From contig MKVX01000005.1 in the NCBI GenBank assembly GCA_001899255.1, positions 62,001 through 126,000 of the forward strand: 64,000 nucleotides of DNA. The letters are read 5' to 3'. The position numbers were made by a program, and so were the translations under genes. This DNA is from Rhizobiales bacterium 62-47 (GTDB lineage Bacteria; Pseudomonadota; Alphaproteobacteria; Rhizobiales; Xanthobacteraceae). The notes below the pieces were generated by a model, which saw only the letters and a list, made by a program, of their open reading frames with translations, searched no databases and was not told the origin of the DNA. Below, one piece after another: positions 1 through 64,000 of the stretch. Position 1 is the first letter of the stretch. Every line of letters starts with the position of its first letter.

Positions 1-2139
1 ACGTTGCAGCGCGCTTTGCGTTTGCGCATTGGCGACCACCGCGCTGGTGATCGCCTGCAGCTTGTTGAAATCCGAATTGCCATCGCGCAGTTCGATCTGC
101 ATCGCGAAACCGGCGGCATTGCCGATGCCCTGAATCGGTGGCGGCGGCAGCACGATGATGCGGGCTTCCTGAATCGCGCCGAGCTTGGCATTCAGGCCAT
201 AGACCAGCGACCGCAAATCCTCGCCGGCACCGCGCGCGCTCCAATCCTTCAGCATGATATAAGCCACGCCGGCATTGGCGAGGCTGGAACTGTTGTCTAG
301 TGCCGAGATCCCCGCGATGCTGATGACCTGCTCGACGCCCGGCGTCTTGCCAGACATCTCGCTGACCCGATCGAGCACGCGCTGGGTACGATCCAGCGAG
401 GCTCCGTCGGGCAACTGCACCGCGGCTAGCAGGTAACCCTGGTCCTCAATGGGAATGAAGCCTGTCGGCACGCGCGACAGGCCGTAGCCGGCGATGCCGA
501 TCAGGATTAGAGCGACAATGACCGAGACATTGCTGTGCGCCACCAAGCGCCCGATCAATCCGGCATACGCCCTCTCGACCCGGTCGTAGACGGCATTGAA
601 GCCGCGATAGAACCAGTTTCGCTGCTCCGGCGGCACTGGCCGGCGCAGCCAGAGCGCGCACTGCGTCGGCTTCAACGTCGCGGCGTTGATGGCGCTGATC
701 AGCGCCGTCGCGGCGATCACCAGCGCGAACTGGGCATACATGCGCCCGGTCAGTCCCGGCAGGAACGCTGCCGGAAGGAACACCGACACCAGCACCAGCG
801 TGATGCCGATGATCGGCGCGAACAACTGATCCATCGCGCTGATGGCCGCATCGTGGCCGGACATGCCGCGCTCGATATTGTGCGCGGCACCTTCGACGAC
901 GACGATGGCATCGTCCACGACGATCCCGATGGCGAGCACGATCGCGAACAGCGTCGACAGGTTGATGGTGAAGCCGAGCGCCGCCATCGCCGCGAAAGCA
1001 CCCACGATAGTCACCGGAACCGTGGTGGCGGGGACCAGCATGGCGCGCCAATCCTGCAGGAACAGCAGGATGACGATCAGAACCAGAAGGCCGGCCTCGA
1101 TCAGCGTCTTGTAGACCTCGTCGATCGACGCCGAGACGAACTTGGTGGTGTCGAACGGGATGTCGTATTTCACATCCTGCGGAAAGCCGGCCGCCAGCGA
1201 AGCCATCTTGCTTCTGACCGCCTTCTCGACCTCGAGCGCGTTGGCGCCCGGCGACTGGAACACGCCGATGCCGGTCGCCGCCTGATTGTTGAGCGAGAAT
1301 ATCTGGCTGTAAGTCTGCGCTCCAAGTTCGACCTTGCCGACGTCGCGCACGCGGGTCACGTCGCCGGCGTTGCCGGTCTTGACGATGACATCCTCAAACT
1401 GCCGCGCATCGTCCAGCCGGCCGTTGACGTTCAGCGTGTACTGAAATGCCTGTCCCGCCGGGGTCGGCGGCATGCCGACCTGTCCCGCGGTGACCTGCTG
1501 GCTTTGTTGCTGGATCGCCTCAATGACGTCCTGCGGCATCAGCCCGCGGACCTGCAGCTTGTTCGGGTCGAGCCAGACCCGCATCGAATACTGTCCCGCT
1601 CCGAACACCGTGACGTTGCCGACGCCCGGAAGTCGCGACAGTTCGTCGCGAATGTTGATGGTCGCATAGTTGCTGAGATAGAGGCTGTCATATGTCGCCT
1701 TCGGCGACGTCAGCGTCACGAACAGCAGGATCGCCGTCGAACGCTTCTGCACGGTGACGCCTTGCGTCTGCACCGATTGCGGCAGCGACGACAGCGCGCT
1801 CGAAACCCGGTTCTGCACCAGCACCTGCGCGAAATTCAGGTCGGTTCCGATCTTGAACGTCACGGTAAGGGTGTAGGTGCCGTCGGCGCCGCTGTAGGAC
1901 TGCATATAGAGCATGTCCTCAACGCCATTCACCTGCTGCTCGATCGGCAGCGCAACGGTGTCGATCACGGTCTTGGCGCTGGCGCCGGGATAGCGCGTCG
2001 TCACCTGCACGGTGGGCGGAACGACATCGGGATACTGTGCAACCGCGAGATTGAACAGTGCGACCGCGCCGATCAACACCATCAGGATCGCGATGACGTT
2101 GGAAAGAACCGGCCGCTCGATGAAAAATTTCGAGATCAT
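1..2139 (-). CDS. RND multidrug efflux permease (AcrB/HAE1 type), 3' end outside the window
   Basis: This is the inner-membrane, proton-driven pump subunit of a tripartite RND exporter. Translation from the ATG at 2139 begins MISKFFIERPVLSNVIAIL, the usual HAE-1 amino end with the first membrane helix. The next stretch contains the family pattern QYPDVVPPTVQVTTRYPGAS. At about residues 409-410 a VDDAIVVVE segment supplies the Asp-Asp pair that relays protons in AcrB. Only 713 codons are inside the window, against about 1,040 in a full protein, so the C-terminal third lies beyond position 1. The gene overlaps its adaptor gene by four bases (ATGA), so the two are translationally coupled. The family is certain; the substrate range is unknown. 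Confidence 0.95.
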   Translation of the reverse strand, partial: MISKFFIERPVLSNVIAILMVLIGAVALFNLAVAQYPDVVPPTVQVTTRYPGASAKTVIDTVALPIEQQVNGVEDMLYMQSYSGADGTYTLTVTFKIGTDLNFAQVLVQNRVSSALSSLPQSVQTQGVTVQKRSTAILLFVTLTSPKATYDSLYLSNYATINIRDELSRLPGVGNVTVFGAGQYSMRVWLDPNKLQVRGLMPQDVIEAIQQQSQQVTAGQVGMPPTPAGQAFQYTLNVNGRLDDARQFEDVIVKTGNAGDVTRVRDVGKVELGAQTYSQIFSLNNQAATGIGVFQSPGANALEVEKAVRSKMASLAAGFPQDVKYDIPFDTTKFVSASIDEVYKTLIEAGLLVLIVILLFLQDWRAMLVPATTVPVTIVGAFAAMAALGFTINLSTLFAIVLAIGIVVDDAIVVVEGAAHNIERGMSGHDAAISAMDQLFAPIIGITLVLVSVFLPAAFLPGLTGRMYAQFALVIAATALISAINAATLKPTQCALWLRRPVPPEQRNWFYRGFNAVYDRVERAYAGLIGRLVAHSNVSVIVALILIGIAGYGLSRVPTGFIPIEDQGYLLAAVQLPDGASLDRTQRVLDRVSEMSGKTPGVEQVISIAGISALDNSSSLANAGVAYIMLKDWSARGAGEDLRSLVYGLNAKLGAIQEARIIVLPPPPIQGIGNAAGFAMQIELRDGNSDFNKLQAITSAVVANAQTQSALQR

Positions 2140-3350
2140 GGCCGCTTCTCGCTCGCCGAGTCGCGAGATTGCGAGATCGTCTGCAGCTGAGGATCGACTT
2201 TCTGTCCGGGAATGGCATGCAGCAGGCCGGCAATCACGACCCGGTCGTCCGCATTCAGCCCGCTCTCGATGACGCGCAGTTCACCGTCCAGCGGACCGGT
2301 CTGCACCTTGCGTTGCTCGACGACATTGTCCTTGTTGACGACCAGCACATAGCGCCCGCCCTGATCGCTGCCGAGGGCAACATCCGGCACCAGCAGCGCA
2401 TTCTGCTCCTGATCGAGCGGAACGCGGACCCGCACGTAATAACCGGGCAGCAACAGGCGGTCGGCATTCGGCAAGACGCCCCGCACGGCAAGCGTGCCGG
2501 TGGACTGATTGATCGTCGGGGCCGCGTAGTCGAGTTTGCCTTTATGCGGATAGCCGGTATCGGTCTGGAGCCCGACCTCGATCGGTGTTTCCTTGAGGTC
2601 CTTTGCGGTGAGGCCCTTACGGGCCGCCGCAGCGCGAATGCGCAGCACATCCTGCTCGTTGACATTGAAATTGACGTAGATCGGGTCGAGCTGAACAATG
2701 GTCGCGAGTTGCGTCGGCGACGACGCTCCGACCAGTTCGCCCACCGAGACGAGGTGCGCGCTGACGATGCCGTCGAACGGCGCGACGACATTGGTGTAGC
2801 CGTAGTTGACCGCCGCGATCTTGGTATTGGCCTGAGCCTGTTTCAAGTTGGCCTGCGCGTTGTCACGCGATGACGTCGATTGATCGAGCGTCGCCTGCGA
2901 GACCACCTGTCGCGAGACCAGATCCGATTGGCGTTTGAAATCCGCATCGGCTTGTTTCAGCGACGCTTCGGCACCGGCCTCAGCCGCCTGCGCCTGCTCA
3001 AGCTTCAGCTTGTAGGTTTCCGGCTCGATGGTGAACAGCGTCGTGCCTTGCTTGACGAAATCACCGTCGCGATAATTGATCGACTGCAGCACGCCTTGCA
3101 CCCGGGCCACCAGATCGACTGACTTGATCGCGGCCGTATTGCCGGTGGCATCGAGATAGCGCGTCACAGCCCGCTGCACCGGCACCCCAACATCAACTTT
3201 CGGCGGAGGCGGCGGTATGAAAGTATTCTGCTCGCAGGCGCTAAGTCCCAACAAGGCAAGGATAGATAAAGAGATACGGGAAATCGTGGGCGCGGCACGC
3301 GCGCCAGCGCCATTCCATCGGGTGCCGGCGGGGAAATGCGTCAGCGTCAT
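2136..3350 (-). CDS. RND efflux periplasmic adaptor lipoprotein (AcrA/MexA type)
   Basis: This membrane fusion protein links the RND pump to an outer-membrane channel. I chose the ATG at 3350, giving 404 aa; an upstream TTG at 3368 is less likely. A hydrophobic stretch ends in the lipobox LSAC, so the protein should be lipidated and anchored to the inner membrane facing the periplasm. It continues with the biotinyl-lipoyl-like half (VARVQGVLQSINYRDGDFV), an Ala/Gln-rich alpha-hairpin, the second lipoyl half (VVAPFDGIVSAHLVSVGELV) and beta-barrel domains. The stop overlaps the pump start by four bases. No regulator gene lies on this side of the operon. Confidence 0.93.
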   Translation of the reverse strand: MTLTHFPAGTRWNGAGARAAPTISRISLSILALLGLSACEQNTFIPPPPPKVDVGVPVQRAVTRYLDATGNTAAIKSVDLVARVQGVLQSINYRDGDFVKQGTTLFTIEPETYKLKLEQAQAAEAGAEASLKQADADFKRQSDLVSRQVVSQATLDQSTSSRDNAQANLKQAQANTKIAAVNYGYTNVVAPFDGIVSAHLVSVGELVGASSPTQLATIVQLDPIYVNFNVNEQDVLRIRAAAARKGLTAKDLKETPIEVGLQTDTGYPHKGKLDYAAPTINQSTGTLAVRGVLPNADRLLLPGYYVRVRVPLDQEQNALLVPDVALGSDQGGRYVLVVNKDNVVEQRKVQTGPLDGELRVIESGLNADDRVVIAGLLHAIPGQKVDPQLQTISQSRDSASEKRP

Positions 3351-3551
3351 TCCAAGGCCCCATCTCAATTTTTCTAATGCAAAGGCATTCTGCTCTCAAA
3401 GACAGCTATCACGCGTTCTGAATAGCACAATTTGCTTGCGGTGGAACGGGAAAGCGAAAATGATACTTGCGTACCGATTTTTTGATCAAAGTTTTCGAAT
3501 TCATTTTGGTTGGGGCAATGGCATACGCCGCAACAACGAGGATTTCATTCG

Positions 3552-4355
3552 ATGGTCACCCAGTTGATACGGCTGTCCGCCGTTTGCGCATCCGCAGCAA
3601 TCATCGTTCTCACAACTGCACAGGCCTTCGCGCAACAGCCGACCGACGCACAGCGTAACGCCATTCGCTCCGATTGCCGTTCGGACTACGAGGCGCATTG
3701 CGCCAGCGTTCCTCCCGGCGGGATGGCATCGTTACAATGCCTGCAGAAGAATATGTCGAGCCTCTCGCCGTCTTGCCAGCGCGCCGTCAGCGCCGTGGCT
3801 GCCCCGGCTGAGCCACAGGCCAAACCGGCGGCGACAACAGCGGCACCTGCGGCGGCACCGGCTACGACTTCTCCCTCACCGGCGAAGCCAACCGCAGCCG
3901 CATCTCCCTCTCCAAGCAGCACAGCCACAAAGCAGCCCACCAGCGCTCAGGCCTCTGCCATCCGCAGCGCTTGCCGGGCCGATTATCAGAAGAGCTGCGC
4001 CAGCATTCCGCCAGGCGGCGCTGCCGCGCTTAACTGTCTGGAAAAGAACAAGGCCACTTTGTCGCCGGCCTGTCAGCAGGCGGTGAGCGCAGTCAGCGGC
4101 AGCGCTCCGGCAGCCGCCGCGACCACGACGACTGCGCCCGCAGCCGCTCCGGCAGCGGCGCCGGTCCTGGTGTTGCGGCCACTGCGCCCGCGCGAAGAAA
4201 TCTTCGTGCTGAGATCGGCATGTGGCGGCGACGTCCGCTCGTTGTGCGGCGCAGTCTCCCCGGGCGGCGACCGCGTCGCGAAGTGTCTGGCGTCGCAAGC
4301 CGCCTCGCTGTCACCGGCATGCAAGGAAGTGCTTGCAAGCTTCGCTGCAAGATAA
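3552..4355 (+). CDS. secreted protein with three four-cysteine repeats (cysteine-rich GLG1-like repeat)
   Basis: This is a 267-aa exported protein. The ATG at 3552 is chosen because it starts a clean signal peptide (MVTQLIRLSAVCASA to AFA-QQ). The mature part has three copies of a unit with the pattern C-x3-D-[YV]-x3-C-x4-PGG-x5-CL-x8-LSP-x-C, at about residues 37-74, 138-175 and 221-260. Long Ala/Pro/Thr/Ser-rich linkers separate them. Twelve regularly spaced cysteines suggest disulfide-bonded periplasmic modules. The pattern fits the 'cysteine rich repeat' family first described in animal GLG1. The gene at 4967 encodes a single copy of the same unit. The function is unknown. Confidence 0.85.
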   Translation: MVTQLIRLSAVCASAAIIVLTTAQAFAQQPTDAQRNAIRSDCRSDYEAHCASVPPGGMASLQCLQKNMSSLSPSCQRAVSAVAAPAEPQAKPAATTAAPAAAPATTSPSPAKPTAAASPSPSSTATKQPTSAQASAIRSACRADYQKSCASIPPGGAAALNCLEKNKATLSPACQQAVSAVSGSAPAAAATTTTAPAAAPAAAPVLVLRPLRPREEIFVLRSACGGDVRSLCGAVSPGGDRVAKCLASQAASLSPACKEVLASFAAR

Positions 4356-4376
4356 ATGCCTTCCCTGCTTGTTGAG

Positions 4377-4407
4377 AGCCGTTTGAGGTTTCGAAGCCTC
4401 AACGGCT
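4377..4407. terminator. inverted repeat between convergent genes, possible bidirectional terminator
   Basis: AGCCGTTTGAGG and CCTCAACGGCT form a stem of about eleven pairs with one bulge and a seven-base loop. It lies between the 3' end of the cysteine-rich gene and the stop codon of the convergent membrane-protein gene, which it overlaps. There is no strong T-run on either side, so the terminator role is inferred from position. Confidence 0.4.
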
Positions 4408-4762
4408 ATTCACCGCGAAAGGCAAGGATCAACTGGATCAGGCGAACCGACAGGGCGAGGTAGCAGATCGACATCAGGATTTGATAGACGGCGTGCCAGT
4501 TCAGCTTCGCAAGCTTGGAAAGACCGTCGAAGAAATTGAGAAGCAGGAGGATAATACCAAACAGTTCGACACCGCGGCCGACCAGGCTGTGACGCAAATA
4601 GCCGAACAGCACGATGGCCGGCTCGTCGCTCGAAACGTGCGCCCCTGCCGATACGATCAGTGTCCCGACGATCATTTTTTCGATGTGGCTGAATACTTCC
4701 TTCGATGCCGGCTCGACATGCGAGGCGTAGAACGCCAACCACCTGTTACGGATATCCTGCAT
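4406..4762 (-). CDS. small hypothetical membrane protein
   Basis: This 118-aa protein is not recognised. Three hydrophobic stretches can be seen: about residues 30-55 (MIVGTLIVSAG onward), 62-78 (GVELFGIILLLLNFF) and 93-113 (ILMSICYLALSVRLIQLIL). The first 25 residues are polar and contain several aromatic residues. No catalytic motif is visible. It stands alone between two plus-strand genes for secreted cysteine-repeat proteins, and its upstream region is about 200 bases long. It is probably an integral inner-membrane protein. Confidence 0.7.
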   Translation of the reverse strand: MQDIRNRWLAFYASHVEPASKEVFSHIEKMIVGTLIVSAGAHVSSDEPAIVLFGYLRHSLVGRGVELFGIILLLLNFFDGLSKLAKLNWHAVYQILMSICYLALSVRLIQLILAFRGE

Positions 4763-4966
4763 GATCTTTCCTTACGAAGGCCGTTGGCGTCAAACGACTT
4801 GGCCACGATCGCACTCTGAAAACGGGGATGCCGGAAGTTTCAATACAATGGCTACCCAATCAAGCCGCAAGGCTGTTGCTCGAGCCGATGTTCCCAAAAA
4901 ATTATCCGAACCTGATTGTCGTTTGAATTGACGGATACGATGAACCGACCTCTGGAAAGGACTGAA

Positions 4967-5191
4967 ATGATGCTCCGCACCATCCTGCTGACCACCCTGC
5001 TTTGCGCTTCAGGAACCGCCTTCGCGCAAGATCTGACGGCTGAACAACGCAGCGCCTGCATGGGCGATTACGAGACCTATTGCAAAGGCACCACGCCCGG
5101 TGGCGGACGGATCATCGCCTGCCTCAACAAGGTCAGCGACAAGTTATCGCCAGCCTGCAAGAAGGTTCTGGTTGCCGCTGAGAAAAAGTGA
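4967..5191 (+). CDS. small secreted single-unit cysteine-repeat protein
   Basis: This is a 74-aa exported protein. The start at 4967 has a GGAAAGG ribosome-binding site six bases upstream (another ATG follows at 4970). A signal peptide ends at AFA-QD. The mature part is almost exactly one unit of the four-cysteine repeat (CMGDYETYC, PGG, ACLNKV, LSPACKKVL) found three times in the protein encoded at 3552-4355. The two genes are likely paralogs that differ in repeat number. No function is known. Confidence 0.82.
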   Translation: MMLRTILLTTLLCASGTAFAQDLTAEQRSACMGDYETYCKGTTPGGGRIIACLNKVSDKLSPACKKVLVAAEKK

Positions 5192-5292
5192 GGCCGGCTA
5201 CAAGCGCCAGGCGAGCATTCGCAACACCCCCTTTCGCCGCTCGGCGGATCCAGTTCGATCGAAGACCAACCAAAAAACTCAGGGAGAGAATC

Positions 5293-5505
5293 ATGCGTTC
5301 GTTTCTGCTCGTTGCGTCCGCCCTTCTCGCTTTTGCCGCCACGATGACTTTCCAACCCACCGATGCTAACGCGGTGGTCTGCGCCAAGGGCGTTTATCGG
5401 GCTGGCTGCGCGGGATATCGGGGCGCCGTTGTCGTCAACAAACCACCCGTGGTTCGCTGCCGCATGGTCTGGGTGAACGGAGTGCGCGTGCGCCGCTGCG
5501 TATAG
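5293..5505 (+). CDS. small secreted cysteine-containing protein
   Basis: This is a 70-aa exported protein. The ATG at 5293 has an AGGGAGAG ribosome-binding site and opens a signal peptide (MRSFLLVASALLAF to ANA-VV). The short mature part has four cysteines and a basic C-terminus (WVNGVRVRRCV). Short secreted proteins of this look are common in Bradyrhizobium and relatives and have no assigned function. It lies 101 bases after the cysteine-repeat gene and could be co-transcribed with it. Confidence 0.75.
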   Translation: MRSFLLVASALLAFAATMTFQPTDANAVVCAKGVYRAGCAGYRGAVVVNKPPVVRCRMVWVNGVRVRRCV

Positions 5506-5560
5506 GGCAGATCCGGATTCGATTATCGCGTCGCCAAGAACCGCTGATGGCCTCTCTCCG

Positions 5561-5590
5561 TGACGCCAGACAGCGGTTTTGGTGTATGAT
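5561..5590 (+). promoter_or_regulatory. candidate sigma-70-type promoter of the adenylate cyclase gene
   Basis: A TATGAT -10 element lies at 5585-5590, with a weak TGACGC -35 at 5561-5566 and an 18-base spacer. It sits about 70 bases before the cyclase start. It is a prediction only, because alphaproteobacterial promoters are poorly conserved. Confidence 0.3.
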
Positions 5591-5658
5591 ACGATGATGA
5601 TGGGCAAGCCCGGGCGGCACGCGATCGTTGTCGCCCGATGTAAGAGAACCGCCACCAA

Positions 5659-7389
5659 ATGATCCGATCATCGATCAGACGGCAGATCATGGGTATCGCC
5701 GTCGGCCTCATCGTCTTGATGGTCGCGGTCTCATTGTTCTCGATGTTTCTCGTGCACCGCGGCGGCACACTGCTCGACCGGCTGACCAGCGAATACATTC
5801 CCGCTTATGGCAATCTGGCCCGCGCCAACGTTCATTCGCTCGAGCGGGCGGTGGCGCTGCGTAACATGATGATCGACAAAGCGCGCTTCCCTGACGATGC
5901 GGCGCGTTTCGACCGCCATCGCGACGACTTTGAACAGAACGGCAGAGCGTTCGAGACGGAGGCCAGTGCGGCGCTGGCGCACATCAAAAAGCTCATCGAA
6001 GATGACCCGAACTTCGCCAGCCGGATTTCGCTGGCTCAACTCGAAAGCCGTATCAATGCGGCAATCGACGTTGATAGAAGACATCTGAATGAGGAGATTG
6101 CCCGCCTGATGGCGAATTTTGCATCAGGCAATGGCGCGGCGGTCGCGGATGGCCTGGCGCGGATCGACACACAGCGCACTGAACTCAGTAACACGATCGC
6201 CAATATCCGTGCGGATATGTTGCACCTGGTTCAGATCGATGGCGCGACCACCATCAAGAACCAGAACAACGTGATGTTGATCGTCGCGCTCCTCACATTA
6301 CTTGCCGCGCTGCTCGGGCTGGTGTTCTCGGTGCTGATCAGCGCCGGTATGACGCGACCGGTACGCCGCCTGCTCGAAGGCACGCGCGCCGTCGAAGCCG
6401 GCAATCTCGACAATACTGTCGAAGTGACGTCGCAGGACGAGATCGGGGATCTCACGGCAGCCTTCAACCGCATGGTTGAGCAGTTGCGTCAGAAGGAGCG
6501 TATCCGCGAAACGTTCGGGCGCTATATGGATCCGCAGGTCGTCGAGGGTCTGATCAATCGTCCGGAGATCGCTGCCGCCGACGGCCAGCGACGCACCATG
6601 ACGGTACTGTTCTGCGACATGAAGGGCTTTACCAACAGCAGCCAGCAAATGACGCCGCAGGGCTTGGTCAAGGTGATGAACCTTTACTTTGCCACCATGT
6701 CGGAGCCAATCCGTCAGCAATTCGGCATCATCGACAAATATATCGGCGATGCGATCATGGCTTACTGGGGACCGCCATTCAATCGCGACGAAGACCAGGC
6801 CCGGCTCGCCTGCGAGGCTGCATTGCAGATGATCGGACGACTGGATGGATTGCGACGTCAGCTGCCCGAGCTGCTGGGCGTACGGTCCCTGCCAGTCGCC
6901 TTCGACGTGCGCATCGGCGTTGCGACCGGAGATACCGTTGTCGGCAGCGTCGGTTCGCAGTTCATGATGAGCTACACGGTGATGGGTGACGCGGTGAATT
7001 TGGCTTCGCGCCTCGAAAGCCTAAATAATTTTTACGGCAGCCACCTGCTGATATCGGAAGCGACCGTCGCCGCGATCGACATGGAGGTGCGGGAAATCGA
7101 CCACGTGGTGGTGCAAGGACAGACCGATCCCCAACGCGTGTTCGACATCATGTCCGCCAAGGGTGCGCTGACGCCTTCACAGCAAATGCTGCGCGCCCAC
7201 TATGCGGAAGGATTGGCAGCCTATCGCCAGCAACGCTGGGACGATGCAGCAGAGGCGTTCTCTGCCGCATTGGCGATCGATGCCTCCGACGGTCCATCGA
7301 AGGTGTTGCGGGATCGCGTTGCCCAGTTGAAGAACTCGCCACCCGACAAGAGTTGGGACGGCATCTGGCACTTCACCAACAAGTCCTGA
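5659..7389 (+). CDS. membrane-bound class III adenylate/guanylate cyclase with HAMP domain
   Basis: This 576-aa protein should convert ATP to cyclic AMP at the inner membrane. Helix 1 (about residues 10-32) and helix 2 (about 204-228) flank a periplasmic sensor region of about 170 residues. A HAMP linker follows (TRPVRRLLEGTRAVEAGNL). The class III catalytic domain begins near residue 308 with TVLFCDMKGFT, whose Asp binds metal, and carries DKYIGDAIMAYWG (second metal Asp and the adenine-selecting Lys) and MGDAVNLASRLE. The last 80 residues resemble a TPR (AEGLAAYRQQRWDDAAEAF). All catalytic residues that I can place are present. The signal sensed is unknown. Confidence 0.92.
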   Translation: MIRSSIRRQIMGIAVGLIVLMVAVSLFSMFLVHRGGTLLDRLTSEYIPAYGNLARANVHSLERAVALRNMMIDKARFPDDAARFDRHRDDFEQNGRAFETEASAALAHIKKLIEDDPNFASRISLAQLESRINAAIDVDRRHLNEEIARLMANFASGNGAAVADGLARIDTQRTELSNTIANIRADMLHLVQIDGATTIKNQNNVMLIVALLTLLAALLGLVFSVLISAGMTRPVRRLLEGTRAVEAGNLDNTVEVTSQDEIGDLTAAFNRMVEQLRQKERIRETFGRYMDPQVVEGLINRPEIAAADGQRRTMTVLFCDMKGFTNSSQQMTPQGLVKVMNLYFATMSEPIRQQFGIIDKYIGDAIMAYWGPPFNRDEDQARLACEAALQMIGRLDGLRRQLPELLGVRSLPVAFDVRIGVATGDTVVGSVGSQFMMSYTVMGDAVNLASRLESLNNFYGSHLLISEATVAAIDMEVREIDHVVVQGQTDPQRVFDIMSAKGALTPSQQMLRAHYAEGLAAYRQQRWDDAAEAFSAALAIDASDGPSKVLRDRVAQLKNSPPDKSWDGIWHFTNKS

Positions 7390-7439
7390 GCACGCACAAC
7401 GCTCGCGACGCGCAACGGCGCCGTCATCCCGGCAAACGA

Positions 7440-7465
7440 AAAGGCCCTCGCTGCGGAGGGCCTTT
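7440..7465. terminator. bidirectional intrinsic terminator between the cyclase and HU genes
   Basis: AAAGGCCCTC and GAGGGCCTTT form a stem around a six-base loop. On the minus strand it is followed by TTTTCGTTT directly after the HU stop codon, and on the plus strand by TTTCTG after the cyclase. It serves both convergent genes. Confidence 0.75.
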
Positions 7466-7468
7466 CTG

Positions 7469-7768
7469 TCAGACGGCGTCTTTCGCCGCTTTGACCGGGC
7501 GAGCCCGGACGATCTTGCGGGCCGGCTTGGCCTTGAACATCATCTCTTCGCCGGTGAAGGGATTGGTACCCTTGCGGGCCTTCGTCGCGGGCTTCTTGAT
7601 CACGACGAACTTGGCGAAACCGGGAACGAGGAACACGCCGTTCTTCTTCAGTTCCTTGTGACCGACTTCGGTGAGCGTATCCATCACGCTCTTGACGTCG
7701 CGCTTCGACAGCTCGGTGGCGGTCGCGATCTTTTCGACCAGTTGCGACTTAGACATTTGAGTAGGCAT
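7469..7768 (-). CDS. HU-family DNA-binding protein
   Basis: This 99-aa histone-like protein binds and bends DNA as a dimer in the nucleoid. It starts MPTQMSKSQLVEKIATATELSKRDVKSVMDTL, the HU dimerisation helices. The beta-arm region is KKNGVFLVPGFAKFVVIKKPATKARKGTNP, and a basic Ala/Lys/Arg tail follows. The arm motif differs from the standard HU form (GFGTFxxRxRxARxGRNP), and the C-terminal tail is slightly longer, so this looks like the divergent HU-like paralog of this bacterial group rather than the main HU. It is monocistronic, with its own terminator. Confidence 0.88.
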   Translation of the reverse strand: MPTQMSKSQLVEKIATATELSKRDVKSVMDTLTEVGHKELKKNGVFLVPGFAKFVVIKKPATKARKGTNPFTGEEMMFKAKPARKIVRARPVKAAKDAV

Positions 7769-8015
7769 CTCAGCTCCTCTGATTCGTGCCGCAACGACAA
7801 TAGCTGAAGCCTCGGCGCGAAATACACCGCGTTATGGGGGCTTACACACAGTTTGCCCCGCCAACGCAGGCTTTTCCTCGCAAAAACTGCGGTGTTTTCC
7901 CTTCCGGGCATCACTGGCAGTGCTGATACCGCGGGGAAAGCGTACGAATCGCGGTCAAAGGATACTGCGCCAGAAGGCTTCGACCATTCGACAATGGGAA
8001 AATAATCCGCAATCC

Positions 8016-8738
8016 TCACGCTTGTTGTCTGAAGTTCGCGATCCGCTGTCTAAGTCCCGGCCGCGCCGCCGACCTCACCAGTCGGGCAAGGTCAACATCG
8101 TTTGCCTCGGATCGGACCGCGCGCAACATCGCCGCATAGTCCGAAGCCGGCAGCGTCGACGCCGTCGCAGCCGCGCGCGCTATTCTGTCGTCCCATTGAT
8201 CCTGACCGGCAGTCTCGGTCACGAAGCCGTTCCGCTCGGCCTCCTCGGCGTCGAATGTGCGCCCTGCCCCGAGAATGTCGGTGGCCACATCTTCACCAAC
8301 GAGCGCAGCAAATCGCCGCGAGCCCAACACCAGCCCGAACTGCAGGCCGGGCATTCGAAACGTGCTCGCGGGCGCGCAGATGCGCTGCCTGCACACCGCG
8401 AACAGATCGACCCCTGCGCCGAAGCTACGGCCATGCGCCAGTCCGACCGTCAGACACGGCAATGCCGCGACACGCTGCAACAGCAATTCGACACGGACAA
8501 ATCGCCACAGCAGTTCGGCATCGCTCTGGCCGCTCTGATTGCCGAAATCGAAGCCGGCGCTGAAGTTCTTGCCGTTGCCTCTGAAGACCACCAGCCTCGC
8601 ATCGCCGTGCGACACTTCATCCACGGCATCCAGCAAGGCTTCGACAAGCTCCGCCGACAGCGCATTCATCTTGTCCGGCCGATTGAGGGTGAAGGTCCAG
8701 CACGGACCATCGCGCGCGATCAGCAATTCCTCGCTCAT
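8016..8738 (-). CDS. divergent enoyl-CoA hydratase/isomerase family protein
   Basis: This 240-aa crotonase-fold protein starts at the ATG at 8738 (MSEELLIARDGPCWTFTLNRPDKMNALS), which overlaps the stop of the upstream CoA-transferase gene by four bases (ATGA). The first oxyanion-hole loop (FSAGFDFG) and second (HGRSFGAGVDLF) are recognisable. At the usual catalytic-Glu sites the protein reads MPGLQFGLVLGSRR, and I see neither of the two glutamates of hydratases there. It may therefore be an isomerase, a hydrolase, or a protein with changed chemistry. It is the last gene of the minus-strand run 8.0-17.8 kb and is probably paired with the CoA-transferase before it. Confidence 0.85.
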   Translation of the reverse strand: MSEELLIARDGPCWTFTLNRPDKMNALSAELVEALLDAVDEVSHGDARLVVFRGNGKNFSAGFDFGNQSGQSDAELLWRFVRVELLLQRVAALPCLTVGLAHGRSFGAGVDLFAVCRQRICAPASTFRMPGLQFGLVLGSRRFAALVGEDVATDILGAGRTFDAEEAERNGFVTETAGQDQWDDRIARAAATASTLPASDYAAMLRAVRSEANDVDLARLVRSAARPGLRQRIANFRQQA

Positions 8739-9895
8739 CGCATCACTCCTGTGGCGTAGGCCTCGAGAACGGCCTCGGTATCCGCACCGAGTTTCGGCGG
8801 ACCGAATCTCACCGGCAGATTTTCTCCTGACAGCCGGATCGGCGAAGCGAACGTCTGTGTCACGGCGCCGGTTGGTAGCCGCAACGGCTGAACCCACGCC
8901 ATATGCGCCACCTGCGGATCCTTCAAAACCTGCGAGTAGGAATTGATCGGTGCGCAGGGCACGCCTGCCATCGCGCACTTATCGAGCCAGACGGCTGCGT
9001 CGTCCTTCGAAAAAACCTGTTCCAGCAATTCACGCAGCACGGCCTGATTCTTTGCCCGCAACGTGGTCGATGCAAAACGTGGATCCTCGCTCAAGGGCCG
9101 CTGGCCGATGGCTTCGCACAACGCACGCCACAATGCGTCGTTGCCGGCAGCGAGCCCGAAGTGGCCGTCGCGGCAGCGAAATGCCTGATACGGTGCATTG
9201 CGCGGATGCGCGGAGCCGAGCTTGACGGGGTCCTTGCCGCTGCCGAAATATTCCGACGTCTGTAGCGCGGCAATCGCGAGCGACGTGCCCAGCATCGGAA
9301 TATCGATGTGCGTTCCCTTGCCGCAAGCTTCCGCCTGGCGCAGCGCGGCGGTGATCGCAAACGCCGCGTACAATCCAGCGGAGAAGTCCGCCAATGGCAC
9401 ACCGCATTTCACCGGCGCACCGTCCGCCTCACCGGTGACACTCATGATCCCGCTCATCGCCTGAATCGTCAGATCGAAACCGCCCTCCGACGCGCGCGGA
9501 CCGGTCTGCCCGTAAGCGGAAATCGAGCAATAGACCAGCCGACGATTGATCCGGACAAGCTCGTTGTAACCAAGTCCGAGCCGGTCCATCACACCCGGCC
9601 TGTTGTTTTCGAGCAGCACATCGCAGTTGCTGGCGATCCTCTTGAACGCCTCGACATCTGCAGGTTTCTTCAGGTCGAGCGTAATCGAGCGCTTGTTGCG
9701 ATTGAGCGAGGCGAAGTTCTCGCTGTACCCATCGTTGATCGGCGGCCACGCGCGCAATGTATCCCCGCCTGAGGGATGCTCGACCTTGATCAGGTCGGCC
9801 CCCATATCCGCCAGCAGCATGCCGCAGAACGGCCCTGCCGCCACGTTGCAAACCTCGATGACCTTGATGCCTTCCAGCGGCAGTTGACCTGACAT
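8735..9895 (-). CDS. CaiB/BaiF class III CoA-transferase
   Basis: This 386-aa cytosolic enzyme moves CoA between carboxylic acids through an aspartyl-CoA intermediate. The start at 9895 (MSGQLPLEGIKVIEVCNVAAGPFCG) matches the family amino end; an upstream in-frame start at 9931 has no homologous residues. The Asp in PLADFSAG aligns with catalytic Asp169 of formyl-CoA transferase. LNRNKRSITLDLKKP and the C-terminal GADTEAVLEAYA are also typical. Overlap with the crotonase gene suggests that the acid is activated and then processed as its thioester. The substrate is unknown. Confidence 0.9.
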   Translation of the reverse strand: MSGQLPLEGIKVIEVCNVAAGPFCGMLLADMGADLIKVEHPSGGDTLRAWPPINDGYSENFASLNRNKRSITLDLKKPADVEAFKRIASNCDVLLENNRPGVMDRLGLGYNELVRINRRLVYCSISAYGQTGPRASEGGFDLTIQAMSGIMSVTGEADGAPVKCGVPLADFSAGLYAAFAITAALRQAEACGKGTHIDIPMLGTSLAIAALQTSEYFGSGKDPVKLGSAHPRNAPYQAFRCRDGHFGLAAGNDALWRALCEAIGQRPLSEDPRFASTTLRAKNQAVLRELLEQVFSKDDAAVWLDKCAMAGVPCAPINSYSQVLKDPQVAHMAWVQPLRLPTGAVTQTFASPIRLSGENLPVRFGPPKLGADTEAVLEAYATGVMR

Positions 9896-9995
9896 GTCAC
9901 TCTTCTTTCGTCGCGCGATGCGGTGCCGCATGCCGTGCGATCCAGTTCAGACAATTTGCGAAGAACGTCCTGGACTTGCGAGTCTCGACGATGGC

Positions 9996-10622
9996 TCAGG
10001 CCCACAGGTTAGGCATCATCCGGTTGCAATATCCCGAGACAAAGGACTTCACCTGTCCCGAAGTATCGAACACATTGCGTTCGATACGGCCGATATTGCC
10101 GCCGTAGAGATGGATGCTGATCGAGACTCGATCGTCGTAGGCGTTGCGAACCTGATGAATGTCGCCGAGCTGCGGCGAGACAATATCGATATCGCCCGGC
10201 TCAAGACGAACTTCGTCGCCCTGCGCAGTGATGCCGTGCTCGCCGAACGCGAAGTGCTGACCGCATTCCGCGCCCCGCAGCACACCGATCAATCCCCAGA
10301 CCGTATGGTTATGGATCGGCGTCTTCTGCCCCGGCCCCCATACAAAGCTCACCAGCGAGAAGCGATCGAGTGGATCGCCATAGAGGAGATATTGCTGATA
10401 GTGCTGCGGATGCGGCTGCGCGAGTTGATCCGGAAGCCAATCGTCGCGCCCGATCAGATCCCGCATCAGACTCAAGCCCGCTTCGAGCAGCACCGCTTCA
10501 TCGTCCGTGCGGCTCACCGCTTCAGTCATGCCGGCAACGAACGTCCGCAATGCCTCGTGCGAGACCGTCACCGCGCGCGCGATCGATGACGGATCCGCCC
10601 CCGTCGTGTCGACGTGCATCAT
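9996..10622 (-). CDS. cysteine dioxygenase-family thiol dioxygenase (cupin)
   Basis: This 208-aa non-heme iron enzyme belongs to the CDO type I family, which oxidises a thiol such as cysteine or 3-mercaptopropionate to its sulfinic acid. The three iron-binding histidines fit at residues 104 and 106 (TPIHNHTVWG) and 156 (GDIHQVRN). Its length is normal for the bacterial family. Two ATG codons (10622 and 10619) are adjacent. It follows hyuB by three bases in the same direction, so it is in the operon. The nearby CoA-transferases and hydantoinase suggest a sulfur- or amide-containing growth substrate, but this is inference. Confidence 0.87.
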   Translation of the reverse strand: MMHVDTTGADPSSIARAVTVSHEALRTFVAGMTEAVSRTDDEAVLLEAGLSLMRDLIGRDDWLPDQLAQPHPQHYQQYLLYGDPLDRFSLVSFVWGPGQKTPIHNHTVWGLIGVLRGAECGQHFAFGEHGITAQGDEVRLEPGDIDIVSPQLGDIHQVRNAYDDRVSISIHLYGGNIGRIERNVFDTSGQVKSFVSGYCNRMMPNLWA

Positions 10623-10625
10623 GGC

Positions 10626-12380
10626 TTATGCCGCCGCCCGGCTCTGACGTAGCGTCGCGGTGGCCGCCCGGTCCACATCCAGCGTTCCCTGCTGGAACAC
10701 GACACCGTATTGTTCGGCAGCAGCCGCAGTGGTGAGGATTCCGTCGAGGACATCCTGCCGCACCTCTTCGGGATAGCGATCAAACGGCGAGCCCCAGCCG
10801 CCGCCGCCCGACGAGCGCACCAGCATTGTGCATGGCGGCAAGTCGATCACGCCGCTGACCGGCAGCGCGCGCTCGGCATCGGTGCCCGGTTCGATGATCA
10901 GTTCGGCGGATGCCCCGGCCATGCCGCCGCAAAGGCCGAAGCCGGTCTGCGCGCCGACGCCTTCACCGCGCAGATTGTTCTTGGTCGGCATCAGCATCCG
11001 CAGCGCGTATTCGACACCGGTGCCGCCTCGGAACTGGCCCGCGCCGGCACTATCGGTGCGGAATTCATGCTTGATGAATTCGATCGGATACAGTTGCTCG
11101 TAGGATTCCAGATTCGGAATGGTGATGGCCCCAAGGCTCTGCAATTGCCCGATCTGATCGAAGCCGTCGCGGCCGCACATCGCGCCCGCGCCGGGCTGCG
11201 CCGCCATGTGGTACATGATGAAGAGCTTGCCGTTCGGATCGAGACCGGACGTCACCGGGTGACACAGCTTGCCCCAGCCGGATGACACACGGCCGGGCAC
11301 CGCCGGCGCCAGCGCCTTCCAGATTGCATGCACGATTTCGTAAGTCGGATGGACGGTGCTGAATGTCACCGGCGCGGGCGCCAGCGGATTCACCACGCTG
11401 CCCTTTGGCGCGACCACGCGGACCATGCGGTAACTGCCTTCGTTGTGTGGCGTATCGGCGCCGAGTAGCGTCGAGAGCGCGACATAGACCGCCGCATGGG
11501 TATTGGCCAGCGAGCTGTTCTTGTAGGAGCGAACCTGCGGGCTGCTGCCCTTGAAGTCGACCTCAAGCTCGCTCCCGGTGACGGTGATCGTCACGGCGAT
11601 ACGGATCTCGTTCGGCGCAAAGCCATCATGGGTCGAGACATCCACGCCGTGATAGACCCCATCCGGAATATCTTCGATCTCACGCCGGACGATCCGCTCC
11701 GCATAGTCCAGCACCGCGCTGCAATGCGCGGTGAAGCTGTGCTCCTTGCAGGTCGCCGAAAGCTCGGCGAGACCGCGGCCGCCGACTTGCACCGAACCCA
11801 GCATGGCCTGCATGTCGGCCTTCACCGTCTCGGGCATGCGGGTATTGAGCGCAACCAGCTCGAGTACATCGTGCCGCAGCTTGCCCTTCTCGAACAGCTT
11901 GACCGGCGGAACACGCAATCCCTCGTGGAAAATTTCGGTCGCATCGGGATTGTATGTCCCCGGCGCGCCGCCGCCGATATCGATCTGGTGCGCGCGGTTA
12001 CAGGCGAACGCGATGCGCTCGCCATCGAACACCGGACAGATCACGGTCAGGTCCGGCAGATGATTGCCGCCGGCAACATACGGATCATTGGAGAGGAAGA
12101 TATCACCCGGCGCAATATCGTCGCCCCAGTAGTCGAGCACAGCGCGGACAGCGAAGCCACCGGCGCCGGTGTGGATCGGCACGCCGTCCGCTTGCGAGAT
12201 CAAACGGCCGGACGCATCGGTGATGAAGCACGAGAAATCGTGCGATTGACTGAAGATCGGGCTACGCGACGCCCGCAACATCGCGATGCCCATTTCACGC
12301 GCGATGTGATTGAGCTTCGATTCGAAGACCGCAATGCTGAGCGGATCGATACCCGATGTGACTGCTTGCTGGATGCTCAC
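10626..12380 (-). CDS. hyuB: hydantoinase/oxoprolinase subunit B
   Basis: This 584-aa protein belongs to the HyuB family. Its relatives work with HyuA in ATP-dependent hydrolysis of cyclic imides or lactams (N-methylhydantoinase, 5-oxoprolinase) or in carboxylation of ketones (acetone and acetophenone carboxylases). Diagnostic segments are SHDFSCFITDASGRLISQADGVPIH near the amino end and VFSNDPYxAGGNHLPD-like sequence (FLSNDPYVAGGNHLPDLT). The start is a GTG at 12380 that overlaps the hyuA stop by four bases (GTGA). The length is normal. The exact substrate cannot be read from sequence. Confidence 0.92.
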   Translation of the reverse strand: MSIQQAVTSGIDPLSIAVFESKLNHIAREMGIAMLRASRSPIFSQSHDFSCFITDASGRLISQADGVPIHTGAGGFAVRAVLDYWGDDIAPGDIFLSNDPYVAGGNHLPDLTVICPVFDGERIAFACNRAHQIDIGGGAPGTYNPDATEIFHEGLRVPPVKLFEKGKLRHDVLELVALNTRMPETVKADMQAMLGSVQVGGRGLAELSATCKEHSFTAHCSAVLDYAERIVRREIEDIPDGVYHGVDVSTHDGFAPNEIRIAVTITVTGSELEVDFKGSSPQVRSYKNSSLANTHAAVYVALSTLLGADTPHNEGSYRMVRVVAPKGSVVNPLAPAPVTFSTVHPTYEIVHAIWKALAPAVPGRVSSGWGKLCHPVTSGLDPNGKLFIMYHMAAQPGAGAMCGRDGFDQIGQLQSLGAITIPNLESYEQLYPIEFIKHEFRTDSAGAGQFRGGTGVEYALRMLMPTKNNLRGEGVGAQTGFGLCGGMAGASAELIIEPGTDAERALPVSGVIDLPPCTMLVRSSGGGGWGSPFDRYPEEVRQDVLDGILTTAAAAEQYGVVFQQGTLDVDRAATATLRQSRAAA

Positions 12381-14452
12381 GCCCCGGCTCCTCGAATCAG
12401 AAAATTGTTGAAGTCGTCGACGACCAGCACGTCGCCGCGCCCGACGAATACGGTGGTGTTGATTTCCTCGATGACCGCCGGGCCGCTCAGGGTGTGCCCG
12501 GGATGAAGTTTGGCGCCATCGAAGATCGGCACCGTCTCCAGCGTCTCGCCGCCAAGATAGACCTCGCGGTGATAGGCCGGTTCGGCCGGAACCTCGACCG
12601 CCTTCTCAGCGCGCGCGGCGCCGACGCGCGGCAGCACCGAAAGCGCGGCCACCCGCAGATTGACGATCTCGATGGCGTAGCTGGAATCGCTGTAACCATA
12701 GAGCCGGTCGTGGCGGCGATGGAATTCTTCCGCGACTGTCTTGAGTGCGGCCGGGGTCACGTCATTCGGCAGCGGCACGGCGATCTGCCAACTCTGGCCG
12801 CGATAGCGCAGGTCCAGCGCGTACTTGTAGGAAACCGCGTCCTCATTGACGCCGCCGTCCACCAGTGCACGACGCCCCTCGGCGGCGGCACCGGCCATCC
12901 GCTTGCGCAGCGTATCGGGATCGATCTGATCCAGAATGCCCATGCAGCTCAGGACAATGTCCTGCCGGACGTCGGACTGCAGCATGCCGAACGCACACGC
13001 AACCGAAGCTTCACGCGGCACGTAAACGAACTGCACGCCGAGCAACCGTGCGATCTCGCAGATATGCAAACCGCTGCCGCCACCGGCTGCGACGAGCACA
13101 AGCTTGCGCAGATCAATGCCGCGCTCCGACGCCACCTCGCGTACCGCATTCGACATATTCTGGTTCGCAAGCGTGACGATTGCCAATGCCGCCGCGTTGA
13201 CGCTCAGTCCAAGCTGATCGGCAACGCACGCATGCATTGCGCGCTGAGCACCGTCCTTGTCGAGAACCATCTCGCCGCCGAGGAAGCGATCGGGGCTCAG
13301 CCGCCCCATCACCAGATTGGCATCGGTCACAGTCGGCTCGCTGCCGCCCAGACCGTAAGCAACGGGCCCCGGCTCGGCGCCGGCGCTGCGCGGACCGACG
13401 CGCAACATGCCGCCACGATCGACCTGCGCGATGGTGCCGCCTCCGGTGCCGATGGTCTTGATATCAACCGTTGGCAGCGCGATGTGGTAGCCTTCGATCG
13501 CTGTATGATCGGTGAGTTCGACCGATCCGTCGACGGTGAACGAGATATCCGTGCTCGTTCCGCCCATGTCGAAGAAGATCACGCCTTTGCCGTCGGTCAG
13601 GCCGCCCCAATAACTGGCAGCAGCGCCACCGCCTGCCGGGCCGGACAACACCACGCTGACAGGTTGCGACACCAGTGTCTTCGCGCTGGCGAGACCGCCA
13701 TTGCTCTGCATGATCCACGGCGGCGTGCGCAAACCGCTGCTGTCGAGACTGCTGGTGAGCTGATTCAGATAGCGCGTCGTCTTTGGGCCTACGAAGGCAT
13801 TGATGACGGCCGTCGAGGTCCGTTCATACTCGCCCATGACCGGCAGGATTTCCGACGAAATCGAAACGAAGGCCTTGGGCATCAGCTCGCGGACGATTTC
13901 GGCGGCGCGCTGTTCGTGTTCGGCATTGAGATAGGAATTGAAGAACGCGATCGAGACGGCTTCGACATCCTGATCGAGGAAGAACCTGGCCGCTTCACGA
14001 ACCTTCGCCTCGTCCAGTTGCCGGTCGACGCCCCCACGCGAATCGATGCGTTCAGGAATTCCGATCCGCAAGTGACGAGGCACGATAACCTGCGGATGCG
14101 GCCGCCGCAGATCCCAGACGTTGTCGCGGATACCCCGGCGGATCGCTAGCGTATCGCGGAAGCCTTCGGTGCAAAGCAGGCCGACACGCGCGCCGTGCTT
14201 CTCGACCATGATATTGGTGGCAACCGTCGTTCCAATCACCAGCGTATCGACACGCGAGAGCATCGAGGCGATATCGACCCCGAGGCCCTGTGCTGCCTTT
14301 TCGAGGACGCGAAACACGCCGATCGAAGGATCGCTTGGAGTCGACGGAGATTTGTACTGTCGAAATTTGCGATCGGAATCGAACAACGCCAGATCGGTGA
14401 ATGTGCCACCGATATCTACGCCGATCCGCACGGATTGATTGACAGCCGCCAC
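12377..14452 (-). CDS. hyuA: hydantoinase/oxoprolinase subunit A
   Basis: This 691-aa partner of HyuB supplies the ATP-binding, acetate/sugar kinase-like half of the enzyme. It starts at a GTG at 14452, seven bases after an AAGGAG ribosome-binding site. The phosphate loop motif VRIGVDIGGTFTDLALFD is at the amino end, with VLSGPAGGGAAASYWG and FFDMGGTSTDISF in the middle. The C-terminal third carries the hydantoinase domain. hyuA-hyuB overlap, which fits a stoichiometric heteromer. Homologs act as N-methylhydantoinase, 5-oxoprolinase, caprolactamase or ketone carboxylase. The neighbours favour degradation of a small acid or amide. Confidence 0.92.
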   Translation of the reverse strand: MAAVNQSVRIGVDIGGTFTDLALFDSDRKFRQYKSPSTPSDPSIGVFRVLEKAAQGLGVDIASMLSRVDTLVIGTTVATNIMVEKHGARVGLLCTEGFRDTLAIRRGIRDNVWDLRRPHPQVIVPRHLRIGIPERIDSRGGVDRQLDEAKVREAARFFLDQDVEAVSIAFFNSYLNAEHEQRAAEIVRELMPKAFVSISSEILPVMGEYERTSTAVINAFVGPKTTRYLNQLTSSLDSSGLRTPPWIMQSNGGLASAKTLVSQPVSVVLSGPAGGGAAASYWGGLTDGKGVIFFDMGGTSTDISFTVDGSVELTDHTAIEGYHIALPTVDIKTIGTGGGTIAQVDRGGMLRVGPRSAGAEPGPVAYGLGGSEPTVTDANLVMGRLSPDRFLGGEMVLDKDGAQRAMHACVADQLGLSVNAAALAIVTLANQNMSNAVREVASERGIDLRKLVLVAAGGGSGLHICEIARLLGVQFVYVPREASVACAFGMLQSDVRQDIVLSCMGILDQIDPDTLRKRMAGAAAEGRRALVDGGVNEDAVSYKYALDLRYRGQSWQIAVPLPNDVTPAALKTVAEEFHRRHDRLYGYSDSSYAIEIVNLRVAALSVLPRVGAARAEKAVEVPAEPAYHREVYLGGETLETVPIFDGAKLHPGHTLSGPAVIEEINTTVFVGRGDVLVVDDFNNFLIRGAGA

Positions 14453-14464
14453 CTGAATTCTCCT

Positions 14465-15037
14465 TTATGCAGGACGCCCGGCACGCGCCTTGGCCGCCAG
14501 TTGCTCGTAGTCCTTCATGGCTGCATGCGCGCGATCGACACGAGCCAGCAGCTGCTCGCGGCTCGCGATGATGCAGGTCAGCTCGATGCGGATGCCGTTG
14601 GGATCAAAGAAATAGATCGACTTGATGGCCTCGTGGACCGCGGGGCCAATCACTGAAACGCCGGCCTTCTCCAGGCGCTGCTTGGCATCCAGCAGCGCAG
14701 CCTCATCGGCGACCTGCAAAGCCAGGTGATTGACCCAAGCCGGCGTCGCCGGGTCCGGCACCGTCGCATTGCCGTCGTAAAGGTCGAAGAAGGCGATGCA
14801 GGAGCCATCCGCCATTTCGAAGAACAAATGAAAGTAGGGGCTGTATTCGCCGGTGCTCGGGACGTGATCGTGATGAACGACCGCAACGAGCGGCAGCTTC
14901 AGGATATCTTCGTAGAAGCGCCGGGTCTCTTCCGCGTTTTTGCAGCGGTAAGCCACGTGATGGAGACCCCCAATACGCGGAAACTCCGTATTCGGCGCAT
15001 TGCGCAGCGGCGGGCGACGAAAGGCTAATTCAGTCAT
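14465..15037 (-). CDS. VOC superfamily (glyoxalase/dioxygenase-fold) protein
   Basis: This 190-aa metalloprotein has two paired beta-alpha-beta modules. The first begins GLHHVAYRCKNAEETRRFYEDILKLP, the second WVNHLALQVADEAALLDAKQRL and ends FFDPNGIRIELTC. His in the first and second module and Glu in IELT are the expected metal ligands. The ATG at 15037 (MTELAFRRPP) is preferred over an upstream start at 15058. It lies 12 bases upstream of hyuA in the same direction. VOC proteins can be epimerases, glyoxalases or ring-cleavage dioxygenases, and nothing here decides which. Confidence 0.82.
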   Translation of the reverse strand: MTELAFRRPPLRNAPNTEFPRIGGLHHVAYRCKNAEETRRFYEDILKLPLVAVVHHDHVPSTGEYSPYFHLFFEMADGSCIAFFDLYDGNATVPDPATPAWVNHLALQVADEAALLDAKQRLEKAGVSVIGPAVHEAIKSIYFFDPNGIRIELTCIIASREQLLARVDRAHAAMKDYEQLAAKARAGRPA

Positions 15038-15069
15038 CGGCTGTCCTTTTCTGATCAACAGGCTTGAGA

Positions 15070-16272
15070 CTACTTAGCGGAACTGCTTGAGCCGGCTTCT
15101 ATGGCACCGGCCGCGATCAAGGCATCGATTGCCGCATCGTCGAATCCAAGTTCGGCGGCAACCTCGCGTGTATGTTGACCGAGCAGCGGCGCCGGGCGGC
15201 GGATGATGTCGCCCGATACGTTCGTGCGCGCGACCGCGCCCAGCATGCGCGTGAGGCCGATTCCCGGTTGCTCCACTTCCTTGACGAGACCGAGATGCTT
15301 GACTTGCGCGTCTTCGAACACCTGGTCGAACTCATAGACCGGGCCAACCGCGATCGATTGCGCCGAAAATCGCTCGACCCATTCCGCGACGTCGGCGGTC
15401 GCGAGCCTTGCTTCCACCATCGCCTTGAATTCGGCATGGTTCTGCAGACGATCGAAGTTGGTGCGGAACTTCGGTTGGTCCTTGATCTCCTGAAGGCCGA
15501 GCACGTCGCAAAAGCGCGCCCACTGCTCGGGACTCGTCAGCACGATGGTAACGAGACCGTCGCGCGCCTGAAATGGCTCGCCCGGCGTCACGCTCGGGCT
15601 CCGATTGCCGATCCGCTTCGGCCGCTCGCCGGTCTCGAAATAATTTGCAATCGGGTCCGGGACCAATGCCAAGGTTGACGCCAACAGACTGACATCGATG
15701 TAAGCGCCCCGCCCGCTGGTGGCGCGGCCAACCAGCGCGGCATTGATCGCGCCAAATGCCACAAGCGCCGAGGCCGTATCGGCAAGCGAGCCGCCGGGCC
15801 GGGTCGGAGGATGTCCGGGCATGCCGGTGAGCGCCATATAGCCCGCCATGCCGAGGGCGACCGAATTGTAGCCCGCACGACGTGCATAAGGTCCGGTCTG
15901 GCCGAAGCCGGTGATCGACGCATAGACGATCCGCGGATTGACGGCGGCCACCCGCTCGTAACCGACTCCGAATTTCGCCGCCTCGCCCGGCAGGAAGTTT
16001 TCGATAATCACATCGGCGCGGCGCGCCATCTCGAACACGACGCGCTGCCCTTCCGGATGCCGCAGATTGATGGCAACGCCCCGCTTGTTACGATTGAGCG
16101 CCGCGAAGGAAGCGGTGATTCCTTTTCCGCCGCGCAGCCAGCGCAAATCGTCACCGCGTCCCGGCCGCTCAACCTTGACGACATCGGCGCCGAGATCGGC
16201 CAGCATCGACGCACAGTACGGCCCGGCAACAATCCGGGACAGGTCCAGAACCTTCAGCCCTTGCAGCAGCAT
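15070..16272 (-). CDS. CaiB/BaiF class III CoA-transferase (second copy)
   Basis: This 400-aa enzyme is distantly similar to the CoA-transferase at 8735-9895. It begins MLLQGLKVLDLSRIVAGPYCASMLADLGADVVKVE, the standard family start. The Asp in GGSLADTASAL occupies the place of the catalytic aspartate of formyl-CoA transferase. LNRNKRGVAINLRHPEG and APLLGQHTREVAAELG are family hallmarks. It lies four bases downstream of an enoyl-CoA hydratase gene. Two transferase/crotonase pairs therefore flank the hydantoinase genes. The acid substrate is unknown. Confidence 0.9.
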   Translation of the reverse strand: MLLQGLKVLDLSRIVAGPYCASMLADLGADVVKVERPGRGDDLRWLRGGKGITASFAALNRNKRGVAINLRHPEGQRVVFEMARRADVIIENFLPGEAAKFGVGYERVAAVNPRIVYASITGFGQTGPYARRAGYNSVALGMAGYMALTGMPGHPPTRPGGSLADTASALVAFGAINAALVGRATSGRGAYIDVSLLASTLALVPDPIANYFETGERPKRIGNRSPSVTPGEPFQARDGLVTIVLTSPEQWARFCDVLGLQEIKDQPKFRTNFDRLQNHAEFKAMVEARLATADVAEWVERFSAQSIAVGPVYEFDQVFEDAQVKHLGLVKEVEQPGIGLTRMLGAVARTNVSGDIIRRPAPLLGQHTREVAAELGFDDAAIDALIAAGAIEAGSSSSAK

Positions 16273-16276
16273 CTCG

Positions 16277-17023
16277 TTATCTCGTCAGGAAGTGTTGGGT
16301 TGCGACATCGACGGCAGGCACGGCATTCTCGGCGATCGCATTGATGCGCGCCTTCATCTGTGACAGCGGTGCGAATGGCTTGGCCGCGAACGTGTTCGCC
16401 ATCGCCTTGGTTTCTTCGAGCAGCGCATCGGGTGGCGCGACGCGCGTGACCAATCCAAGCTCCTTGAGCTGCTCGGCAGAATATTTTCCACCGCCGAGGA
16501 TGATTTCCTTGGCGCGGATCGGACCGACGGCGCGCACCAGACGCGTGGTCGACCCGACGCCCAGCAACACACCCAGATCGATCTCGGGAATCCAGAACTG
16601 CGCCTTCGACGAAGACACCCGGAAGTCGCAAGCCAAGGCAAGGCCCCAGCCCGCGCCGATGGCATGCCCGTTGATCATCGCGATCGTGATCTGCTCAAGG
16701 CCTTCGAGCAAAATCGTCGAGCGCTCAAACAGGCGGCGGAATGCCGACTTGCGCCCGGCGAAAGCCGTCCGCCGCTCGTCATCCGAGGAGTTCGATTTGA
16801 CCTTGGATTCCGCGCCCGCGCAAAACACCGGTGCGGTCCCGGTGAGCACGACGACACGCGCCGTCTCATCATCTCTCAATTCGGACAGTGCTCCGTTGAG
16901 GCTGACAAGAATTTCTTCGCCGAGCGCATTGCGGCGCTCGGGGCGATCGAGCGTGAGCCAAGCGATCGAATCGGACCGCTGAAGATTGACAAAGGGCCGG
17001 TCGGTTTTTGCTGTGGGATCCAT
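16277..17023 (-). CDS. enoyl-CoA hydratase/isomerase family protein
   Basis: This 248-aa crotonase-fold protein begins MDPTAKTDRPFVNLQRSDSIAWLTLDRPERRNALG. The oxyanion-hole loops are FCAGAESKV and GHAIGAGWGLALACDFRV. One conserved Glu is kept in WIPEIDLGVLLGVGSTTRLVRAVG, but the second catalytic position is not clearly acidic, so hydratase activity is likely but unproven. The next gene, a CoA-transferase, follows after four bases. A Crp-like regulator gene lies 55 bases upstream in the same direction. Confidence 0.87.
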   Translation of the reverse strand: MDPTAKTDRPFVNLQRSDSIAWLTLDRPERRNALGEEILVSLNGALSELRDDETARVVVLTGTAPVFCAGAESKVKSNSSDDERRTAFAGRKSAFRRLFERSTILLEGLEQITIAMINGHAIGAGWGLALACDFRVSSSKAQFWIPEIDLGVLLGVGSTTRLVRAVGPIRAKEIILGGGKYSAEQLKELGLVTRVAPPDALLEETKAMANTFAAKPFAPLSQMKARINAIAENAVPAVDVATQHFLTR

Positions 17024-17078
17024 GTTCCGCCTATCGCATCATGGCCCAGTTATCCGCCGTCACCGGCGCTTCGTCTGT

Positions 17079-17774
17079 CTAGTAACGTACACCTCGCAAA
17101 CGCCGCACATCGGGAATGACAATGCGCATGCGGTAGGAAACGATCAGCCCCTGTGACTGCAGGTCGGAGAGTGCCCGCGTAACCCAGGGACGCGTCGTAC
17201 TGACAAGGCGCGCCCACTCTTCATGGCTGATGCCGACGATCTCGGCGCTGTGCCCGGTTCGCATCGATTCAGGCAGCGTCGCCACCGCCATCAGGGCAGC
17301 GGCCAGACGCGCCTGAACGGACTTGGTGGCAAGCTTGGTAGCACGCGTGATCCCCGACGAAGCCATGAACGCCAGCGCTTCCATCAGATTGCGCGCAAAA
17401 GCCGGGCATTCGACGATGACTTTTTCGAGGTCGGCAATCGGCAACGCCAGCAGCGTCACATCGTCTATCGCCTCGACCGAGAGAATCCGCTTCGAGGCCA
17501 TGATCGCGCTGATGAGACCGACCGCATAACCTCGCGACCAGATGCCCGTGGTGTATTCCTGTCCGTCCGCCGCGGTGTAGATGGTTCGGACGCGCCCGGA
17601 TTCGATGATCAGCACGTTCTCGGCAAGATCGCCGATTTGAAAGATGGGCGCTTTCGCCGCAACGCGGACCCGCGTGGTACGACGCATGATCCGGTCGAGT
17701 TCCTGGTTCGAAAGCCCCTTGAAAACGTTCTGCCCGACGGAGTCGGACGCAATGATGGAAGAAACGTCACTCAT
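17079..17774 (-). CDS. Crp/Fnr-family transcriptional regulator
   Basis: This 231-aa regulator has an N-terminal cyclic-nucleotide-binding-like beta-roll, a long helix and a C-terminal winged helix (ISHEEWARLVSTTRPWVTRALSDLQSQG). In the effector pocket the segment GYAVGLISAIMASKRILSVEA replaces the GE-x8-RS pattern that binds cyclic AMP in Crp, so cAMP is an unlikely ligand. No FNR-type cysteine cluster is seen at the amino end. It is the first gene of the minus-strand run that ends at 8016 and probably controls that run. The signal is unknown. Confidence 0.88.
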   Translation of the reverse strand: MSDVSSIIASDSVGQNVFKGLSNQELDRIMRRTTRVRVAAKAPIFQIGDLAENVLIIESGRVRTIYTAADGQEYTTGIWSRGYAVGLISAIMASKRILSVEAIDDVTLLALPIADLEKVIVECPAFARNLMEALAFMASSGITRATKLATKSVQARLAAALMAVATLPESMRTGHSAEIVGISHEEWARLVSTTRPWVTRALSDLQSQGLIVSYRMRIVIPDVRRLRGVRY

Positions 17775-18058
17775 AAACGCAACCCGGAGCGTCGAGGATC
17801 ATGACTATCGGAAGGCTCCGGTCCGAAAGCCTCTCCGGCATCGTCTGGCTGCCGATCGGCTGGCGACCATTGCCACCTTTGTGTCACCGCAGTTTCGAAA
17901 ATCGTCTGCATCGTTGCGATACAGCCAGGAAAGGGCATCAGGGATAGTACACGCACGCAGCCTTGAACAGATCGCGCGCATCTGTCCGCTCCCATCTTCG
18001 ATTTATGCGTGTTCGGCGGGATAGTTTCCCCTATAACGATAGTGGTTTCGAAGCATGT
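17775..18058. other. intergenic region upstream of the Crp-like gene
   Basis: This 284-base non-coding stretch should carry the promoter of the Crp-like gene and of the run behind it. The only local symmetry noticed is CTAT-AACG-ATAG near 18031-18042, close to the end of the oxidoreductase gene. No small gene or RNA is evident. Confidence 0.4.
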
Positions 18059-19045
18059 TCATGCCATCGCTGACATGGTGAGGAGAATTTTTCCGGTCGC
18101 TACGCGCCCCTGCAAGGCCTTCATGGCCTCGCCATACCGCGCGAGCGGAAACGATGCGGAGATGACCGGAGCAAAATGGCCTGCGGCGACAAAACCGGTG
18201 AGTTCACGCGCCAGATCGAGCCGCGCCTGAGGTTCGCGCCGGAAGAATTCACCGACATAGACGCCCATAATGTCGCGCTCGGATAGCAGAGCCAGATTGA
18301 GCGGCAGCTTCGGCACCGTTCCTTCGGCAAAGCCAACGACGAGATAGCGCCCACGCCAACCGAGCGAGCGCAGCGCGGGTTCAGCGTAAGCTCCGCCGAC
18401 GGGATCCAGCACCACATCGACACCATTGCTTCCGACGATGGCTTGAATCTCTTTGCGCAAATCGGAATCGCGATAGTTGATTGCGTGATCCGCGCCCTGC
18501 GCCAGACACACGTCGAGCTTTTCGGGGGACGATGCCGCTGCAATGACCGTCGCGCCGACCTGCCGCCCGAGTTGAACGGCTGCAAGACCGACGCCACCGG
18601 ACGCACCGAGAACGAGAAGGGTCTCACCCTTCCGCAGGCGCGCGCGCGACTTCAGTGCATGCCAGACGGTCTGGTAAGCAAGCCCAAGCGCCGCACCGAC
18701 ACCAAAATCCATCGTATCCGGTAGGGCCACCACCCGTTCGGCGTGCGCGATGGCGAACTCTGCGAACGCACCCCAGGTGACCACAGCCGAAACCCGGTCG
18801 CCGATCCTGAGGCCCTCGACGCCCTCGCCAACGCCGTGCACCACGCCGGCCATTTCCATGCCGGGAACGAACGGCAGCGGCGGCTTGACCTGATAGCGTC
18901 CCTCGACGATCAGCAGATCCGGAAAGTTCAGTGCCGCAACATGCACCCGGATGAGAACTTCGCCCGCACCCGGCTTGGGTGGATCGATCGTCTCAAGGGT
19001 CAGCGCGTCAACGCCATCCAACGTTTTGCAGAGCACCGCGCGCAT
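18059..19045 (-). CDS. NADPH:quinone oxidoreductase-type zinc-independent dehydrogenase
   Basis: This 328-aa member of the medium-chain dehydrogenase/reductase superfamily begins MRAVLCKTLDGVDALTLETIDPPKPGAGEVLI. The nucleotide-binding motif LVLGASGGVGLAAVQLGRQVGA sits near residue 145. The catalytic-zinc cysteine is absent, as in quinone oxidoreductases and enoyl reductases. It likely reduces a quinone or an activated double bond with NADPH in the cytosol. It is the last gene of a minus-strand group headed by a Liv-type transporter, 45 bases after the LLM flavoenzyme. Confidence 0.88.
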   Translation of the reverse strand: MRAVLCKTLDGVDALTLETIDPPKPGAGEVLIRVHVAALNFPDLLIVEGRYQVKPPLPFVPGMEMAGVVHGVGEGVEGLRIGDRVSAVVTWGAFAEFAIAHAERVVALPDTMDFGVGAALGLAYQTVWHALKSRARLRKGETLLVLGASGGVGLAAVQLGRQVGATVIAAASSPEKLDVCLAQGADHAINYRDSDLRKEIQAIVGSNGVDVVLDPVGGAYAEPALRSLGWRGRYLVVGFAEGTVPKLPLNLALLSERDIMGVYVGEFFRREPQARLDLARELTGFVAAGHFAPVISASFPLARYGEAMKALQGRVATGKILLTMSAMA

Positions 19046-19090
19046 CGTTCAGACCTTTCGCACACGACAAGCGCCTGTCGACGCCAATCA

Positions 19091-20032
19091 TCATTGATTG
19101 CCAGTGAGCTGACGGAGCCGCGGCATCAGTTCGCGACCGAGAACTTCGAGCTGTTCGACCTCATCGAACACCGGGCTGAGCGCAAGATGCGTGACGCGCC
19201 CCTTCACCAACCGATGAATTTGCTCGGCGCAGGCATCCGGCGTGCCGACGATGCAGACGTCACCCGCCATAGCGGGGTCGCGACCATGATACGTCGTACT
19301 GAACCACTGGCGCGCGCGCGTCAGCGCCAGCGCACCGTCGTCGGAAACCGCAACATAGAGCCGCTTGGCGATGGTGAACGTCGAAGGATCGCGACCGGCC
19401 TTCTGCAACTCGCCCTGCAACTGTTCGCATTCCACCACGAAGCGCGCAGGCGGCGCGGCACCGGCGCCGATCCAGCCATCGCCCAACGCGACGGCACGCG
19501 CTAACGCCTTCGGGTTCGAGCCACCAAACCAGATCGGTGGATGCGGCTTCTGAAGCGGCTTCGGTTCGAGCTTCTCTTCCTTGATCGACCAGAACTCATT
19601 TTCATCCGACAGTGACGGTTCCGTCCAAGCCCGCCTGATCAGCCGGATACCAGCCTCGAATCGCTTGCCGCGATCTTCGGGGCGATAGCCCATCGCGGGA
19701 TACACATCGCGGTCGCCACTGAGACCGACTCCGACCACCGTCCGGCCCCCGCTGAGATGGTCCAGTGTCGCAATCGATTTGGCGAGCAGCACCGGATTGC
19801 GCAGCGCACTCAACAGGATCCCGCTGACAAGCCGGACGCGCGAGGTGAGCGCCGCCGCGTAAGTCAGAAGCCCGAGCGCATCGAGGCGCGGCCCCGGCCC
19901 GAAAATCTGCTCCGCCACCCACAGGCTATCGAAGCCGAGTTCTTCCGCCCGGATCACGAAGCGGCGCAACCGCGCGATGTCGAGGACCTGGTCTCCTGAT
20001 TGCGGGATGGATACTCCGATACGCAGGGACAT
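19091..20032 (-). CDS. LLM-class (luciferase-like) flavin-dependent oxidoreductase
   Basis: This 313-aa TIM-barrel flavoenzyme starts at 20032 (MSLRIGVSIPQSGDQVLDIARLRRFVIRAEELGFDSLWVAE). A family signature, GVGLSGDRDVYPAMG, is followed by the substrate-domain insert and PPIWFGGSNPKALARAVALGDGW. These features match the F420/FMN-dependent LLM class. It probably uses FMNH2 or F420 in oxidation or Baeyer-Villiger-like attack on a small organic molecule. It lies between a RidA-family gene and the quinone oxidoreductase gene. Confidence 0.86.
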   Translation of the reverse strand: MSLRIGVSIPQSGDQVLDIARLRRFVIRAEELGFDSLWVAEQIFGPGPRLDALGLLTYAAALTSRVRLVSGILLSALRNPVLLAKSIATLDHLSGGRTVVGVGLSGDRDVYPAMGYRPEDRGKRFEAGIRLIRRAWTEPSLSDENEFWSIKEEKLEPKPLQKPHPPIWFGGSNPKALARAVALGDGWIGAGAAPPARFVVECEQLQGELQKAGRDPSTFTIAKRLYVAVSDDGALALTRARQWFSTTYHGRDPAMAGDVCIVGTPDACAEQIHRLVKGRVTHLALSPVFDEVEQLEVLGRELMPRLRQLTGNQ

Positions 20033-20097
20033 GGATCTCCTCGACATCACAGCAACGATCACGAGGACGACGCGCGCGACGCCCTCGGCAACAGGTT

Positions 20098-20535
20098 TTA
20101 ACGCGGCACGACCGCCTCGGCTTCGATCTCGATCAGGCCGCCATCGCGAACCAGTTGGCTGGTGCGGACCAAGGTACTGGCCGGGAAGCGCCCATCCTTG
20201 AAAAATCGCGCGCGGACTTCGTGAATCTCACGCAGCGACTGAGCATCGATCTGGGTGACGAAGATCAGAGTGCGCACGATGTGCTGCATGCCCGCACCCT
20301 GCTGCTCCAGAATTTCCTTGATGTTCTGCAGCGCACGTTCCGCCTGCTCCGCCATCGTCCGGCCGACGATATTGCCGTCCTCATCGGTGGCGAGCTTCCC
20401 CGAAATGTAGAGCACGAAGTGATCGGCATGATCCACGCGCACCGCGTCGGAAAATGCCGCAGCAATTCCCGTTCCCTTGATGCCGGGAATGTTTCGCGTC
20501 TTGTTCTTCGCAAGATTGATGAACGCGGTCTCCAC
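20098..20535 (-). CDS. RidA/YjgF-family protein (imine deaminase type)
   Basis: This protein is about 145 aa. A GTG at 20535 follows an AAAGGCAGG site by six bases and starts close to conserved sequence (ETAFINLAKNKTRNIPG). An ATG at 20574 is the alternative and would add 13 residues. The Arg that binds the carboxylate of imine substrates in RidA fits the segment TSQLVRDGGLIEIEAEAVVPR. Family members hydrolyse reactive enamines or imines, or act as 2-aminomuconate deaminases. It sits between the substrate-binding protein and LLM oxidoreductase genes. Two further Rid proteins are encoded at 29946 and 36235. Confidence 0.82.
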   Translation of the reverse strand: METAFINLAKNKTRNIPGIKGTGIAAAFSDAVRVDHADHFVLYISGKLATDEDGNIVGRTMAEQAERALQNIKEILEQQGAGMQHIVRTLIFVTQIDAQSLREIHEVRARFFKDGRFPASTLVRTSQLVRDGGLIEIEAEAVVPR

Positions 20536-20679
20536 AGATGGCCTGCCTTTCTGGATGTTGGAAGAGGAATGCATTCGCTTTGGGCTCGCTTGTAACGGCG
20601 CGATCCCGGAGCAGTCTGTGTCGTGGTGAACAATGCCGGCCGAGGCGTGAGTTGATCCCGCCTCGGCCGGCAGCAACGC

Positions 20680-21834
20680 TTACTTGGCGATCAGCTTCCA
20701 CGCGCCGTTATTGACCTCGAACAGCGCCGTCGAACGCTGGTCAAAGCCGGCATGGTTGGTCTTCGACATCGACACCGGCCCCACCGCGGTGGTCAGATCC
20801 TTGAGCCCTTCGAGCTTGTCGCGCAGCATCGCCCTGAATTCGGCGCTGCCGGGCTTCTGGGCTGGCAACGTCTCCTTCAACGCCGCCTCGACGAAATTCC
20901 ACGCTGCAATGATGCTCAGAACGTTGGTCGACCACTGCCCATTGTTGGCGGCTTCGTAGCGCTTGCGGATCGGATCGACCAGGAGGCGAACCGGGTCGTT
21001 CGGCTGAAGGTGATCGATATCCATCGCCGGCGTATAAGCCGCAATCGCGCCTTCCATCTTCTTGCCGCCGAGCTTGAGCACTTCCGGATTGAGCGCCGCA
21101 TACGTGAAGTAGATCTTGCCCTTGTACCCTTGCTCGCGCAGCGTCTGCGCCGGGAGCGCCGCCGGCGTTGCCGCGACCGCGATCAGAACCGCTTCGGGTT
21201 GCGCCGCCATGACCTTGGCGACCTGGGCCACCACCGACACGTCGGTTGCGGCGTAACGCTCCTTGGCGACCAGCGAGATGTTGAACTTCGGGACCAGTTT
21301 GCCGAGTTCGTCGTCCCAGGTATCGCCGAGCGCGTCACCGGTGGCGATCAGCGCGAGCTTCTTGATCCCGTTCGAGGACATGTGCCGCAACGTGGCTTCG
21401 GCCATCAACGATTCATCGGGAACAGACTTGAAGACCCAGTGACGCTTGGCATCCACCGGGGAGACGATCCGCGAACTGCCGGCGAAGCTGACCATCGGCG
21501 TCTTCGCTTCGCTGACGACGTCGAGAACCGCGAGCGAGGACACGGTGGTGTTGGGGCCGACGAGAATGTCGACCTTCTCGTCGAGCAGCAGCTTGCGCGC
21601 GGCCTTGACCGCCTGCGCCGGATCCGACGCATCATCTTCGATGTGGAATTGAATCTTGCGTCCTGCGAGTTCGGTCGGAAGCAGGCTCGCTCCCTTGCGC
21701 TGCGGCACGCCGAGCGATGAAGCCGGCCCTGTCGCAGAAAGCACGATTCCAACCTTGACCGGATCGTTGGCGTCGGCACGCGCGCCGAAACTCACCAGAC
21801 CGATCGCAACCGACAAAGCCAATATTCTGAGCAT
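20680..21834 (-). CDS. Liv-type ABC transporter substrate-binding protein (system 1)
   Basis: This 384-aa periplasmic binding protein of the branched-chain amino acid type (PF13458-like) captures the substrate for the adjacent permease. A signal peptide (MLRILALSVAIGLVSFGARA-DA) precedes VKVGIVLSATGPASSLGVPQRKGASL, the normal start of the mature fold. The segment VDILVGPNTTVSSLAVLDVVSEAKTPMVSF lines the usual ligand site. In this bacterial group such proteins often bind aromatic acids as well as amino acids. The neighbours suggest an organic-acid ligand. Confidence 0.92.
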   Translation of the reverse strand: MLRILALSVAIGLVSFGARADANDPVKVGIVLSATGPASSLGVPQRKGASLLPTELAGRKIQFHIEDDASDPAQAVKAARKLLLDEKVDILVGPNTTVSSLAVLDVVSEAKTPMVSFAGSSRIVSPVDAKRHWVFKSVPDESLMAEATLRHMSSNGIKKLALIATGDALGDTWDDELGKLVPKFNISLVAKERYAATDVSVVAQVAKVMAAQPEAVLIAVAATPAALPAQTLREQGYKGKIYFTYAALNPEVLKLGGKKMEGAIAAYTPAMDIDHLQPNDPVRLLVDPIRKRYEAANNGQWSTNVLSIIAAWNFVEAALKETLPAQKPGSAEFRAMLRDKLEGLKDLTTAVGPVSMSKTNHAGFDQRSTALFEVNNGAWKLIAK

Positions 21835-21914
21835 TGCGTCCCTCTCTTGTTCCTTGCTGAAGCTGAAACGGGTGATCTGTCGCAGCCGCGGCGTTGCGGC
21901 GTTCGACGTGACAG

Positions 21915-22667
21915 TTAATTTCCGGGATTTGCCTTCTTCTTTCCGACCCCCAGATAGGCCTCGATAATTCGCGGATCTGTCGCGAGGCTCGCTGCCGGCC
22001 CTTGCGCCGTCACCTTGCCCATTTCCAGGACGTAGCCTGCATCCGATACGTTCAGCGCAGCCTTGGCGTTCTGCTCGACCAGCAGGATCGACGTGGTCTC
22101 GCTGAGCCTGCTCACGAGGTTCAGGGTCTCCTGCGCGATCAGCGGCGCCAGTCCGAGGCTGGGTTCGTCGAGCATCAGAAGCCGCGGCTTGGCCATCAGC
22201 GCGCGGCCGATCGCCAGCATCTGCCGTTCACCGCCGGACAGCGTGGCGGCGAACTGCGTGTGGCGCTCTTTCAGACGCGGAAACATCTGGTAGATCATAT
22301 CGAGCTGTGACATCGGGTTGGCCGCACCGATATGCCTCAGACGCTGCGCTCCAAGCAGCAGATTGTCCGCGACCGTCATTGCACCGAACAATTCCCGGCG
22401 CTCCGGAACTAGGCTCATGCCACCGAAGACGCGCTTCTCCACACTGAGCCCGGAGAACTCGGCGCCCTCGAACTTGATCTGACCTTTCGCACTGGCATTG
22501 GCGGGGAGAATACCCATGATGGCGTTGAGCAGCGTCGATTTGCCGGCGCCGTTGGGACCGATAACGGAAACGATGGCACCCTGCTCGACCACGATATCGA
22601 CTTCCGCCAGCGCCGGAACGCCGCCGTATCGCACTTGCAACCCTTTCACATCGAGGACAGCTGCCAT
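21915..22667 (-). CDS. livF: Liv-type ABC transporter ATP-binding protein LivF (system 1)
   Basis: This 250-aa ATPase starts at the ATG at 22667 behind a GAGGAGAGG ribosome-binding site. Walker A is GPNGAGKST, the signature is LSGGERQMLAIGRAL, and Walker B is LLMLDEPSLGL, with the LivF-specific LVEQNAKAALNVSDAGYVLEMG near the end. It powers import together with the fused LivM-LivG subunit encoded just upstream, which it follows by 11 bases. Confidence 0.92.
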   Translation of the reverse strand: MAAVLDVKGLQVRYGGVPALAEVDIVVEQGAIVSVIGPNGAGKSTLLNAIMGILPANASAKGQIKFEGAEFSGLSVEKRVFGGMSLVPERRELFGAMTVADNLLLGAQRLRHIGAANPMSQLDMIYQMFPRLKERHTQFAATLSGGERQMLAIGRALMAKPRLLMLDEPSLGLAPLIAQETLNLVSRLSETTSILLVEQNAKAALNVSDAGYVLEMGKVTAQGPAASLATDPRIIEAYLGVGKKKANPGN

Positions 22668-22678
22668 GTTGCCTCTCC

Positions 22679-24466
22679 TCAATCGCCGAGATAGGCGCGC
22701 CGCACCGCGGGGTCGCTTTGCACCTGCTCCGGGGTGCCCGATGCAATCAGGCTGCCGAAATCCATCACGATGACGCGATCCGCGAGCTCCATCAGAAATT
22801 CCATGTCGTGCTCGACCAGCAGAATGCTCATCCCCTCGCTGCGGAGCTGGCGCAGCAGCGACGAGAGCGCGGTCTTCTCGAAATAACGCAAGCCCGCAGC
22901 CGGCTCGTCGAGCAGCAGCAAAATCGGATCGCCGCTCAGCGCTCGCGCGATCTCCGCCAGCCGCTGTTGGCCGAGCGCAAGATTGCCCGCGGCCATGTAG
23001 AGATTGTCCTTCAGGCCGACGCGCTCGAGTTGCCGCGCGGCTTCATGAAGCAGTTTGTCCTCTTCTTGCCGGTTGAGGCGCGAGGCACTGGCCAGCACAT
23101 TGCCGATCATGTGTGGATCGCCGCGCAGATGCGCGCCCAGCGCGACGTTCTCCAGCACCGACATGTTCGGCAAAAGATTCGCGTGCTGGAATGTGCGGCC
23201 GATCCCCCGCGAGAACACGGTGCGCGAGGGCAAATTCGTGATGCTGGCGCCACGGAACGACACATCGCCGGCCGACAGCGATTGCACCGACGTGATGAGA
23301 TCGAAGGTGGTGGACTTTCCAGCGCCGTTCGGGCCGATCAGCGCGACAATCTCTCCGGCCTTGATATCGAAGCTGACGTCGTTGACGGCAACCAGGCCAC
23401 CGAAGCGCTTCTGGAGGCCGCGCACGTCCAACACTTGCTCGCCGTGAGCCGGCTTCGGCCGCACCGGAAGGGCGGGCGCCTGGGCCGGGGCCTCGGCAAG
23501 CCGGTATTCAGTAATTTGCCGCGCCAGAAAGGGCCACAGGCCATCGCGCGCCCGCTGCAGGATAATGATTAGCATCACGCCCAGCGCCACCAACTCATAA
23601 TGGGCATCGCCACCGATGAGCCGCGGCAGCAGATTGCGCAGCACGTCGTCCAGCAAGACGAACAGGCCGGCGCCGAGGATCGCGCCCCACACGCTCATCG
23701 CGCCGCCGAGCACCGTCATGAACACATATTCGGTGCCATGCGTGAGACCGAACGGAATCGGGCTGACAGCGCGTTGCAAATGCGCATAGAGCCAGCCTGA
23801 GGTCGACGCCAGCAAGGCGGCGAGAACGAAGGTAAGCACTTTCAGCCGCGCGGTATCGATTCCGTGGGCTTCGGGCATTGTGTCGCCGAGCGCGAGCGAG
23901 CGCATCGCGCGGCCTACGCGGGAGCTCAGCAAGTTCCTGACGCCGAGGGCTGCCAGCGCGACGGCGCCCCAGATGACGTAGTACATGCGCTCGGATTTCT
24001 CGAACGAGAAACCAAAGATCGACAGATGCGGGAGCGCGTTGAGGCCGTCGTTCTTGCCGAGAATCTCCAGGTTGGCGAAGGCGAAATAGATTGCCATTCC
24101 CACCGCCATCGTTGCGATAGCCAGGTAATGTCCGGACAATCGACGCGTGACGAGGCCGACCAGATACGCCGCGATGCCGGTGACCAGCCAGCCGAGGACA
24201 AGGCCGATCCATGGCGACAGGCCCGCGAGCGTCGTTGCCAGCGCCGTGGTGTAGGCGCCGAGCCCAACAAAGGCGGCCTGACCGAACGACAACATGTTGG
24301 CGCTGCCGATCAGCAATACGAGGCCCAGCGCCACCAGCGCGAACAGGCCGATGTAATTGAATGACGTGATCCATGCGGACGCTACCGGCGCCAGCGGCAA
24401 CAGCACGATCAATGCAATCGCCGCGATCAACGGGACCTGAAATGGCAGAAAGCGCTGGTCTTTCAT
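22679..24466 (-). CDS. fused Liv permease-ATPase, LivM-LivG (system 1)
   Basis: This 595-aa protein joins two subunits that are usually separate. Residues 1 to about 325 form a LivM-type permease with about eight to ten membrane helices, including the LivM segment ALGLVLLIGSANMLSFGQAAFVGLGAY. After a Pro/Ala-rich linker (about 325-345), residues 347-595 form a LivG ATPase: Walker A GPNGAGKST, signature ALGQQRLAEIARAL in place of LSGGQ, Walker B LLLLDEPAAGL and LLVEHDMEFLMELADRVIVMDFG. The gene starts one base inside the livH stop codon. A second fusion of the same design occurs at 31107. Confidence 0.92.
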   Translation of the reverse strand: MKDQRFLPFQVPLIAAIALIVLLPLAPVASAWITSFNYIGLFALVALGLVLLIGSANMLSFGQAAFVGLGAYTTALATTLAGLSPWIGLVLGWLVTGIAAYLVGLVTRRLSGHYLAIATMAVGMAIYFAFANLEILGKNDGLNALPHLSIFGFSFEKSERMYYVIWGAVALAALGVRNLLSSRVGRAMRSLALGDTMPEAHGIDTARLKVLTFVLAALLASTSGWLYAHLQRAVSPIPFGLTHGTEYVFMTVLGGAMSVWGAILGAGLFVLLDDVLRNLLPRLIGGDAHYELVALGVMLIIILQRARDGLWPFLARQITEYRLAEAPAQAPALPVRPKPAHGEQVLDVRGLQKRFGGLVAVNDVSFDIKAGEIVALIGPNGAGKSTTFDLITSVQSLSAGDVSFRGASITNLPSRTVFSRGIGRTFQHANLLPNMSVLENVALGAHLRGDPHMIGNVLASASRLNRQEEDKLLHEAARQLERVGLKDNLYMAAGNLALGQQRLAEIARALSGDPILLLLDEPAAGLRYFEKTALSSLLRQLRSEGMSILLVEHDMEFLMELADRVIVMDFGSLIASGTPEQVQSDPAVRRAYLGD

Positions 24467-25521
24467 CAGTGCTCGCCCATGTCAGAACGCGACGCGAAGG
24501 TGCGAAGCAACAGGATCGGAATGATCATCGAGAAGACGATGACCTCCTTCAATGCGCTGGCCCAGAACGACGTGTACGACTCCAGCAGACCGACCACGAA
24601 CGCCCCCGCCACGGCCAGCGGATAGCTGACGAATCCGCCAAGTACCGCCGCGACGAACCCCTTGAGGCCGATGAGCTCTCCGGAGAGATAGTTCAGCGTC
24701 ACGCCCGGAGAGATCAGCAGGCCGCAGAGCGCCGCGATCAGACAAGCGAGCGTGATCGCCAACTTCCCCGATGTCGCAGTGCCGATGCCGACGAGTTGCG
24801 CCCCGATGCGGTTGACGGCGACCGCGCGCAGCGCCTTTCCCGGCACCGTCCGCGCAAAGAAGAGATAGAGAATGACCATCAGAACCACGGCGGCCACAAG
24901 GACCATCACCACCTGCCCGCGCACGATCTGACCGCTAAGTTCAAGTTGCCAGTCAGCGTAGGGCTCGGCGCGGTCGCCATCGGGACCGAACAGGTTCAGG
25001 CCGAGGCCGACCATCACGAAATGCACGGCGATCGACACCATGAACAGCACCAGCGGATTGGCAGAAACCAGCGGCTGGTAAGCCAGACGATAGATGATCG
25101 GCGCCAGCGGAACGACGATCAGCACAGCCATCAGCATATCGACGGGCATGATCCGGGGCTGTTGCGACAACATGGTCACGATTGCGGCAATCACTGCCGG
25201 GAGCAGCAGATTCTGCGCGGCAGAAAGCCATAGCGGCGCTATTCCGCCGCTTGCGGCGCGATCACGTTCTCGAACAAACGCGACGATATCAGTGATAAAA
25301 GCAATGCAACCCGCAGCGATCAGCAACCAGACGGTGCGCGGCACCTGGTTGGCTTGAATGACAACCAGAGTCAGTGCGGTATAGACGACGAATTCCCCGA
25401 TCGGGATGAACGGAATCTTGGTCACCGCAAAGACGAGAACCAGCGCCATCGCAAGCAGCGCATAGATCGCTCCTGTGGCGATTCCGTCCTGAGCGAGCAG
25501 GAGTGCGACGGTTGGATTCAT
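24466..25521 (-). CDS. livH: Liv-type ABC permease LivH (system 1)
   Basis: This 351-aa inner-membrane permease starts at the ATG at 25521 (MNPTVALLLAQDGIATGAIYALLAMALVLVFAVTKIPFIPIGEFV), the standard LivH opening. About eight hydrophobic helices follow, and the C-terminus has the LivH hallmark GLKGFVAAVLGGFVSYPLAVAGAFVVGLLES. Compared with E. coli LivH it has an extra internal stretch of about 40 residues (near 95-140). It is the first gene of transport system 1, and the 296 bases upstream should contain its promoter. Confidence 0.9.
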   Translation of the reverse strand: MNPTVALLLAQDGIATGAIYALLAMALVLVFAVTKIPFIPIGEFVVYTALTLVVIQANQVPRTVWLLIAAGCIAFITDIVAFVRERDRAASGGIAPLWLSAAQNLLLPAVIAAIVTMLSQQPRIMPVDMLMAVLIVVPLAPIIYRLAYQPLVSANPLVLFMVSIAVHFVMVGLGLNLFGPDGDRAEPYADWQLELSGQIVRGQVVMVLVAAVVLMVILYLFFARTVPGKALRAVAVNRIGAQLVGIGTATSGKLAITLACLIAALCGLLISPGVTLNYLSGELIGLKGFVAAVLGGFVSYPLAVAGAFVVGLLESYTSFWASALKEVIVFSMIIPILLLRTFASRSDMGEH

Positions 25522-25817
25522 CAAGAGAGCCTGAAGCCGGTGGGTCCAACGTGTTGGTTCCCACACAGCTTAGGCTTCGGCATGGGGCGGTTTCTGTTCA
25601 GTGGAGGACAGAGGCTCGATCCGGGTACGGAAAGCCTATGTCGCGCCGATCCATGCATGAAAGCCAAATTCGCATCTTTCAGCAGGCGCAACAAAGATGT
25701 GCAGGCCTGCGACGCGTCGTCTCACCAGCCGCCGCGATCGCCACCTTGGCTTCGAACCGGAAGCACTCCGGCGCGATCGATCGGGATTTCAACGATCGAG
25801 ACGGTGCCCCAATTCGT
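25522..25817. other. intergenic region upstream of transport system 1
   Basis: This is a 296-base non-coding stretch between the start of the livH gene and the 3' end of the cyclase gene, both on the minus strand. It should hold the promoter of system 1. I see no convincing palindrome, terminator or small gene. Confidence 0.4.
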
Positions 25818-26642
25818 TCAGGCGATGGCGATGGGCCGGATCGGCGAACCGGTGGCACCGGTCAATCGCAAGGGCAATGCGACAAACAGCACACGCTGCG
25901 GACGCTTCCGCGCAACCTCCTCGAGATTGAGATTCTCGATGATGTGGATGCCGGCATCGACCAGCAAAATGGCGTGCACCGAGACACCCGGCGTCGGCAG
26001 GCATTCGAAGCCGGGCGTATCGGATCCCATCAACGTCACGCCACGCTCGATCAGCCAGCGCGTCGCCGTCTCGCCGGGGCCGGGCATGCCGCCGCGACGG
26101 CCGATGAACATTTCGGCATCCGACCAATACCTAGCCCAGCCGGTGCGGATCAGGGCTGCGTCGCCGCGCTTGATCTGCGCACCGCTCAAGGCCAATGCAG
26201 CCTCGATGTCGGCGACGGTGACTTCTTGCGCCGGCGCGAGGCAATCGACGCCGGTGGCGGCGGCGACATCCAGCACCACTGCGCCTTGAACGATCGGCGG
26301 AATATCCGCCACCGAGTGCTCGCGATAGCCATCGCGGGTTTCGACGTCCGCGACGTGGACGCCGCCATGCAGACAGCCGTTGCGGGAGAAATGGCCCAGG
26401 GCATCGATATGCGTGCCGGAATGCCCGGACGTCACGATCACCTCGTTGGCGAAACTGGAGCCGTCCTCCCGCTTCACCGGATGCGGATCGCCGTGACGGC
26501 GGTGCAACGCCAGCGAGAACGGGATGTGCTGGTGGTAAACCGGCATCGACGGCGCCATTGCGTGTGACAGCTCATAAAGCTGCGCGCCCGGCGCGACGGC
26601 ACCGAAAACCCCTGCATCGAAGCGCGACAGCTTGGTGTGCAT
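25818..26642 (-). CDS. cyclase-family metal hydrolase (kynurenine formamidase-like)
   Basis: This 274-aa protein belongs to the PF04199 'cyclase' family, whose members are zinc or manganese amidohydrolases such as kynurenine formamidase KynB and isatin hydrolase. The metal-binding signature HSGTHIDALGHF is intact, and LYELSHAMAPSMPVYHQHIPF is the family start. It follows the aldehyde dehydrogenase gene by 24 bases. The likely role is hydrolysis of a formamide or a ring amide in the same pathway. The substrate is not determined. Confidence 0.88.
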   Translation of the reverse strand: MHTKLSRFDAGVFGAVAPGAQLYELSHAMAPSMPVYHQHIPFSLALHRRHGDPHPVKREDGSSFANEVIVTSGHSGTHIDALGHFSRNGCLHGGVHVADVETRDGYREHSVADIPPIVQGAVVLDVAAATGVDCLAPAQEVTVADIEAALALSGAQIKRGDAALIRTGWARYWSDAEMFIGRRGGMPGPGETATRWLIERGVTLMGSDTPGFECLPTPGVSVHAILLVDAGIHIIENLNLEEVARKRPQRVLFVALPLRLTGATGSPIRPIAIA

Positions 26643-26666
26643 CTCAACCTCCCGGGTTGCGCGCGA

Positions 26667-28205
26667 TCAGACGCCGATCTTCGGCGCGCGATGCTTGTCG
26701 AGACCGATGGCGATATTCTTCTGCTCCATGTAGATCTCGAACGCGTAGTCGCCGCCGTCACGGCCGATACCGCTCGACTTGACGCCGCCGAACGGCGTCG
26801 GCAGATGGCGCACGTTCTCGGAATTGACCCACACCATGCCGGCCTCGACGTCCTGCGCGACGCGATGCGCACGCCCGACATCGCCGGTCCAGATATAGGC
26901 CGCCAGTCCATAACGAACATCGTTGGCAATGCGCAGCGCATCGGCCTCATCCTCGAACGGAATCACCGTCAGGACGGGGCCGAAAATTTCCTCCTGCGCG
27001 ATGCGCATGGAATTTTTGGCGCCGGTGAACAGCGTCGGGCAGACAAAATTGCCCTTGCCATCCAGCGCCCGCTTGCCGCCGGTGGCGATTTGCGCGCCGT
27101 CGGTCTTGGCATGCTCGGCATAGCTCAGCACCTTTTCGGCGTGGCGAGGATGGATCAAGGGTCCAAGCTCGGTTGAAGGGTCGAGCGGATGGCCGACCTT
27201 GATCTTCTCCACTCGCGCCTTCAACTCCGCAGCAAACTTGTCGTAGATCGAACGCTGCACCAGTGCGCGGCTCGACGACGTACAGCGTTGGCCATTGAGG
27301 CTGTAGATCATGAATAGCACGGCGTCGCGCGCGCGATCCAGATCGGCGTCGTCGAATACGATCACCGGATTCTTGCCGCCCAGTTCGAAATGTACGCGCT
27401 TCAGCGTCGGTGCGCCCTGCGCCATGATATGGCTGCCGGTGATCGACTCGCCGACGAAGGCGATCGCCTTGATCGCCGGATGCTCGGTCAGTGCCTTGCC
27501 GGCGCTCTCGCCAAAGCCATGCACCAGATTGACGATGCCCTTCGGCAGGCCGGCGCCCTCGAACACCTCGCTCATGATCTCCGACAGGATTACCGCGCTG
27601 AGCGGACTCCACTCCGCCGGCTTGTGGACGATGGTGCAACCTGCCGCCAGAGCCGGCGCGATTTTCCAGGTCGACAGCATGAACGGCGTATTCCACGGCG
27701 TGATGACGCCGACCGGACCGATCGGCTGCCGGATGGTGTAGTTCAAATGCGTTTCGGTCGGCAGCGACAGGCCATCGGACGCTCCCGGCGCCTTATCGGC
27801 ATAGAAGCGGAAATTCTCCGCGCCACGCAGCGCCGCCTTGGCCATGTAGCGAATGGCCTGCCCGCTATCGACGCTCTCGACCAGCGCGATCTCTTCGGCA
27901 CGCGCCTCGATCTTGTCGGCGATCTTGTGCAGCAGCGCACGCCGCTTTTCGCCCGGCACCTTGCGCCACACCTTGAAGGCCTCTTCGGCGGCACGCGCGG
28001 CGCGATCGATCTCGGCAGCGCTTCCGGATGAAACCTGACACAGCGCCGAATTATCGGATGGATCGAAGTTCTCGAAGGTCTCGGCGCCAACCACCGCTTC
28101 CCCGGCGATCCGATGCGGCACCGCGCCAGCCTTGAAGCGCGCGAAAAATGTTTGCGCCTTGCGCAGGTTGTCGCTCAGGGCATCGTTGGGGAGAGGCTTG
28201 TTCAT
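26667..28205 (-). CDS. aldehyde dehydrogenase, muconate-semialdehyde type (HpaE/AmnC-like)
   Basis: This 512-aa NAD-dependent enzyme oxidises an aldehyde to a carboxylate. The catalytic Cys is in SLNGQRCTSSSRALVQRS, the general-base Glu in VHFELGGKNPVIVFDDAD, and the coenzyme motif is GVITPWNTPFMLSTWKIAPALAAG. The overall pattern is closest to 5-carboxymethyl-2-hydroxymuconate semialdehyde dehydrogenase and 2-aminomuconate semialdehyde dehydrogenase. An extradiol dioxygenase (35122) and Rid proteins in the same region fit a meta-cleavage route. A 12-base palindrome lies 84 bases before the start. Confidence 0.9.
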   Translation of the reverse strand: MNKPLPNDALSDNLRKAQTFFARFKAGAVPHRIAGEAVVGAETFENFDPSDNSALCQVSSGSAAEIDRAARAAEEAFKVWRKVPGEKRRALLHKIADKIEARAEEIALVESVDSGQAIRYMAKAALRGAENFRFYADKAPGASDGLSLPTETHLNYTIRQPIGPVGVITPWNTPFMLSTWKIAPALAAGCTIVHKPAEWSPLSAVILSEIMSEVFEGAGLPKGIVNLVHGFGESAGKALTEHPAIKAIAFVGESITGSHIMAQGAPTLKRVHFELGGKNPVIVFDDADLDRARDAVLFMIYSLNGQRCTSSSRALVQRSIYDKFAAELKARVEKIKVGHPLDPSTELGPLIHPRHAEKVLSYAEHAKTDGAQIATGGKRALDGKGNFVCPTLFTGAKNSMRIAQEEIFGPVLTVIPFEDEADALRIANDVRYGLAAYIWTGDVGRAHRVAQDVEAGMVWVNSENVRHLPTPFGGVKSSGIGRDGGDYAFEIYMEQKNIAIGLDKHRAPKIGV

Positions 28206-28251
28206 GTCACGCTCCTGTCGGGAGTCATTTCGGTGGATGCATTCGCATCAT

Positions 28252-28257
28252 CGATAC
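28252..28257. promoter_or_regulatory. GTATCG element upstream of the aldehyde dehydrogenase gene
   Basis: On the minus strand this reads GTATCG in the context GCCGTATCGA. The same hexamer occurs in the upstream regions of the ring-cleavage dioxygenase, the flavin oxygenase and the flavin reductase genes. The shared regulator is inferred. Confidence 0.3.
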
Positions 28258-28288
28258 GGCGCGCATTGAGCGCACCCGCACGATCTAC

Positions 28289-28300
28289 TTAACATGTTAA
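28289..28300. promoter_or_regulatory. perfect 12-base palindrome, MarR-type operator candidate
   Basis: TTAACATGTTAA is a perfect palindrome 84 bases upstream of the aldehyde dehydrogenase start, in a locally AT-rich patch. MarR-family repressors of aromatic catabolism commonly bind sites of this size and composition. No MarR gene is inside the window. Confidence 0.5.
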
Positions 28301-28351
28301 ATTGTTTGCGGCAAGCCTTTCCTCTCACCCTCTCCGTCGTCCGTGACCAGC

Positions 28352-29956
28352 TTAGCTCGCCAGCGTCCCGTCCGAATATGCGATCTCGCCGCCAACCAAA
28401 GTGAGGCGGCTGCGGGTCTCGGCAATGGCATTGGAATCGATGTTGAAAACGTCCCGATCCAGCACCGCGAGGTCGGCAAACTGTCCGACCTCGATTGAGC
28501 CACGCCGTCCTTCGTGGCCCATCACGAACGGGCCGCCTTCGGTGTAGGTCGCCAGCGCGTCGTCGACGGACAAAGCCTCGCCGGCGTTGAGCACCAGTCC
28601 GGTCGAGGTGGTGCGATCGATAGCCGCCGCAATCCCGGGATACGGCGACAGTGGACCGATCGGATGATCGGAACTGCTTGCGATGACGATACCCGCATCG
28701 CGCAGACTTTTGCCGGGATACAGCCGCTGCGCGCGCACCGGCCCCACTGCCTCTGCAAACGATGTTCCGAGGCGGCGCAGAAATCCGTATTGAGGAACGA
28801 CGACTGCACCCAATGCGCGTACTCGCGCAATCGCATCCTCGCCGCGCACCGCAAAATGCTCAAGCCGATGACGCGCATCGGTTCGCGGCGCAATGCGCTG
28901 CGCCTCCTCAAGGCAATGCAGCCAGTTCGCAATGGCGCGGTCACCGATCACGTGTGCCGCGAGTTGCCAACCTGCACTATGCGCCTCGATCACCTTGGCG
29001 CGCAGCTCTGCCGGCTCTTCCATGAACAGCCCGCTATTGTCGCGATCGGCATAGGGCTCAGAGAAGGCCGCGGTGCGCGCGCCGATGATGCCATCGACGA
29101 AAAACTTCAGCGTCCGCACCTGCCACCGGTCGTCAATGCCGGACGGCGCGAGACCAAGGCGGCGCACATCGGCCGGATCGATCCGCAGCATGAACCCCAT
29201 GCGTAGCGGCAGCCCGCCGTCATCGCGGAGCGCATTCCAGATATTCCATTCGACGTCGAAACCGTTGCTGAAGCCAACAGCGGCCTCAACCGCTGACACG
29301 ATGCCGAAGCCGAGGCACTCGTCGGCAACCTTGCGGATAGCGCCGATGCTGCGCACGACCGAAGGCGGTGGGATCAAAGCCGCGACAATGTCAGCGGCAT
29401 TCTCCGTCAAAACACCAGAGAGTTCGCCGTTCGCGCGTTCAATGGTGCCGCCCGGTGGGTCCGGTGTGTCGTTATCGAACGCCGCCAATGCCAGCGCCGC
29501 CGAATTGGCCACCGACAAATGACCGCCGGTCCGTCGCAACAACACGGGATGACCGCCGGAAACAGCATCGAGTTCCTGCCGCGTGGGATGCCGCCGCTCC
29601 GCGAGAAACTGCTCGCTGTAATCCGCCGACATCACCCATTCGCCGCGATTGGCCGCATTGCAGGCTGTCTCGACCCGCTGTAGCAGCGCCGCGACTGATG
29701 CCGCTGCGGGACCGAGCTCCAGATTCAACAATTCCTGCGCGCGCATGAACAGATGCAGATGCGCATCGGTCAGGCCCGGGACAACGCGGCAGCCCTGCAG
29801 ATCGATAGTTCGATCCGTCGACGGCGCGCTCTGACCGGAGCCGATCCAGGCAATGCGCCCGTTCTCGACCAGCAGGCTGTCATGCTCCGCGCCGCCGTTC
29901 GCGGCGGGGCTGAAGCGCCCGCCACGCAACAGCATCGTTGCTGTTTTAGATGCCAT
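28352..29956 (-). CDS. YtcJ-like amidohydrolase
   Basis: This 534-aa metal-dependent hydrolase belongs to the amidohydrolase_3/YtcJ group. The metal-binding GLTDAHLHLFMRAQ (HxH) is near residue 60, a middle His segment is WQLAAHVIGDRAIANWL, and HRLEHFAV and SSDHPIGPLSPY complete the set. Family members cleave amide or imide bonds, but most are uncharacterised. The start at 29956 overlaps the stop of the rid gene by 11 bases, so the two are coupled. A related protein is encoded at 41047. Confidence 0.88.
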   Translation of the reverse strand: MASKTATMLLRGGRFSPAANGGAEHDSLLVENGRIAWIGSGQSAPSTDRTIDLQGCRVVPGLTDAHLHLFMRAQELLNLELGPAAASVAALLQRVETACNAANRGEWVMSADYSEQFLAERRHPTRQELDAVSGGHPVLLRRTGGHLSVANSAALALAAFDNDTPDPPGGTIERANGELSGVLTENAADIVAALIPPPSVVRSIGAIRKVADECLGFGIVSAVEAAVGFSNGFDVEWNIWNALRDDGGLPLRMGFMLRIDPADVRRLGLAPSGIDDRWQVRTLKFFVDGIIGARTAAFSEPYADRDNSGLFMEEPAELRAKVIEAHSAGWQLAAHVIGDRAIANWLHCLEEAQRIAPRTDARHRLEHFAVRGEDAIARVRALGAVVVPQYGFLRRLGTSFAEAVGPVRAQRLYPGKSLRDAGIVIASSSDHPIGPLSPYPGIAAAIDRTTSTGLVLNAGEALSVDDALATYTEGGPFVMGHEGRRGSIEVGQFADLAVLDRDVFNIDSNAIAETRSRLTLVGGEIAYSDGTLAS

Positions 29957-30341
29957 CCTTCACCACGGCGATCATGTCGATCTCGATCTTCAACCCGGCA
30001 CGGGCGAGATGCGCCACGCCAACCGTAGTTCGCGACGGCGGATCTTTCGGGAAGTATTCTCGGAACACTTCGTTCATCGCCGCGAACTCATTCATCATGT
30101 CGGTCATGTGAATGGTCATCTTCAGGGCGGTATCCAGCGACGCGCCGCCGGCTTCGGCCAGCGCCTTGACGTTATCGAGCGCGATCCGCGTCTGCGCCTT
30201 GATGTCTTCGGGAAACTCTCGCGTCACCGGATCGGAACCGGTCTGCCCCGAAACAAAGAGCAGTTTGTCCCAGCGGATCGCCGGCGAATAGGGAATGCCC
30301 GGGCGCAGGCCGGTGGGTGGAACGACGACGGTACGTGACAT
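29946..30341 (-). CDS. RidA/YjgF-family protein
   Basis: This is a 131-aa Rid protein (MSRTVVVPPTGLRPGIPYSPAIRWDKLLFVSGQTGSDP). The conserved glycine-rich LFVSGQTG and the C-terminal VAHLARAGLKIEIDMIAVV, whose Arg binds the substrate carboxylate in active deaminases, are both present. It probably hydrolyses an enamine/imine or deaminates a muconate-type compound. It is coupled to the downstream amidohydrolase gene by overlap, with the livF gene of system 2 just upstream. Confidence 0.86.
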   Translation of the reverse strand: MSRTVVVPPTGLRPGIPYSPAIRWDKLLFVSGQTGSDPVTREFPEDIKAQTRIALDNVKALAEAGGASLDTALKMTIHMTDMMNEFAAMNEVFREYFPKDPPSRTTVGVAHLARAGLKIEIDMIAVVKDGI

Positions 30342-30367
30342 GCTGCTTCCTTGCGGTTTGCGTGGCT

Positions 30368-31123
30368 TCAGGATTCGGGGGTGGTGGTCTCGCGATAGCG
30401 GTCTCCGGCACCGAGATAGGCGGCGAGGACACGCGGGTCTTGCTTGAGGTCGTCCGCGCCGCCGGACGCGACAACATTGCCGACTTCGAGCACGAAGCCG
30501 CGATCGGCAACCGACAAAGCCAGATGCGCGTTCTGCTCGACCAGAATCCCGGTCATGCCATGCGCCTTGAGTTGATCGATTGCCTCGAAAATCTCTTCGG
30601 TGATGCGCGGGGCCAGTCCGGTCGATGGCTCGTCGAGCATCAGGAGCTTGGGCTCCGCCATCAGCGCGCGGCCGACCGCAACCATCTGCTGTTCGCCACC
30701 GGACAACGTACCGGCCAGCTGCCGCCGCCGTTCCTTGAGCTTCGGCAACAGCACGTAGATGCGCTCGAGCGCCGCGGCCATCTTCTCGCGTCCTTCATTC
30801 CGGCGCAGGAACGCACCGAGGCGAAGATGATCTTCGACGCTCAAACCCGGAAACAACTCGCGCCGCTCCGGCACGATGACGATGCCCCGCGCCACACGCG
30901 CTTCGGGCTTAAGGTCCGCAAGATCCTCGCCATCGAACATCACCGCGCCGGCTTTCTGGCGCAAAACGCCCATCAGGCTATTCAGCAAGGTGGTCTTGCC
31001 GGCACCGTTGGGGCCGATGAAGGTGACGAACTCACCGCGCGCGACATCGAAGCTGATCGTATCCAGCGCGACCGCGTCACCGTAGCCGACCGTGAGACCC
31101 GAAACCTCAAGCAGCTTTGTCAC
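30368..31123 (-). CDS. livF: Liv-type ABC transporter ATP-binding protein LivF (system 2)
   Basis: This 251-aa ATPase starts at a GTG at 31123 (MTKLLEVSGLTVGYGDAVALDTISF), which overlaps the end of the fused livM-livG gene. An in-frame TTG at 31135 is less likely. Walker A is GPNGAGKTT, the signature LSGGEQQMVAVGRAL, Walker B LLMLDEPSTGL, and the tail LVEQNAHLALSVADRGFVLEVG is LivF-like. It is followed by a rid gene and an amidohydrolase gene, so import and catabolism genes appear to be in one transcript. Confidence 0.92.
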   Translation of the reverse strand: MTKLLEVSGLTVGYGDAVALDTISFDVARGEFVTFIGPNGAGKTTLLNSLMGVLRQKAGAVMFDGEDLADLKPEARVARGIVIVPERRELFPGLSVEDHLRLGAFLRRNEGREKMAAALERIYVLLPKLKERRRQLAGTLSGGEQQMVAVGRALMAEPKLLMLDEPSTGLAPRITEEIFEAIDQLKAHGMTGILVEQNAHLALSVADRGFVLEVGNVVASGGADDLKQDPRVLAAYLGAGDRYRETTTPES

Positions 31124-32870
31124 GGGAGCCCCCAAGATAAGCTGCGATCACGGCCGGATTGGCCTGCACGTCGGCCGGAGAGCCTTGCGCGATGATGCGG
31201 CCGCGGTCGAGCACAACAAGTCGCTCGACGCATCCCATCACCAGTTCCATGTCGTGCTCGACAAGCAGGATCGTCACATGCTCGGCCTGCAGCTGGCGCA
31301 GAATTCGCACCAGTGTCAGCTTCTCCGAAAAGCGAAGCCCCGCCGCGGGCTCGTCCAGCAACAGGATCTGCGGATCGGCGACCAGCGCCCGCGCGATCTC
31401 GACGATGCGCTGCTTGCCGAGCGGCAGGCTTGCGGCGAGCAGGTCGGCCTCCGCGCCAAGGCCGACGCGCTCGAGCGCGGCCTGCGCACTGGCCAGCACT
31501 TGCCGGTTCTCCGCGGCGTCGAGTGCAAGCAACCCACGGACGAAACCGGACTCGGTCCGCCAATAGGCGCCGAGCGCCACATTCTCGATCACCGTCAGTT
31601 CGGGGACGAGTTGAACGTGCTGGAAGGTGCGCGCCATGCCGCGCCGGACGATGGAATGACTCGACGGCAAGGCTTCGCCGAACAAGGTGACGCTGCCGCT
31701 GGTCTGCCGTTGCAATCCCGAGATGATGCTGAACAGCGTCGTCTTGCCCGCACCGTTGGGGCCGATCAACCCGACGAACTCGCCGCGCTTGAGAACCATG
31801 TCGATTCCCTCCAGCGCCTTCAGCCCGCCGAACCGGATGCCGATATCTTTCAGGTCGAGCAGCACGGCATCGCGATCGGCTTGCAACACCCGCGTCGGCA
31901 GCCCTTCGCCCTCGCGGCTGCGCAGCGCAGGCCTCGGCAGGAACCGCTCGACCGCCGGCCAGAGTCCCTGCGGCCACCTCAGCAGCATCACCACGAGGAT
32001 GATGCCGAACACGATCACCTCGAGATTGCCGGACGCGCCCCACCGCGCCAGCAGATCCTGCAGCGCCCATTGCGCGCTTTCGAGCGTCAAGGCACCGACC
32101 ACGCCGCCGGCCGCGCTGACCGGACCGCCGACCACCGCCATGATCAGAAGCTTGAACGACGTCAGCAGCCCGAACGGCGATGGGCTGACGAAACGTAGCA
32201 GATGCACGTAAAGACCGCCGGCCAACGCCGCCAGCACGGCGGAGAACACGAACACCTTCACGCGCAGGATGGTCGTATCGACCCCAAAGCTGCGAGCCAT
32301 GCCGTCATGACTCTCCAGCGTCGCGATCGCGCGGCCGACACGCGACGTGCGCAGCCAGGACAGGCCGAGCACGGCCAGCAGCACGATGATCCAGATCAGT
32401 TGGGTGTAGAGCCGGTCGTCGACCAACATGTAACCGAACAACCCGAGCGGCGGGATCTTGTCGAGTCCGGACGCACCACCGGTGACGTCGTGCCAGGCCG
32501 TGAACGTACTTGCCAGCGCGATGCCATACGCCAAGGTCGCGAGCGGCAGATAGTGACCGCGCAACCGCAAGGTGATGTAGCCGATCGCGGCGGCGACCAG
32601 TGCCGTCACCGCAACGCTGACGACGAGCGTCAGCAAACTGTCGACGCCATAGGCGCGCGCCACCAGCGCCGAACCGTAGGCGCCGAGACCCATGAAAGCC
32701 GCCTGGCCCAGCGAAATCTGGCCGGCCTGCAACAGCAGCACGAGACCGATCGCGGCCAGCGCATAGATACCGGCATAGGCAAAGATGCCGACGTAAAACG
32801 ACGGCAGGATCCACGGCACGATCAGAAGGACGGCGCTGACGGCGAGCGCGAGTGTAGCCCGGGCTCCCAT
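31107..32870 (-). CDS. fused Liv permease-ATPase, LivM-LivG (system 2)
   Basis: This 587-aa protein has the same fusion as at 22679. Residues 1 to about 320 form a LivM-type permease (ALAAIGLVLLLQAGQISLGQAAFMGLGAYG), and residues from about 340 form a LivG ATPase with Walker A GPNGAGKTT, signature PLGKQRIVEIARAL and Walker B LLLDEPAAGL. The two fusions share their layout but differ throughout, so they are old paralogs rather than a recent copy. The gene follows livH by two bases. Confidence 0.92.
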   Translation of the reverse strand: MGARATLALAVSAVLLIVPWILPSFYVGIFAYAGIYALAAIGLVLLLQAGQISLGQAAFMGLGAYGSALVARAYGVDSLLTLVVSVAVTALVAAAIGYITLRLRGHYLPLATLAYGIALASTFTAWHDVTGGASGLDKIPPLGLFGYMLVDDRLYTQLIWIIVLLAVLGLSWLRTSRVGRAIATLESHDGMARSFGVDTTILRVKVFVFSAVLAALAGGLYVHLLRFVSPSPFGLLTSFKLLIMAVVGGPVSAAGGVVGALTLESAQWALQDLLARWGASGNLEVIVFGIILVVMLLRWPQGLWPAVERFLPRPALRSREGEGLPTRVLQADRDAVLLDLKDIGIRFGGLKALEGIDMVLKRGEFVGLIGPNGAGKTTLFSIISGLQRQTSGSVTLFGEALPSSHSIVRRGMARTFQHVQLVPELTVIENVALGAYWRTESGFVRGLLALDAAENRQVLASAQAALERVGLGAEADLLAASLPLGKQRIVEIARALVADPQILLLDEPAAGLRFSEKLTLVRILRQLQAEHVTILLVEHDMELVMGCVERLVVLDRGRIIAQGSPADVQANPAVIAAYLGGSRDKAA

Positions 32871-32872
32871 GA

Positions 32873-33895
32873 TTACCTCGTTTCCACGCGCTGCTTGGCG
32901 TTACGCCACAGCAGGATCGGGATCAGCAGACTGAATACCAGCACGTCGCGATAAGCGCTCGCCAGATAGGCCGAAGTCGATTCGAGGCCGCCGACGATCA
33001 TCACGCCGACCAGCGACAGGGGATAATCGACAAGTCCACCCATGGCAGCGCCGACGAAACCCTTCAGGCCGACCATGAATCCCATTTCGTAGTTGGCGGT
33101 GATCAGCGGCGCCAGCAGCATGCCGCTGATGGCGCTGAAAGCCGCCGCCAGCAGGAAGGCAAGACCGCCCGCCATGTTGACCGGAATGCCGCAGAATTGC
33201 GCGCCGAGGCGATTCATGGCCGAGGCCTGCAGCGCCTTGCCCATCAGCGTGAACTCCGAAAACAGATAGAGACCCCCCATCGACAGCAGTGCGACGATCA
33301 GAATCGCGAAGCTTTGATAGGGAATGAACACCGGCCCCATCATCAGGCCGCCTGACGCGATCGGATCGACAGGGTAGGGATTCGCACCCCAGATCAGCAG
33401 GCCCAGCCCCTGCACGATCATCGAGACGCCGACGGAAATGATGACGAACACAATCGTCGTCGCATTCGGAATGGGGTGCACGGTGAAGCGATAGATCAGC
33501 ACGCCGATCGGCGCGACCAGAACCAGGGCAACCGCCATCATCCCGATCACCGGCAATTGCAATGCCAGCGCGCCGCGCGTCAAGGCAACCGCCGCGACCG
33601 CAGCCACGATCAATCCGCCGGCGAACGCAAGAGCGCGCCGCCAGTCGCGCCGCCATCGTGGTGCATCGAGCAGCACGCAAAGCGCGAGGCCGCCGACGAG
33701 CAGATAGAGCGTTCCCGGCATGCGGCCCTGCAACAGGTCCGCAAGCGTGAGCGCGCCGAGCATGACGTACTCACCCTGTGCGATGTTCACCACGCGTGTT
33801 ACGGTGAACACCAGCACAAGGCTGAGCGCGAGCAGCGCATAGACCAGGCCGTTGGTCAGACCATCGACCAGAAGAAAGAGAATCGTGTCCGTCAT
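32873..33895 (-). CDS. livH: Liv-type ABC permease LivH (system 2)
   Basis: This 340-aa permease begins MTDTILFLLVDGLTNGLVYALLALSLVLVFTVTRVVNIAQGEYVMLGA, a textbook LivH start. It ends with GLKGFVGAAMGGLVDYPLSLVGVMIVGGLESTSAYLASAYRDVLVF. Like its counterpart in system 1 it carries an extra internal loop (about residues 75-115). It lies three bases after the substrate-binding protein gene and two before the fusion gene, which indicates one operon. Confidence 0.92.
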   Translation of the reverse strand: MTDTILFLLVDGLTNGLVYALLALSLVLVFTVTRVVNIAQGEYVMLGALTLADLLQGRMPGTLYLLVGGLALCVLLDAPRWRRDWRRALAFAGGLIVAAVAAVALTRGALALQLPVIGMMAVALVLVAPIGVLIYRFTVHPIPNATTIVFVIISVGVSMIVQGLGLLIWGANPYPVDPIASGGLMMGPVFIPYQSFAILIVALLSMGGLYLFSEFTLMGKALQASAMNRLGAQFCGIPVNMAGGLAFLLAAAFSAISGMLLAPLITANYEMGFMVGLKGFVGAAMGGLVDYPLSLVGVMIVGGLESTSAYLASAYRDVLVFSLLIPILLWRNAKQRVETR

Positions 33896-33898
33896 GCC

Positions 33899-35083
33899 TT
33901 ATTTGGCATCATAGAGACGAAATTCGTCATTCTTCACCACCGAGATGAACGTACTGCGCGCATCGAGGCCGAGGTGATCGGTCGGCGAATAGTTGAAGAT
34001 GCCGCCGACACCTACAAATTCCTTGATGCCGTTCTCGATCTTGTCGCGAATAGCGGCACGCGACGCATCGACGTCATCGAGCTTGGCACCGGCCTTCACG
34101 GCATCGGCCGCGGCCTTGATGGCTACATTGCCCGCATCCCACGACTGGCCCGGGAAGATATCGACCTTCGCCACGTTGAACCGTTTTTCATAGAGCGCGG
34201 CGAACTTGCTGATGACCGGCTTCAGCGGGTTGCTATCCGGGAGGTCGGTGTAGACCAGCACGGGCGTGGTCCCGAGCAACGCGCCATCGACATCCTTCTT
34301 GCCGATGCTGATGAAGGCGTTATTCGCTGAACCGCCGGAATGATAGATCGGCCCGGTGTAGCCGACGCGTTTGAGTGCCTGATGCACCAGCGCCGACGAC
34401 GGCGGAATGGCATGAATATAGACCGCGCCGGGGCTGGCCTGACGGACCTTCAAAGCTTGCGGTGTGAAATTGGTGTCGGTCCGCGAAAAGCGTTCCGACG
34501 CAACGATCTCGACACCCTTGGCCTTGGCGACACTCTGCAGGGCGATCCAGCCGCCTTCGCCGAAGGAATCTTCGAGGCCCAGGAACGCCACTTTCTTGAT
34601 GCCGCGCTTCACCATGTCATCGACGAGGCCGGTCACCTGCAGCTGATCGGTGCTGGGCGTCTTGAAAATCCAGTGGCGATCCTTCACCGGCTCGATCACG
34701 CTCTGCCCGAGCGCCAGCGAGATGTTCGGCACTTTCGCCTGCGTCACCGTCTCCAGAATCGCCATCGACGTCGGAGTCGTGGTGCAACAGATCACAACGT
34801 GCGCGCGATCCTCGGTGATCAGCTTGCGGACGTTGTTCACCGCCTTGGTCGGATCGGAGCCGTCATCGTAAGTGATGAACTTGATGGTGAACGGCAGGCT
34901 GGTATCCGCAGCGATCTGCTCCTGCAACAACTCGAGCGCATTCTTTTCGGGCAGGCCGAGCGCCGATGCAGGACCGGTCATCGCCACCACGGAACCAATA
35001 CGCAGTTCCGGCTTGTCCGCGGCCATGGCCGCAGTCGACACCATCAACGCAGCGACAGCGGCCGCGACGGAAACGACTCTCAT
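33899..35083 (-). CDS. Liv-type ABC transporter substrate-binding protein (system 2)
   Basis: This 394-aa periplasmic binding protein has a signal peptide (MRVVSVAAAVAALMVSTAAMAADK) and a mature start LRIGSVVAMTGPASALGLPEKNALEL. The segment AHVVICCTTTPTSMAILETVTQAKVPNISLALG lies at the ligand-binding edge. It belongs to the same family as the proteins at 20680 and 47771. Its gene heads the transport part of the operon and follows the ring-cleavage dioxygenase gene by 38 bases, which points to an aromatic-type ligand by context. Confidence 0.92.
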   Translation of the reverse strand: MRVVSVAAAVAALMVSTAAMAADKPELRIGSVVAMTGPASALGLPEKNALELLQEQIAADTSLPFTIKFITYDDGSDPTKAVNNVRKLITEDRAHVVICCTTTPTSMAILETVTQAKVPNISLALGQSVIEPVKDRHWIFKTPSTDQLQVTGLVDDMVKRGIKKVAFLGLEDSFGEGGWIALQSVAKAKGVEIVASERFSRTDTNFTPQALKVRQASPGAVYIHAIPPSSALVHQALKRVGYTGPIYHSGGSANNAFISIGKKDVDGALLGTTPVLVYTDLPDSNPLKPVISKFAALYEKRFNVAKVDIFPGQSWDAGNVAIKAAADAVKAGAKLDDVDASRAAIRDKIENGIKEFVGVGGIFNYSPTDHLGLDARSTFISVVKNDEFRLYDAK

Positions 35084-35121
35084 ATTTGATTCCCCCTGTT
35101 GTCGTTCAGTTTGAACTTCAG

Positions 35122-36129
35122 CTAATCGAGAACGTAATTCGGCACCGGCGGCAGCAACGGCGGCTTGGTTTGCTGCAAAGCGGAGCCGTCGAAGGTTTCC
35201 ACCGCCATCGATTCCTCGAACCAGCGCCGTGGCGGCGGCGCACCCCAGAACGTCTGGCGCACGGGATTGTTGAGGCTCCAGCGGATCGGCTCCGCCGAGG
35301 TATCGCCGGTCAGATAGTCACCGGTATAAAGCTCGAAGCGATTGCCATCGGGATCACGGACATAGACAAATAGCGCGTTGGAGATGCCGTGACGCGCCGG
35401 CCCGCGTTCAAGGTTATCGGCATAGCCCGCGCCGGCCAGCATGTCGCAGGCCCGGATGATTCCCATCGGTTCAGGCAGCGAGAAGCCAACGTGATGCGCG
35501 GCAGGTCCGGCGCCGGTCATCACCGCGATATCGTGAACCGTTGCCTTGCGAAATAGCCAGCTCGCCCAGATCCGTGTGTCCGGCGGCTCGGATTCGGTAT
35601 ATTCGGCACAGCCGAAACCCAGCTCCTGCGTGTACCAGTCGTAACCGGCCTGCGCATCGGGCGTGAGCACGTTGACATGATCGATGCGGGTCGGCGACAC
35701 GCCCTTGTGCAGGTGATAGCTCTGCACCAGCCACGGCACCGTGGCGATCTCGGCGTAATAATCGATGGTGAATCCCAGCGGATCCTGCACGCGCAGCGTG
35801 CGCCCCTGGCCGAGCATATCGTTGCCGGCCCAACGCACCGGCAGGCCGAGTTCCTCGAAACGCAGCTTCATGCGCTCGAGGTCGTCGTCGCTGGCCACGC
35901 GGAATCCGATCGTGCCGACACCCGCAGCATCGGCCCTTCGCAACACGAAGGTATGGTGCTGCCGATCTTCGGTGCAGCGCAAATAGACCCGATTGTCGTC
36001 GCGCGCGGTCTCGTGCAACCCGATCAGGTTGACGTAAAAGTCCCGCGCGCGCTCAAGATCGGTCGTCCGGAACTCGATGTGTCCCAGCTTCTGGATGTTG
36101 GCAATATCCTTGATGCGACCGGCACTCAT
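35122..36129 (-). CDS. type I extradiol dioxygenase, homoprotocatechuate 2,3-dioxygenase-like
   Basis: This 335-aa non-heme iron ring-cleavage enzyme starts at the ATG at 36129 (MSAGRIKDIANIQKLGHIEFRTTDLERARDFYVNLIGL). It has two VOC modules. Iron ligands fit His in RIDHVNVLTPD, His in AAHHVGFSLPE and Glu in RFELYTGDYL. The C-terminal extension (RQTFWGAPPPRRWFEESM) is typical of 3,4-dihydroxyphenylacetate 2,3-dioxygenases. It would open a catechol ring next to the hydroxyls. A flavin hydroxylase, a semialdehyde dehydrogenase and Rid proteins are encoded nearby. The exact catechol is inferred. Confidence 0.88.
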   Translation of the reverse strand: MSAGRIKDIANIQKLGHIEFRTTDLERARDFYVNLIGLHETARDDNRVYLRCTEDRQHHTFVLRRADAAGVGTIGFRVASDDDLERMKLRFEELGLPVRWAGNDMLGQGRTLRVQDPLGFTIDYYAEIATVPWLVQSYHLHKGVSPTRIDHVNVLTPDAQAGYDWYTQELGFGCAEYTESEPPDTRIWASWLFRKATVHDIAVMTGAGPAAHHVGFSLPEPMGIIRACDMLAGAGYADNLERGPARHGISNALFVYVRDPDGNRFELYTGDYLTGDTSAEPIRWSLNNPVRQTFWGAPPPRRWFEESMAVETFDGSALQQTKPPLLPPVPNYVLD

Positions 36130-36186
36130 GGTCACTCCTGTCTGAGAGGATGTCGCCGGAAGGTTAGCGTTCCTCCCACCGCCGTC

Positions 36187-36213
36187 TGTATCGTCTGCTA
36201 CCAAGCCGATACA
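36187..36213. promoter_or_regulatory. inverted repeat TGTATCG-N13-CGATACA, operator candidate
   Basis: Two perfect seven-base arms, 36187-36193 and 36207-36213, are separated by 13 bases. The repeat is centred about 71 bases upstream of the ring-cleavage dioxygenase start and lies after the stop of the rid gene. The half-site contains the GTATCG hexamer found upstream of other genes of this region. Confidence 0.5.
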
Positions 36214-36234
36214 TTCTTTGCCGAGGCGGCCAGA

Positions 36235-36648
36235 CTAGCGGGGCGCGTAGGCAACGGCCTTGATTTCGATCACCAGGCCGGGCCGCGCCAGTCCGGCGAT
36301 TTCCAGGATGGTCCAGGTCGGAAACGGCTCGCGGATATAGCGGTTCTTGATCTCAACGAAACGCCCGAGATGATTCTGGAGGCCAACGTGGTAGCTGACG
36401 AGTTCGACGATGTCGTCCAGCGACGCACCCGCCTCCTCGATCACGATCTTCAGGCGATCGAAGGCGTTGACGATCTGGCCTTCGTCGTTCTCCGGCATCG
36501 AACCATCGGGATTGAGCCCGATCTGTCCGGCGACATAGATGAAATCCCCGGCACGCACGGCGGGGGAATAGCCGAATTTCTTGAAAATCGTCGAGCCGTC
36601 CTTCGTCGCGAAGATCGGGTTGCTGGACTCGATAGCCTGCTTCTTCAT
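36235..36648 (-). CDS. RidA/YjgF-family protein (possible muconate-type deaminase)
   Basis: This 137-aa protein starts at the ATG at 36648 (MKKQAIESSNPIFATKDGSTIFKKFGYSPAVRAGDFIYVAGQIG), with a GGAG ribosome-binding site upstream. The C-terminal IAGLARPGLVIEIKAVAYAPR keeps the Arg used by Rid deaminases. 2-Aminomuconate deaminase belongs to this superfamily. Its place between the flavin oxygenase and ring-cleavage dioxygenase genes suggests that the ring-fission product may contain nitrogen, or that a reactive enamine must be cleared. Confidence 0.86.
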   Translation of the reverse strand: MKKQAIESSNPIFATKDGSTIFKKFGYSPAVRAGDFIYVAGQIGLNPDGSMPENDEGQIVNAFDRLKIVIEEAGASLDDIVELVSYHVGLQNHLGRFVEIKNRYIREPFPTWTILEIAGLARPGLVIEIKAVAYAPR

Positions 36649-36671
36649 CACACTCTCCAATGAATCGATGT

Positions 36672-37904
36672 CTAGACCCGCGCGGTCGGCGGCAAAGGTA
36701 GATCGAGCAGCAACCTGCCATAAATTTCGCCGATCGCTTCCGGCTGCAGCAGCATGTGGGTGCTCATGGAATGGACGTCGCGGAACAGCCGTTCGATGCG
36801 TGTGCCGGTTGGCAGCACCGAACTTCCCAACGCCGCGAACATACGTTGTGTGGTTTGCAATGCGAGCCGGGACGCGACCGCAAAGCGTGTCCGCATCGCC
36901 GCGCGTTCAACCAGGCCAACGCGGCCGTTGCGTTCCGCTTCACGCACGATATCCTCCGCATCGTCCAGCAACGCACGTCGCAGAATGGACAGCGTCGCCT
37001 CGCCGGTGGCGACTTCGATCTGCGCCACGCGATCATCGACTAGCGCCTTTTGCGCTGCCGGACTGAATTTCGCGCGGACGATGGTCCGGAACTCCTCCGC
37101 GACGGCGGACGCCACGCCCAGCGTCGGCGCCAGCGTCGACATGGCGTTGATGGCATTGAGCGGCGCATCGGTGACCGGCCCATGGTGCGGACATGTCGGG
37201 TGACGGCCGCCATCCTGCAACGTCTGCCAGTCCATCCAGCGATGCACCGGCACGAAGGTTCGCGTCAGCGCGATATCCTTGCTGCCGGTGCCGCGCATGC
37301 CCAGCACATTCCAGCTCTGGTGATCGATGGCGAACGCATCGGAAGGCACCAGCACGACATGCATCACCGGCTTGCCATCGATCGGGATCGGCACCAGCAA
37401 TCCCGCCCAGGTCGCTGCGTCGATTCCGGACGCGTAACGCCAGCGGCCGCTCAGCAACATGCCGCCGTCGACGTGCTCGACCTGGATATCATAGCCGACG
37501 CCGCCGGTGAGCAGCGAGACGATGGTCGGTTTGCCCGAGAGGAAAACGTCGCGCTGCGCTTCGGCGGAAAACTTGCCGATCATCACCACATTGGCGCTCG
37601 ACAGGCCCAATATCCATGCGCTCGACGAACATCCGCGCGCGATCTGATACACCGCCTCCCAGGCCGTTCGCGGCTCCAGCCCGAGGCCGCCGTAAAGACT
37701 CGGCTGGGTAATGCGGAACAGCCCGTCATCGACCAGCCGCTCCACCACCTCCGGCGTCAGGCAGCGGCGCTGCTCCACTTCGGCGGCCTTGCCGCGCAGC
37801 CAATCCTGGGTTTGCTCGGTGCGCGCAAGAAGCGACGCAATATCTGCGCCATCATTTGGCTGGAGATCGGGTTGGGCAAGCGCCATTGACGATATCGGCT
37901 CCAT
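36672..37904 (-). CDS. flavin-dependent monooxygenase, acyl-CoA dehydrogenase fold (HPA 3-hydroxylase C2-like)
   Basis: This 410-aa protein has the acyl-CoA dehydrogenase fold but fits the group D two-component monooxygenases (p-hydroxyphenylacetate hydroxylase C2, HsaA), which take reduced flavin from a separate reductase and hydroxylate a phenol ring. Supporting segments are LVDDGLFRITQPSLYGGLGLEPRTAWEAVYQIARGCSSSAWILGL near the amino end, LSGRWRYASGIDAATW and WNVLGMRGTGSKDIAL. The ATG at 37904 has an AGGGAG site. A flavin reductase is encoded at 38716-39222 and is the probable partner. An HpaB-like function is inferred. Confidence 0.82.
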   Translation of the reverse strand: MEPISSMALAQPDLQPNDGADIASLLARTEQTQDWLRGKAAEVEQRRCLTPEVVERLVDDGLFRITQPSLYGGLGLEPRTAWEAVYQIARGCSSSAWILGLSSANVVMIGKFSAEAQRDVFLSGKPTIVSLLTGGVGYDIQVEHVDGGMLLSGRWRYASGIDAATWAGLLVPIPIDGKPVMHVVLVPSDAFAIDHQSWNVLGMRGTGSKDIALTRTFVPVHRWMDWQTLQDGGRHPTCPHHGPVTDAPLNAINAMSTLAPTLGVASAVAEEFRTIVRAKFSPAAQKALVDDRVAQIEVATGEATLSILRRALLDDAEDIVREAERNGRVGLVERAAMRTRFAVASRLALQTTQRMFAALGSSVLPTGTRIERLFRDVHSMSTHMLLQPEAIGEIYGRLLLDLPLPPTARV

Positions 37905-37953
37905 GGGAAAAACTCCCTGAACCGAAGCTAGACCAGAGCATTTTCGCGGCGCT

Positions 37954-37967
37954 GTATCGCCCTATAC
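37954..37967. promoter_or_regulatory. GTAT-N6-ATAC repeat in the divergent oxygenase/regulator region
   Basis: GTATCGCCCTATAC lies between the oxygenase gene (minus, start 37904) and the Crp-like regulator gene (plus, start 38026). Its first eight bases, GTATCGCC, recur at 39273-39280 upstream of the flavin reductase gene. This is the candidate binding site of the adjacent regulator. Confidence 0.45.
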
Positions 37968-38025
37968 GAGCTTCCATAACATTTCCGGATCAACTCGGAC
38001 GATCCCACGGATTGGCTTGGAATAC

Positions 38026-38688
38026 ATGTCAAAGAAAAAGCTCGGCACCTGGCGCATCGACCGGCAGTTGGTGGAATCCCTCACCGAACATGCCGCCTAT
38101 GGCCGCCGCAAGAAATTCAAGAAGAACGAAATTCTTTATGAGCAAGGCGAGATTTCGTCCCGCTTCTATTTCGTCATCAAGGGTCTCGTGCAAATCTCGA
38201 TTTTCCGGGTCGATGGCTCCGAAGTCGTGCTCGAACTCATGGGCCCCGATACGATCTGCGGCGAGGGATCGGCGTTCGACGGTTTGCCGCGGTTTTCCAG
38301 CGCGGTGGCGATCGAAGATACCGAGGCGATCGAATTCGACACTTCGAAGATGACCGAAATCTTCCGGCAGCATCCAGAATTCGCAACATCCCTCTTGCGC
38401 GTCACCAGCCTCAAGCAACGCGTGGTCGCCATTCGCCTGAAGCATCTCGCGTCGCGCGAGCCGCAAGAGCGCATCATGGAATTACTCACGCGCCTCGAAG
38501 ACATGTTCGCAATCGATCACCCGAAAGGCCGGCTGCTGGTGACCCATGTGACGCACGAGCAAATCGCCGCGATGACCGGCACTTCGCGGGTGACGGTTAC
38601 GCGCACCCTGCAACGCCTCCGCGATCAAGGCCGCATCGGCATTCTCGACGGGCATATTCTGCTGAGACGCAAGGCGCGAGCGGACTGA
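38026..38688 (+). CDS. Crp/Fnr-family transcriptional regulator
   Basis: This 220-aa regulator starts at the ATG at 38026 (MSKKKLGTWRIDRQLV). The beta-roll contains GEGSAFDGLPRFSSAVA. Aligned with Crp, the Glu and Ser of the cAMP site are kept but the Arg82 position is Phe, so another ligand is likely. The C-terminal helix-turn-helix is THEQIAAMTGTSRVTVTRTLQRLRDQGRI. It is transcribed away from the oxygenase gene and toward the reductase gene, and a GTATCG repeat lies in the divergent promoter region. It is a paralog of the protein at 39306. Confidence 0.9.
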   Translation: MSKKKLGTWRIDRQLVESLTEHAAYGRRKKFKKNEILYEQGEISSRFYFVIKGLVQISIFRVDGSEVVLELMGPDTICGEGSAFDGLPRFSSAVAIEDTEAIEFDTSKMTEIFRQHPEFATSLLRVTSLKQRVVAIRLKHLASREPQERIMELLTRLEDMFAIDHPKGRLLVTHVTHEQIAAMTGTSRVTVTRTLQRLRDQGRIGILDGHILLRRKARAD

Positions 38689-38715
38689 TCCAGCGTTAGG
38701 CGGAAATCCGCTTGC

Positions 38716-39222
38716 TTAACGGCACAGAGCCGATTCCTGGTGCGGCAGCAGGCGATAGCGGCCTTCGTGAAACAGAAGCGGCCGCTGCGGCGCGGCGGGC
38801 GCAAGAATCTCCTTCACCTCGCCGACGATAATGCTGTGATCGCCGCCAGGATAGACCGAAGCGACCTTGCAAAGCAGCGCGCCGTTGCAATCCGGGATCG
38901 CAAGCCACGCGCCGTGACCGCGACATTTGGTGATGTCCCAGCGCTCGCGCTGACCTGCGAAAAAACTCGACACATCCGTTTGCGCGGCGGCGAGGATATT
39001 GACCGAGAACAGGCCGCAATCAAGCACCGCTTCCGCCGTGCGACTGCTGTTCTTGGCACAGAACAGCAACAGCGGCGGATCAAGGCTGAGCGAGGTCAGC
39101 GAGTTGACGGTGAGACCAACTGGGCCATTCCTGCCGGCAGTTAGCACCACGGCAACGCCGGTGGCGAAACGCCCCATCATCTGGCGAAAGGTCAGATCTT
39201 GGCTCTCGGCCATCCCTCGCAT
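38716..39222 (-). CDS. flavin reductase, NAD(P)H:FMN/FAD oxidoreductase (HpaC-like)
   Basis: This 168-aa protein starts at the ATG at 39222, five bases after AGGAG; an ATG at 39213 is too close to the site. The flavin reductase domain includes RQMMGRFATGVAVVLTAGRNGPVGLTVNSLTSLSLDPPLLLFCAKNSS, SVNILAAAQTDVSSFFAG and the C-terminal HEGRYRLLP. It should supply reduced flavin to the oxygenase encoded at 36672. The two genes are on the same strand but are split by the Crp-like gene transcribed in the other direction. Confidence 0.88.
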   Translation of the reverse strand: MRGMAESQDLTFRQMMGRFATGVAVVLTAGRNGPVGLTVNSLTSLSLDPPLLLFCAKNSSRTAEAVLDCGLFSVNILAAAQTDVSSFFAGQRERWDITKCRGHGAWLAIPDCNGALLCKVASVYPGGDHSIIVGEVKEILAPAAPQRPLLFHEGRYRLLPHQESALCR

Positions 39223-39272
39223 CCTCGCTCCTGAACTGACACGCAGGATGAGGGATTCCGCAAAACGATGCC

Positions 39273-39284
39273 GTATCGCCGTAC
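39273..39284. promoter_or_regulatory. GTATCGCC element upstream of the flavin reductase gene
   Basis: GTATCGCCGTAC lies 51 bases upstream of the reductase start, with arms GTA and TAC around six bases. The first eight bases match those at 37954-37961, which suggests shared control with the oxygenase gene. Confidence 0.4.
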
Positions 39285-39305
39285 ACAACAGGCCCGATCG
39301 AAAAA

Positions 39306-40019
39306 TCAGGCGCGGACCATTGCTCCGTTCTCCGGGCTCGCCGATGCGCCACGATGCGCCCGCACCAGTTCATACTGCCCGCGCTTGCACCGCACCGCGC
39401 CCTCGCGCCGCAACTTCTGCATCGCGCGGGTGACCGTGATGCGCGATGCCCCGATCAGATTGGCGATCTGCTGATGCGTGAGAATGATCGCCGGCGAATC
39501 CGGAAGCGTGATCTGCGACAGCAGTTCGGTGATGCGCACCTCGGGCGAAGCCTGCGCGACCTGCACGAGACGGCTTGCCAGCGTCCGCTGCTTGAGCGCA
39601 ATCGTTTGCACAATCAACGCCGCGAGTTCGGCGTCCGACGACATCAGCTTGCAGAAATCCGCCGCCGGAATGGCCAGCACCTCGCTCGGTTCGAGCGCGT
39701 TGGCACTCGAAAACCGCGGCATGCCGTCGAACGCCGCGCCTTCGCCGCACAGCGCGCCCGCACCAACGATGTCGATCAGCAGTTCCTGGCCGCCGGCACG
39801 CAACATGGTGATGCCGATCCGGCCGGAAACCACCACGAACACTTGCTCGCTGAATTCGCCCTGCCGGTATACCGCACGCCCCTTGGCGATCTTCCGCCGC
39901 GACAGTGCCGGCGCAACCTTGAGCAGACGATTCAACATCGCCGACGGCACCCGCAGCGTCTCGCTCACCTCCGGGCGAGCACCCACGGTTGACGGCAGAG
40001 ACAAACCCGCTTGAGACAT
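39306..40019 (-). CDS. Crp/Fnr-family transcriptional regulator
   Basis: This 237-aa regulator starts at 40019 (MSQAGLSLPSTVGARPEVSETLRVP). The effector pocket GEGAAFDGMPRFSSANA is almost the same as in the regulator at 38026, again with Phe where Crp has Arg82. The helix-turn-helix is THQQIANLIGASRITVTRAMQKLRREGAV. It lies 83 bases upstream of the flavin reductase gene in the same direction and may be co-transcribed. The two paralogs may respond to related non-cAMP ligands. Confidence 0.9.
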   Translation of the reverse strand: MSQAGLSLPSTVGARPEVSETLRVPSAMLNRLLKVAPALSRRKIAKGRAVYRQGEFSEQVFVVVSGRIGITMLRAGGQELLIDIVGAGALCGEGAAFDGMPRFSSANALEPSEVLAIPAADFCKLMSSDAELAALIVQTIALKQRTLASRLVQVAQASPEVRITELLSQITLPDSPAIILTHQQIANLIGASRITVTRAMQKLRREGAVRCKRGQYELVRAHRGASASPENGAMVRA

Positions 40020-40094
40020 GTCGTACTCCTCAATCGGCCACCGGCGAGCGCCGACGCATGGGAACCGCCATTCGGCTCAGTCCGGCATCCTATA

Positions 40095-41021
40095 TCATTG
40101 CGCCGCGTTATGTAGCCATTCCGTCATCGCGACATGCTCAGCCTGCGCGGCATCGCAAAGTGCCCGGGCACGGACAAAGCCGTGAATGAGGCCCAAGCCC
40201 GGGCGGAAGGTCACCGGGACGCCCGCGCTCTCGAGACGCGCGGCATAGGCATGACCGTCGTCGCGCAGCGGATCGTGCTCCGCCACGACAATAAACGCGG
40301 CCGGCAAATCGGCGAAGCTTTCGGCATGGATCGGCATCGCAAGCGGGTTCTTGTGTTGCGCGGCGTCCGGACAATACTGATTCCAGAACCAGATCATCTC
40401 GACCGCCTTGAGATAGGGCGCGCTGGCTTCGCTGCGATACGAGGGCCGATCGAAATCGACATCGACGCACGGATAGAGCAAGAGCTGCCCGCGCAGCTTC
40501 ACGGGGCTGCCGCGAAAGGCCAGCGTCATCGCTGCCGCCAGATTGCCGCCTGCGGAATCGCCGCCGACAAAGATGGCGGCAGGGTCGACACCGATCGAAG
40601 CCGCATTCTCGAACACCCAGCCGACCGCGACACGGCAATCGTCGATCGCCGCCGGGAACGGATGCTCCGGTGCGCGCGCATAATCGACGCTGATCACGAC
40701 ACACGGCGTATCTGCGGCGATGGCCGCCGTGATGGAATCGTGACTATCGATGCTGCCGATCACCCAGCCGCCGCCATGCATGTACACCAGCGCTGGCAAT
40801 GCCCGCTGCGCGCGCGGCCGATAGATACGAACGCGCACAGGGCGCTGCGCATCGATGATAAGGGTCTCCACCTCGAGCCCGTCCGGATAGGGCGTCCGTG
40901 CCGCCGCCGACAACCGCTCGACGCGCTCGCGCCAGACATCGACCGGCAGCGACAAAACCGGCTCCGGCCACGCCTCGTTCAAACGCGCGATGAAGGGAGC
41001 AAGCTGCGGATCGATAGCCAT
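40095..41021 (-). CDS. alpha/beta-hydrolase esterase, hormone-sensitive lipase group
   Basis: This 308-aa esterase starts at the ATG at 41021 with an AGGA site upstream (MAIDPQLAPFIARLNEAWPEP). The oxyanion-hole motif HGGGW, the nucleophile elbow GGDSAGGNLAAAM, the Asp in VVAEHDPLRDDG and the His in GLIHGFVRA complete the catalytic set of the HSL family. It is cytosolic, since no signal peptide is seen. It is the last gene of the minus-strand group that includes the third Liv importer. It likely hydrolyses an ester of the imported compound. Confidence 0.88.
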   Translation of the reverse strand: MAIDPQLAPFIARLNEAWPEPVLSLPVDVWRERVERLSAAARTPYPDGLEVETLIIDAQRPVRVRIYRPRAQRALPALVYMHGGGWVIGSIDSHDSITAAIAADTPCVVISVDYARAPEHPFPAAIDDCRVAVGWVFENAASIGVDPAAIFVGGDSAGGNLAAAMTLAFRGSPVKLRGQLLLYPCVDVDFDRPSYRSEASAPYLKAVEMIWFWNQYCPDAAQHKNPLAMPIHAESFADLPAAFIVVAEHDPLRDDGHAYAARLESAGVPVTFRPGLGLIHGFVRARALCDAAQAEHVAMTEWLHNAAQ

Positions 41022-41046
41022 GATGCAATCCTGTACTGATGAAAAA

Positions 41047-42720
41047 CTAGGTTTCGCCGCCATGAACGAAGCGGCCGCCCACCATGGTGGCAAGGCAGGA
41101 CAACGAGTCCAGCGCATCGCCCGGTGTCGTCAGCGGGCAACCGCTCAGAACCGCGAAGTCGGCGAAATAGCCCGGCGCGATACGCCCCTTCACGTGCTCC
41201 TCGAACGAGAACCATGCGCCGTTCTGCGTCATCGCGCGCAGCGCCAGCTCGGCGGAGGTGCGGCCGTTGCCGCCAAGAACTTCGCCCGTGGTGCGCTCAC
41301 GCCGCGTTCGCATCGCGCGCATGGTGGCGAGCGGATTGCACGGGCTGTTGTCGGTGCCGCAGGCGACCGGCACGCCCAGCGAGTCCAGTTGCGCAGCCGG
41401 CGCGACCAATGCGCGTTCCGTTTCCGATAATGGAAAGAACCGCGTGCCCACCTTCCAGACATGATAGTCCGGGATCAGCGTGACCCCGATGCCAAGCGCC
41501 TTGAGGCGCGCCAGATCGCCCATGGCGGCATAGCTCATGTGCTCGACGATCCAGCGCCGGCTGGCGATGCCGTGCGCGGCGTGGACACGCTCGAAGATCG
41601 GCAGGATCTCATGCAGCTTGTCGATGGCGATGGTGTGGATGCGCAAGTCATGTTCCGCCGCCAGCATGCAGAGCCGTTCGAACTCCGCCGGCGTGTTGGC
41701 TTGCTTGACATAACACGACCATCCCAGATCGGCAGGATTGGCCATCGCCGCGGCAGCCGCCGTCGGCTCACCGCCGTAACTGACGAAAATGCCGCCAATG
41801 CGCAGCATGGCGTCGCCGAGCCCGGCTCCGCGCGCATACGAAAGCCAGTCGCGCATCATGAGCTGCGCATCGTCCAGCGTCGTCCAGGTCGGACTGACGA
41901 CGAGATGCATCCGCATTGTCAACTCTCGCGCCTGCTGCAGATCGCGATAGGCGCTGATGACCTCCGGTGCACAGCCGTGCCCTTCGTAGACGCTCGTCGT
42001 TCCCATCGCATGATAGGTCCGGACCGAACGCACGATGCCTTCGCGCCTGTCTCGCGCGGAGAACCGCGGCACCGCCGGCAGCAAAGCGATCTGGGCCGAG
42101 TCCGGATAGTTGTGTTCGACGATAATGCCGGTCAGTTCACCCGCCGCATCGCGCTCCAGTTCGACGCCTTCCACTGGCGACGTCGAGGAGCAGTCGAGTC
42201 CATTGAGCTTCAGCGCCCGCGAATTGAGGGCCGTATAACACGGCACCAGACTCCAATATCCGGATGGCGGCAGGATGCAGACCGGATGATCCGGCGCAGC
42301 GCGATCCAATTCGGCACGCGTCGGCATCCGCCGTTCCTGCAGCACGATGGGGCCACCGAAATAGAACGGCGCATCCCCGACTGGCATGGTCACAACCCAT
42401 TCGCCCGGCGGCGTCGCGCGAGCCAGTTCGGCGATCCGCGCCAGCACATCGGCAATACTGCGCACGTGACCTAACGAGGGAAACCGGTCGCGCAAACCTT
42501 CGGTGTCCATATGCGCATGCGCGTCATTGAACCCGGGGATGATGGTGCCATCGGTGCGGAACACACGGGTTTCCGCCCCCTTCAAGTCCAGGATGTCGGC
42601 TTCCGAACCGACAGCGACGATCCTGTCATCCTGCACCGCGACGGCTTGCGCGATGCGCCCCGTCCCATCCAGTGTGATCGTTCGGCCAACGAGAATGCGA
42701 TCGACGCTATGTCGCTTCAT
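41047..42720 (-). CDS. YtcJ-like amidohydrolase
   Basis: This 557-aa metal-dependent hydrolase starts at the ATG at 42720 (MKRHSVDRILVGRTITLDGTGRIAQAVAVQDDRIVAVGSEADIL). The metal motif PGFNDAHAHMDTEGL contains HxH. Further ligands fit DLRIHTIAIDKLHEI, WIVEHMSYAAM and VACGTDNSPCNPL. It resembles the amidohydrolase at 28352 only at family level. The start overlaps the livM stop by 14 bases, so it belongs to the transport operon. The substrate is unknown, but an imported amide or imide is plausible. Confidence 0.88.
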   Translation of the reverse strand: MKRHSVDRILVGRTITLDGTGRIAQAVAVQDDRIVAVGSEADILDLKGAETRVFRTDGTIIPGFNDAHAHMDTEGLRDRFPSLGHVRSIADVLARIAELARATPPGEWVVTMPVGDAPFYFGGPIVLQERRMPTRAELDRAAPDHPVCILPPSGYWSLVPCYTALNSRALKLNGLDCSSTSPVEGVELERDAAGELTGIIVEHNYPDSAQIALLPAVPRFSARDRREGIVRSVRTYHAMGTTSVYEGHGCAPEVISAYRDLQQARELTMRMHLVVSPTWTTLDDAQLMMRDWLSYARGAGLGDAMLRIGGIFVSYGGEPTAAAAAMANPADLGWSCYVKQANTPAEFERLCMLAAEHDLRIHTIAIDKLHEILPIFERVHAAHGIASRRWIVEHMSYAAMGDLARLKALGIGVTLIPDYHVWKVGTRFFPLSETERALVAPAAQLDSLGVPVACGTDNSPCNPLATMRAMRTRRERTTGEVLGGNGRTSAELALRAMTQNGAWFSFEEHVKGRIAPGYFADFAVLSGCPLTTPGDALDSLSCLATMVGGRFVHGGET

Positions 42721-43753
42721 GCTGCGCTCCCCGCGTGCTTGCCTCGATTGCCGTCTCCGTCGCGGCGGCTTCGGTCCAGCCGAGCCGTGCGCATGCGCGC
42801 AAATACCATCGCTCCGCGAGGCCACCGACTCCCGCCGGGATCAGAACCAGCGTGAGGATCAGCGCTCCGCCGAACACCAGCCCGCCGAGCGACACATCGA
42901 TATCGCTCGCCCAGATCGGCACGAACTGAATAAACATCGCACCGATAAATGCGCCGCTCAGCGACGTGATGCCGCCGACGACCGCGCCGACAAACAGGCT
43001 CAGGCTCATCATCACGTTGAACGTGTCCGGCGATACGAAGCCGACGATCATCGCATACAGCGATCCGGCGACGCCGGCATAAAGGCTGCTCATGGCGAAA
43101 GTGGCGGTCGTCAGCCGCGCGCGGTTGACTCCCATCACGGCTGCGACGAGCTGATTGTCGCGTGCCGCCACCAGCGCGCGCCGCAGCGGTCCGGACAGGA
43201 TGCGGCGAGCCACGACGTAAAGGACGGCGGCGATGGCGAGCGACACAAAGTAGATCCACTGCGACTCGTCGAGCGGGACAGATGCAGGCGGCGCGGGATT
43301 GCCGACATTCAGTCCCTGCACGCCGCCGGTGAATGCATCGAAGCGCTTGAGCACCGGCGGCACCGTGATCGACAGCACCAGCGTGCCAAGCGCCAGATAA
43401 AGTCCCTGCAAGCGCAGCGCCGGAAAGCCCAGACACCACCCCGCAATCCAGCTCAGGGCCGCCGCGACGGGGATCGTCGCATAGGGATTCCAGCCGTAGC
43501 GCACCGTCAGAATCGCTGTGGTATAGGAGCCGAGCGCGACGAAGGCGGCATGGCCGAGCGTGATAGCGCCACCGTAACCGGTGACCAGATTGATCCCGAC
43601 GATGGCGATGGCAAAGACCAAGACCGTCGCGAACTGGCTGACCAGATAGTTCGGGATCATAAATGGGATGACATAAAGAAACAGGATTGCGACGACGATC
43701 GCGGTCGCGATCCGCACAGCGACAGGCAATCGTGGCTTGACGACGACACTCAT
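42707..43753 (-). CDS. livM: Liv-type ABC permease LivM (system 3)
   Basis: This 348-aa permease starts at the ATG at 43753 (MSVVVKPRLPVAVRIATAIVVAILFLYVIPFMIPNYLVSQF) and overlaps the livH stop by four bases. The LivM signature VGINLVTGYGGAITLGHAAFVALGSYTTAILTVRYGW is intact. Unlike systems 1 and 2 it has no ATPase fused to it. About ten hydrophobic segments are present. Confidence 0.92.
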   Translation of the reverse strand: MSVVVKPRLPVAVRIATAIVVAILFLYVIPFMIPNYLVSQFATVLVFAIAIVGINLVTGYGGAITLGHAAFVALGSYTTAILTVRYGWNPYATIPVAAALSWIAGWCLGFPALRLQGLYLALGTLVLSITVPPVLKRFDAFTGGVQGLNVGNPAPPASVPLDESQWIYFVSLAIAAVLYVVARRILSGPLRRALVAARDNQLVAAVMGVNRARLTTATFAMSSLYAGVAGSLYAMIVGFVSPDTFNVMMSLSLFVGAVVGGITSLSGAFIGAMFIQFVPIWASDIDVSLGGLVFGGALILTLVLIPAGVGGLAERWYLRACARLGWTEAAATETAIEASTRGAQHEAT

Positions 43754-44631
43754 AGGCGCACGACTTTCTTGCGGCCGAATAATCCGTCCGGTTTGATCAG
43801 CAGCGTTCCGAAGATCAGGACCAGCGCAACGATGATCTTGAGGTCGGGACCGATCCACGGAATGTAGGTTCCGACGAGATTTTCAACGATGCCTACCAGG
43901 AGGCCGCCAACAACGGCGCCGACAACACTGTCGAACCCGCCAAGCGTCGCCGCGGCGAATGCATAGATGATGACCCCGAACATCATGGTCGGATTGAGAA
44001 AGACTTTCGGCGCGACAAGGATGCCCGACAGCGCGCCAAGCGCGGCCGCGATGCCCCAGCCGATCAGCAGCATGACCGGCACCGAAACGCCGACCAGCAC
44101 GGCGGAGTCGGGGGTCGACGCCGCACCGCGCATCGCCAGGCCGACTTTCGTCGTCTCGAACAACAGGTAGAGCAACAGTAGCACGACGCCGACCACGGCG
44201 ATGATGCCGGCCGTTTCGGCGGAGACGCTGAACGATCCGAGTTGCAAATGCGCCTTTGGAAACAGACTCGGAAGCGCCTTGATCGTGTAGGTCCACAGAA
44301 AGCCTGCAAGACTGTTGAGCGCGAGATACAATCCGATCAGCACGCTGACCACGGTGAGCAGGCTCGCATGCGACAGCGGCTTGACGATGCTGGCATAGAG
44401 CAAGGCACCGGCGATGAACGACAGCACGATGCTGATCAGCGCCGCTGGGATCAACGGCAATCCCCACGCCATCAGCTGCCATGTCACATAGGCCGAGAGC
44501 ATCGCCATTTCGCCCTGCGCGAAATTCACGATACCGGTCGAGCGATAGCTGAACACCAGCGCGAGCGCCAGCGACGCGTAGATCGCGCCGTCCGCCAGAC
44601 CATCGATCAACTGATTGGCGAAGAGTGTCAT
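43750..44631 (-). CDS. livH: Liv-type ABC permease LivH (system 3)
   Basis: This 293-aa permease begins MTLFANQLIDGLADGAIYASLALALVFSYRSTGIVNFAQGEMAMLSAY. Its length is the usual one for LivH and lacks the extra loop of systems 1 and 2. It overlaps both neighbours by four bases, and the order livF-livH-livM gives tight translational coupling. Confidence 0.92.
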   Translation of the reverse strand: MTLFANQLIDGLADGAIYASLALALVFSYRSTGIVNFAQGEMAMLSAYVTWQLMAWGLPLIPAALISIVLSFIAGALLYASIVKPLSHASLLTVVSVLIGLYLALNSLAGFLWTYTIKALPSLFPKAHLQLGSFSVSAETAGIIAVVGVVLLLLYLLFETTKVGLAMRGAASTPDSAVLVGVSVPVMLLIGWGIAAALGALSGILVAPKVFLNPTMMFGVIIYAFAAATLGGFDSVVGAVVGGLLVGIVENLVGTYIPWIGPDLKIIVALVLIFGTLLIKPDGLFGRKKVVRL

Positions 44632-45338
44632 TCGTACCCCAAATAAATGCGACGCACTTCGTCGTTGCCGGCGAGATTCTGTGCGCTATCGCGCAGGACA
44701 ATGCGGCCGCTCTCCAGCACCACGCCGCTATCAGCCACCTCAAGCGCCAGATTGGCGCTCTGCTCGACGATCAGCATGGTCATGCCGGTCTCTTCGCGGA
44801 TGGCGGCGAGCGTCTTGAACAGGCTTTGCGTGATGATCGGCGCGAGCCCGAGCGACGGCTCATCGAGCAGCAGCAACCGTGGCCGCAACATCAGTGCGCG
44901 GGCAATCGCCAGCATCTGCTGTTCGCCGCCGGAAAGACTACCGGCCTGTTGCGACAGGCGCTCCTGCAGCCGCGGGAAGTAGGTGAGCCACCGCTCGCGA
45001 TCCTGGCGTGCTTCGGCGCTGCTGCGCAGGTACGCGCCGAGGCGGATGTTCTCATCGACCGTCAGATCGGCGAACGTTCCCCGCCCCTGCGGCACATGTG
45101 CCACGCCAGAGGCAACGACCTTTCTTGCCGATAGCCGATCGATCCGCTTGCCGTCGAACATGATCGTGCCGCTTCGCGTGGTGGTGCCGGAGATGGCGCG
45201 CAGAAGCGTCGTCTTTCCCGCACCGTTGGCGCCGAGCACCACCTGAATTTTGCGTTCGCTGATGGCGAGGTCGATGTCGTGCAGCACGCTGCGCTCGCCG
45301 TAGCCGGCCTGCAATCCCTCGATGGTCAGCAAGCTCAT
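44628..45338 (-). CDS. livF: Liv-type ABC transporter ATP-binding protein LivF (system 3)
   Basis: This 236-aa ATPase begins MSLLTIEGLQAGYGERSVLHDIDLAISERK. Walker A is GANGAGKTT, the signature LSGGEQQMLAIARAL, Walker B LLLDEPSLGL, and the tail LIVEQSANLALEVADSGVVLESG. It overlaps livG and livH by four bases on each side. Confidence 0.92.
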   Translation of the reverse strand: MSLLTIEGLQAGYGERSVLHDIDLAISERKIQVVLGANGAGKTTLLRAISGTTTRSGTIMFDGKRIDRLSARKVVASGVAHVPQGRGTFADLTVDENIRLGAYLRSSAEARQDRERWLTYFPRLQERLSQQAGSLSGGEQQMLAIARALMLRPRLLLLDEPSLGLAPIITQSLFKTLAAIREETGMTMLIVEQSANLALEVADSGVVLESGRIVLRDSAQNLAGNDEVRRIYLGYE

Positions 45339-46099
45339 GTCACAGCTCCGAGATAGGCAGCGGCGACGTTCGGGTCGGCCTTCACATCCTGCGGCGTGCC
45401 GTCCGCGATCTTGATGCCATTCTCCAGCACCACGACACGATCGGAGATGCGCATCAGCATGCGCATGTGATGTTCCACGAGCAGCACGGTCAGCTTGTAT
45501 TGCCGCCGCACGCGCAGGATGACGTCGGACAACTCATCCACCTCACCATGTGACAGGCCGTTGGCGGGCTCGTCCAACATCAACAAGCGCGGCAGCGAGA
45601 TCAACGCGCGCGCAAGTTCGATGCGTTTCAGGGTGCCGAACGGCAGGCCGCCGGCCAGATGATCCGCAACGCCGGCGAGCCCGAGATCGCGCAGAATATC
45701 GCGCGCCTCGGCTTCGATCTGCGCGATATCGACCACAGCGCCGCGACCGAAGATCGTGTTGATGAATCCGGGCTTGAGCCGGTGATGCGCGCCGAGCAGC
45801 ACGTTTTCCGTCACCGATAGCGCGCCGAACAGCCCGACGTTCTGCAAGGTGCGCGCAATGCCCAGACCAATAATGCGATCAGCCGGCAGCGCAGTGATGT
45901 CCCGGTTGTCGAAATGGATGGTCCCTCGGCTCACCGCATAGACCCGCGATATGGCATTGAACAGCGTCGTCTTGCCGGCGCCGTTGGGTCCGATCAATCC
46001 GCAGATCGTGCCGGGGTCGACGTCGAACGACACGTCCTGCAGCGCGCGGACGCCGCCGAACTCGATGCCGACATTGCGGACCTGAAGCAGGGCAGTCAC
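45335..46099 (-). CDS. livG: Liv-type ABC transporter ATP-binding protein LivG (system 3)
   Basis: This 254-aa ATPase starts at a GTG at 46099 (MTALLQVRNVGIEFGGVRALQDVSFDVDPGTI), which overlaps the stop of the formamidase gene by one base. Longer open sequence upstream is not homologous and is covered by that gene. Walker A is GPNGAGKTT, the signature is PFGTLKRIELARAL (degenerate), and Walker B is LLMLDEPANGL, with LLVEHHMRMLMRISDRVVVLENG at the end as in LivG. Confidence 0.92.
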   Translation of the reverse strand: MTALLQVRNVGIEFGGVRALQDVSFDVDPGTICGLIGPNGAGKTTLFNAISRVYAVSRGTIHFDNRDITALPADRIIGLGIARTLQNVGLFGALSVTENVLLGAHHRLKPGFINTIFGRGAVVDIAQIEAEARDILRDLGLAGVADHLAGGLPFGTLKRIELARALISLPRLLMLDEPANGLSHGEVDELSDVILRVRRQYKLTVLLVEHHMRMLMRISDRVVVLENGIKIADGTPQDVKADPNVAAAYLGAVT

Positions 46100-47052
46100 T
46101 ACTGGCCCCCCGGACGGAAGATCGCTTTCGGCATCCGCGCATGAACGCCATTTACGCTGTTGACGATCTGGGTGATGAGAAGATCGGCCTGCAAGGAGCA
46201 AAGCGCATAGGCATCGGATGCCGTCATGCCTTGCGTCGCAACCAGCAGGTCGATCATGTCGAGCACCGCCTGCCGCGCCGCTTCGCGCAGATCCTCGTCG
46301 AATCCCATGGTGATGAAGTGATCCGGCGTTTCCGCCCAGGGACGCTTGATCGAGCGCCCTTTGATGACGGTGAGTTGCAATTGCGCCGCTGTCATTGCCG
46401 TCTCGAGCGCGGTCTGCACCACCTCGCCCGATCCTTGCGCGGCATGCGCATCGCCGGCGTAGAAGCCGGCGCCTTCGACGAACACCGGCAGATAGAGCGT
46501 CGCACCCACCACCAGATCGGAACAATCGATATTGCCGCCGAAATTGCCCGGGATCGCCGAACTGCGCGGTTCCTCGCTGAACGGCGGCAGCACGCCCATG
46601 ATGCCGAGGAACGGGCGCAACGGAATGGTGATGCGCTCACCGAACTTCGCGGTCATGGTGCGGCGATCGAGCTCGAAATGACGCAGTTCCGCGTCCTGAA
46701 AGATATCGCTGAGCAGACCGCGGCTGCGTCCACCGGGGAAGATCAGGTTGAGGCCGTGATCCGCAATTTCCAGGCGCTGGATCTCCACCTTCAGCACGTC
46801 ACCGGGCAGCGCGCTCTCGACCGCGATCGGCCCCGTTAGGCTATGCGGGCCGCGGCCTTCGGTGCGGAAACGATTGCGCAACTCCAGCGCCTGCGCGAGA
46901 TCGAGCGAAGGGCCGCCGGCGTTGTCCCACATCGCCCACGTATCGAGGATGACGGTATCGCCCGATGCGATCGTTCGCACCGGCTTGGCGTGCGGCGCGA
47001 TGATCCCGCCCTGAATCGTTTCAGGACATGCCTTGAGAACGTGCGTGGTCAT
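46099..47052 (-). CDS. acetamidase/formamidase-family amidase
   Basis: This 317-aa enzyme belongs to the FmdA/AmdA family, which hydrolyses formamide or other short amides to ammonia plus the acid. The ATG at 47052 overlaps the stop of the DUF1989 gene by one base; a GTG at 47055 is an alternative. Family segments include GDTVILDTWAMWDNAGG, FLGIMGVLPPF, GGNIDCSDLVVGATLYLPVFVEGAGFYAGDAHAAQGSGE and a C-terminal substrate-contacting region. The coupling to DUF1989 and to a Liv importer resembles urea, amide and short-acid use operons. The actual amide is not known. Confidence 0.9.
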   Translation of the reverse strand: MTTHVLKACPETIQGGIIAPHAKPVRTIASGDTVILDTWAMWDNAGGPSLDLAQALELRNRFRTEGRGPHSLTGPIAVESALPGDVLKVEIQRLEIADHGLNLIFPGGRSRGLLSDIFQDAELRHFELDRRTMTAKFGERITIPLRPFLGIMGVLPPFSEEPRSSAIPGNFGGNIDCSDLVVGATLYLPVFVEGAGFYAGDAHAAQGSGEVVQTALETAMTAAQLQLTVIKGRSIKRPWAETPDHFITMGFDEDLREAARQAVLDMIDLLVATQGMTASDAYALCSLQADLLITQIVNSVNGVHARMPKAIFRPGGQ

Positions 47053-47741
47053 CACCCCACCCGCGCATCGCTTGCGTCAAACACCTGCAACCGCATCGGC
47101 GTGCAGCGCCCGCCATTGATCATGCTGAAATGATCCTCAGGACAATTCGAGATCGCAACCAGGCAGTCGGTCTCCGCGCGCAGTTCGACGTAGTCGCCCG
47201 GCTTGGAGACCGGCGCTTCGGCTACCCAGGCGTGCGACGCGCAGTCGTGGTGATAGTTCATGAAGAAATCGATGGTGTCGGGAATGTCCTCCGGCCGAAT
47301 GCCGTAGGGCGCTACCACTCCGCTGATGATCTCATGACAACCGTCGACCCCCATCAGGCCGAAGCTTTCATAGAAGCGCCGGTTACACATGCGCTGGTTC
47401 ACTTTGTGAACGCCCTTGGGTTCGGGCGTTTCCTTGATGATGGTCATCAGCGGCGTATAGATGGTCGACATCAGGACGTCGCCTTCGGTCAGGAAGTCTT
47501 TCGACATCAAGACCGTCGGCTCCGCTTTTCCCGATCGCTTGGCGCTGTACTGCATGGCGTAGCGCGTGGTGGAGTACGACAGGGACAGGCGGTCGCGGTA
47601 GTTGTTGGCGTTGAAGATCGCCACATCGACCACCTGCTGGCCTTCGAGATCCGTAATCCGCAACACTTCGCCGGACCGGACGAGCAAGGCTCGTCCGGTT
47701 TTCGGTGGCAGTACTTCGTTGAGCAATTCCATCGCCATCAT
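47052..47741 (-). CDS. DUF1989 / urea carboxylase-associated family protein
   Basis: This protein is about 229 aa and belongs to PF09347 (DUF1989). The exact start is uncertain among ATGs at 47741, 47738 and 47732. Recognisable segments are DLEGQQVVDVAIFNANNYRDRLSLSYSTTRY, GCHEIISGVVAPYGI, DTIDFFMNYHHDCAS and CLVAISNCPEDHF. Members are linked with urea carboxylase, with guanidine and carboxyguanidine metabolism, and with aminomethyltransferase-like enzymes. Two conserved Cys and several His suggest metal binding. It lies directly upstream of the amidase gene, so it probably acts in the same amide or urea-type step. Confidence 0.86.
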   Translation of the reverse strand: MMAMELLNEVLPPKTGRALLVRSGEVLRITDLEGQQVVDVAIFNANNYRDRLSLSYSTTRYAMQYSAKRSGKAEPTVLMSKDFLTEGDVLMSTIYTPLMTIIKETPEPKGVHKVNQRMCNRRFYESFGLMGVDGCHEIISGVVAPYGIRPEDIPDTIDFFMNYHHDCASHAWVAEAPVSKPGDYVELRAETDCLVAISNCPEDHFSMINGGRCTPMRLQVFDASDARVG

Positions 47742-47770
47742 CCGTCGCAATTCGTGACCACAGCCGGGGA

Positions 47771-49039
47771 TCAGTTGGTCTTCTGCGGCGTCTTGCCTTC
47801 GTACTTGGTGATGATGCCGCCGACCGGCTCCCAGTTGCCCTTGCTGTATCGAACGACCTGCATCGATTCGACGTAGAACGGGTCCTTGTTGCCATCGACG
47901 CAGACCTTGACGCCCGGCACCACGCCCATGATCGGGACGTCGCAGAGGTGCCGCGCGGAAGTCATGATCGCCTCGCGCGTCGGCGCCTTGGCCTTCTCCA
48001 GCACGGCAACCATGGTCTGAGCCTGGCCGAAGCCGTACATCGTCATCGGATCGTCGAGGTTGAGTCCCGGCGAACTGAACTTGGCGCCGATGTCGCGATA
48101 GGTCTTCATGTCCTTGGTCGCGGCATAATCAGGAGTCGTCGGGTCCATCAAGCTGACCACCGAATACACGCCTTCCGATGCTTCGGCGCCGGCGGGCTCC
48201 ATCACCGTTTTCTTCGATGCGCTGATGTTGGTGACGATGACCATCGGCCGCCACGGCGTATCCTGGACCTTGCGCAAGGTCTGCGCAGTGAACTTCGGAA
48301 CGGCGAACACCAGCAGGACATCGGCATTGGTCGCGGCGAGATTCGAAACTTGAGAATCGACCGTCGGCGACGTGACTTCATAGGACTGCGCGGCCGCCAC
48401 CTGAATGCCACTACCCTCCGCGGCATGCTTGAATGCATTCAGCAGCTCTTTGCCGAAATCGTCATTCTGATACAGGATCGCGACCTTGGCGTCCGGCTTC
48501 TTCGACTTGACGAACTCGGCATAGATGCTGCCTTCCGTCGTATAGGCAGGCTGCCAGCCGACGGTCCACGGGAACTTCTCGAGGTCGGTGCTGAACGATG
48601 ACAGTCCGCTGCCGACCGACAACTGCGGCACGCCGCGCTTGTTGAGATAGTCGCGGATCGCAAGGCCCGTCGCACTGCCGAGCGGCCCCATCACCAGCGC
48701 GACCTGGTCGCGTTCGACGAGGCGGCGCGCCTGTTCCACCGTGCGCGGCGGCGAGTAGCCGTCATCATAATAGACGTAGGAAATCTTGCGGCGCTTGCCG
48801 TCGCTCATCATGACGCCGCCGTCGCGGTCGTTGATGGATTTGAAATAGGCATCCTGCATCGCGCAGATCGTCACGAATGACGCGATCGGCCCGGTGCTCG
48901 GGCAGATGCCACCGATCTTGATCTCGGTGTCGGTGATGCCTGTCGACGCGCTGTCGGCAGCCATCGTGGATGTCGCCATAACGAGCGTCGACGCCGCAAC
49001 AAGCGCCGGCTTCACCCAGCTAAATCGAACATGCCGCAT
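47771..49039 (-). CDS. Liv-type ABC transporter substrate-binding protein (system 3)
   Basis: This 422-aa periplasmic binding protein starts at the ATG at 49039 (MRHVRFSWVKPALVAASTLVMATSTMAADS). An open extension upstream is not homologous. The mature fold begins TDTEIKIGGICPSTGPIASFVTICAMQDAYFKSIND, the pattern of the larger amide/urea/aromatic subgroup of these proteins. The segment DPTTPDYAATKDMKTYRDIG is in the C-terminal lobe. Its gene heads the group DUF1989, amidase, livGFHM, amidohydrolase, esterase. Confidence 0.92.
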   Translation of the reverse strand: MRHVRFSWVKPALVAASTLVMATSTMAADSASTGITDTEIKIGGICPSTGPIASFVTICAMQDAYFKSINDRDGGVMMSDGKRRKISYVYYDDGYSPPRTVEQARRLVERDQVALVMGPLGSATGLAIRDYLNKRGVPQLSVGSGLSSFSTDLEKFPWTVGWQPAYTTEGSIYAEFVKSKKPDAKVAILYQNDDFGKELLNAFKHAAEGSGIQVAAAQSYEVTSPTVDSQVSNLAATNADVLLVFAVPKFTAQTLRKVQDTPWRPMVIVTNISASKKTVMEPAGAEASEGVYSVVSLMDPTTPDYAATKDMKTYRDIGAKFSSPGLNLDDPMTMYGFGQAQTMVAVLEKAKAPTREAIMTSARHLCDVPIMGVVPGVKVCVDGNKDPFYVESMQVVRYSKGNWEPVGGIITKYEGKTPQKTN

Positions 49040-49220
49040 TGAAAAGCACTCCCTTTTAATGTGTGCGACCGATCGTCGCCCGATGCATGACGTCTCAAAT
49101 CCCAGTCTTCGAAGTCGCGCCGTCAGAACCGGTGATGCCGCTTGCCACATGCGAGCGACATCGTTCGCGGACCCGCACGGCCCGACGCTGTCGTCGTACC
49201 AACCGATTGAGTGATACCGC

Positions 49221-49529
49221 CTAGGCGACCGATCCTTTGCCCTGGAGCGATTCCACGAGTTTGTTGACAGCGACCGTTGCGCCTTTGCCGGCCTCGTTGC
49301 CGAAGATCAACCGCGCGAACTGTCCGCCGAGATAGGGATGCAGACCGATATCGTAGAGCGCGAGGAAATTGCGGGTTTCGATCGCGCGCCGCTCGTCCTT
49401 GCGCAGCGCGTATCGATCGAGCACCGCCGCTTCGTCGGCGGCGAACTCCTCACGCAACTCCGGCGACCACTTGAGATCCTGGATCAGATCGTGCGTCGCA
49501 AGCGACGGATTGAATTTTTCAAGACCCAT
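49221..49529 (-). CDS. LigA-like small subunit of class III extradiol dioxygenase
   Basis: This 102-aa protein matches the small (alpha) subunit of protocatechuate 4,5-dioxygenase LigAB: SLATHDLIQDLKWSPELREEFAADEAAVLDRYALRKDERRAIETRNFLALYDIGLHPYLGGQFARL. The small subunit caps the active site of the large one. It lies 12 bases after the LigB-like gene. About 180 bases separate it from the binding-protein gene downstream, so the dioxygenase pair may have its own transcript. Confidence 0.9.
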   Translation of the reverse strand: MGLEKFNPSLATHDLIQDLKWSPELREEFAADEAAVLDRYALRKDERRAIETRNFLALYDIGLHPYLGGQFARLIFGNEAGKGATVAVNKLVESLQGKGSVA

Positions 49530-49541
49530 CGAATCCTCCCG

Positions 49542-50420
49542 TCACGCGGTCGCACGCTGCTTCGGCATATTGGCGTCCATGTCCCACAACACGCCGCCCA
49601 CGCCGCATTTGAAATCCTTGTGCACCGTGTAGCCAAAACTCTTGCCAGGCTTCGAGCCGATCGCACCGAGCACGACCACCCAGGCGAGCAATTCCGCTGT
49701 GCCGCCGGAGCCGGCGGCTTCCATCTTCTCCAGCGTCAGTTCGTTGAGCAGCTTCTCATGATCGCCGGATGCGACGAGATCGAGGAACCAGCGATCGAAC
49801 TCTTCATCGATGAAATAATAGCGCGCTCCGCCGGGCTCGTGACTAAGGCCACCTGAACCGAGCAACGCCACACGCATGTCGGCCGGCAGATCGTTGCGGA
49901 TGAAATCACCCAATGCCTGGCCGACCTCATAGCAGCGACGCTGATCCGGAATCGGTGGAACGGTGCAGTTCTGCAGCACGGGCACCATCGGAATGCCGGC
50001 GCCCACGACATTGGTGAGCAGCACCGGCACGGAAATGTTGTCGTCGAACTTGAGATTTTCGTTCTGCGCAAACATGCGGATGCCGCGCTTCGTCATGCCG
50101 TTGAACAGCGCCGAGGCAACGTCCGGGGATCCCTTCACGGTGTAATCCTCGCAACCGATCCACGGTTTGAACCATTCGTAGGGTCCGCGATGCTCGGCGG
50201 CCATGCCGATCAGGAAATCCGGATAGGTGCGGATTCGGCTGTTCGCCAGATGGTCGTTGGCGAACACGATCAGGACATCGGCTTTCGCAGCGGCAATCGC
50301 CTCGGCCAGGTTGCGATAGGTGTTGACCACCACATCCTTGACGTCCGCAGGCGCGGCCTCAAGCAAACCGATCAAACCCGGCGCATGCGGCGCTCCCGCT
50401 GCGAATACGATCTCGGCCAT
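49542..50420 (-). CDS. LigB-like catalytic subunit of class III extradiol dioxygenase
   Basis: This 292-aa iron(II) ring-cleavage subunit starts at the ATG at 50420 (MAEIVFAAGAPHAPGL). His in GAPHAPG and His in VFANDHLANSR fit the iron ligands, and His in GSGGLSHEPGG fits the catalytic acid-base residue of LigB. A Glu in the last third should be the third ligand. Substrates in the family include protocatechuate, gallate, 2-aminophenol and related rings. With LigA it forms the dioxygenase. The neighbouring amidase genes hint at a nitrogen-bearing ring, but this is inference. Confidence 0.9.
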   Translation of the reverse strand: MAEIVFAAGAPHAPGLIGLLEAAPADVKDVVVNTYRNLAEAIAAAKADVLIVFANDHLANSRIRTYPDFLIGMAAEHRGPYEWFKPWIGCEDYTVKGSPDVASALFNGMTKRGIRMFAQNENLKFDDNISVPVLLTNVVGAGIPMVPVLQNCTVPPIPDQRRCYEVGQALGDFIRNDLPADMRVALLGSGGLSHEPGGARYYFIDEEFDRWFLDLVASGDHEKLLNELTLEKMEAAGSGGTAELLAWVVVLGAIGSKPGKSFGYTVHKDFKCGVGGVLWDMDANMPKQRATA

Positions 50421-50464
50421 GGCATTCTCCTTCTTGACCCAAACTTGAGTTAAAATTCCAAGAC

Positions 50465-50470
50465 TGTCAA
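50465..50470 (-). promoter_or_regulatory. TTGACA -35 candidate for the ligBA promoter
   Basis: A perfect TTGACA reads on the minus strand 45-50 bases before the LigB-like start. No convincing -10 element follows at normal spacing, so this is a weak call. Confidence 0.25.
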
Positions 50471-50484
50471 GATTTTCGAAAATC
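50471..50484. promoter_or_regulatory. perfect 14-base palindrome in the ligB/gntR divergent region
   Basis: GATTTTCGAAAATC is a perfect palindrome that abuts the TTGACA on the minus strand. It lies 70 bases before the GntR start and 51 bases before the LigB-like start. It is a good candidate for the operator of the adjacent GntR regulator. Confidence 0.55.
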
Positions 50485-50553
50485 GAATTCTGCTTGGATT
50501 CTCGGCAATGCTCGCTCATATTGGGGGCAGATTCGCGACCAATAGGCGCAGCT

Positions 50554-51309
50554 ATGAAGAACACCCCAAAACAGCCGGCACGTACATGGGGCCCTGGCTT
50601 GCACCCGGCCCGCGACGAAACGCCCAAAACCCTCGCCGGCAGAGTCGCTCAACAATTGCGGCAAGATATCATCCGGCATCGTTTGGAGCCGGGCGAGCGG
50701 CTCCAGTTCGAAAAGCTCAGCAAGCTCTACGAAGTCGGCACCAGCCCGCTGCGCGAAGCCCTGTTTCAGGTTGCGGCGCAGGGGCTCGTGGTCGCGGAGG
50801 ATCACAAGGGCTTCATCGTCGCGCCCATTCAATTCGACGAGATGCTCGACGTCTCGAATCTGCGCGCCAACCTCGAAAGCTACGCCATTCGCGGCGCGAT
50901 CCGCGACGGCCGCGAGGAATGGGAAGTCGATCTGCTCGCGGCGTTCCACCGCCTCAAGCGGGCGGGCATCGCTGTCGCCGCCGATCAGGATGACGAGGAC
51001 CGGCGTACCGAGTGGGAAGATCGCCACCGCGAATTCCATTACGCCTTATGCAAAGGTTGCGGTTCGCCGTGGCTGCTGCATTTCTTCGACGAGCTTTACG
51101 ACCACATGGAGCGCTATCGGCGCTACTTCTGGAAGTATGCCGAACGCGCCGTCGCCGCCGACAGCGAGCACGAAGCCATCATGAAAGCGGCGCTGGATCG
51201 CGACGAGGAGCGCGCCGCCACTCTGCTGCAGGCGCATTTCCAGAAGCAGGCGAAGCTCACCATGAGCCTGCGCAAAAAGGTCGAGCGCGCGACGGCCGAA
51301 GTTTCCTAG
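50554..51309 (+). CDS. GntR-family transcriptional regulator (FadR/FCD type)
   Basis: This 251-aa regulator starts at the ATG at 50554 (MKNTPKQPARTWGPGLHPARDETPKTLAGRVAQQLRQDIIRHRLEPGERL). The winged helix continues FEKLSKLYEVGTSPLREALFQVAAQGLVV. The FCD effector domain has DRHREFHYALCKGCGSPWLLHFFDELYDHMERYRRYFW and DSEHEAIMKAALDRDEERAATLLQAHF, with His residues that could hold a metal and a carboxylate ligand. It diverges from the ligBA genes and probably represses them. Confidence 0.92.
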   Translation: MKNTPKQPARTWGPGLHPARDETPKTLAGRVAQQLRQDIIRHRLEPGERLQFEKLSKLYEVGTSPLREALFQVAAQGLVVAEDHKGFIVAPIQFDEMLDVSNLRANLESYAIRGAIRDGREEWEVDLLAAFHRLKRAGIAVAADQDDEDRRTEWEDRHREFHYALCKGCGSPWLLHFFDELYDHMERYRRYFWKYAERAVAADSEHEAIMKAALDRDEERAATLLQAHFQKQAKLTMSLRKKVERATAEVS

Positions 51310-51376
51310 CTGCCGACCTTCGGATCGACGGCCGCCCGCTCGTTCACGGGTAACGGCGGCGACGTTTCCGCGACGA

Positions 51377-51775
51377 CTACTTTGAGCCCGTCAGCCGCTT
51401 GCTGAAATTCTCGATATTGATGAGCCCGCGGGCGTGAAAGCCCTCGCCGATTTTGCGCTCGCCATCGAAAGAGGCGACCTCGAAGCGAACGATGCGGCGC
51501 TCGACCGCCACGACTTTCGCCGTCGTCCGCACAGTGGCGCCGACAGGCGAGGCCGCCAGATGCCTGATGTCGACCGCGGCACCGACGGTGACCCATCCCG
51601 ACGGAAGATGGCGCTGGACGGCATCGTAGGCAGCCAGCTCCATCTGCTGAATCATCATCGGCGTGGCGAACACCATCGGCATGCCTTCGAGCATATAGCC
51701 GACCGTCTGCTCCGGCGGGACGACCAGCGTGCGCTCCGCGCTCATCCCCGTGGAAATAACGTCACTTGCGTCCAT
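51377..51775 (-). CDS. FlK-like hotdog-fold thioesterase
   Basis: This 132-aa hotdog protein resembles fluoroacetyl-CoA thioesterase FlK. The three catalytic residues of FlK fit Thr in VFATPMM, Glu in MIQQMELAAY and His in AVDIRHLAASPVG. Homologs hydrolyse acyl-CoA esters or act as housekeeping thioesterases. It lies 12 bases after iorB. Since IorAB makes an arylacetyl-CoA, this enzyme could release free arylacetate and CoA. That coupling is inference from position. Confidence 0.85.
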   Translation of the reverse strand: MDASDVISTGMSAERTLVVPPEQTVGYMLEGMPMVFATPMMIQQMELAAYDAVQRHLPSGWVTVGAAVDIRHLAASPVGATVRTTAKVVAVERRIVRFEVASFDGERKIGEGFHARGLINIENFSKRLTGSK

Positions 51776-51787
51776 GATGCCCCTCGA

Positions 51788-53341
51788 TCACTCGGCAGCT
51801 GCGCCCATTCCGTGACCCTCGTCAAGGACGGCAGCCAACTTCTGCTTCAAGGCATCGCCGTATTCGTCCGCATCCGCCGCCTTCCTCAAGGCCGCGAGCT
51901 GAGCCGCAGCGTCGCCGCGGCCTTCCAATGCCGGCAGAGCCGCCATGATCGTCTGGAATTTTGCCGTGGCACGGTCATGCGTATCGCCATAGCCCTTGAC
52001 CAACTCGAGGCAGCGCGCGACTTCGACCGCCAGCGCATAGTCGCGGGACACGACATCCGCGACCTGCGCCAGCCAAACCTCATGCCGTTTGGATTCCGCC
52101 ATCCAGCGCAACGAACGCCGCCGCAGCGGCTTCAGGCGCGCGACCAGCGACAGCAGAAGAAATCCGCGTACGGACGACGTCTTGACGACATAGCCCTTTC
52201 TCGTCACGCGATCGAGCACGGCCGAAGCAATTTTGCTCCGCATCATCCAGCGCCCCAGCGATGCGGGTACTGTCTCCACGATCTCCTGACGCCTCGGGTG
52301 CATGTATTCGGCGATCTCGACGATCTCGCCGTCTTTCGCTCGCACTTCCGAACGGACGCGATCGAAACGGCTCCGCCTGATTTTGAGTTCGGCAACACGG
52401 ATCGTGTCCTCGAACGACATGGCGACCGCGAGCACACGCGCCACCTCGCTCAGAAGCTCGCCTGAACTGCCGCTGCGTGAAGCTTCAATGGCCAGAATCG
52501 GCTCCAGCCGCTTGAGGTACAGCCGCGCATAGTCTTCGTCCTGATAATCGATCAGGCGCAGCACGCCGCTACTCACCACCGGACGCGACGTATCCGTCAA
52601 CTGGCTCGAGATGCCGGACAGCAGAGCCGGGACACCCGGATCAGGCGCAGCCGCAACAATCGGCAGCGCGGCTTCGGTGTTGATGGTCCCCGCGCTCACG
52701 GCATCGATACCTGCCTTGAATGCGCGCACGCTGGGCTCGACGCCGACACCGCCACGCCGAATCGTGGCTTCGAACGCCGTGCGCTGGAATGGCAGCACGC
52801 CGGAGGCAGCCAGCGCTCCGAACAGCACCGCGGTGACAGGACTTCCAGCCGCTTCCGCAATCCCGGACATATCGAACGCGAAAAGGCGCGCGGCCGCCTC
52901 CTCGCTCGATTTCAAAAGCGCATGACTATCGACACGATCGTCCTGGACCGCCACGCGTTCCTGCATGGTAAAGACGCGGTGGGTCGACGTGATCAGAACG
53001 GTGCGATCCGGCGTCACGAGACCGCGTGCAATGGCACGTCCGGCCTCCATGAACTCAGATGCCAGAACGATATCGACGTCTCCCGGCACCGGCATCAGCG
53101 CCAGTACCGGCAATTGCTCGCGCGCCGCTTTTTTCGGAAACAGCTCGACGTAATACACGGTCGCACCGGTTCGCTGTGCGACGCCCGGAACCGAGGTCTT
53201 TTGCGCCAGATAGCCGCCATGCTCGGCCAGATCGACGATCCAGTCGGTCAGCACGCCGCCGCCTTCGCCACCCATCGCAAGGATCGCGATGGTGATCGGA
53301 CGAACCCGCGAGGTATCGGTGGAATTTGTTGCGTTCATCAT
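51788..53341 (-). CDS. iorB: indolepyruvate ferredoxin oxidoreductase beta subunit, long form
   Basis: This 517-aa protein starts at the ATG at 53341, which overlaps the iorA stop by four bases. The amino half is the gamma/beta domain of 2-oxoacid:ferredoxin oxidoreductases (ITIAILAMGGEGGGVLTDWIVDLAEHGGYLAQKTSVPGVAQRTGATVYYVELFP). The C-terminal part (about residues 220-517) is the DUF6537-type extension found in bacterial IorB proteins and is absent from the 200-aa archaeal subunit. With IorA it turns an aryl-pyruvate into aryl-acetyl-CoA and reduces ferredoxin. Confidence 0.9.
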   Translation of the reverse strand: MMNATNSTDTSRVRPITIAILAMGGEGGGVLTDWIVDLAEHGGYLAQKTSVPGVAQRTGATVYYVELFPKKAAREQLPVLALMPVPGDVDIVLASEFMEAGRAIARGLVTPDRTVLITSTHRVFTMQERVAVQDDRVDSHALLKSSEEAAARLFAFDMSGIAEAAGSPVTAVLFGALAASGVLPFQRTAFEATIRRGGVGVEPSVRAFKAGIDAVSAGTINTEAALPIVAAAPDPGVPALLSGISSQLTDTSRPVVSSGVLRLIDYQDEDYARLYLKRLEPILAIEASRSGSSGELLSEVARVLAVAMSFEDTIRVAELKIRRSRFDRVRSEVRAKDGEIVEIAEYMHPRRQEIVETVPASLGRWMMRSKIASAVLDRVTRKGYVVKTSSVRGFLLLSLVARLKPLRRRSLRWMAESKRHEVWLAQVADVVSRDYALAVEVARCLELVKGYGDTHDRATAKFQTIMAALPALEGRGDAAAQLAALRKAADADEYGDALKQKLAAVLDEGHGMGAAAE

Positions 53342-55467
53342 TGAACTTCCACCCGCCGCTGCAGGAAGCCAATCACGATATCCCGCACGCTCTGCTTGGC
53401 GCGATCCCACCAGGTCGGATTATTGACGATCGATGCCTTGTAGAAAGACGGGCATAGCACGGCCGCGTGCGAGACCTCGCCGCAATGCCCGCATCCGACG
53501 CAGGAATCGACCACCTTGGTGATGGGTTGCCGCCGTAAGGGATCGGGATTTGGCGCAATCGTCAAAGACGGGCAACCGGACAGGCGGATACAGGAATGAT
53601 CGCCGGTGCAGGTGTCGGCGTCGACCCCGAACCGCTCGCGCACAACACGCTCGCCACGCTTGATGGCCTCGCGCGTCAACGGTTTCTCCCGGCGCTGCTT
53701 GTTCAGCATGCACTCCGATGAAGCGATAACGACCTTCGGTCCCTCGGATTTGGTCTGCAACGCCTCGCGCAGCACGTCGCGCATCTTGGTGACATCGTAA
53801 GTTCGGGTGACGTGCTTGACCCATTCGACGCCAACGCCACGGATCGCCTTTTCGATCGGATGTTGCGTCGACCGGGTCGCGATATTGCCGGACGACGACA
53901 ACACGTCCTGCCCGCCGGTCGCAGCCGCATAGCCGTTGTCGACGACGAGGATCACGCTGTCCGTTTTGTTGAAGACCTGATGACCGACGCTGCTGATGAG
54001 ACCCGAATGCCACAGCCCGCCGTCTCCGATCACGGCGACGGGACGCTTGCCGTTTTGGCCCGACAGCGGCGAGGCGCTGGCCCCGCCCACGCCATAGCCA
54101 ACATTGGTGTTGCCGAGATTGAATGGCTCGAGCGCCGCGAACGTATGGCAGCCGACGTCGTTGCTGATGTGCAGTGGCCCCATCTCGCGTTGAACCAGCT
54201 TCATGGCGCTGAAGATCGGGCGCTCCGGACAGCCGGTGCAGAACGACGGCTGCCGGCCATGGACGTTATCGCCAAGCTTGTCGATCGCGGCGGCCAGGGT
54301 CTTGTTGGTTCGGTTCGGCGGCTCCGGTGCGAGAAGGCCCGGGCCATAGGCCTCGCAGAATCGCCGAAGTCCCGTCTGAAGCACGCCCCCGGTGTATTCG
54401 CCAGCCTTCGGCAGAACGGATTTGCCTTCCACCCTGGTCTGCAGATCGGCGCGGCGCAGAACGGTGTTGATCCCCTGCTCGATGAATTCGGGTTGCCCTT
54501 CCTCGATCACCAGCACAGCTTTCTTGCCGGCGCAGAAGCGGACAAGCTCCTCATCGATCAACGGATAGGTCACGTTCATGACATAGAGCGGGATGCGGCT
54601 GTTGCCGTAGACATCGGCCAGGCCGAGGATCTCCATGGCCCGCAGTACGCCGTTGTACATGCCGCCCTGCATGATGATGCCGACATCGTCGGTCTCGCCA
54701 TCGAAGAATTCGTTGAGCTTGTTGTCTGCGATGAATTTCACCGCCGCCGGCCAGCGATGTTCGACCTTCTCGCGCTCATGATTGTAGATGTAGGGCGGCA
54801 GCATATAGCGGCTCACGTCGCGCACCGGCTTCGTCAGGGCGTCGTCCCGCGAGAAGGCAGGCTTCACATTATCCTTGGCGATGAAACTGCCATAGACGTG
54901 ACAGGCGCGGATACGAAGCTGCAGGATGACCGCGGTGTTGCTGGCCTCGGAGAGTTGAAAGCCTTTCTCCACCGCATCGACAATCGACTGGACGTTCGGC
55001 CGCGGATCGAGCAGCCACATTTGCGATTTCATCGCGAAGGCGTGGCTGCGCTCCTGATTGATCGACGACCCCTCGCCATAGTCTTCGCCGATAATGACCA
55101 GCGCCCCGCCCTTCACGCCGCCTGACGACAGGGCCGCGAGCGCATCCGACGCGACGTTGACGCCGACCGGGGCCTTGAAGGTGCACGCGCCACGCATCGG
55201 ATAATTGACCGAGGCCGCAAGCGCCGCCGCGGCCGCGGCCTCATTGGCGCTCGACTCGAAACGCACGCCGAGCCGCTGCAGGAGATCGTTGGCATCGTTG
55301 AGGACATCGATCAGATGCGAAATCGGCGCTCCCTGATAGCCCGATACATAGGAAACGCCGGATTGCAGCAGCGCCTTGGTGACCGCGAGAATCGCCTCAC
55401 CCCGGAATTCCGTTCCGGCGCCAATTCCGAGTTGCTTGACTTCTTCCTTGAATGAACGTTCGGCCAT
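53338..55467 (-). CDS. iorA: indolepyruvate ferredoxin oxidoreductase alpha subunit
   Basis: This 709-aa thiamine-diphosphate enzyme decarboxylates aryl-pyruvates (from Trp, Tyr or Phe) to aryl-acetyl-CoA. It has an N-terminal pyrimidine-binding domain (SYVSGYQGAPISHLIDVLNDA), a C-terminal thiamine-diphosphate domain (VIGDGGLWHSGLISSVGHQVFNKTDSVILVVDNGYAAATGG) and two iron-sulfur motifs at the end, CTGDHSCIRLSGCP and CVGCGHCGEVSHAAVLCP. The first motif has wider Cys spacing than a plain ferredoxin. It is the first gene of the minus-strand operon iorA-iorB-thioesterase. Confidence 0.92.
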   Translation of the reverse strand: MAERSFKEEVKQLGIGAGTEFRGEAILAVTKALLQSGVSYVSGYQGAPISHLIDVLNDANDLLQRLGVRFESSANEAAAAAALAASVNYPMRGACTFKAPVGVNVASDALAALSSGGVKGGALVIIGEDYGEGSSINQERSHAFAMKSQMWLLDPRPNVQSIVDAVEKGFQLSEASNTAVILQLRIRACHVYGSFIAKDNVKPAFSRDDALTKPVRDVSRYMLPPYIYNHEREKVEHRWPAAVKFIADNKLNEFFDGETDDVGIIMQGGMYNGVLRAMEILGLADVYGNSRIPLYVMNVTYPLIDEELVRFCAGKKAVLVIEEGQPEFIEQGINTVLRRADLQTRVEGKSVLPKAGEYTGGVLQTGLRRFCEAYGPGLLAPEPPNRTNKTLAAAIDKLGDNVHGRQPSFCTGCPERPIFSAMKLVQREMGPLHISNDVGCHTFAALEPFNLGNTNVGYGVGGASASPLSGQNGKRPVAVIGDGGLWHSGLISSVGHQVFNKTDSVILVVDNGYAAATGGQDVLSSSGNIATRSTQHPIEKAIRGVGVEWVKHVTRTYDVTKMRDVLREALQTKSEGPKVVIASSECMLNKQRREKPLTREAIKRGERVVRERFGVDADTCTGDHSCIRLSGCPSLTIAPNPDPLRRQPITKVVDSCVGCGHCGEVSHAAVLCPSFYKASIVNNPTWWDRAKQSVRDIVIGFLQRRVEVQ

Positions 55468-55752
55468 TGCGCTCTCCAGCCTACTCGAAATGGGATTTCG
55501 CTTCGTTCGCCTTCACTTCCTGCCCTACCGTTTTTGCAGACTCATCCTCGCACCGAGCCTTCGCACTCCACGTCGGCTTCGCATCGCCGGCAGCGCTCCC
55601 ACCGCGATCCAAGCGAAGCATGTCGCCATCACGCCAGCGTCGCTGCGAGGAGACTCCCTCCCGATCATGCGTGCAAGATTCCCTGGCGCTCGGCGCACCG
55701 AATCCTCCGTCATTTCCTCGCGACGAGCGCCGCAGCACGGCCTTGCCGAATT

Positions 55753-55765
55753 TCTCAAATTGAGA
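55753..55765. promoter_or_regulatory. dyad TCTCAA-A-TTGAGA, operator candidate
   Basis: Perfect six-base arms flank one central base. The core CAAATTGAG is repeated 84 bases downstream, about eight turns of DNA, within the second dyad of this region. Confidence 0.4.
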
Positions 55766-55832
55766 TTATCGTACTGATGTTAGTTTCTTTCGTCCAGGCC
55801 GTCCTCATCGAGAATGGACGATTCTTGCTGTT

Positions 55833-55853
55833 AGATACACAAATTGAGTATCT
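55833..55853. promoter_or_regulatory. dyad AGATAC-N9-GTATCT, operator candidate
   Basis: Perfect six-base arms surround ACAAATTGA. The dyad ends eight bases before a TTGCTA -35 candidate, a usual position for an activator or repressor site. Confidence 0.45.
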
Positions 55854-55860
55854 GACCCAC

Positions 55861-55888
55861 TTGCTAATCAGACTATCTTTAGTATGAT
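55861..55888 (+). promoter_or_regulatory. candidate sigma-70-type promoter directed to the MFS gene
   Basis: TTGCTA at 55861-55866 and TATGAT at 55883-55888 are spaced by 16 bases. The leader to the MFS start would be about 360 bases. This is a sequence prediction only. Confidence 0.35.
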
Positions 55889-56251
55889 GGCCTGATATCG
55901 GCAATAAGGTGTCGCATGCCTGCCTGCGGTCCACGCAACCCTGTCGATGACGCCGCCGACGGCCTCCCGGCCGCGGTATCCGCCTTGGACATTATGTTCC
56001 AATGGCGCGAGGCCAGTCACTCTATCCGAAGACCAGGACACCCGCCGCGGGCGGCTCGCGGACCGATCGCAAGCCGGGCACCCTGCGACTTTTGCCATCC
56101 CATGCATGACGGCCCGCCATCATCCGTCGTTCCGTCCAGAGTCATCAAGACATTCGCCGCGCAAGCGGCGTCGACCAAACCGGTGAGTACATAGCCATGC
56201 TCACCGGTTGAACCAGCGCGCCAACAACCACTGCAAACGGGGGGATAATCC

Positions 56252-57613
56252 ATGTCAGTTCAGCAAACTGCATCCGCACCTAAAGATCCGGCGGTTTTAC
56301 GCCGCGCCATTGCCGCGGGATTCACCGGAACGGTGATCGAGTGGTACGACTTCGTCATCTTCGGCACGGTTTCCGTGCTCGTGTTCAGCAAAGTGTTCTA
56401 TCCCGAGCAGACACCGTTCATCGCGCTGCTGTCCTCCCTGGGCACCTTCGCAATCGGTTTCGTCGCGCGGCCGCTCGGCGGCATTTTCTTCGGCTATCTC
56501 GGCGACCGCATCGGACGACGCAACACGCTGATGGTGACCCTGGCTCTGATGGGCGCCGCGACCGTGTTGATCGGCCTGCTGCCGGGCTACGCCACGATCG
56601 GCGCGGCGGCGCCGGCGTTGCTGATCTTCCTGCGCCTCGTGCAAGGATTCTCGCTCGGCGGCGAGTTCGGCGGGGTCGCCACCTTGCTGATCGAGCATGC
56701 ACCCAAGAATCGGCGCGGCGCGGTCGGAGGCTGGGCGCAGGCAGGCGGATTCGTCGGTCCGCTGCTTGGCACCGCCGTCATCCTGTTCCTGAGGTCGGTT
56801 CTTTCCGACGCCGAGCTCATCAGTTGGGGATGGCGCGTTCCGTTTCTGCTCAGCGTGCTCCTGATCGCGGTCGCCGCCTACATTCGCACCAACATCACCG
56901 AAAGCCCCGAATTCGAACGGGCGCGCGCGCACAACGAACTCTCCAAGCATCCGCTGCGCAGCGTCATCGTGGAGTATCCGAAGGAGATCTTTTGCGTCTT
57001 CGCCATGCACGCCGGCAACGCGCTGCTGTTCTATACCGGGCTGACCTTCGCAGTTGCCTACATCACGCGGAATGTGGGCCTTAGTCAGAGCGTCGCGCTG
57101 TGGTCGAATGTCGTATTCCTGCTGGCGGCCACCGTCAGTTGCATCCTGGTATCCCGCCTGTCGGACCGGACCGGCCGCAAGCCGATCTACCTGGCGGGAA
57201 CGATCCTCGGAATGCTGATGGCCTTCCCGCTGTTCTACATGCTCGACACCGCGAATGTCGGCGTCGTGCTGCTGGCGGCGGCGATCATGGGAGCGATCGA
57301 GGGTGGATTCCTTTACGGCATTCAGCCTTCGTATTTCGGCGAGCTGTTCCCGACCAAGTTCCGCTATCTCGGCATGTCGCTCGGCTATCAGGCGGCAACC
57401 GTTCTCGTCGGCGCGACGGCACCGATGATCGGCGTGATCCTCACCGAAGCAGGCAGCGGCCACACCTGGGCGTTCTCGCTCTATGTCATGGCCATTCTCG
57501 CGGTGGCGGCAATTGCGGTGCTGCTCGCTGGCGAGACCATGCATCGTGATATCGAGCGGATCGACGACCAGCGGAACGACCCGATGCTGACCGAACCGCG
57601 CAGAGCCACTTAG
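56252..57613 (+). CDS. MFS transporter, metabolite:H+ symporter (MHS/ProP-like) family
   Basis: This 453-aa inner-membrane symporter has about twelve helices. It begins MSVQQTASAPKDPAVLRRAIAAGFTGTVIEWYDFVIFGTVSVLVFSKVFYPEQTP, where GTVIEWYDF is a hallmark of the MHS family. The loop motif GYLGDRIGRRNTLM and the segment RLVQGFSLGGEFGGVATLLIEHAPKNRRG are also typical. Relatives import organic acids such as shikimate, citrate, ketoglutarate or betaine. It is the first gene of a plus-strand group with a PF06684 gene and an enamidase-like gene, so it may import their substrate. Confidence 0.92.
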   Translation: MSVQQTASAPKDPAVLRRAIAAGFTGTVIEWYDFVIFGTVSVLVFSKVFYPEQTPFIALLSSLGTFAIGFVARPLGGIFFGYLGDRIGRRNTLMVTLALMGAATVLIGLLPGYATIGAAAPALLIFLRLVQGFSLGGEFGGVATLLIEHAPKNRRGAVGGWAQAGGFVGPLLGTAVILFLRSVLSDAELISWGWRVPFLLSVLLIAVAAYIRTNITESPEFERARAHNELSKHPLRSVIVEYPKEIFCVFAMHAGNALLFYTGLTFAVAYITRNVGLSQSVALWSNVVFLLAATVSCILVSRLSDRTGRKPIYLAGTILGMLMAFPLFYMLDTANVGVVLLAAAIMGAIEGGFLYGIQPSYFGELFPTKFRYLGMSLGYQAATVLVGATAPMIGVILTEAGSGHTWAFSLYVMAILAVAAIAVLLAGETMHRDIERIDDQRNDPMLTEPRRAT

Positions 57614-57644
57614 GCGTTTGGTCTCGCATCTGCGGCCATACAAA

Positions 57645-57671
57645 GAGTCCTGGGCGAAACGCCCAGGACTC
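57645..57671. terminator. strong 12-base-pair hairpin between the MFS and PF06684 genes
   Basis: GAGTCCTGGGCG and CGCCCAGGACTC are perfect arms around AAA, 32 bases after the MFS stop. No T-run follows on the plus strand, so it may only partly stop transcription, or it may protect the upstream mRNA end. Confidence 0.5.
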
Positions 57672-57732
57672 GCAGGCGATGCGCCGACTGCAGCCTCATT
57701 TCTCTTCCCTCAATTCCCAATCAAGAGGCCCA

Positions 57733-58311
57733 ATGCTCAAAGTTCGGAACAAATTCGTCCAGGTCGAGGATCGAACCTTCGAGGCAGGGGCGTGGCATGA
57801 GGATTGTTTGCGCAAAGTGGCGGTTGCCATTGTCGTCAATAACCCGCTCGCCGGCCGATATCAGGAGGACTTGTCCGAATTCATCGATGCGAGCGCCCAA
57901 CTCGGCGCGCTCGTCGGCGATATGCTGGTCGAAGCGATGGCTCCCTATTCGATCCAGTCCTACGGCAAGGCCGGGATCGTCGGCATTGCGGGCGAGCTCG
58001 AACATGCGAACATGCTTTTGACGACGACCTTCGCGAATCCGATCCGGGAGCGAATCGGAGGCGCGGCCGCCTGGATTTCGTCGGTCACGAAAGTTGGCGT
58101 GCCGGGCTGCGCCATCGACGTGCCGCTCAACCACAAGGATGCGCTCTACGTCCGCAGTCACTACGGATCGATGACCATCACACTCTCCAACGACATCCCT
58201 CACCCGGACGAGATCGCGCTGATTTTCTGCGCAACGAATCGCGGACGACTGAATGCCCGCGTCGGCGGGCTGAAGCACGACGAAATCACCGCGCGCGACG
58301 GACTGAGGTAG
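57733..58311 (+). CDS. 'amino acid synthesis' family protein (PF06684)
   Basis: This 192-aa protein starts at the ATG at 57733, behind an AGAGG site (MLKVRNKFVQVEDRTFEAGAWHEDCLRKVAVAIVVNNPLAGRY). The pattern AIVVNNPLAGRYxEDL and GKAGIVGIAGELEHA places it in PF06684, whose biochemical role is not established. Members are often encoded next to amidohydrolases and transporters in proteobacterial catabolic clusters, as here. The enamidase-like gene follows after seven bases. It is probably a cytosolic enzyme of the same pathway. Confidence 0.85.
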   Translation: MLKVRNKFVQVEDRTFEAGAWHEDCLRKVAVAIVVNNPLAGRYQEDLSEFIDASAQLGALVGDMLVEAMAPYSIQSYGKAGIVGIAGELEHANMLLTTTFANPIRERIGGAAAWISSVTKVGVPGCAIDVPLNHKDALYVRSHYGSMTITLSNDIPHPDEIALIFCATNRGRLNARVGGLKHDEITARDGLR

Positions 58312-58318
58312 TGCGACG

Positions 58319-59518
58319 ATGCGAGTTGCTATCACGAATATCGAAACGATCGTCAGCGGCAATATTCATGCGCCGCTGGCGGCAGGTGAATGTATCGTCA
58401 CGACCGATGGCAAGATCACGCATGTCGGCAAGCACGATGCGTCTCTTGTCGAGAGCGCGGATGTCGTGATCGACGCGGCCGGATGCATCGCCATCCCCGG
58501 ACTGATCGATAGTCACGTTCACATCACCTTTGGCGATTACACGCCGCGGCAGCGCACCGTCGGCTTTCTTGAAAGCTACGTTCACGGCGGAATCACCACC
58601 GCCATTACCGCGTCAGAAGTGCATACGCCCGGCCGGCCCACCGATGCGCAAGGCGTGAAAGCATTGGCGCTGGCGGCCCGGTCCTGCTTCGAACATTACC
58701 GCCCAGGCGGCATGCGCGTTCATGCCGGTTCGGTCATCCTGGAACCTGACTTGACCGTGGATGATCTCAAGCAACTGAAGTCGCAGGGTGTCTGGCTCGC
58801 CAAGGCCGGATTTGGTCGCTTCGCCACACCCTATGACTACGCCCCGTTGATGACCGCCGCGAGGTCGATGAATTTCGTCACGACCATGCATACCGGAGGC
58901 TCATCGATACCAGGCTCGTCGGGAATCTGGGCGGAGCACGTGTTGCGTTCTAATCCGAGCGTCTCCTTCCATGTCAATGGCGGGCCGGCCGCGATGCCGG
59001 ACGAGGGCTTCGCCCTGCTGGTGAACGAGGGGAAAGACATTGCGCTTCAGCTTTGCACGGCAGGGAATCTGCGTACCGCCCTTTTGACAAGCAAGCTCCT
59101 CGACGAGGCAGGCATGCCCGAACGCTTGCTCATCGCCACCGATACGCCGACCGGATCGGGGATCATGCCGCTGGGTATCTTCTATACGATCACCCACCTC
59201 TGCGCGCTCGGCGGCATGGCGCCGGAGCGGGCCATTGCGGCGGCCACCGGCAACAACGCCACAGTCTACGGTCTGAATTCCGGCATTCTTGCCCTGGGCC
59301 GCGATGCGGACATCGTGCTGATCGACGCGTGCGACGGCAGCTCGAAGAAGGACGCGCTCTCCGGGATCGCGAACGGCGACGTACCCGCCGTGGCTGCCGT
59401 CCTCACGGATGGCGTGCCCAGATTCGTCGGGCGCTCGCGCAACACACCCGCCGCGACGAGGAAGGTCAAGGTGACACGGTCCTCGGTCGTGGACACGTTC
59501 GCCGGTACGAGCCACTGA
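58319..59518 (+). CDS. enamidase-like amidohydrolase
   Basis: This 399-aa metal-dependent hydrolase closely resembles, over its full length, the enamidase of nicotinate fermentation in Eubacterium barkeri, which opens 6-oxo-1,4,5,6-tetrahydronicotinate to 2-formylglutarate and ammonia. Shared landmarks, from memory of that protein, are GLIDSHVHITFGDYTPRQ (HxH metal site), TMHTGGSSIPGSS, FHVNGGPAAMP, GSGIMPLGI, ATGNNATVYGLNSG and SRNTPAA near the end. It starts seven bases after the PF06684 gene. Whether the substrate is a partly reduced pyridine here is open, because no nicotinate hydroxylase is seen in the window. Confidence 0.85.
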   Translation: MRVAITNIETIVSGNIHAPLAAGECIVTTDGKITHVGKHDASLVESADVVIDAAGCIAIPGLIDSHVHITFGDYTPRQRTVGFLESYVHGGITTAITASEVHTPGRPTDAQGVKALALAARSCFEHYRPGGMRVHAGSVILEPDLTVDDLKQLKSQGVWLAKAGFGRFATPYDYAPLMTAARSMNFVTTMHTGGSSIPGSSGIWAEHVLRSNPSVSFHVNGGPAAMPDEGFALLVNEGKDIALQLCTAGNLRTALLTSKLLDEAGMPERLLIATDTPTGSGIMPLGIFYTITHLCALGGMAPERAIAAATGNNATVYGLNSGILALGRDADIVLIDACDGSSKKDALSGIANGDVPAVAAVLTDGVPRFVGRSRNTPAATRKVKVTRSSVVDTFAGTSH

Positions 59519-59540
59519 ACTCACTCCGGCTGCCCGCGCT

Positions 59541-59604
59541 CCATTGAGGGCGACGGTCGCGACAAACGGGTCTCGTCGGGCATTTGCCGCGACGACCTCA
59601 ATGG
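59541..59604. terminator. long imperfect inverted repeat after the enamidase-like gene
   Basis: CCATTGAGG and CCTCAATGG form a nine-pair outer stem, and GTCGCG with CGCGAC a six-pair inner stem. It lies 22 bases after the enamidase-like stop. It could end that transcript, but there is no T-run. Confidence 0.3.
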
Positions 59605-59740
59605 CCATCGCGATGGTTCCGATCCGCTCGCCGATCACTTTATGAACTACGCTTCCTAACCAACGCTGCACGGCTTGCGGCCGGACGTCACGCAAGCCCG
59701 CATGTGCATAAACCTTCATATCCACGAGCCTCTTGGATCG

Positions 59741-59756
59741 TGGTACTTGCAATGCA
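59741..59756 (+). promoter_or_regulatory. sigma-54-like -24/-12 promoter of the formate dehydrogenase operon
   Basis: TGGTAC-N5-ATGCA keeps the invariant GG-N10-GC spacing of sigma-54 promoters. A start site about 12 bases on would fall just before the GGGAGG ribosome-binding site at 59770-59775. The E. coli fdhF gene is also transcribed by sigma-54. Confidence 0.45.
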
Positions 59757-59780
59757 ACAACCAACGCACGGGAGGCACAC

Positions 59781-61769
59781 ATGGGCCGACAAGGGAAGCA
59801 GAACTACACGCGACTCACCGAGCCGCTCGTCCGCGACAACGGTGTGCTGCGGCCCGCCTCTTGGGATGAGGCCCTCGATCGCGCGGCCGAAGGTTTCCGC
59901 CGCAATCGCGAACTCCACGGCCCCGACGCGTTCGGCATGTTCGCCTGCTCCCGCTCGACCAACGAGTTGAACTTCATCGCTCAGAAGTTCGCCCGGGCGG
60001 TGATCGGCACCAACAACATCGACTCCTGTAACCGCACTTGACACGCTCCTAGCGTCGCCGGTCTGGTGACAGTATTTGGTGCAGGCGGTGGTACCTCGTC
60101 TTATCGCGAGATCGAGGATGCGGATCTTATTATCTTCTGGGGCTCCAACGCCCGGGAAGCGCATCCGATTTTCTTCCATCACGCGCTGAAAGGTATCCAT
60201 AAGGGAGCCAAGGTCTACGCGGTCGACCCGCGCCGATCCAAGACGGCCGAGTGGGCCGACACTTGGCTCGGCCTGGATGTCGGCACCGACATCGCGTTGG
60301 CCTACGGCATTGGCCGCGAGATCATCCACGCCGGATTGGTCAACGAGGCTTTCATCGCGAACGCCACCCTCGGCTTCGAGGACTACATCGCCGCGTGTGA
60401 ACCGTGGACGCTGGACGTCACCTCTCGTGAGACGGGAGTGCCGGCGGAGCTGATTCGCGAACTCGCGCACGACTATGCCAAGGCGAAGCGCGCGCAGTTG
60501 TGCTGGACGCTCGGCATCACCGAGCATCACAACGGCACCGACAACGTGCGGGCGCTGTGTAACCTCGCGCTGCTCACAGGGCAGGTCGGCCGCTGGGGCG
60601 CGGGCCTGGTGCCGGTGCGCGGCCAGAACAACGTCCAGGGCGGCGGCGACATGGGGGCGATTCCCAAGAACCTGCCGGGATTCCAGGACGTCGGGAATCC
60701 CGAACACCGGGCGAAGTTCGAGCGCTTGTGGGGCGTTACGATGCCTCCGAAATACGGCTTGACGCTCTCGGAGATGATGGAAGCGATGGACGAGGGGCAC
60801 CTCACCAGCGTCTACATCGTGGGCGAGAACCCGGTACAGTCCGACGCGGATACCACGGCGGTGGCGCGGCGACTGAGGAACCTCGACCATCTGGTCGTGC
60901 AGGACATCTTCCTCACCAAGACCGCGACGTTCGCCGACGTGGTGCTCCCCTCCGCTGCGGCGTGGTGCGAGAGCGAAGGCACCTTCACCAGCAGCGAACG
61001 ACGCGTTCAGCTCGTGCGCAAGGCGCTGGAGCCGCCCGGCAGCGCGAAGGACGACGTCGAGATCATCCGCCTGGTCGCGCAGCGTCTGGGGCACGATTGG
61101 CCGATCCAGACTGCGGAGGAGATCTGGGACGAACTGCGCGAAGTGTCGCCGGCGCATCATGGAATGTCCTACCGGCTGCTCAACGAGCGAGGCGGATTGC
61201 AGTGGCCCTTCCCGGACGAGGACGGGCCCGAATCGCCGTTCCTGCACGGCCGGCTCTGGGAGAAGGACCCCGCGAAGCGCGGACGCCTGGCGCCATTCGG
61301 AATCATCGAGCACAAGCTGCCGGTCGACAAGCTCAACGACGAATTCCCGCTGCGCCTGACGACGGGCCGGCGGCTGACCGACTACAACACGGGCGTACAG
61401 TCGGGTGGCTTCAACTCGCCGATCCGCGTCGGCGCCTGCGTCGATATCTCTCCGGAGGATATGGTTCGGCTCGGCATCAACGAGGGCGAGACGGTCCGGG
61501 TGTCTTCGCGCCGGGGATCCGTACTGGCAGCCGCACGCCGCGATCCGGGACTTCGTCCCGGATTGCTGTTCATGGCCTGCAACTTCCCCGACGAAATGGA
61601 CACCAACGCGCTCACCATCGAAGCGAACGATCCGATCGCCAAAACCGCGGAGTTCAAGGCAACGGCAGTCAAGGTGGAGAAGACCAACGAGCCTCTGCCC
61701 GAAGAAGGCATTATGGCCGACGCTGCCGATCACGAGCGCCAGCACAAAGAATTGGCGACCGTGAACTAG
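59781..61769 (+). CDS. selenocysteine-containing formate dehydrogenase catalytic subunit (in-frame TGA, lacks the N-terminal [4Fe-4S] domain)
   Basis: This molybdopterin (or tungstopterin) enzyme oxidises formate to CO2. The ATG at 59781 has GGGAGG five bases before it. Reading through the TGA at 60039-60041 gives 662 aa with selenocysteine at residue 87. The sequence before it is TNNIDSCNRT and after it HAPSVAGLVTVFGAGGGTSS, the exact context of the catalytic Sec/Cys in formate dehydrogenases, where the next His is also conserved. A SECIS-like stem-loop follows. The protein begins at the point where other members have just finished their CxxC-type [4Fe-4S] domain, so that domain is missing here. 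The C-terminal molydopterin-binding domain (PLRLTTGRRLTDYNTGVQSGG) is complete. A NuoE-NuoF fusion and a FeS subunit follow, which points to NAD as acceptor. Confidence 0.9.
60039..60041 (+). other. TGA recoded as selenocysteine (residue 87)
   Basis: The codon is in frame with both the upstream and downstream coding sequence and falls at the catalytic position of the formate dehydrogenase family. No frameshift is needed to join the two halves. Recoding needs SelA, SelB, SelC and SelD, which must be encoded outside the window. Confidence 0.85.
60054..60070 (+). promoter_or_regulatory. bacterial SECIS stem-loop
   Basis: GUCGCC and GGUGAC form a six-pair stem, with one G-U pair, around the loop GGUCU. 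It begins 12 bases after the UGA. Loop sequence and spacing closely match the SelB-binding SECIS of E. coli fdhF, whose apical loop also contains GGUCU about 11 bases after the UGA stem start. Confidence 0.8.
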
Positions 61770-61782
61770 GGAAGGAAGAGCT

Positions 61783-63636
61783 GTGGACTTGAAGTTCTCC
61801 AACGCCGAGCCGTTCCCCGAGGAACGCGACGCGGTTGATCGGCTGCTTGGGGCCGCCGAGGGTGGCTGGCACGGTGGCGAGCGCGACGAGAAGGATCTCC
61901 GGCGTGCGCACACCGGCCACGCGGCACGGTCTCGGCGGCACCTCGTCCTCGAGGCGCTGCACGCGGTGAACGACCGCGTCGGCTGGATCAGTCCCGGCGC
62001 GCTGAACTACATCGGAAAGCGCCTCAGCGTAGCGGCAGCCGATGTCTATAGCGTCGCGACGTTCTATGCGTTGTTCTCGACCAACATGCGGCCGAAGCGC
62101 ATCGTCCATGTCTGCACCGACATCGCCTGCATGGCGCGCGGATCTAAGGAGGTCTGCGCCGATCTCGAGAAGCGGCTGGGCCCGGCCGGTGCCATGAGCG
62201 GCTGGAAGCACAGTCCCTGCCTCGGCGTGTGCGAACGCGCGCCGGCCGCATTGGCGGTGGAAGCCGGCGACCCGCCCCACGAGCACCTGATCGGACCGGT
62301 CACCGTCGATGAGGTCGTCCTCGCGCTCAATGACGGTCCCGAGGCACTGGCAGCCGAGGCGCCGCCAATCATGGCGGTGCCGCAGGCCGGCCAGGAGGGC
62401 CTGATGTTGCTCAAGCGCGTCGGCCGGGTCGATCCGGAGAGCATCGACGACTACATCGCGGCAGACGGCTACGCCGGACTGCGGCGGGCATTCGAAATGG
62501 AGCCCGGACAGGTCATCAGCGAGGTCAAGGACTCCCGGCTGATGGGCCGCGGCGGCGCCGCGTTCCCTACCGGCATCAAGTGGGAGAGTACCGCCAAGCA
62601 GCCGGCGACGCCGCGCTACCTCGTCTGCAACGCCGACGAGAGCGAGCCCGGCACGTTCAAGGATCGCGCCATTCTCGAAGGCGACCCGTTCGCGCTGATC
62701 GAGTCGATGACCATCGCCGGTTACGCCATTGGCGCCGAGCGCGGCTACATCTACCTGCGCGGCGAATATCCCCGCGCCTACCGCATGCTGCGCAACGCCA
62801 TCGAGAAAGCGCGCGAACGCGGCTTCCTGGGTGAGAACATCCAGGGCAGCGGCTGCAGCTTCGAACTGGAGATCCGGCGCGGTGCCGGGGCCTACATCTG
62901 CGGCGAGGAGACCGCGATCTTCAACTCGATCGAGGGCTATCGCGGCGAACCGCGCTCGAAACCGCCCTTCCCGTTCGAGTTCGGATTGTTCGGCAAGCCG
63001 ACCGTGGTGAATAACGTCGAGACTCTGTGCAACGTGCCGCTGATCGTGCAGATGGGCGGCGCCGAGTACGCCAAGATCGGGGCCGAGGGCTCCACCGGGC
63101 CGAAGCTGTTCTGCGTGTCGGGCAACCTCGCGCGCCCCGGCGTCTATGAAGTGCCGTTCGGCGTCACCTTGGGCGACGTGCTCGAATTGGCCGGCGGAGT
63201 TACGCCCGGCCGCACCCTGCAAGCGGTGTTGCTCGGCGGCGCGGCAGGCGGCTTCGTGCGCGCTGACGAACTCGACATCCCGCTCACTTTCGAGGGTGTC
63301 CGCGCCAACAACTCCACTCTGGGCTCCGGCGTGGTGCTGGCGTTCGACGACACCGTCGACCTGACCGGCGTTCTGCTGCGCATCGCCCGCTTCTTCCGCG
63401 ACGAATCCTGCGGCCAGTGCGTGCCTTGCCGAGTGGGCACGGTGCGCCAGGAAGAGGCGCTGCTGCGCATCGCGCACAACCGCCGCGACGCCGCGGCCAA
63501 GGGACGCGACGTCGGCCTGCTGCGCGATGTCGGCCGGGCAATGAAAGATGCCTCGATCTGTGGTCTCGGCCAGGCTGCCTGGAATGCCATCGAGTCGGCG
63601 ATCGACCGACTCGGTGTCCTGGAGGAAACCAAATGA
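61783..63636 (+). CDS. fused NuoE-NuoF-type diaphorase subunit of NAD-dependent formate dehydrogenase
   Basis: This 617-aa protein carries electrons from the iron-sulfur chain to NAD. It starts at a GTG at 61783, after GGAAGGAAGAG. Residues about 40-180 form a NuoE/FdsG thioredoxin-like domain with [2Fe-2S] ligands in VCTDIACMARGS and SPCLGVCERAP. After a short linker the NuoF/FdsB part has the FMN site MGRGGAAFPTGIKW, the NADH-site segment CNADESEPGTFKDR, GAGAYICGEETAIFNSIEG, and the [4Fe-4S] ligands ESCGQCVPCRVGT plus a distal Cys (DASICGLGQ). In most fds operons these are two genes. It overlaps the next gene by four bases. Confidence 0.93.
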   Translation: MDLKFSNAEPFPEERDAVDRLLGAAEGGWHGGERDEKDLRRAHTGHAARSRRHLVLEALHAVNDRVGWISPGALNYIGKRLSVAAADVYSVATFYALFSTNMRPKRIVHVCTDIACMARGSKEVCADLEKRLGPAGAMSGWKHSPCLGVCERAPAALAVEAGDPPHEHLIGPVTVDEVVLALNDGPEALAAEAPPIMAVPQAGQEGLMLLKRVGRVDPESIDDYIAADGYAGLRRAFEMEPGQVISEVKDSRLMGRGGAAFPTGIKWESTAKQPATPRYLVCNADESEPGTFKDRAILEGDPFALIESMTIAGYAIGAERGYIYLRGEYPRAYRMLRNAIEKARERGFLGENIQGSGCSFELEIRRGAGAYICGEETAIFNSIEGYRGEPRSKPPFPFEFGLFGKPTVVNNVETLCNVPLIVQMGGAEYAKIGAEGSTGPKLFCVSGNLARPGVYEVPFGVTLGDVLELAGGVTPGRTLQAVLLGGAAGGFVRADELDIPLTFEGVRANNSTLGSGVVLAFDDTVDLTGVLLRIARFFRDESCGQCVPCRVGTVRQEEALLRIAHNRRDAAAKGRDVGLLRDVGRAMKDASICGLGQAAWNAIESAIDRLGVLEETK

Positions 63637-64000
63637 ACGCACACGATCCCGGTGCTGCCGGCAGGATGAACAAATCCGTTCCGCTGGTCACGATCACCAT
63701 CGACGGCGAGGAGGTCAGCGTTCCGGACGGCAGCACCATCCTGACGGCCTGCAATGCAGCGGGGAAGGACACGCCGACGCTGTGCTACGGCGATACGCTT
63801 ACGCCCAAGAATGCCTGCCGCGTCTGCATGGTCGAGTTGAAAGGCTCGCGCGTCCTCGTGCCCTCCTGCTCCCGCAAGGTCCAGCCCGGCATGGAGGTCT
63901 TGACCGACAGCGAGCGGGTGCGGCACAGCCGGCGACTCGTTCTCGAGCTGCTCGGTTCATCGGTCGACTTGTCCACCACGCCGCGGATCGACGAGTGGAT
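63633..64000 (+). CDS. [2Fe-2S]/Fe-S electron-transfer subunit of formate dehydrogenase (FdsA N-terminal/HoxU-like), 3' end outside the window
   Basis: The ATG at 63633 overlaps the stop of the diaphorase gene by four bases. The 122 visible residues contain the plant-type [2Fe-2S] domain: TITIDGEEVSVPDGSTILTACNAAG, then TLCYGDTLTPKNACRVCMVEL and VPSCSRKVQPGMEV, giving four Cys ligands. They continue into the His-Cys3 region typical of NuoG, HoxU and the amino half of FdsA. I infer that the missing [4Fe-4S] domain of the catalytic subunit may lie at the far end of this protein, but the window ends first. Confidence 0.88.
   Translation, partial: MNAHDPGAAGRMNKSVPLVTITIDGEEVSVPDGSTILTACNAAGKDTPTLCYGDTLTPKNACRVCMVELKGSRVLVPSCSRKVQPGMEVLTDSERVRHSRRLVLELLGSSVDLSTTPRIDEW

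Follow-up and report, generated by a model that had tools for sequence, protein, structure and literature searches.

A predicted selenoprotein formate dehydrogenase of probable actinobacterial origin is linked to a second SelB in a Rhizobiales genome

Introduction

A formate dehydrogenase gene whose reading frame is broken by a single UGA at the active site raises two questions: whether that codon specifies selenocysteine (Sec) and, if it does, which decoding machinery reads it. Such a gene, fdhA, lies near the end of the window, by which we mean the whole 64,000-nucleotide stretch analysed here (C5:62001-126000, on contig C5) from the genome of Rhizobiales bacterium 62-47, an assembly of 4.9 Mb in 23 contigs that is given as 100% complete and 0.13% contaminated. 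A first-pass annotation of the window had read fdhA as a selenoprotein gene. Comparison with related loci makes it highly probable, as a joint claim, that fdhA encodes a selenoprotein formate dehydrogenase subunit and that the module to which it belongs is of actinobacterial origin. The features in and immediately beyond the window are as follows.

59781..61769, + strand: fdhA, Moco-binding catalytic part of a split FdsA-type formate dehydrogenase, 662 aa with predicted Sec at codon 87
60039..60041, + strand: in-frame UGA, predicted Sec codon, aligned with the Sec/Cys position of solved formate dehydrogenases
60054..60070, + strand: putative SECIS hairpin GUCGCC-GGUCU-GGUGAC, with U17, G23 and U24 (E. 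coli numbering) and U17 pairable with A31
61783..63636, + strand: fdsGB, fused NuoE-like and NuoF-like subunit, GTG start, 617 aa
63633..64000, cut by the window end and running to C5:126592 (592 bases past it), + strand: fdsN, separate N-terminal FdsA part, 319 aa
C5:126673-128472, - strand: selB2, second SelB, 599 aa, TIGR00475 274.1 bits, 80 bases past fdsN and convergent with the operon
about C5:128525-128620, - strand: selC2, decayed tRNA-Sec upstream of selB2, 67/96 identical to an intact module copy

Results

fdhA is a single frame crossed by one UGA

Translation of fdhA would start at ATG 59781, which is preceded by GGGAGG at 59770-59775 (6-11 bases upstream), and end at TAG 61767-61769. 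Reading the sequence directly bore out the first-pass annotation in that this one frame is interrupted by the TGA at 60039-60041, codon 87 (U87), alone, and a plain ORF list does split the gene as foreseen, into ORFs of 102 and 567 aa. Annotation can easily break fdhA, like its relatives, into two fragments. The proposed active-site placement also held, as codon 87 aligns with Cys or X of solved formate dehydrogenases and the next residue is His; this is the residue pattern that TIGR01591 specifies, Sec or Cys at the metal-ligand position followed by His. Pfam domains PF00384 and PF01568 were found in fdhA. Against TIGR01591 itself the protein scores 643.2 bits over model positions 51-672, under the cut-off of 666.25, because model positions 1-50 are matched by fdsN instead (59.4 bits); fdhA and fdsN cover the whole model between them and neither passes alone.

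If the UGA were a true stop, the locus would be a decaying pseudogene or encode two separate proteins, which is how the two ORFs of the plain caller would be read. We regard this as highly improbable, since all 14 proteobacterial loci of the module carry TGA at the Sec codon, the frame is open across it with no other stop in 12 of the 12 proteobacterial loci checked, and dN/dS of fdhA (0.07-0.15, 11 pairs) is well below 1; in addition, the hairpin described below is tied to Sec. The first-pass annotation had called Sec unusual for this enzyme type, and within the order this was supported: 283 of 397 sampled genomes have a relative at E <= 1e-100. Among the matches listed only the window fdhA exceeds 41% identity, and TGA is found only in the window fdhA and in one 40% match.

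The operon encodes a split, re-ordered FdsABG-type enzyme

fdhA aligns to residues 307-939 of the FdsA chain 6tg9_A, and fdsN to residues 24-304 of the same chain, indicating that FdsA has been cut in two and re-ordered. We take PDB 6tg9 to be the FdsABG-type NAD-dependent formate dehydrogenase of Rhodobacter capsulatus. The likeness to that enzyme extends to fdsGB, with its NuoE-like and NuoF-like domains (PF01257, PF01512, PF10531 and PF10589), and fdsN carries 2Fe-2S, 4Fe-4S and Molybdop_Fe4S4 domains. Unlike FdsABG, the operon has its catalytic half first and its Fe-S half last, and the G and B subunits are fused. It differs also in the predicted Sec, as the genome's own fused, full-length FdsA, a third formate dehydrogenase encoded on contig C2 (C2:320767-322593), has Cys.

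Also close to the operon is the split formate dehydrogenase of actinobacteria, whose fdhA is 60-68% identical and in which the order fdhA-fdsGB-fdsN is common to the relatives where all three genes are visible. Twenty-six actinobacterial loci share the Sec codon and the GGUCU hairpin; a Cys form occurs in Streptomyces, Amycolatopsis, Lentzea, Saccharopolyspora and Kutzneria. In contrast to these relatives, linkage of the fdh genes to selB and selC was seen in proteobacteria only.

The hairpin downstream of the UGA follows Sec and not Cys

The first-pass annotation had reported a stem-loop with loop GGUCU 12 bases after the TGA, and GTCGCC-GGTCT-GGTGAC is indeed present at 60054-60070. The E. 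coli SECIS has fixed bases U17, G23 and U24, of which U17 and G23 are contacted by SelB, and its U17 is looped out of the stem (PMC8659212). The suggested match to that element stood for loop and spacing, with GGUCU at positions 22-26 from the UGA, and failed for the stem, which here is continuous. Thus the fdhA hairpin has the short distance from the UGA, G23 and U24 in the apical loop, and U17, as expected of a bacterial SECIS; the bulged-U17 form of E. coli would be the less stable one (-4.5 kcal/mol versus -9.1 kcal/mol for the continuous 6-bp stem). These and later hairpin energies are those of the named forms; some loci, for example L027, have a different fold of lowest energy in this stretch.

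The suggested folding check of the single sequence was uninformative, as the energy is no better than that of shuffled sequences (50-base fold, z -0.44; 58 of 200 shuffles fold as well). Loop and stem recur together in 2.7% of synonymous redraws, drawn with codon usage from 12 stretches of the window genome, a frequency explained by GGT-CTG encoding a conserved Gly-Leu. An Rfam scan of the hairpin region returned no SECIS; its sole match, on the opposite strand and to an unrelated family, was dismissed as a chance match. In a single sequence, then, the hairpin is weak evidence, and it is the comparison across loci that makes the evidence strong.

For this comparison one genome per species was scanned and the best 80 of 311 fdhA relatives were kept; together with 30 further actinobacterial loci and the window, and with duplicates removed, they gave 70 Cys loci and 40 Sec (TGA) loci, the latter from proteobacteria (14) and actinobacteria (26). 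The GGUCU loop was present in all 40 distinct Sec loci versus 7 of the 70 distinct Cys loci, and the Gly codon was GGT in the same proportions (40/40 and 7/70). The full 6-bp stem was found in 38/40 Sec loci versus 0/70 Cys loci, the two Sec loci without a plain stem being L031 and L033. Of 31 distinct Sec rows, 24 have C-G at stem pair 18-30 and 7 have G-C. None of 500 shuffles of the Sec alignment reached the observed number of cells changed on both sides or the covariation score, whereas 432 of 500 reached the observed number of pairs with double-sided change, which is one. When the 3' side was slid by three columns, 79.6% of cells paired versus 97.8% unslid, and the covariation score was 0.078 versus 0.294. 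Support from covariation is confined to one pair (18-30).

A complete resident sel set and a second SelB

The first-pass annotation had proposed a search for selA, selB, selC and selD elsewhere in the genome, and this search was positive (tRNA-Sec 79.4 bits, SelB 429, SelA 590 and SelD 429). Its proposal of a 662-aa selenoprotein is therefore supported by the open frame, the active-site UGA, a putative SECIS that tracks Sec and not Cys, and a set of sel genes. Contig C2 carries SelD, tRNA-Sec (anticodon UCA), a SelB (SelB1), SelA and an fdoG-like gene with an in-frame TGA of its own, which adjoins ORFs that by eye resemble fdoH, fdoI and fdhE. The resident tRNA-Sec is nested inside the SelB1 ORF, an arrangement of selC and selB described for Alphaproteobacteria (Mukai 2021, PMC8124441). 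A hidden second active tRNA-Sec is not supported, since the seven further hits of the tRNA-Sec model in the window genome proved to be tRNA-Ser, tRNA-Leu and tRNA-Gly. Because the model also matches all 14 control genomes, above the cut-off in five, tRNA-Sec in other genomes was counted at >=72 bits only.

Beyond the window edge, the product of selB2 scores 274.1 bits against a TIGR00475 cut-off of 242.25 and has a C-terminal winged helix (SelB-wing_3, E 3.2e-17); SelB-wing_2 was found in SelB1, not in SelB2. The selC2 remnant is identical at 67 of 96 positions, ungapped, to an intact module copy, against a mean of 25.5 (sd 4.5) over the positions scanned; the resident tRNA-Sec comes second with 52. 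Against RF01852 it scores 12.7 bits, with many broken pairs, compared with a functional threshold of >47 bits. As the corresponding E-value of 7.1 is not significant, its identification rests on identity, place and orientation.

The module recurs in 14 genomes with different outcomes

Thirteen other proteobacterial loci carry fdhA with the TGA at 82-92% identity, 11 of them in alphaproteobacteria or an unplaced Pseudomonadota bacterium and two in Comamonas. Most of these carriers are MAGs, and the isolate Comamonas badia DSM 17552 is among them. selB2 lies beside the fdh genes in 10 of the 14 genomes (the window genome and nine others); no match was found in G004, G005, G008 and G010, of which G005 and G010 are fragmented drafts and the G005 contig ends at fdsN. 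Exactly one SelA above cut-off is present in each of the 14. FdoG occurs in ten genomes, in two of them by fragment only, and all ten have SelB1 (partial and at a contig end in G010).

Five of the ten selB2-linked loci (L026, L032, L034, L035 and L036) have an intact module tRNA, scoring >47 bits against RF01852. In the remaining five the tRNA is decayed in the window genome; decayed in L024, where a resident-type tRNA-Sec is also present beside a piece of a resident-type SelB; supplanted in L025 by a degenerate copy of resident type; reduced to a deleted remnant in L029; and, in L030, not found within 330 bases upstream of selB2. All five genomes without an intact module copy have a resident tRNA-Sec. 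Conversely, G009, G011, G012 and G013, which have no resident tRNA-Sec at >=72 bits, all have an intact module copy, and G003 has both. The module tRNA is thus intact in 4/4 genomes without resident selC versus 1/6 with it (one-sided Fisher 0.024, ignoring kinship). G009 and G011 have neither SelB1 nor FdoG; their SelA and SelD, which share 75% and 84-85% identity with those resident in the window genome, adjoin the module.

Nucleotide flanks are common only to the two Comamonas, to L030, L032 and L034 (the sel cluster) and, as 0.9-1.6-kb pieces, to L024 and L027 and to L031 and L033, and those of the window match none of the 12 other loci tested. Since flanks are mostly unshared, the module has settled in several places. 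The possibility that actinobacterial DNA was mis-binned or mis-assembled into an alphaproteobacterial genome has to be weighed here, given that most other carriers are MAGs and that SelB2 is actinobacterial in the tree below. We find this scarcely credible: the module is embedded in a contig of 461 kb, the genome has the completeness and contamination values given above, the module recurs in 13 other genomes including the Comamonas isolate, it stands beside resident-type selA and selD in L030, L032 and L034, and the actinobacterial genes found are at most 68% (fdhA) and 63% (SelB2) identical.

The module appears to descend from actinobacteria

When 63 SelBs were placed in a tree, those of the ten modules came out as a single clade (100/100) nested among actinobacterial SelBs, where it groups with L164 and L165 (100/100); resident SelBs group with other alphaproteobacterial rows, apart from the module SelBs. 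Rows were oriented by the GTPase motif; L164 has no motif on either strand, was kept reversed and reads as SelB. A possible long-branch effect was flagged where L141 groups with the Comamonas SelB1s. SelB2 finds a match in 30 of 397 genomes of the order, where its own type is confined to the window genome (others <=42% identity), and in 225 of 396 actinobacterial genomes, with a best identity of 63%. The module tRNA of L026 shares 89-92% identity with four actinobacterial tRNA-Sec and 63% with the resident tRNA. A quick-method fdhA tree of 71 rows, built with the Sec column masked and with the long outgroup branch L284 flagged, places the 14 proteobacterial rows as one clade (SH-aLRT 100) inside actinobacterial rows. 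At the level of sequence, these comparisons establish the actinobacterial ancestry of fdhA, SelB2 and selC2 and the decay of selC2.

Because most deep branches of the fdhA tree have Sec, three Sec/Cys changes are needed overall, and the proteobacterial clade sits in an unresolved fork with two Cys clades, a re-gain of Sec from a Cys ancestor is neither needed nor excluded. We found no selB, selA, selD or tRNA-Sec in the surroundings (11-20 kb) of 19 actinobacterial Sec loci, and the fdh-selB-selC linkage would therefore have arisen in an unsampled donor or after transfer. A plasmid search returned no record with an fdhA relative at >=60% identity (236 records had matches, all below). Relatives of SelB2 do occur on plasmids of Tsukamurella (61%) and Arthrobacter (60%), the latter conjugative and carrying another formate dehydrogenase with selD-selA-selB. 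Actinobacterial plasmids are thus a possible vehicle, not a demonstrated one.

SelB2 is the favoured reader of fdhA

With two SelBs in the cell, the remaining question is which of them reads fdhA. Our preferred reading, that SelB2 is the main reader in the window genome, is moderately probable. It is favoured by the maintenance of selB2 despite tRNA loss in five hosts: the gene has a full-length open frame in all 10 carrier genomes and is under purifying selection (dN/dS 0.14-0.23, nine pairs), even though half of these genomes have the module tRNA decayed, replaced or missing. The alternative, which differs in this one step, is that resident SelB1 decodes fdhA and SelB2 is a redundant passenger or back-up. 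It is consistent with the intact SelB1 and selC of the window genome, with the presence of U17, G23 and U24 (counted from the UGA) in both the fdhA and the FdoG elements, and with the UGA and open fdhA frame kept in the SelB1-only genomes G004 and G008 (and in the fragmented drafts G005 and G010). The conservation of selB2 counts against it, and we give it a real but distinctly lower probability.

The form of the hairpin bears on the same choice. FdoG elements have a bulged U17 in 6 of 8 genomes, including the window genome, and not in the two Comamonas. In L031 (G008) and L033 (G010), near kin without a selB2 match, the fdhA hairpin is re-shaped so that U17 is bulged (-8.3 versus -3.5), as if SelB1 required it; the same base changes swap a Thr, kept in the 12 other proteobacterial loci, for His. 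L031 and L033 form one unresolved group of four (support 100) in the fdhA tree with L032 and L034, which have SelB2 only and retain the old, continuous-stem hairpin. Within this group the hairpin form follows the SelB present, though a single event may account for it. Both observations argue against reading by SelB1. On the other side, L027 (G004, on a 1.7-Mb contig) and L028 (G005) keep the old hairpin with no selB2 match, which argues against a strict need for SelB2; in L027 resident SelB1 may suffice. dN/dS of fdsGB between L027 and the window genome is 0.21, the highest of 11 (others 0.08-0.16) and too little for a call of decay.

A further alternative is that SelB2 decodes both selenoproteins and SelB1 is redundant. 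It draws on G009 and G011, where no SelB but SelB2 exceeds the cut-off and no tRNA-Sec but the module copy scores >=72 bits, but these two genomes lack FdoG; SelB1 accompanies FdoG in every FdoG genome, with the fragments noted above, so that each SelB seems to be paired with a selenoprotein of its own. We consider this alternative very unlikely. Tentatively, a single cell may hold two SECIS dialects served by a shared tRNA-Sec pool, SelB1 reading the bulged-U17 FdoG element and SelB2 the continuous-stem fdhA element, with the fdhA hairpin tending toward the bulged form upon loss of SelB2 at the cost of an amino-acid change; this is a speculative proposal that we think less likely to be right than wrong.

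Discussion

We propose that fdhA(Sec)-fdsGB-fdsN and the convergently oriented selB2 and selC2 make up a mobile module that came from actinobacteria and is served in its present host by resident enzymes. Host SelA and SelD would charge host tRNA-Sec, and a SelB, most likely the imported cognate SelB2, would bind the fdhA hairpin and deliver Sec-tRNA to UGA codon 87, where Sec would ligate the Mo/W of a cytoplasmic NAD-linked formate dehydrogenase. Expression, Sec insertion, the identity of the acting SelB and the enzyme reaction are here inferred from sequence. tRNA-Sec appears to be interchangeable between the two systems, which would make the imported selC2 dispensable; it has decayed here, while selB2 stayed intact under purifying selection. 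Work on E. coli bears on both components: selC mutants of E. coli can be complemented with selC genes from many organisms, which fits the loss of selC2, and a SelB from Bacillus performed poorly in E. coli on that host's ribosomes, so that an imported SelB may have been hindered at first, a point that cuts both ways (PMC8659212).

Several elements of this picture are already known, namely transfer of formate dehydrogenase with selABC (PMC1794560), selC within selB (PMC8124441) and two sel operons per genome (PMC5330540). Transfer of selA, selB and selC with formate dehydrogenase has been described among Proteobacteria (Zhang 2006, PMC1794560). The fdoGHI-selABCD transfer (PMC1794560; Mukai 2021, PMC8124441) resembles the present case in that decoding genes moved with a formate dehydrogenase selenoprotein gene; here, by contrast, selB and selC came without selA or selD into hosts owning these. 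Photobacterium profundum 3TCK (Secmarker, PMC5330540) likewise has two different sel sets in one genome, but there both are complete operons, whereas the window genome has one complete resident set and a foreign SelB with a decayed tRNA. In the available portions of the open-access literature, including PMC13188914, PMC5029168 and PMC1273633, we found no report of a selA-less selB-selC-selenoprotein module moving from Actinobacteria to Proteobacteria.

As the hosts supply selA and selD and the module occupies several unrelated sites, Sec decoding appears to have moved as a partial kit of selenoprotein, SelB and tRNA, grafted onto resident machinery. A selenoprotein would thus have moved with only its reader and tRNA and been joined to resident selA and selD, whereas in the published transfers selA, selB and selC moved with the selenoprotein gene (PMC1794560, PMC1273633). 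The 14 genomes form a natural series of outcomes, in which both systems are kept, the imported tRNA has decayed, the resident SelB and tRNA are absent, or the imported SelB is absent, and this series makes testable how specific a SelB is for its SECIS and what lets a foreign SelB work. If the reading with two SECIS dialects is true, the module would be a natural portable SelB-SECIS pair functioning beside a resident one. A SelB-SECIS pair established in proteobacteria and different from the resident pair would also be useful for selenoprotein production.

Resident tRNA-Sec genes and the actinobacterial-type SelB

On contig C2 of the genome studied here, the tRNA-Sec that serves as the resident copy is situated entirely within the reading frame of the resident SelB, SelB1:

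L010:9402-11729 (contig C2), SelB1 reading frame
C2:19423-19514, resident tRNA-Sec

A nested selC-selB layout of this kind has been published in Alphaproteobacteria (PMC8124441).

Resident-type sequence was also found beside the module's actinobacterial-type selB2 in two other proteobacterial fdhA loci. At L024 (13097-13411), selB2 is preceded by a resident-type selB fragment from the 3' end (74% over 108 residues), which still contains the nested tRNA-Sec, and at L025 a degenerate resident-type tRNA-Sec lies upstream of selB2. In both loci the foreign SelB has a resident tRNA-Sec set next to its gene. The two Comamonas genomes (G012 and G013) each encode two SelBs that differ in origin, and the sole tRNA-Sec match of at least 72 bits in each is the module's actinobacterial-type copy; the resident SelB would therefore have to use the module copy.

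A SECIS re-shaped to a bulged-U17 form, with a Thr-to-His change, occurs in fdhA of the near kin L031 (10259-10300) and L033 (8559-8600), both without selB2, whereas the fdhA SECIS of their near kin L032 and L034, which have SelB2 only, retains the old form.

Other genes of the genome and an Arthrobacter plasmid

Two further features of the genome were recorded, the second a gene pair that we take, by eye, to resemble indolepyruvate ferredoxin oxidoreductase subunits:

C2:320767-322593 (L297), a full-length FdsA whose active site carries Cys, which is the genome's third formate dehydrogenase
Window 53338-55467 and 51788-53344, minus strand, the gene pair

Sec decoding genes were also located on an Arthrobacter plasmid:

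NZ_CP110115.1, 22539-38335 (L299), region containing a cluster of fdh, Fe-S subunit, nrfD, selD, selA and selB

A Tn3-family transposase adjoins this cluster, and the plasmid is conjugative by typing; self-transfer of this plasmid, with its Sec decoding genes, may be possible.
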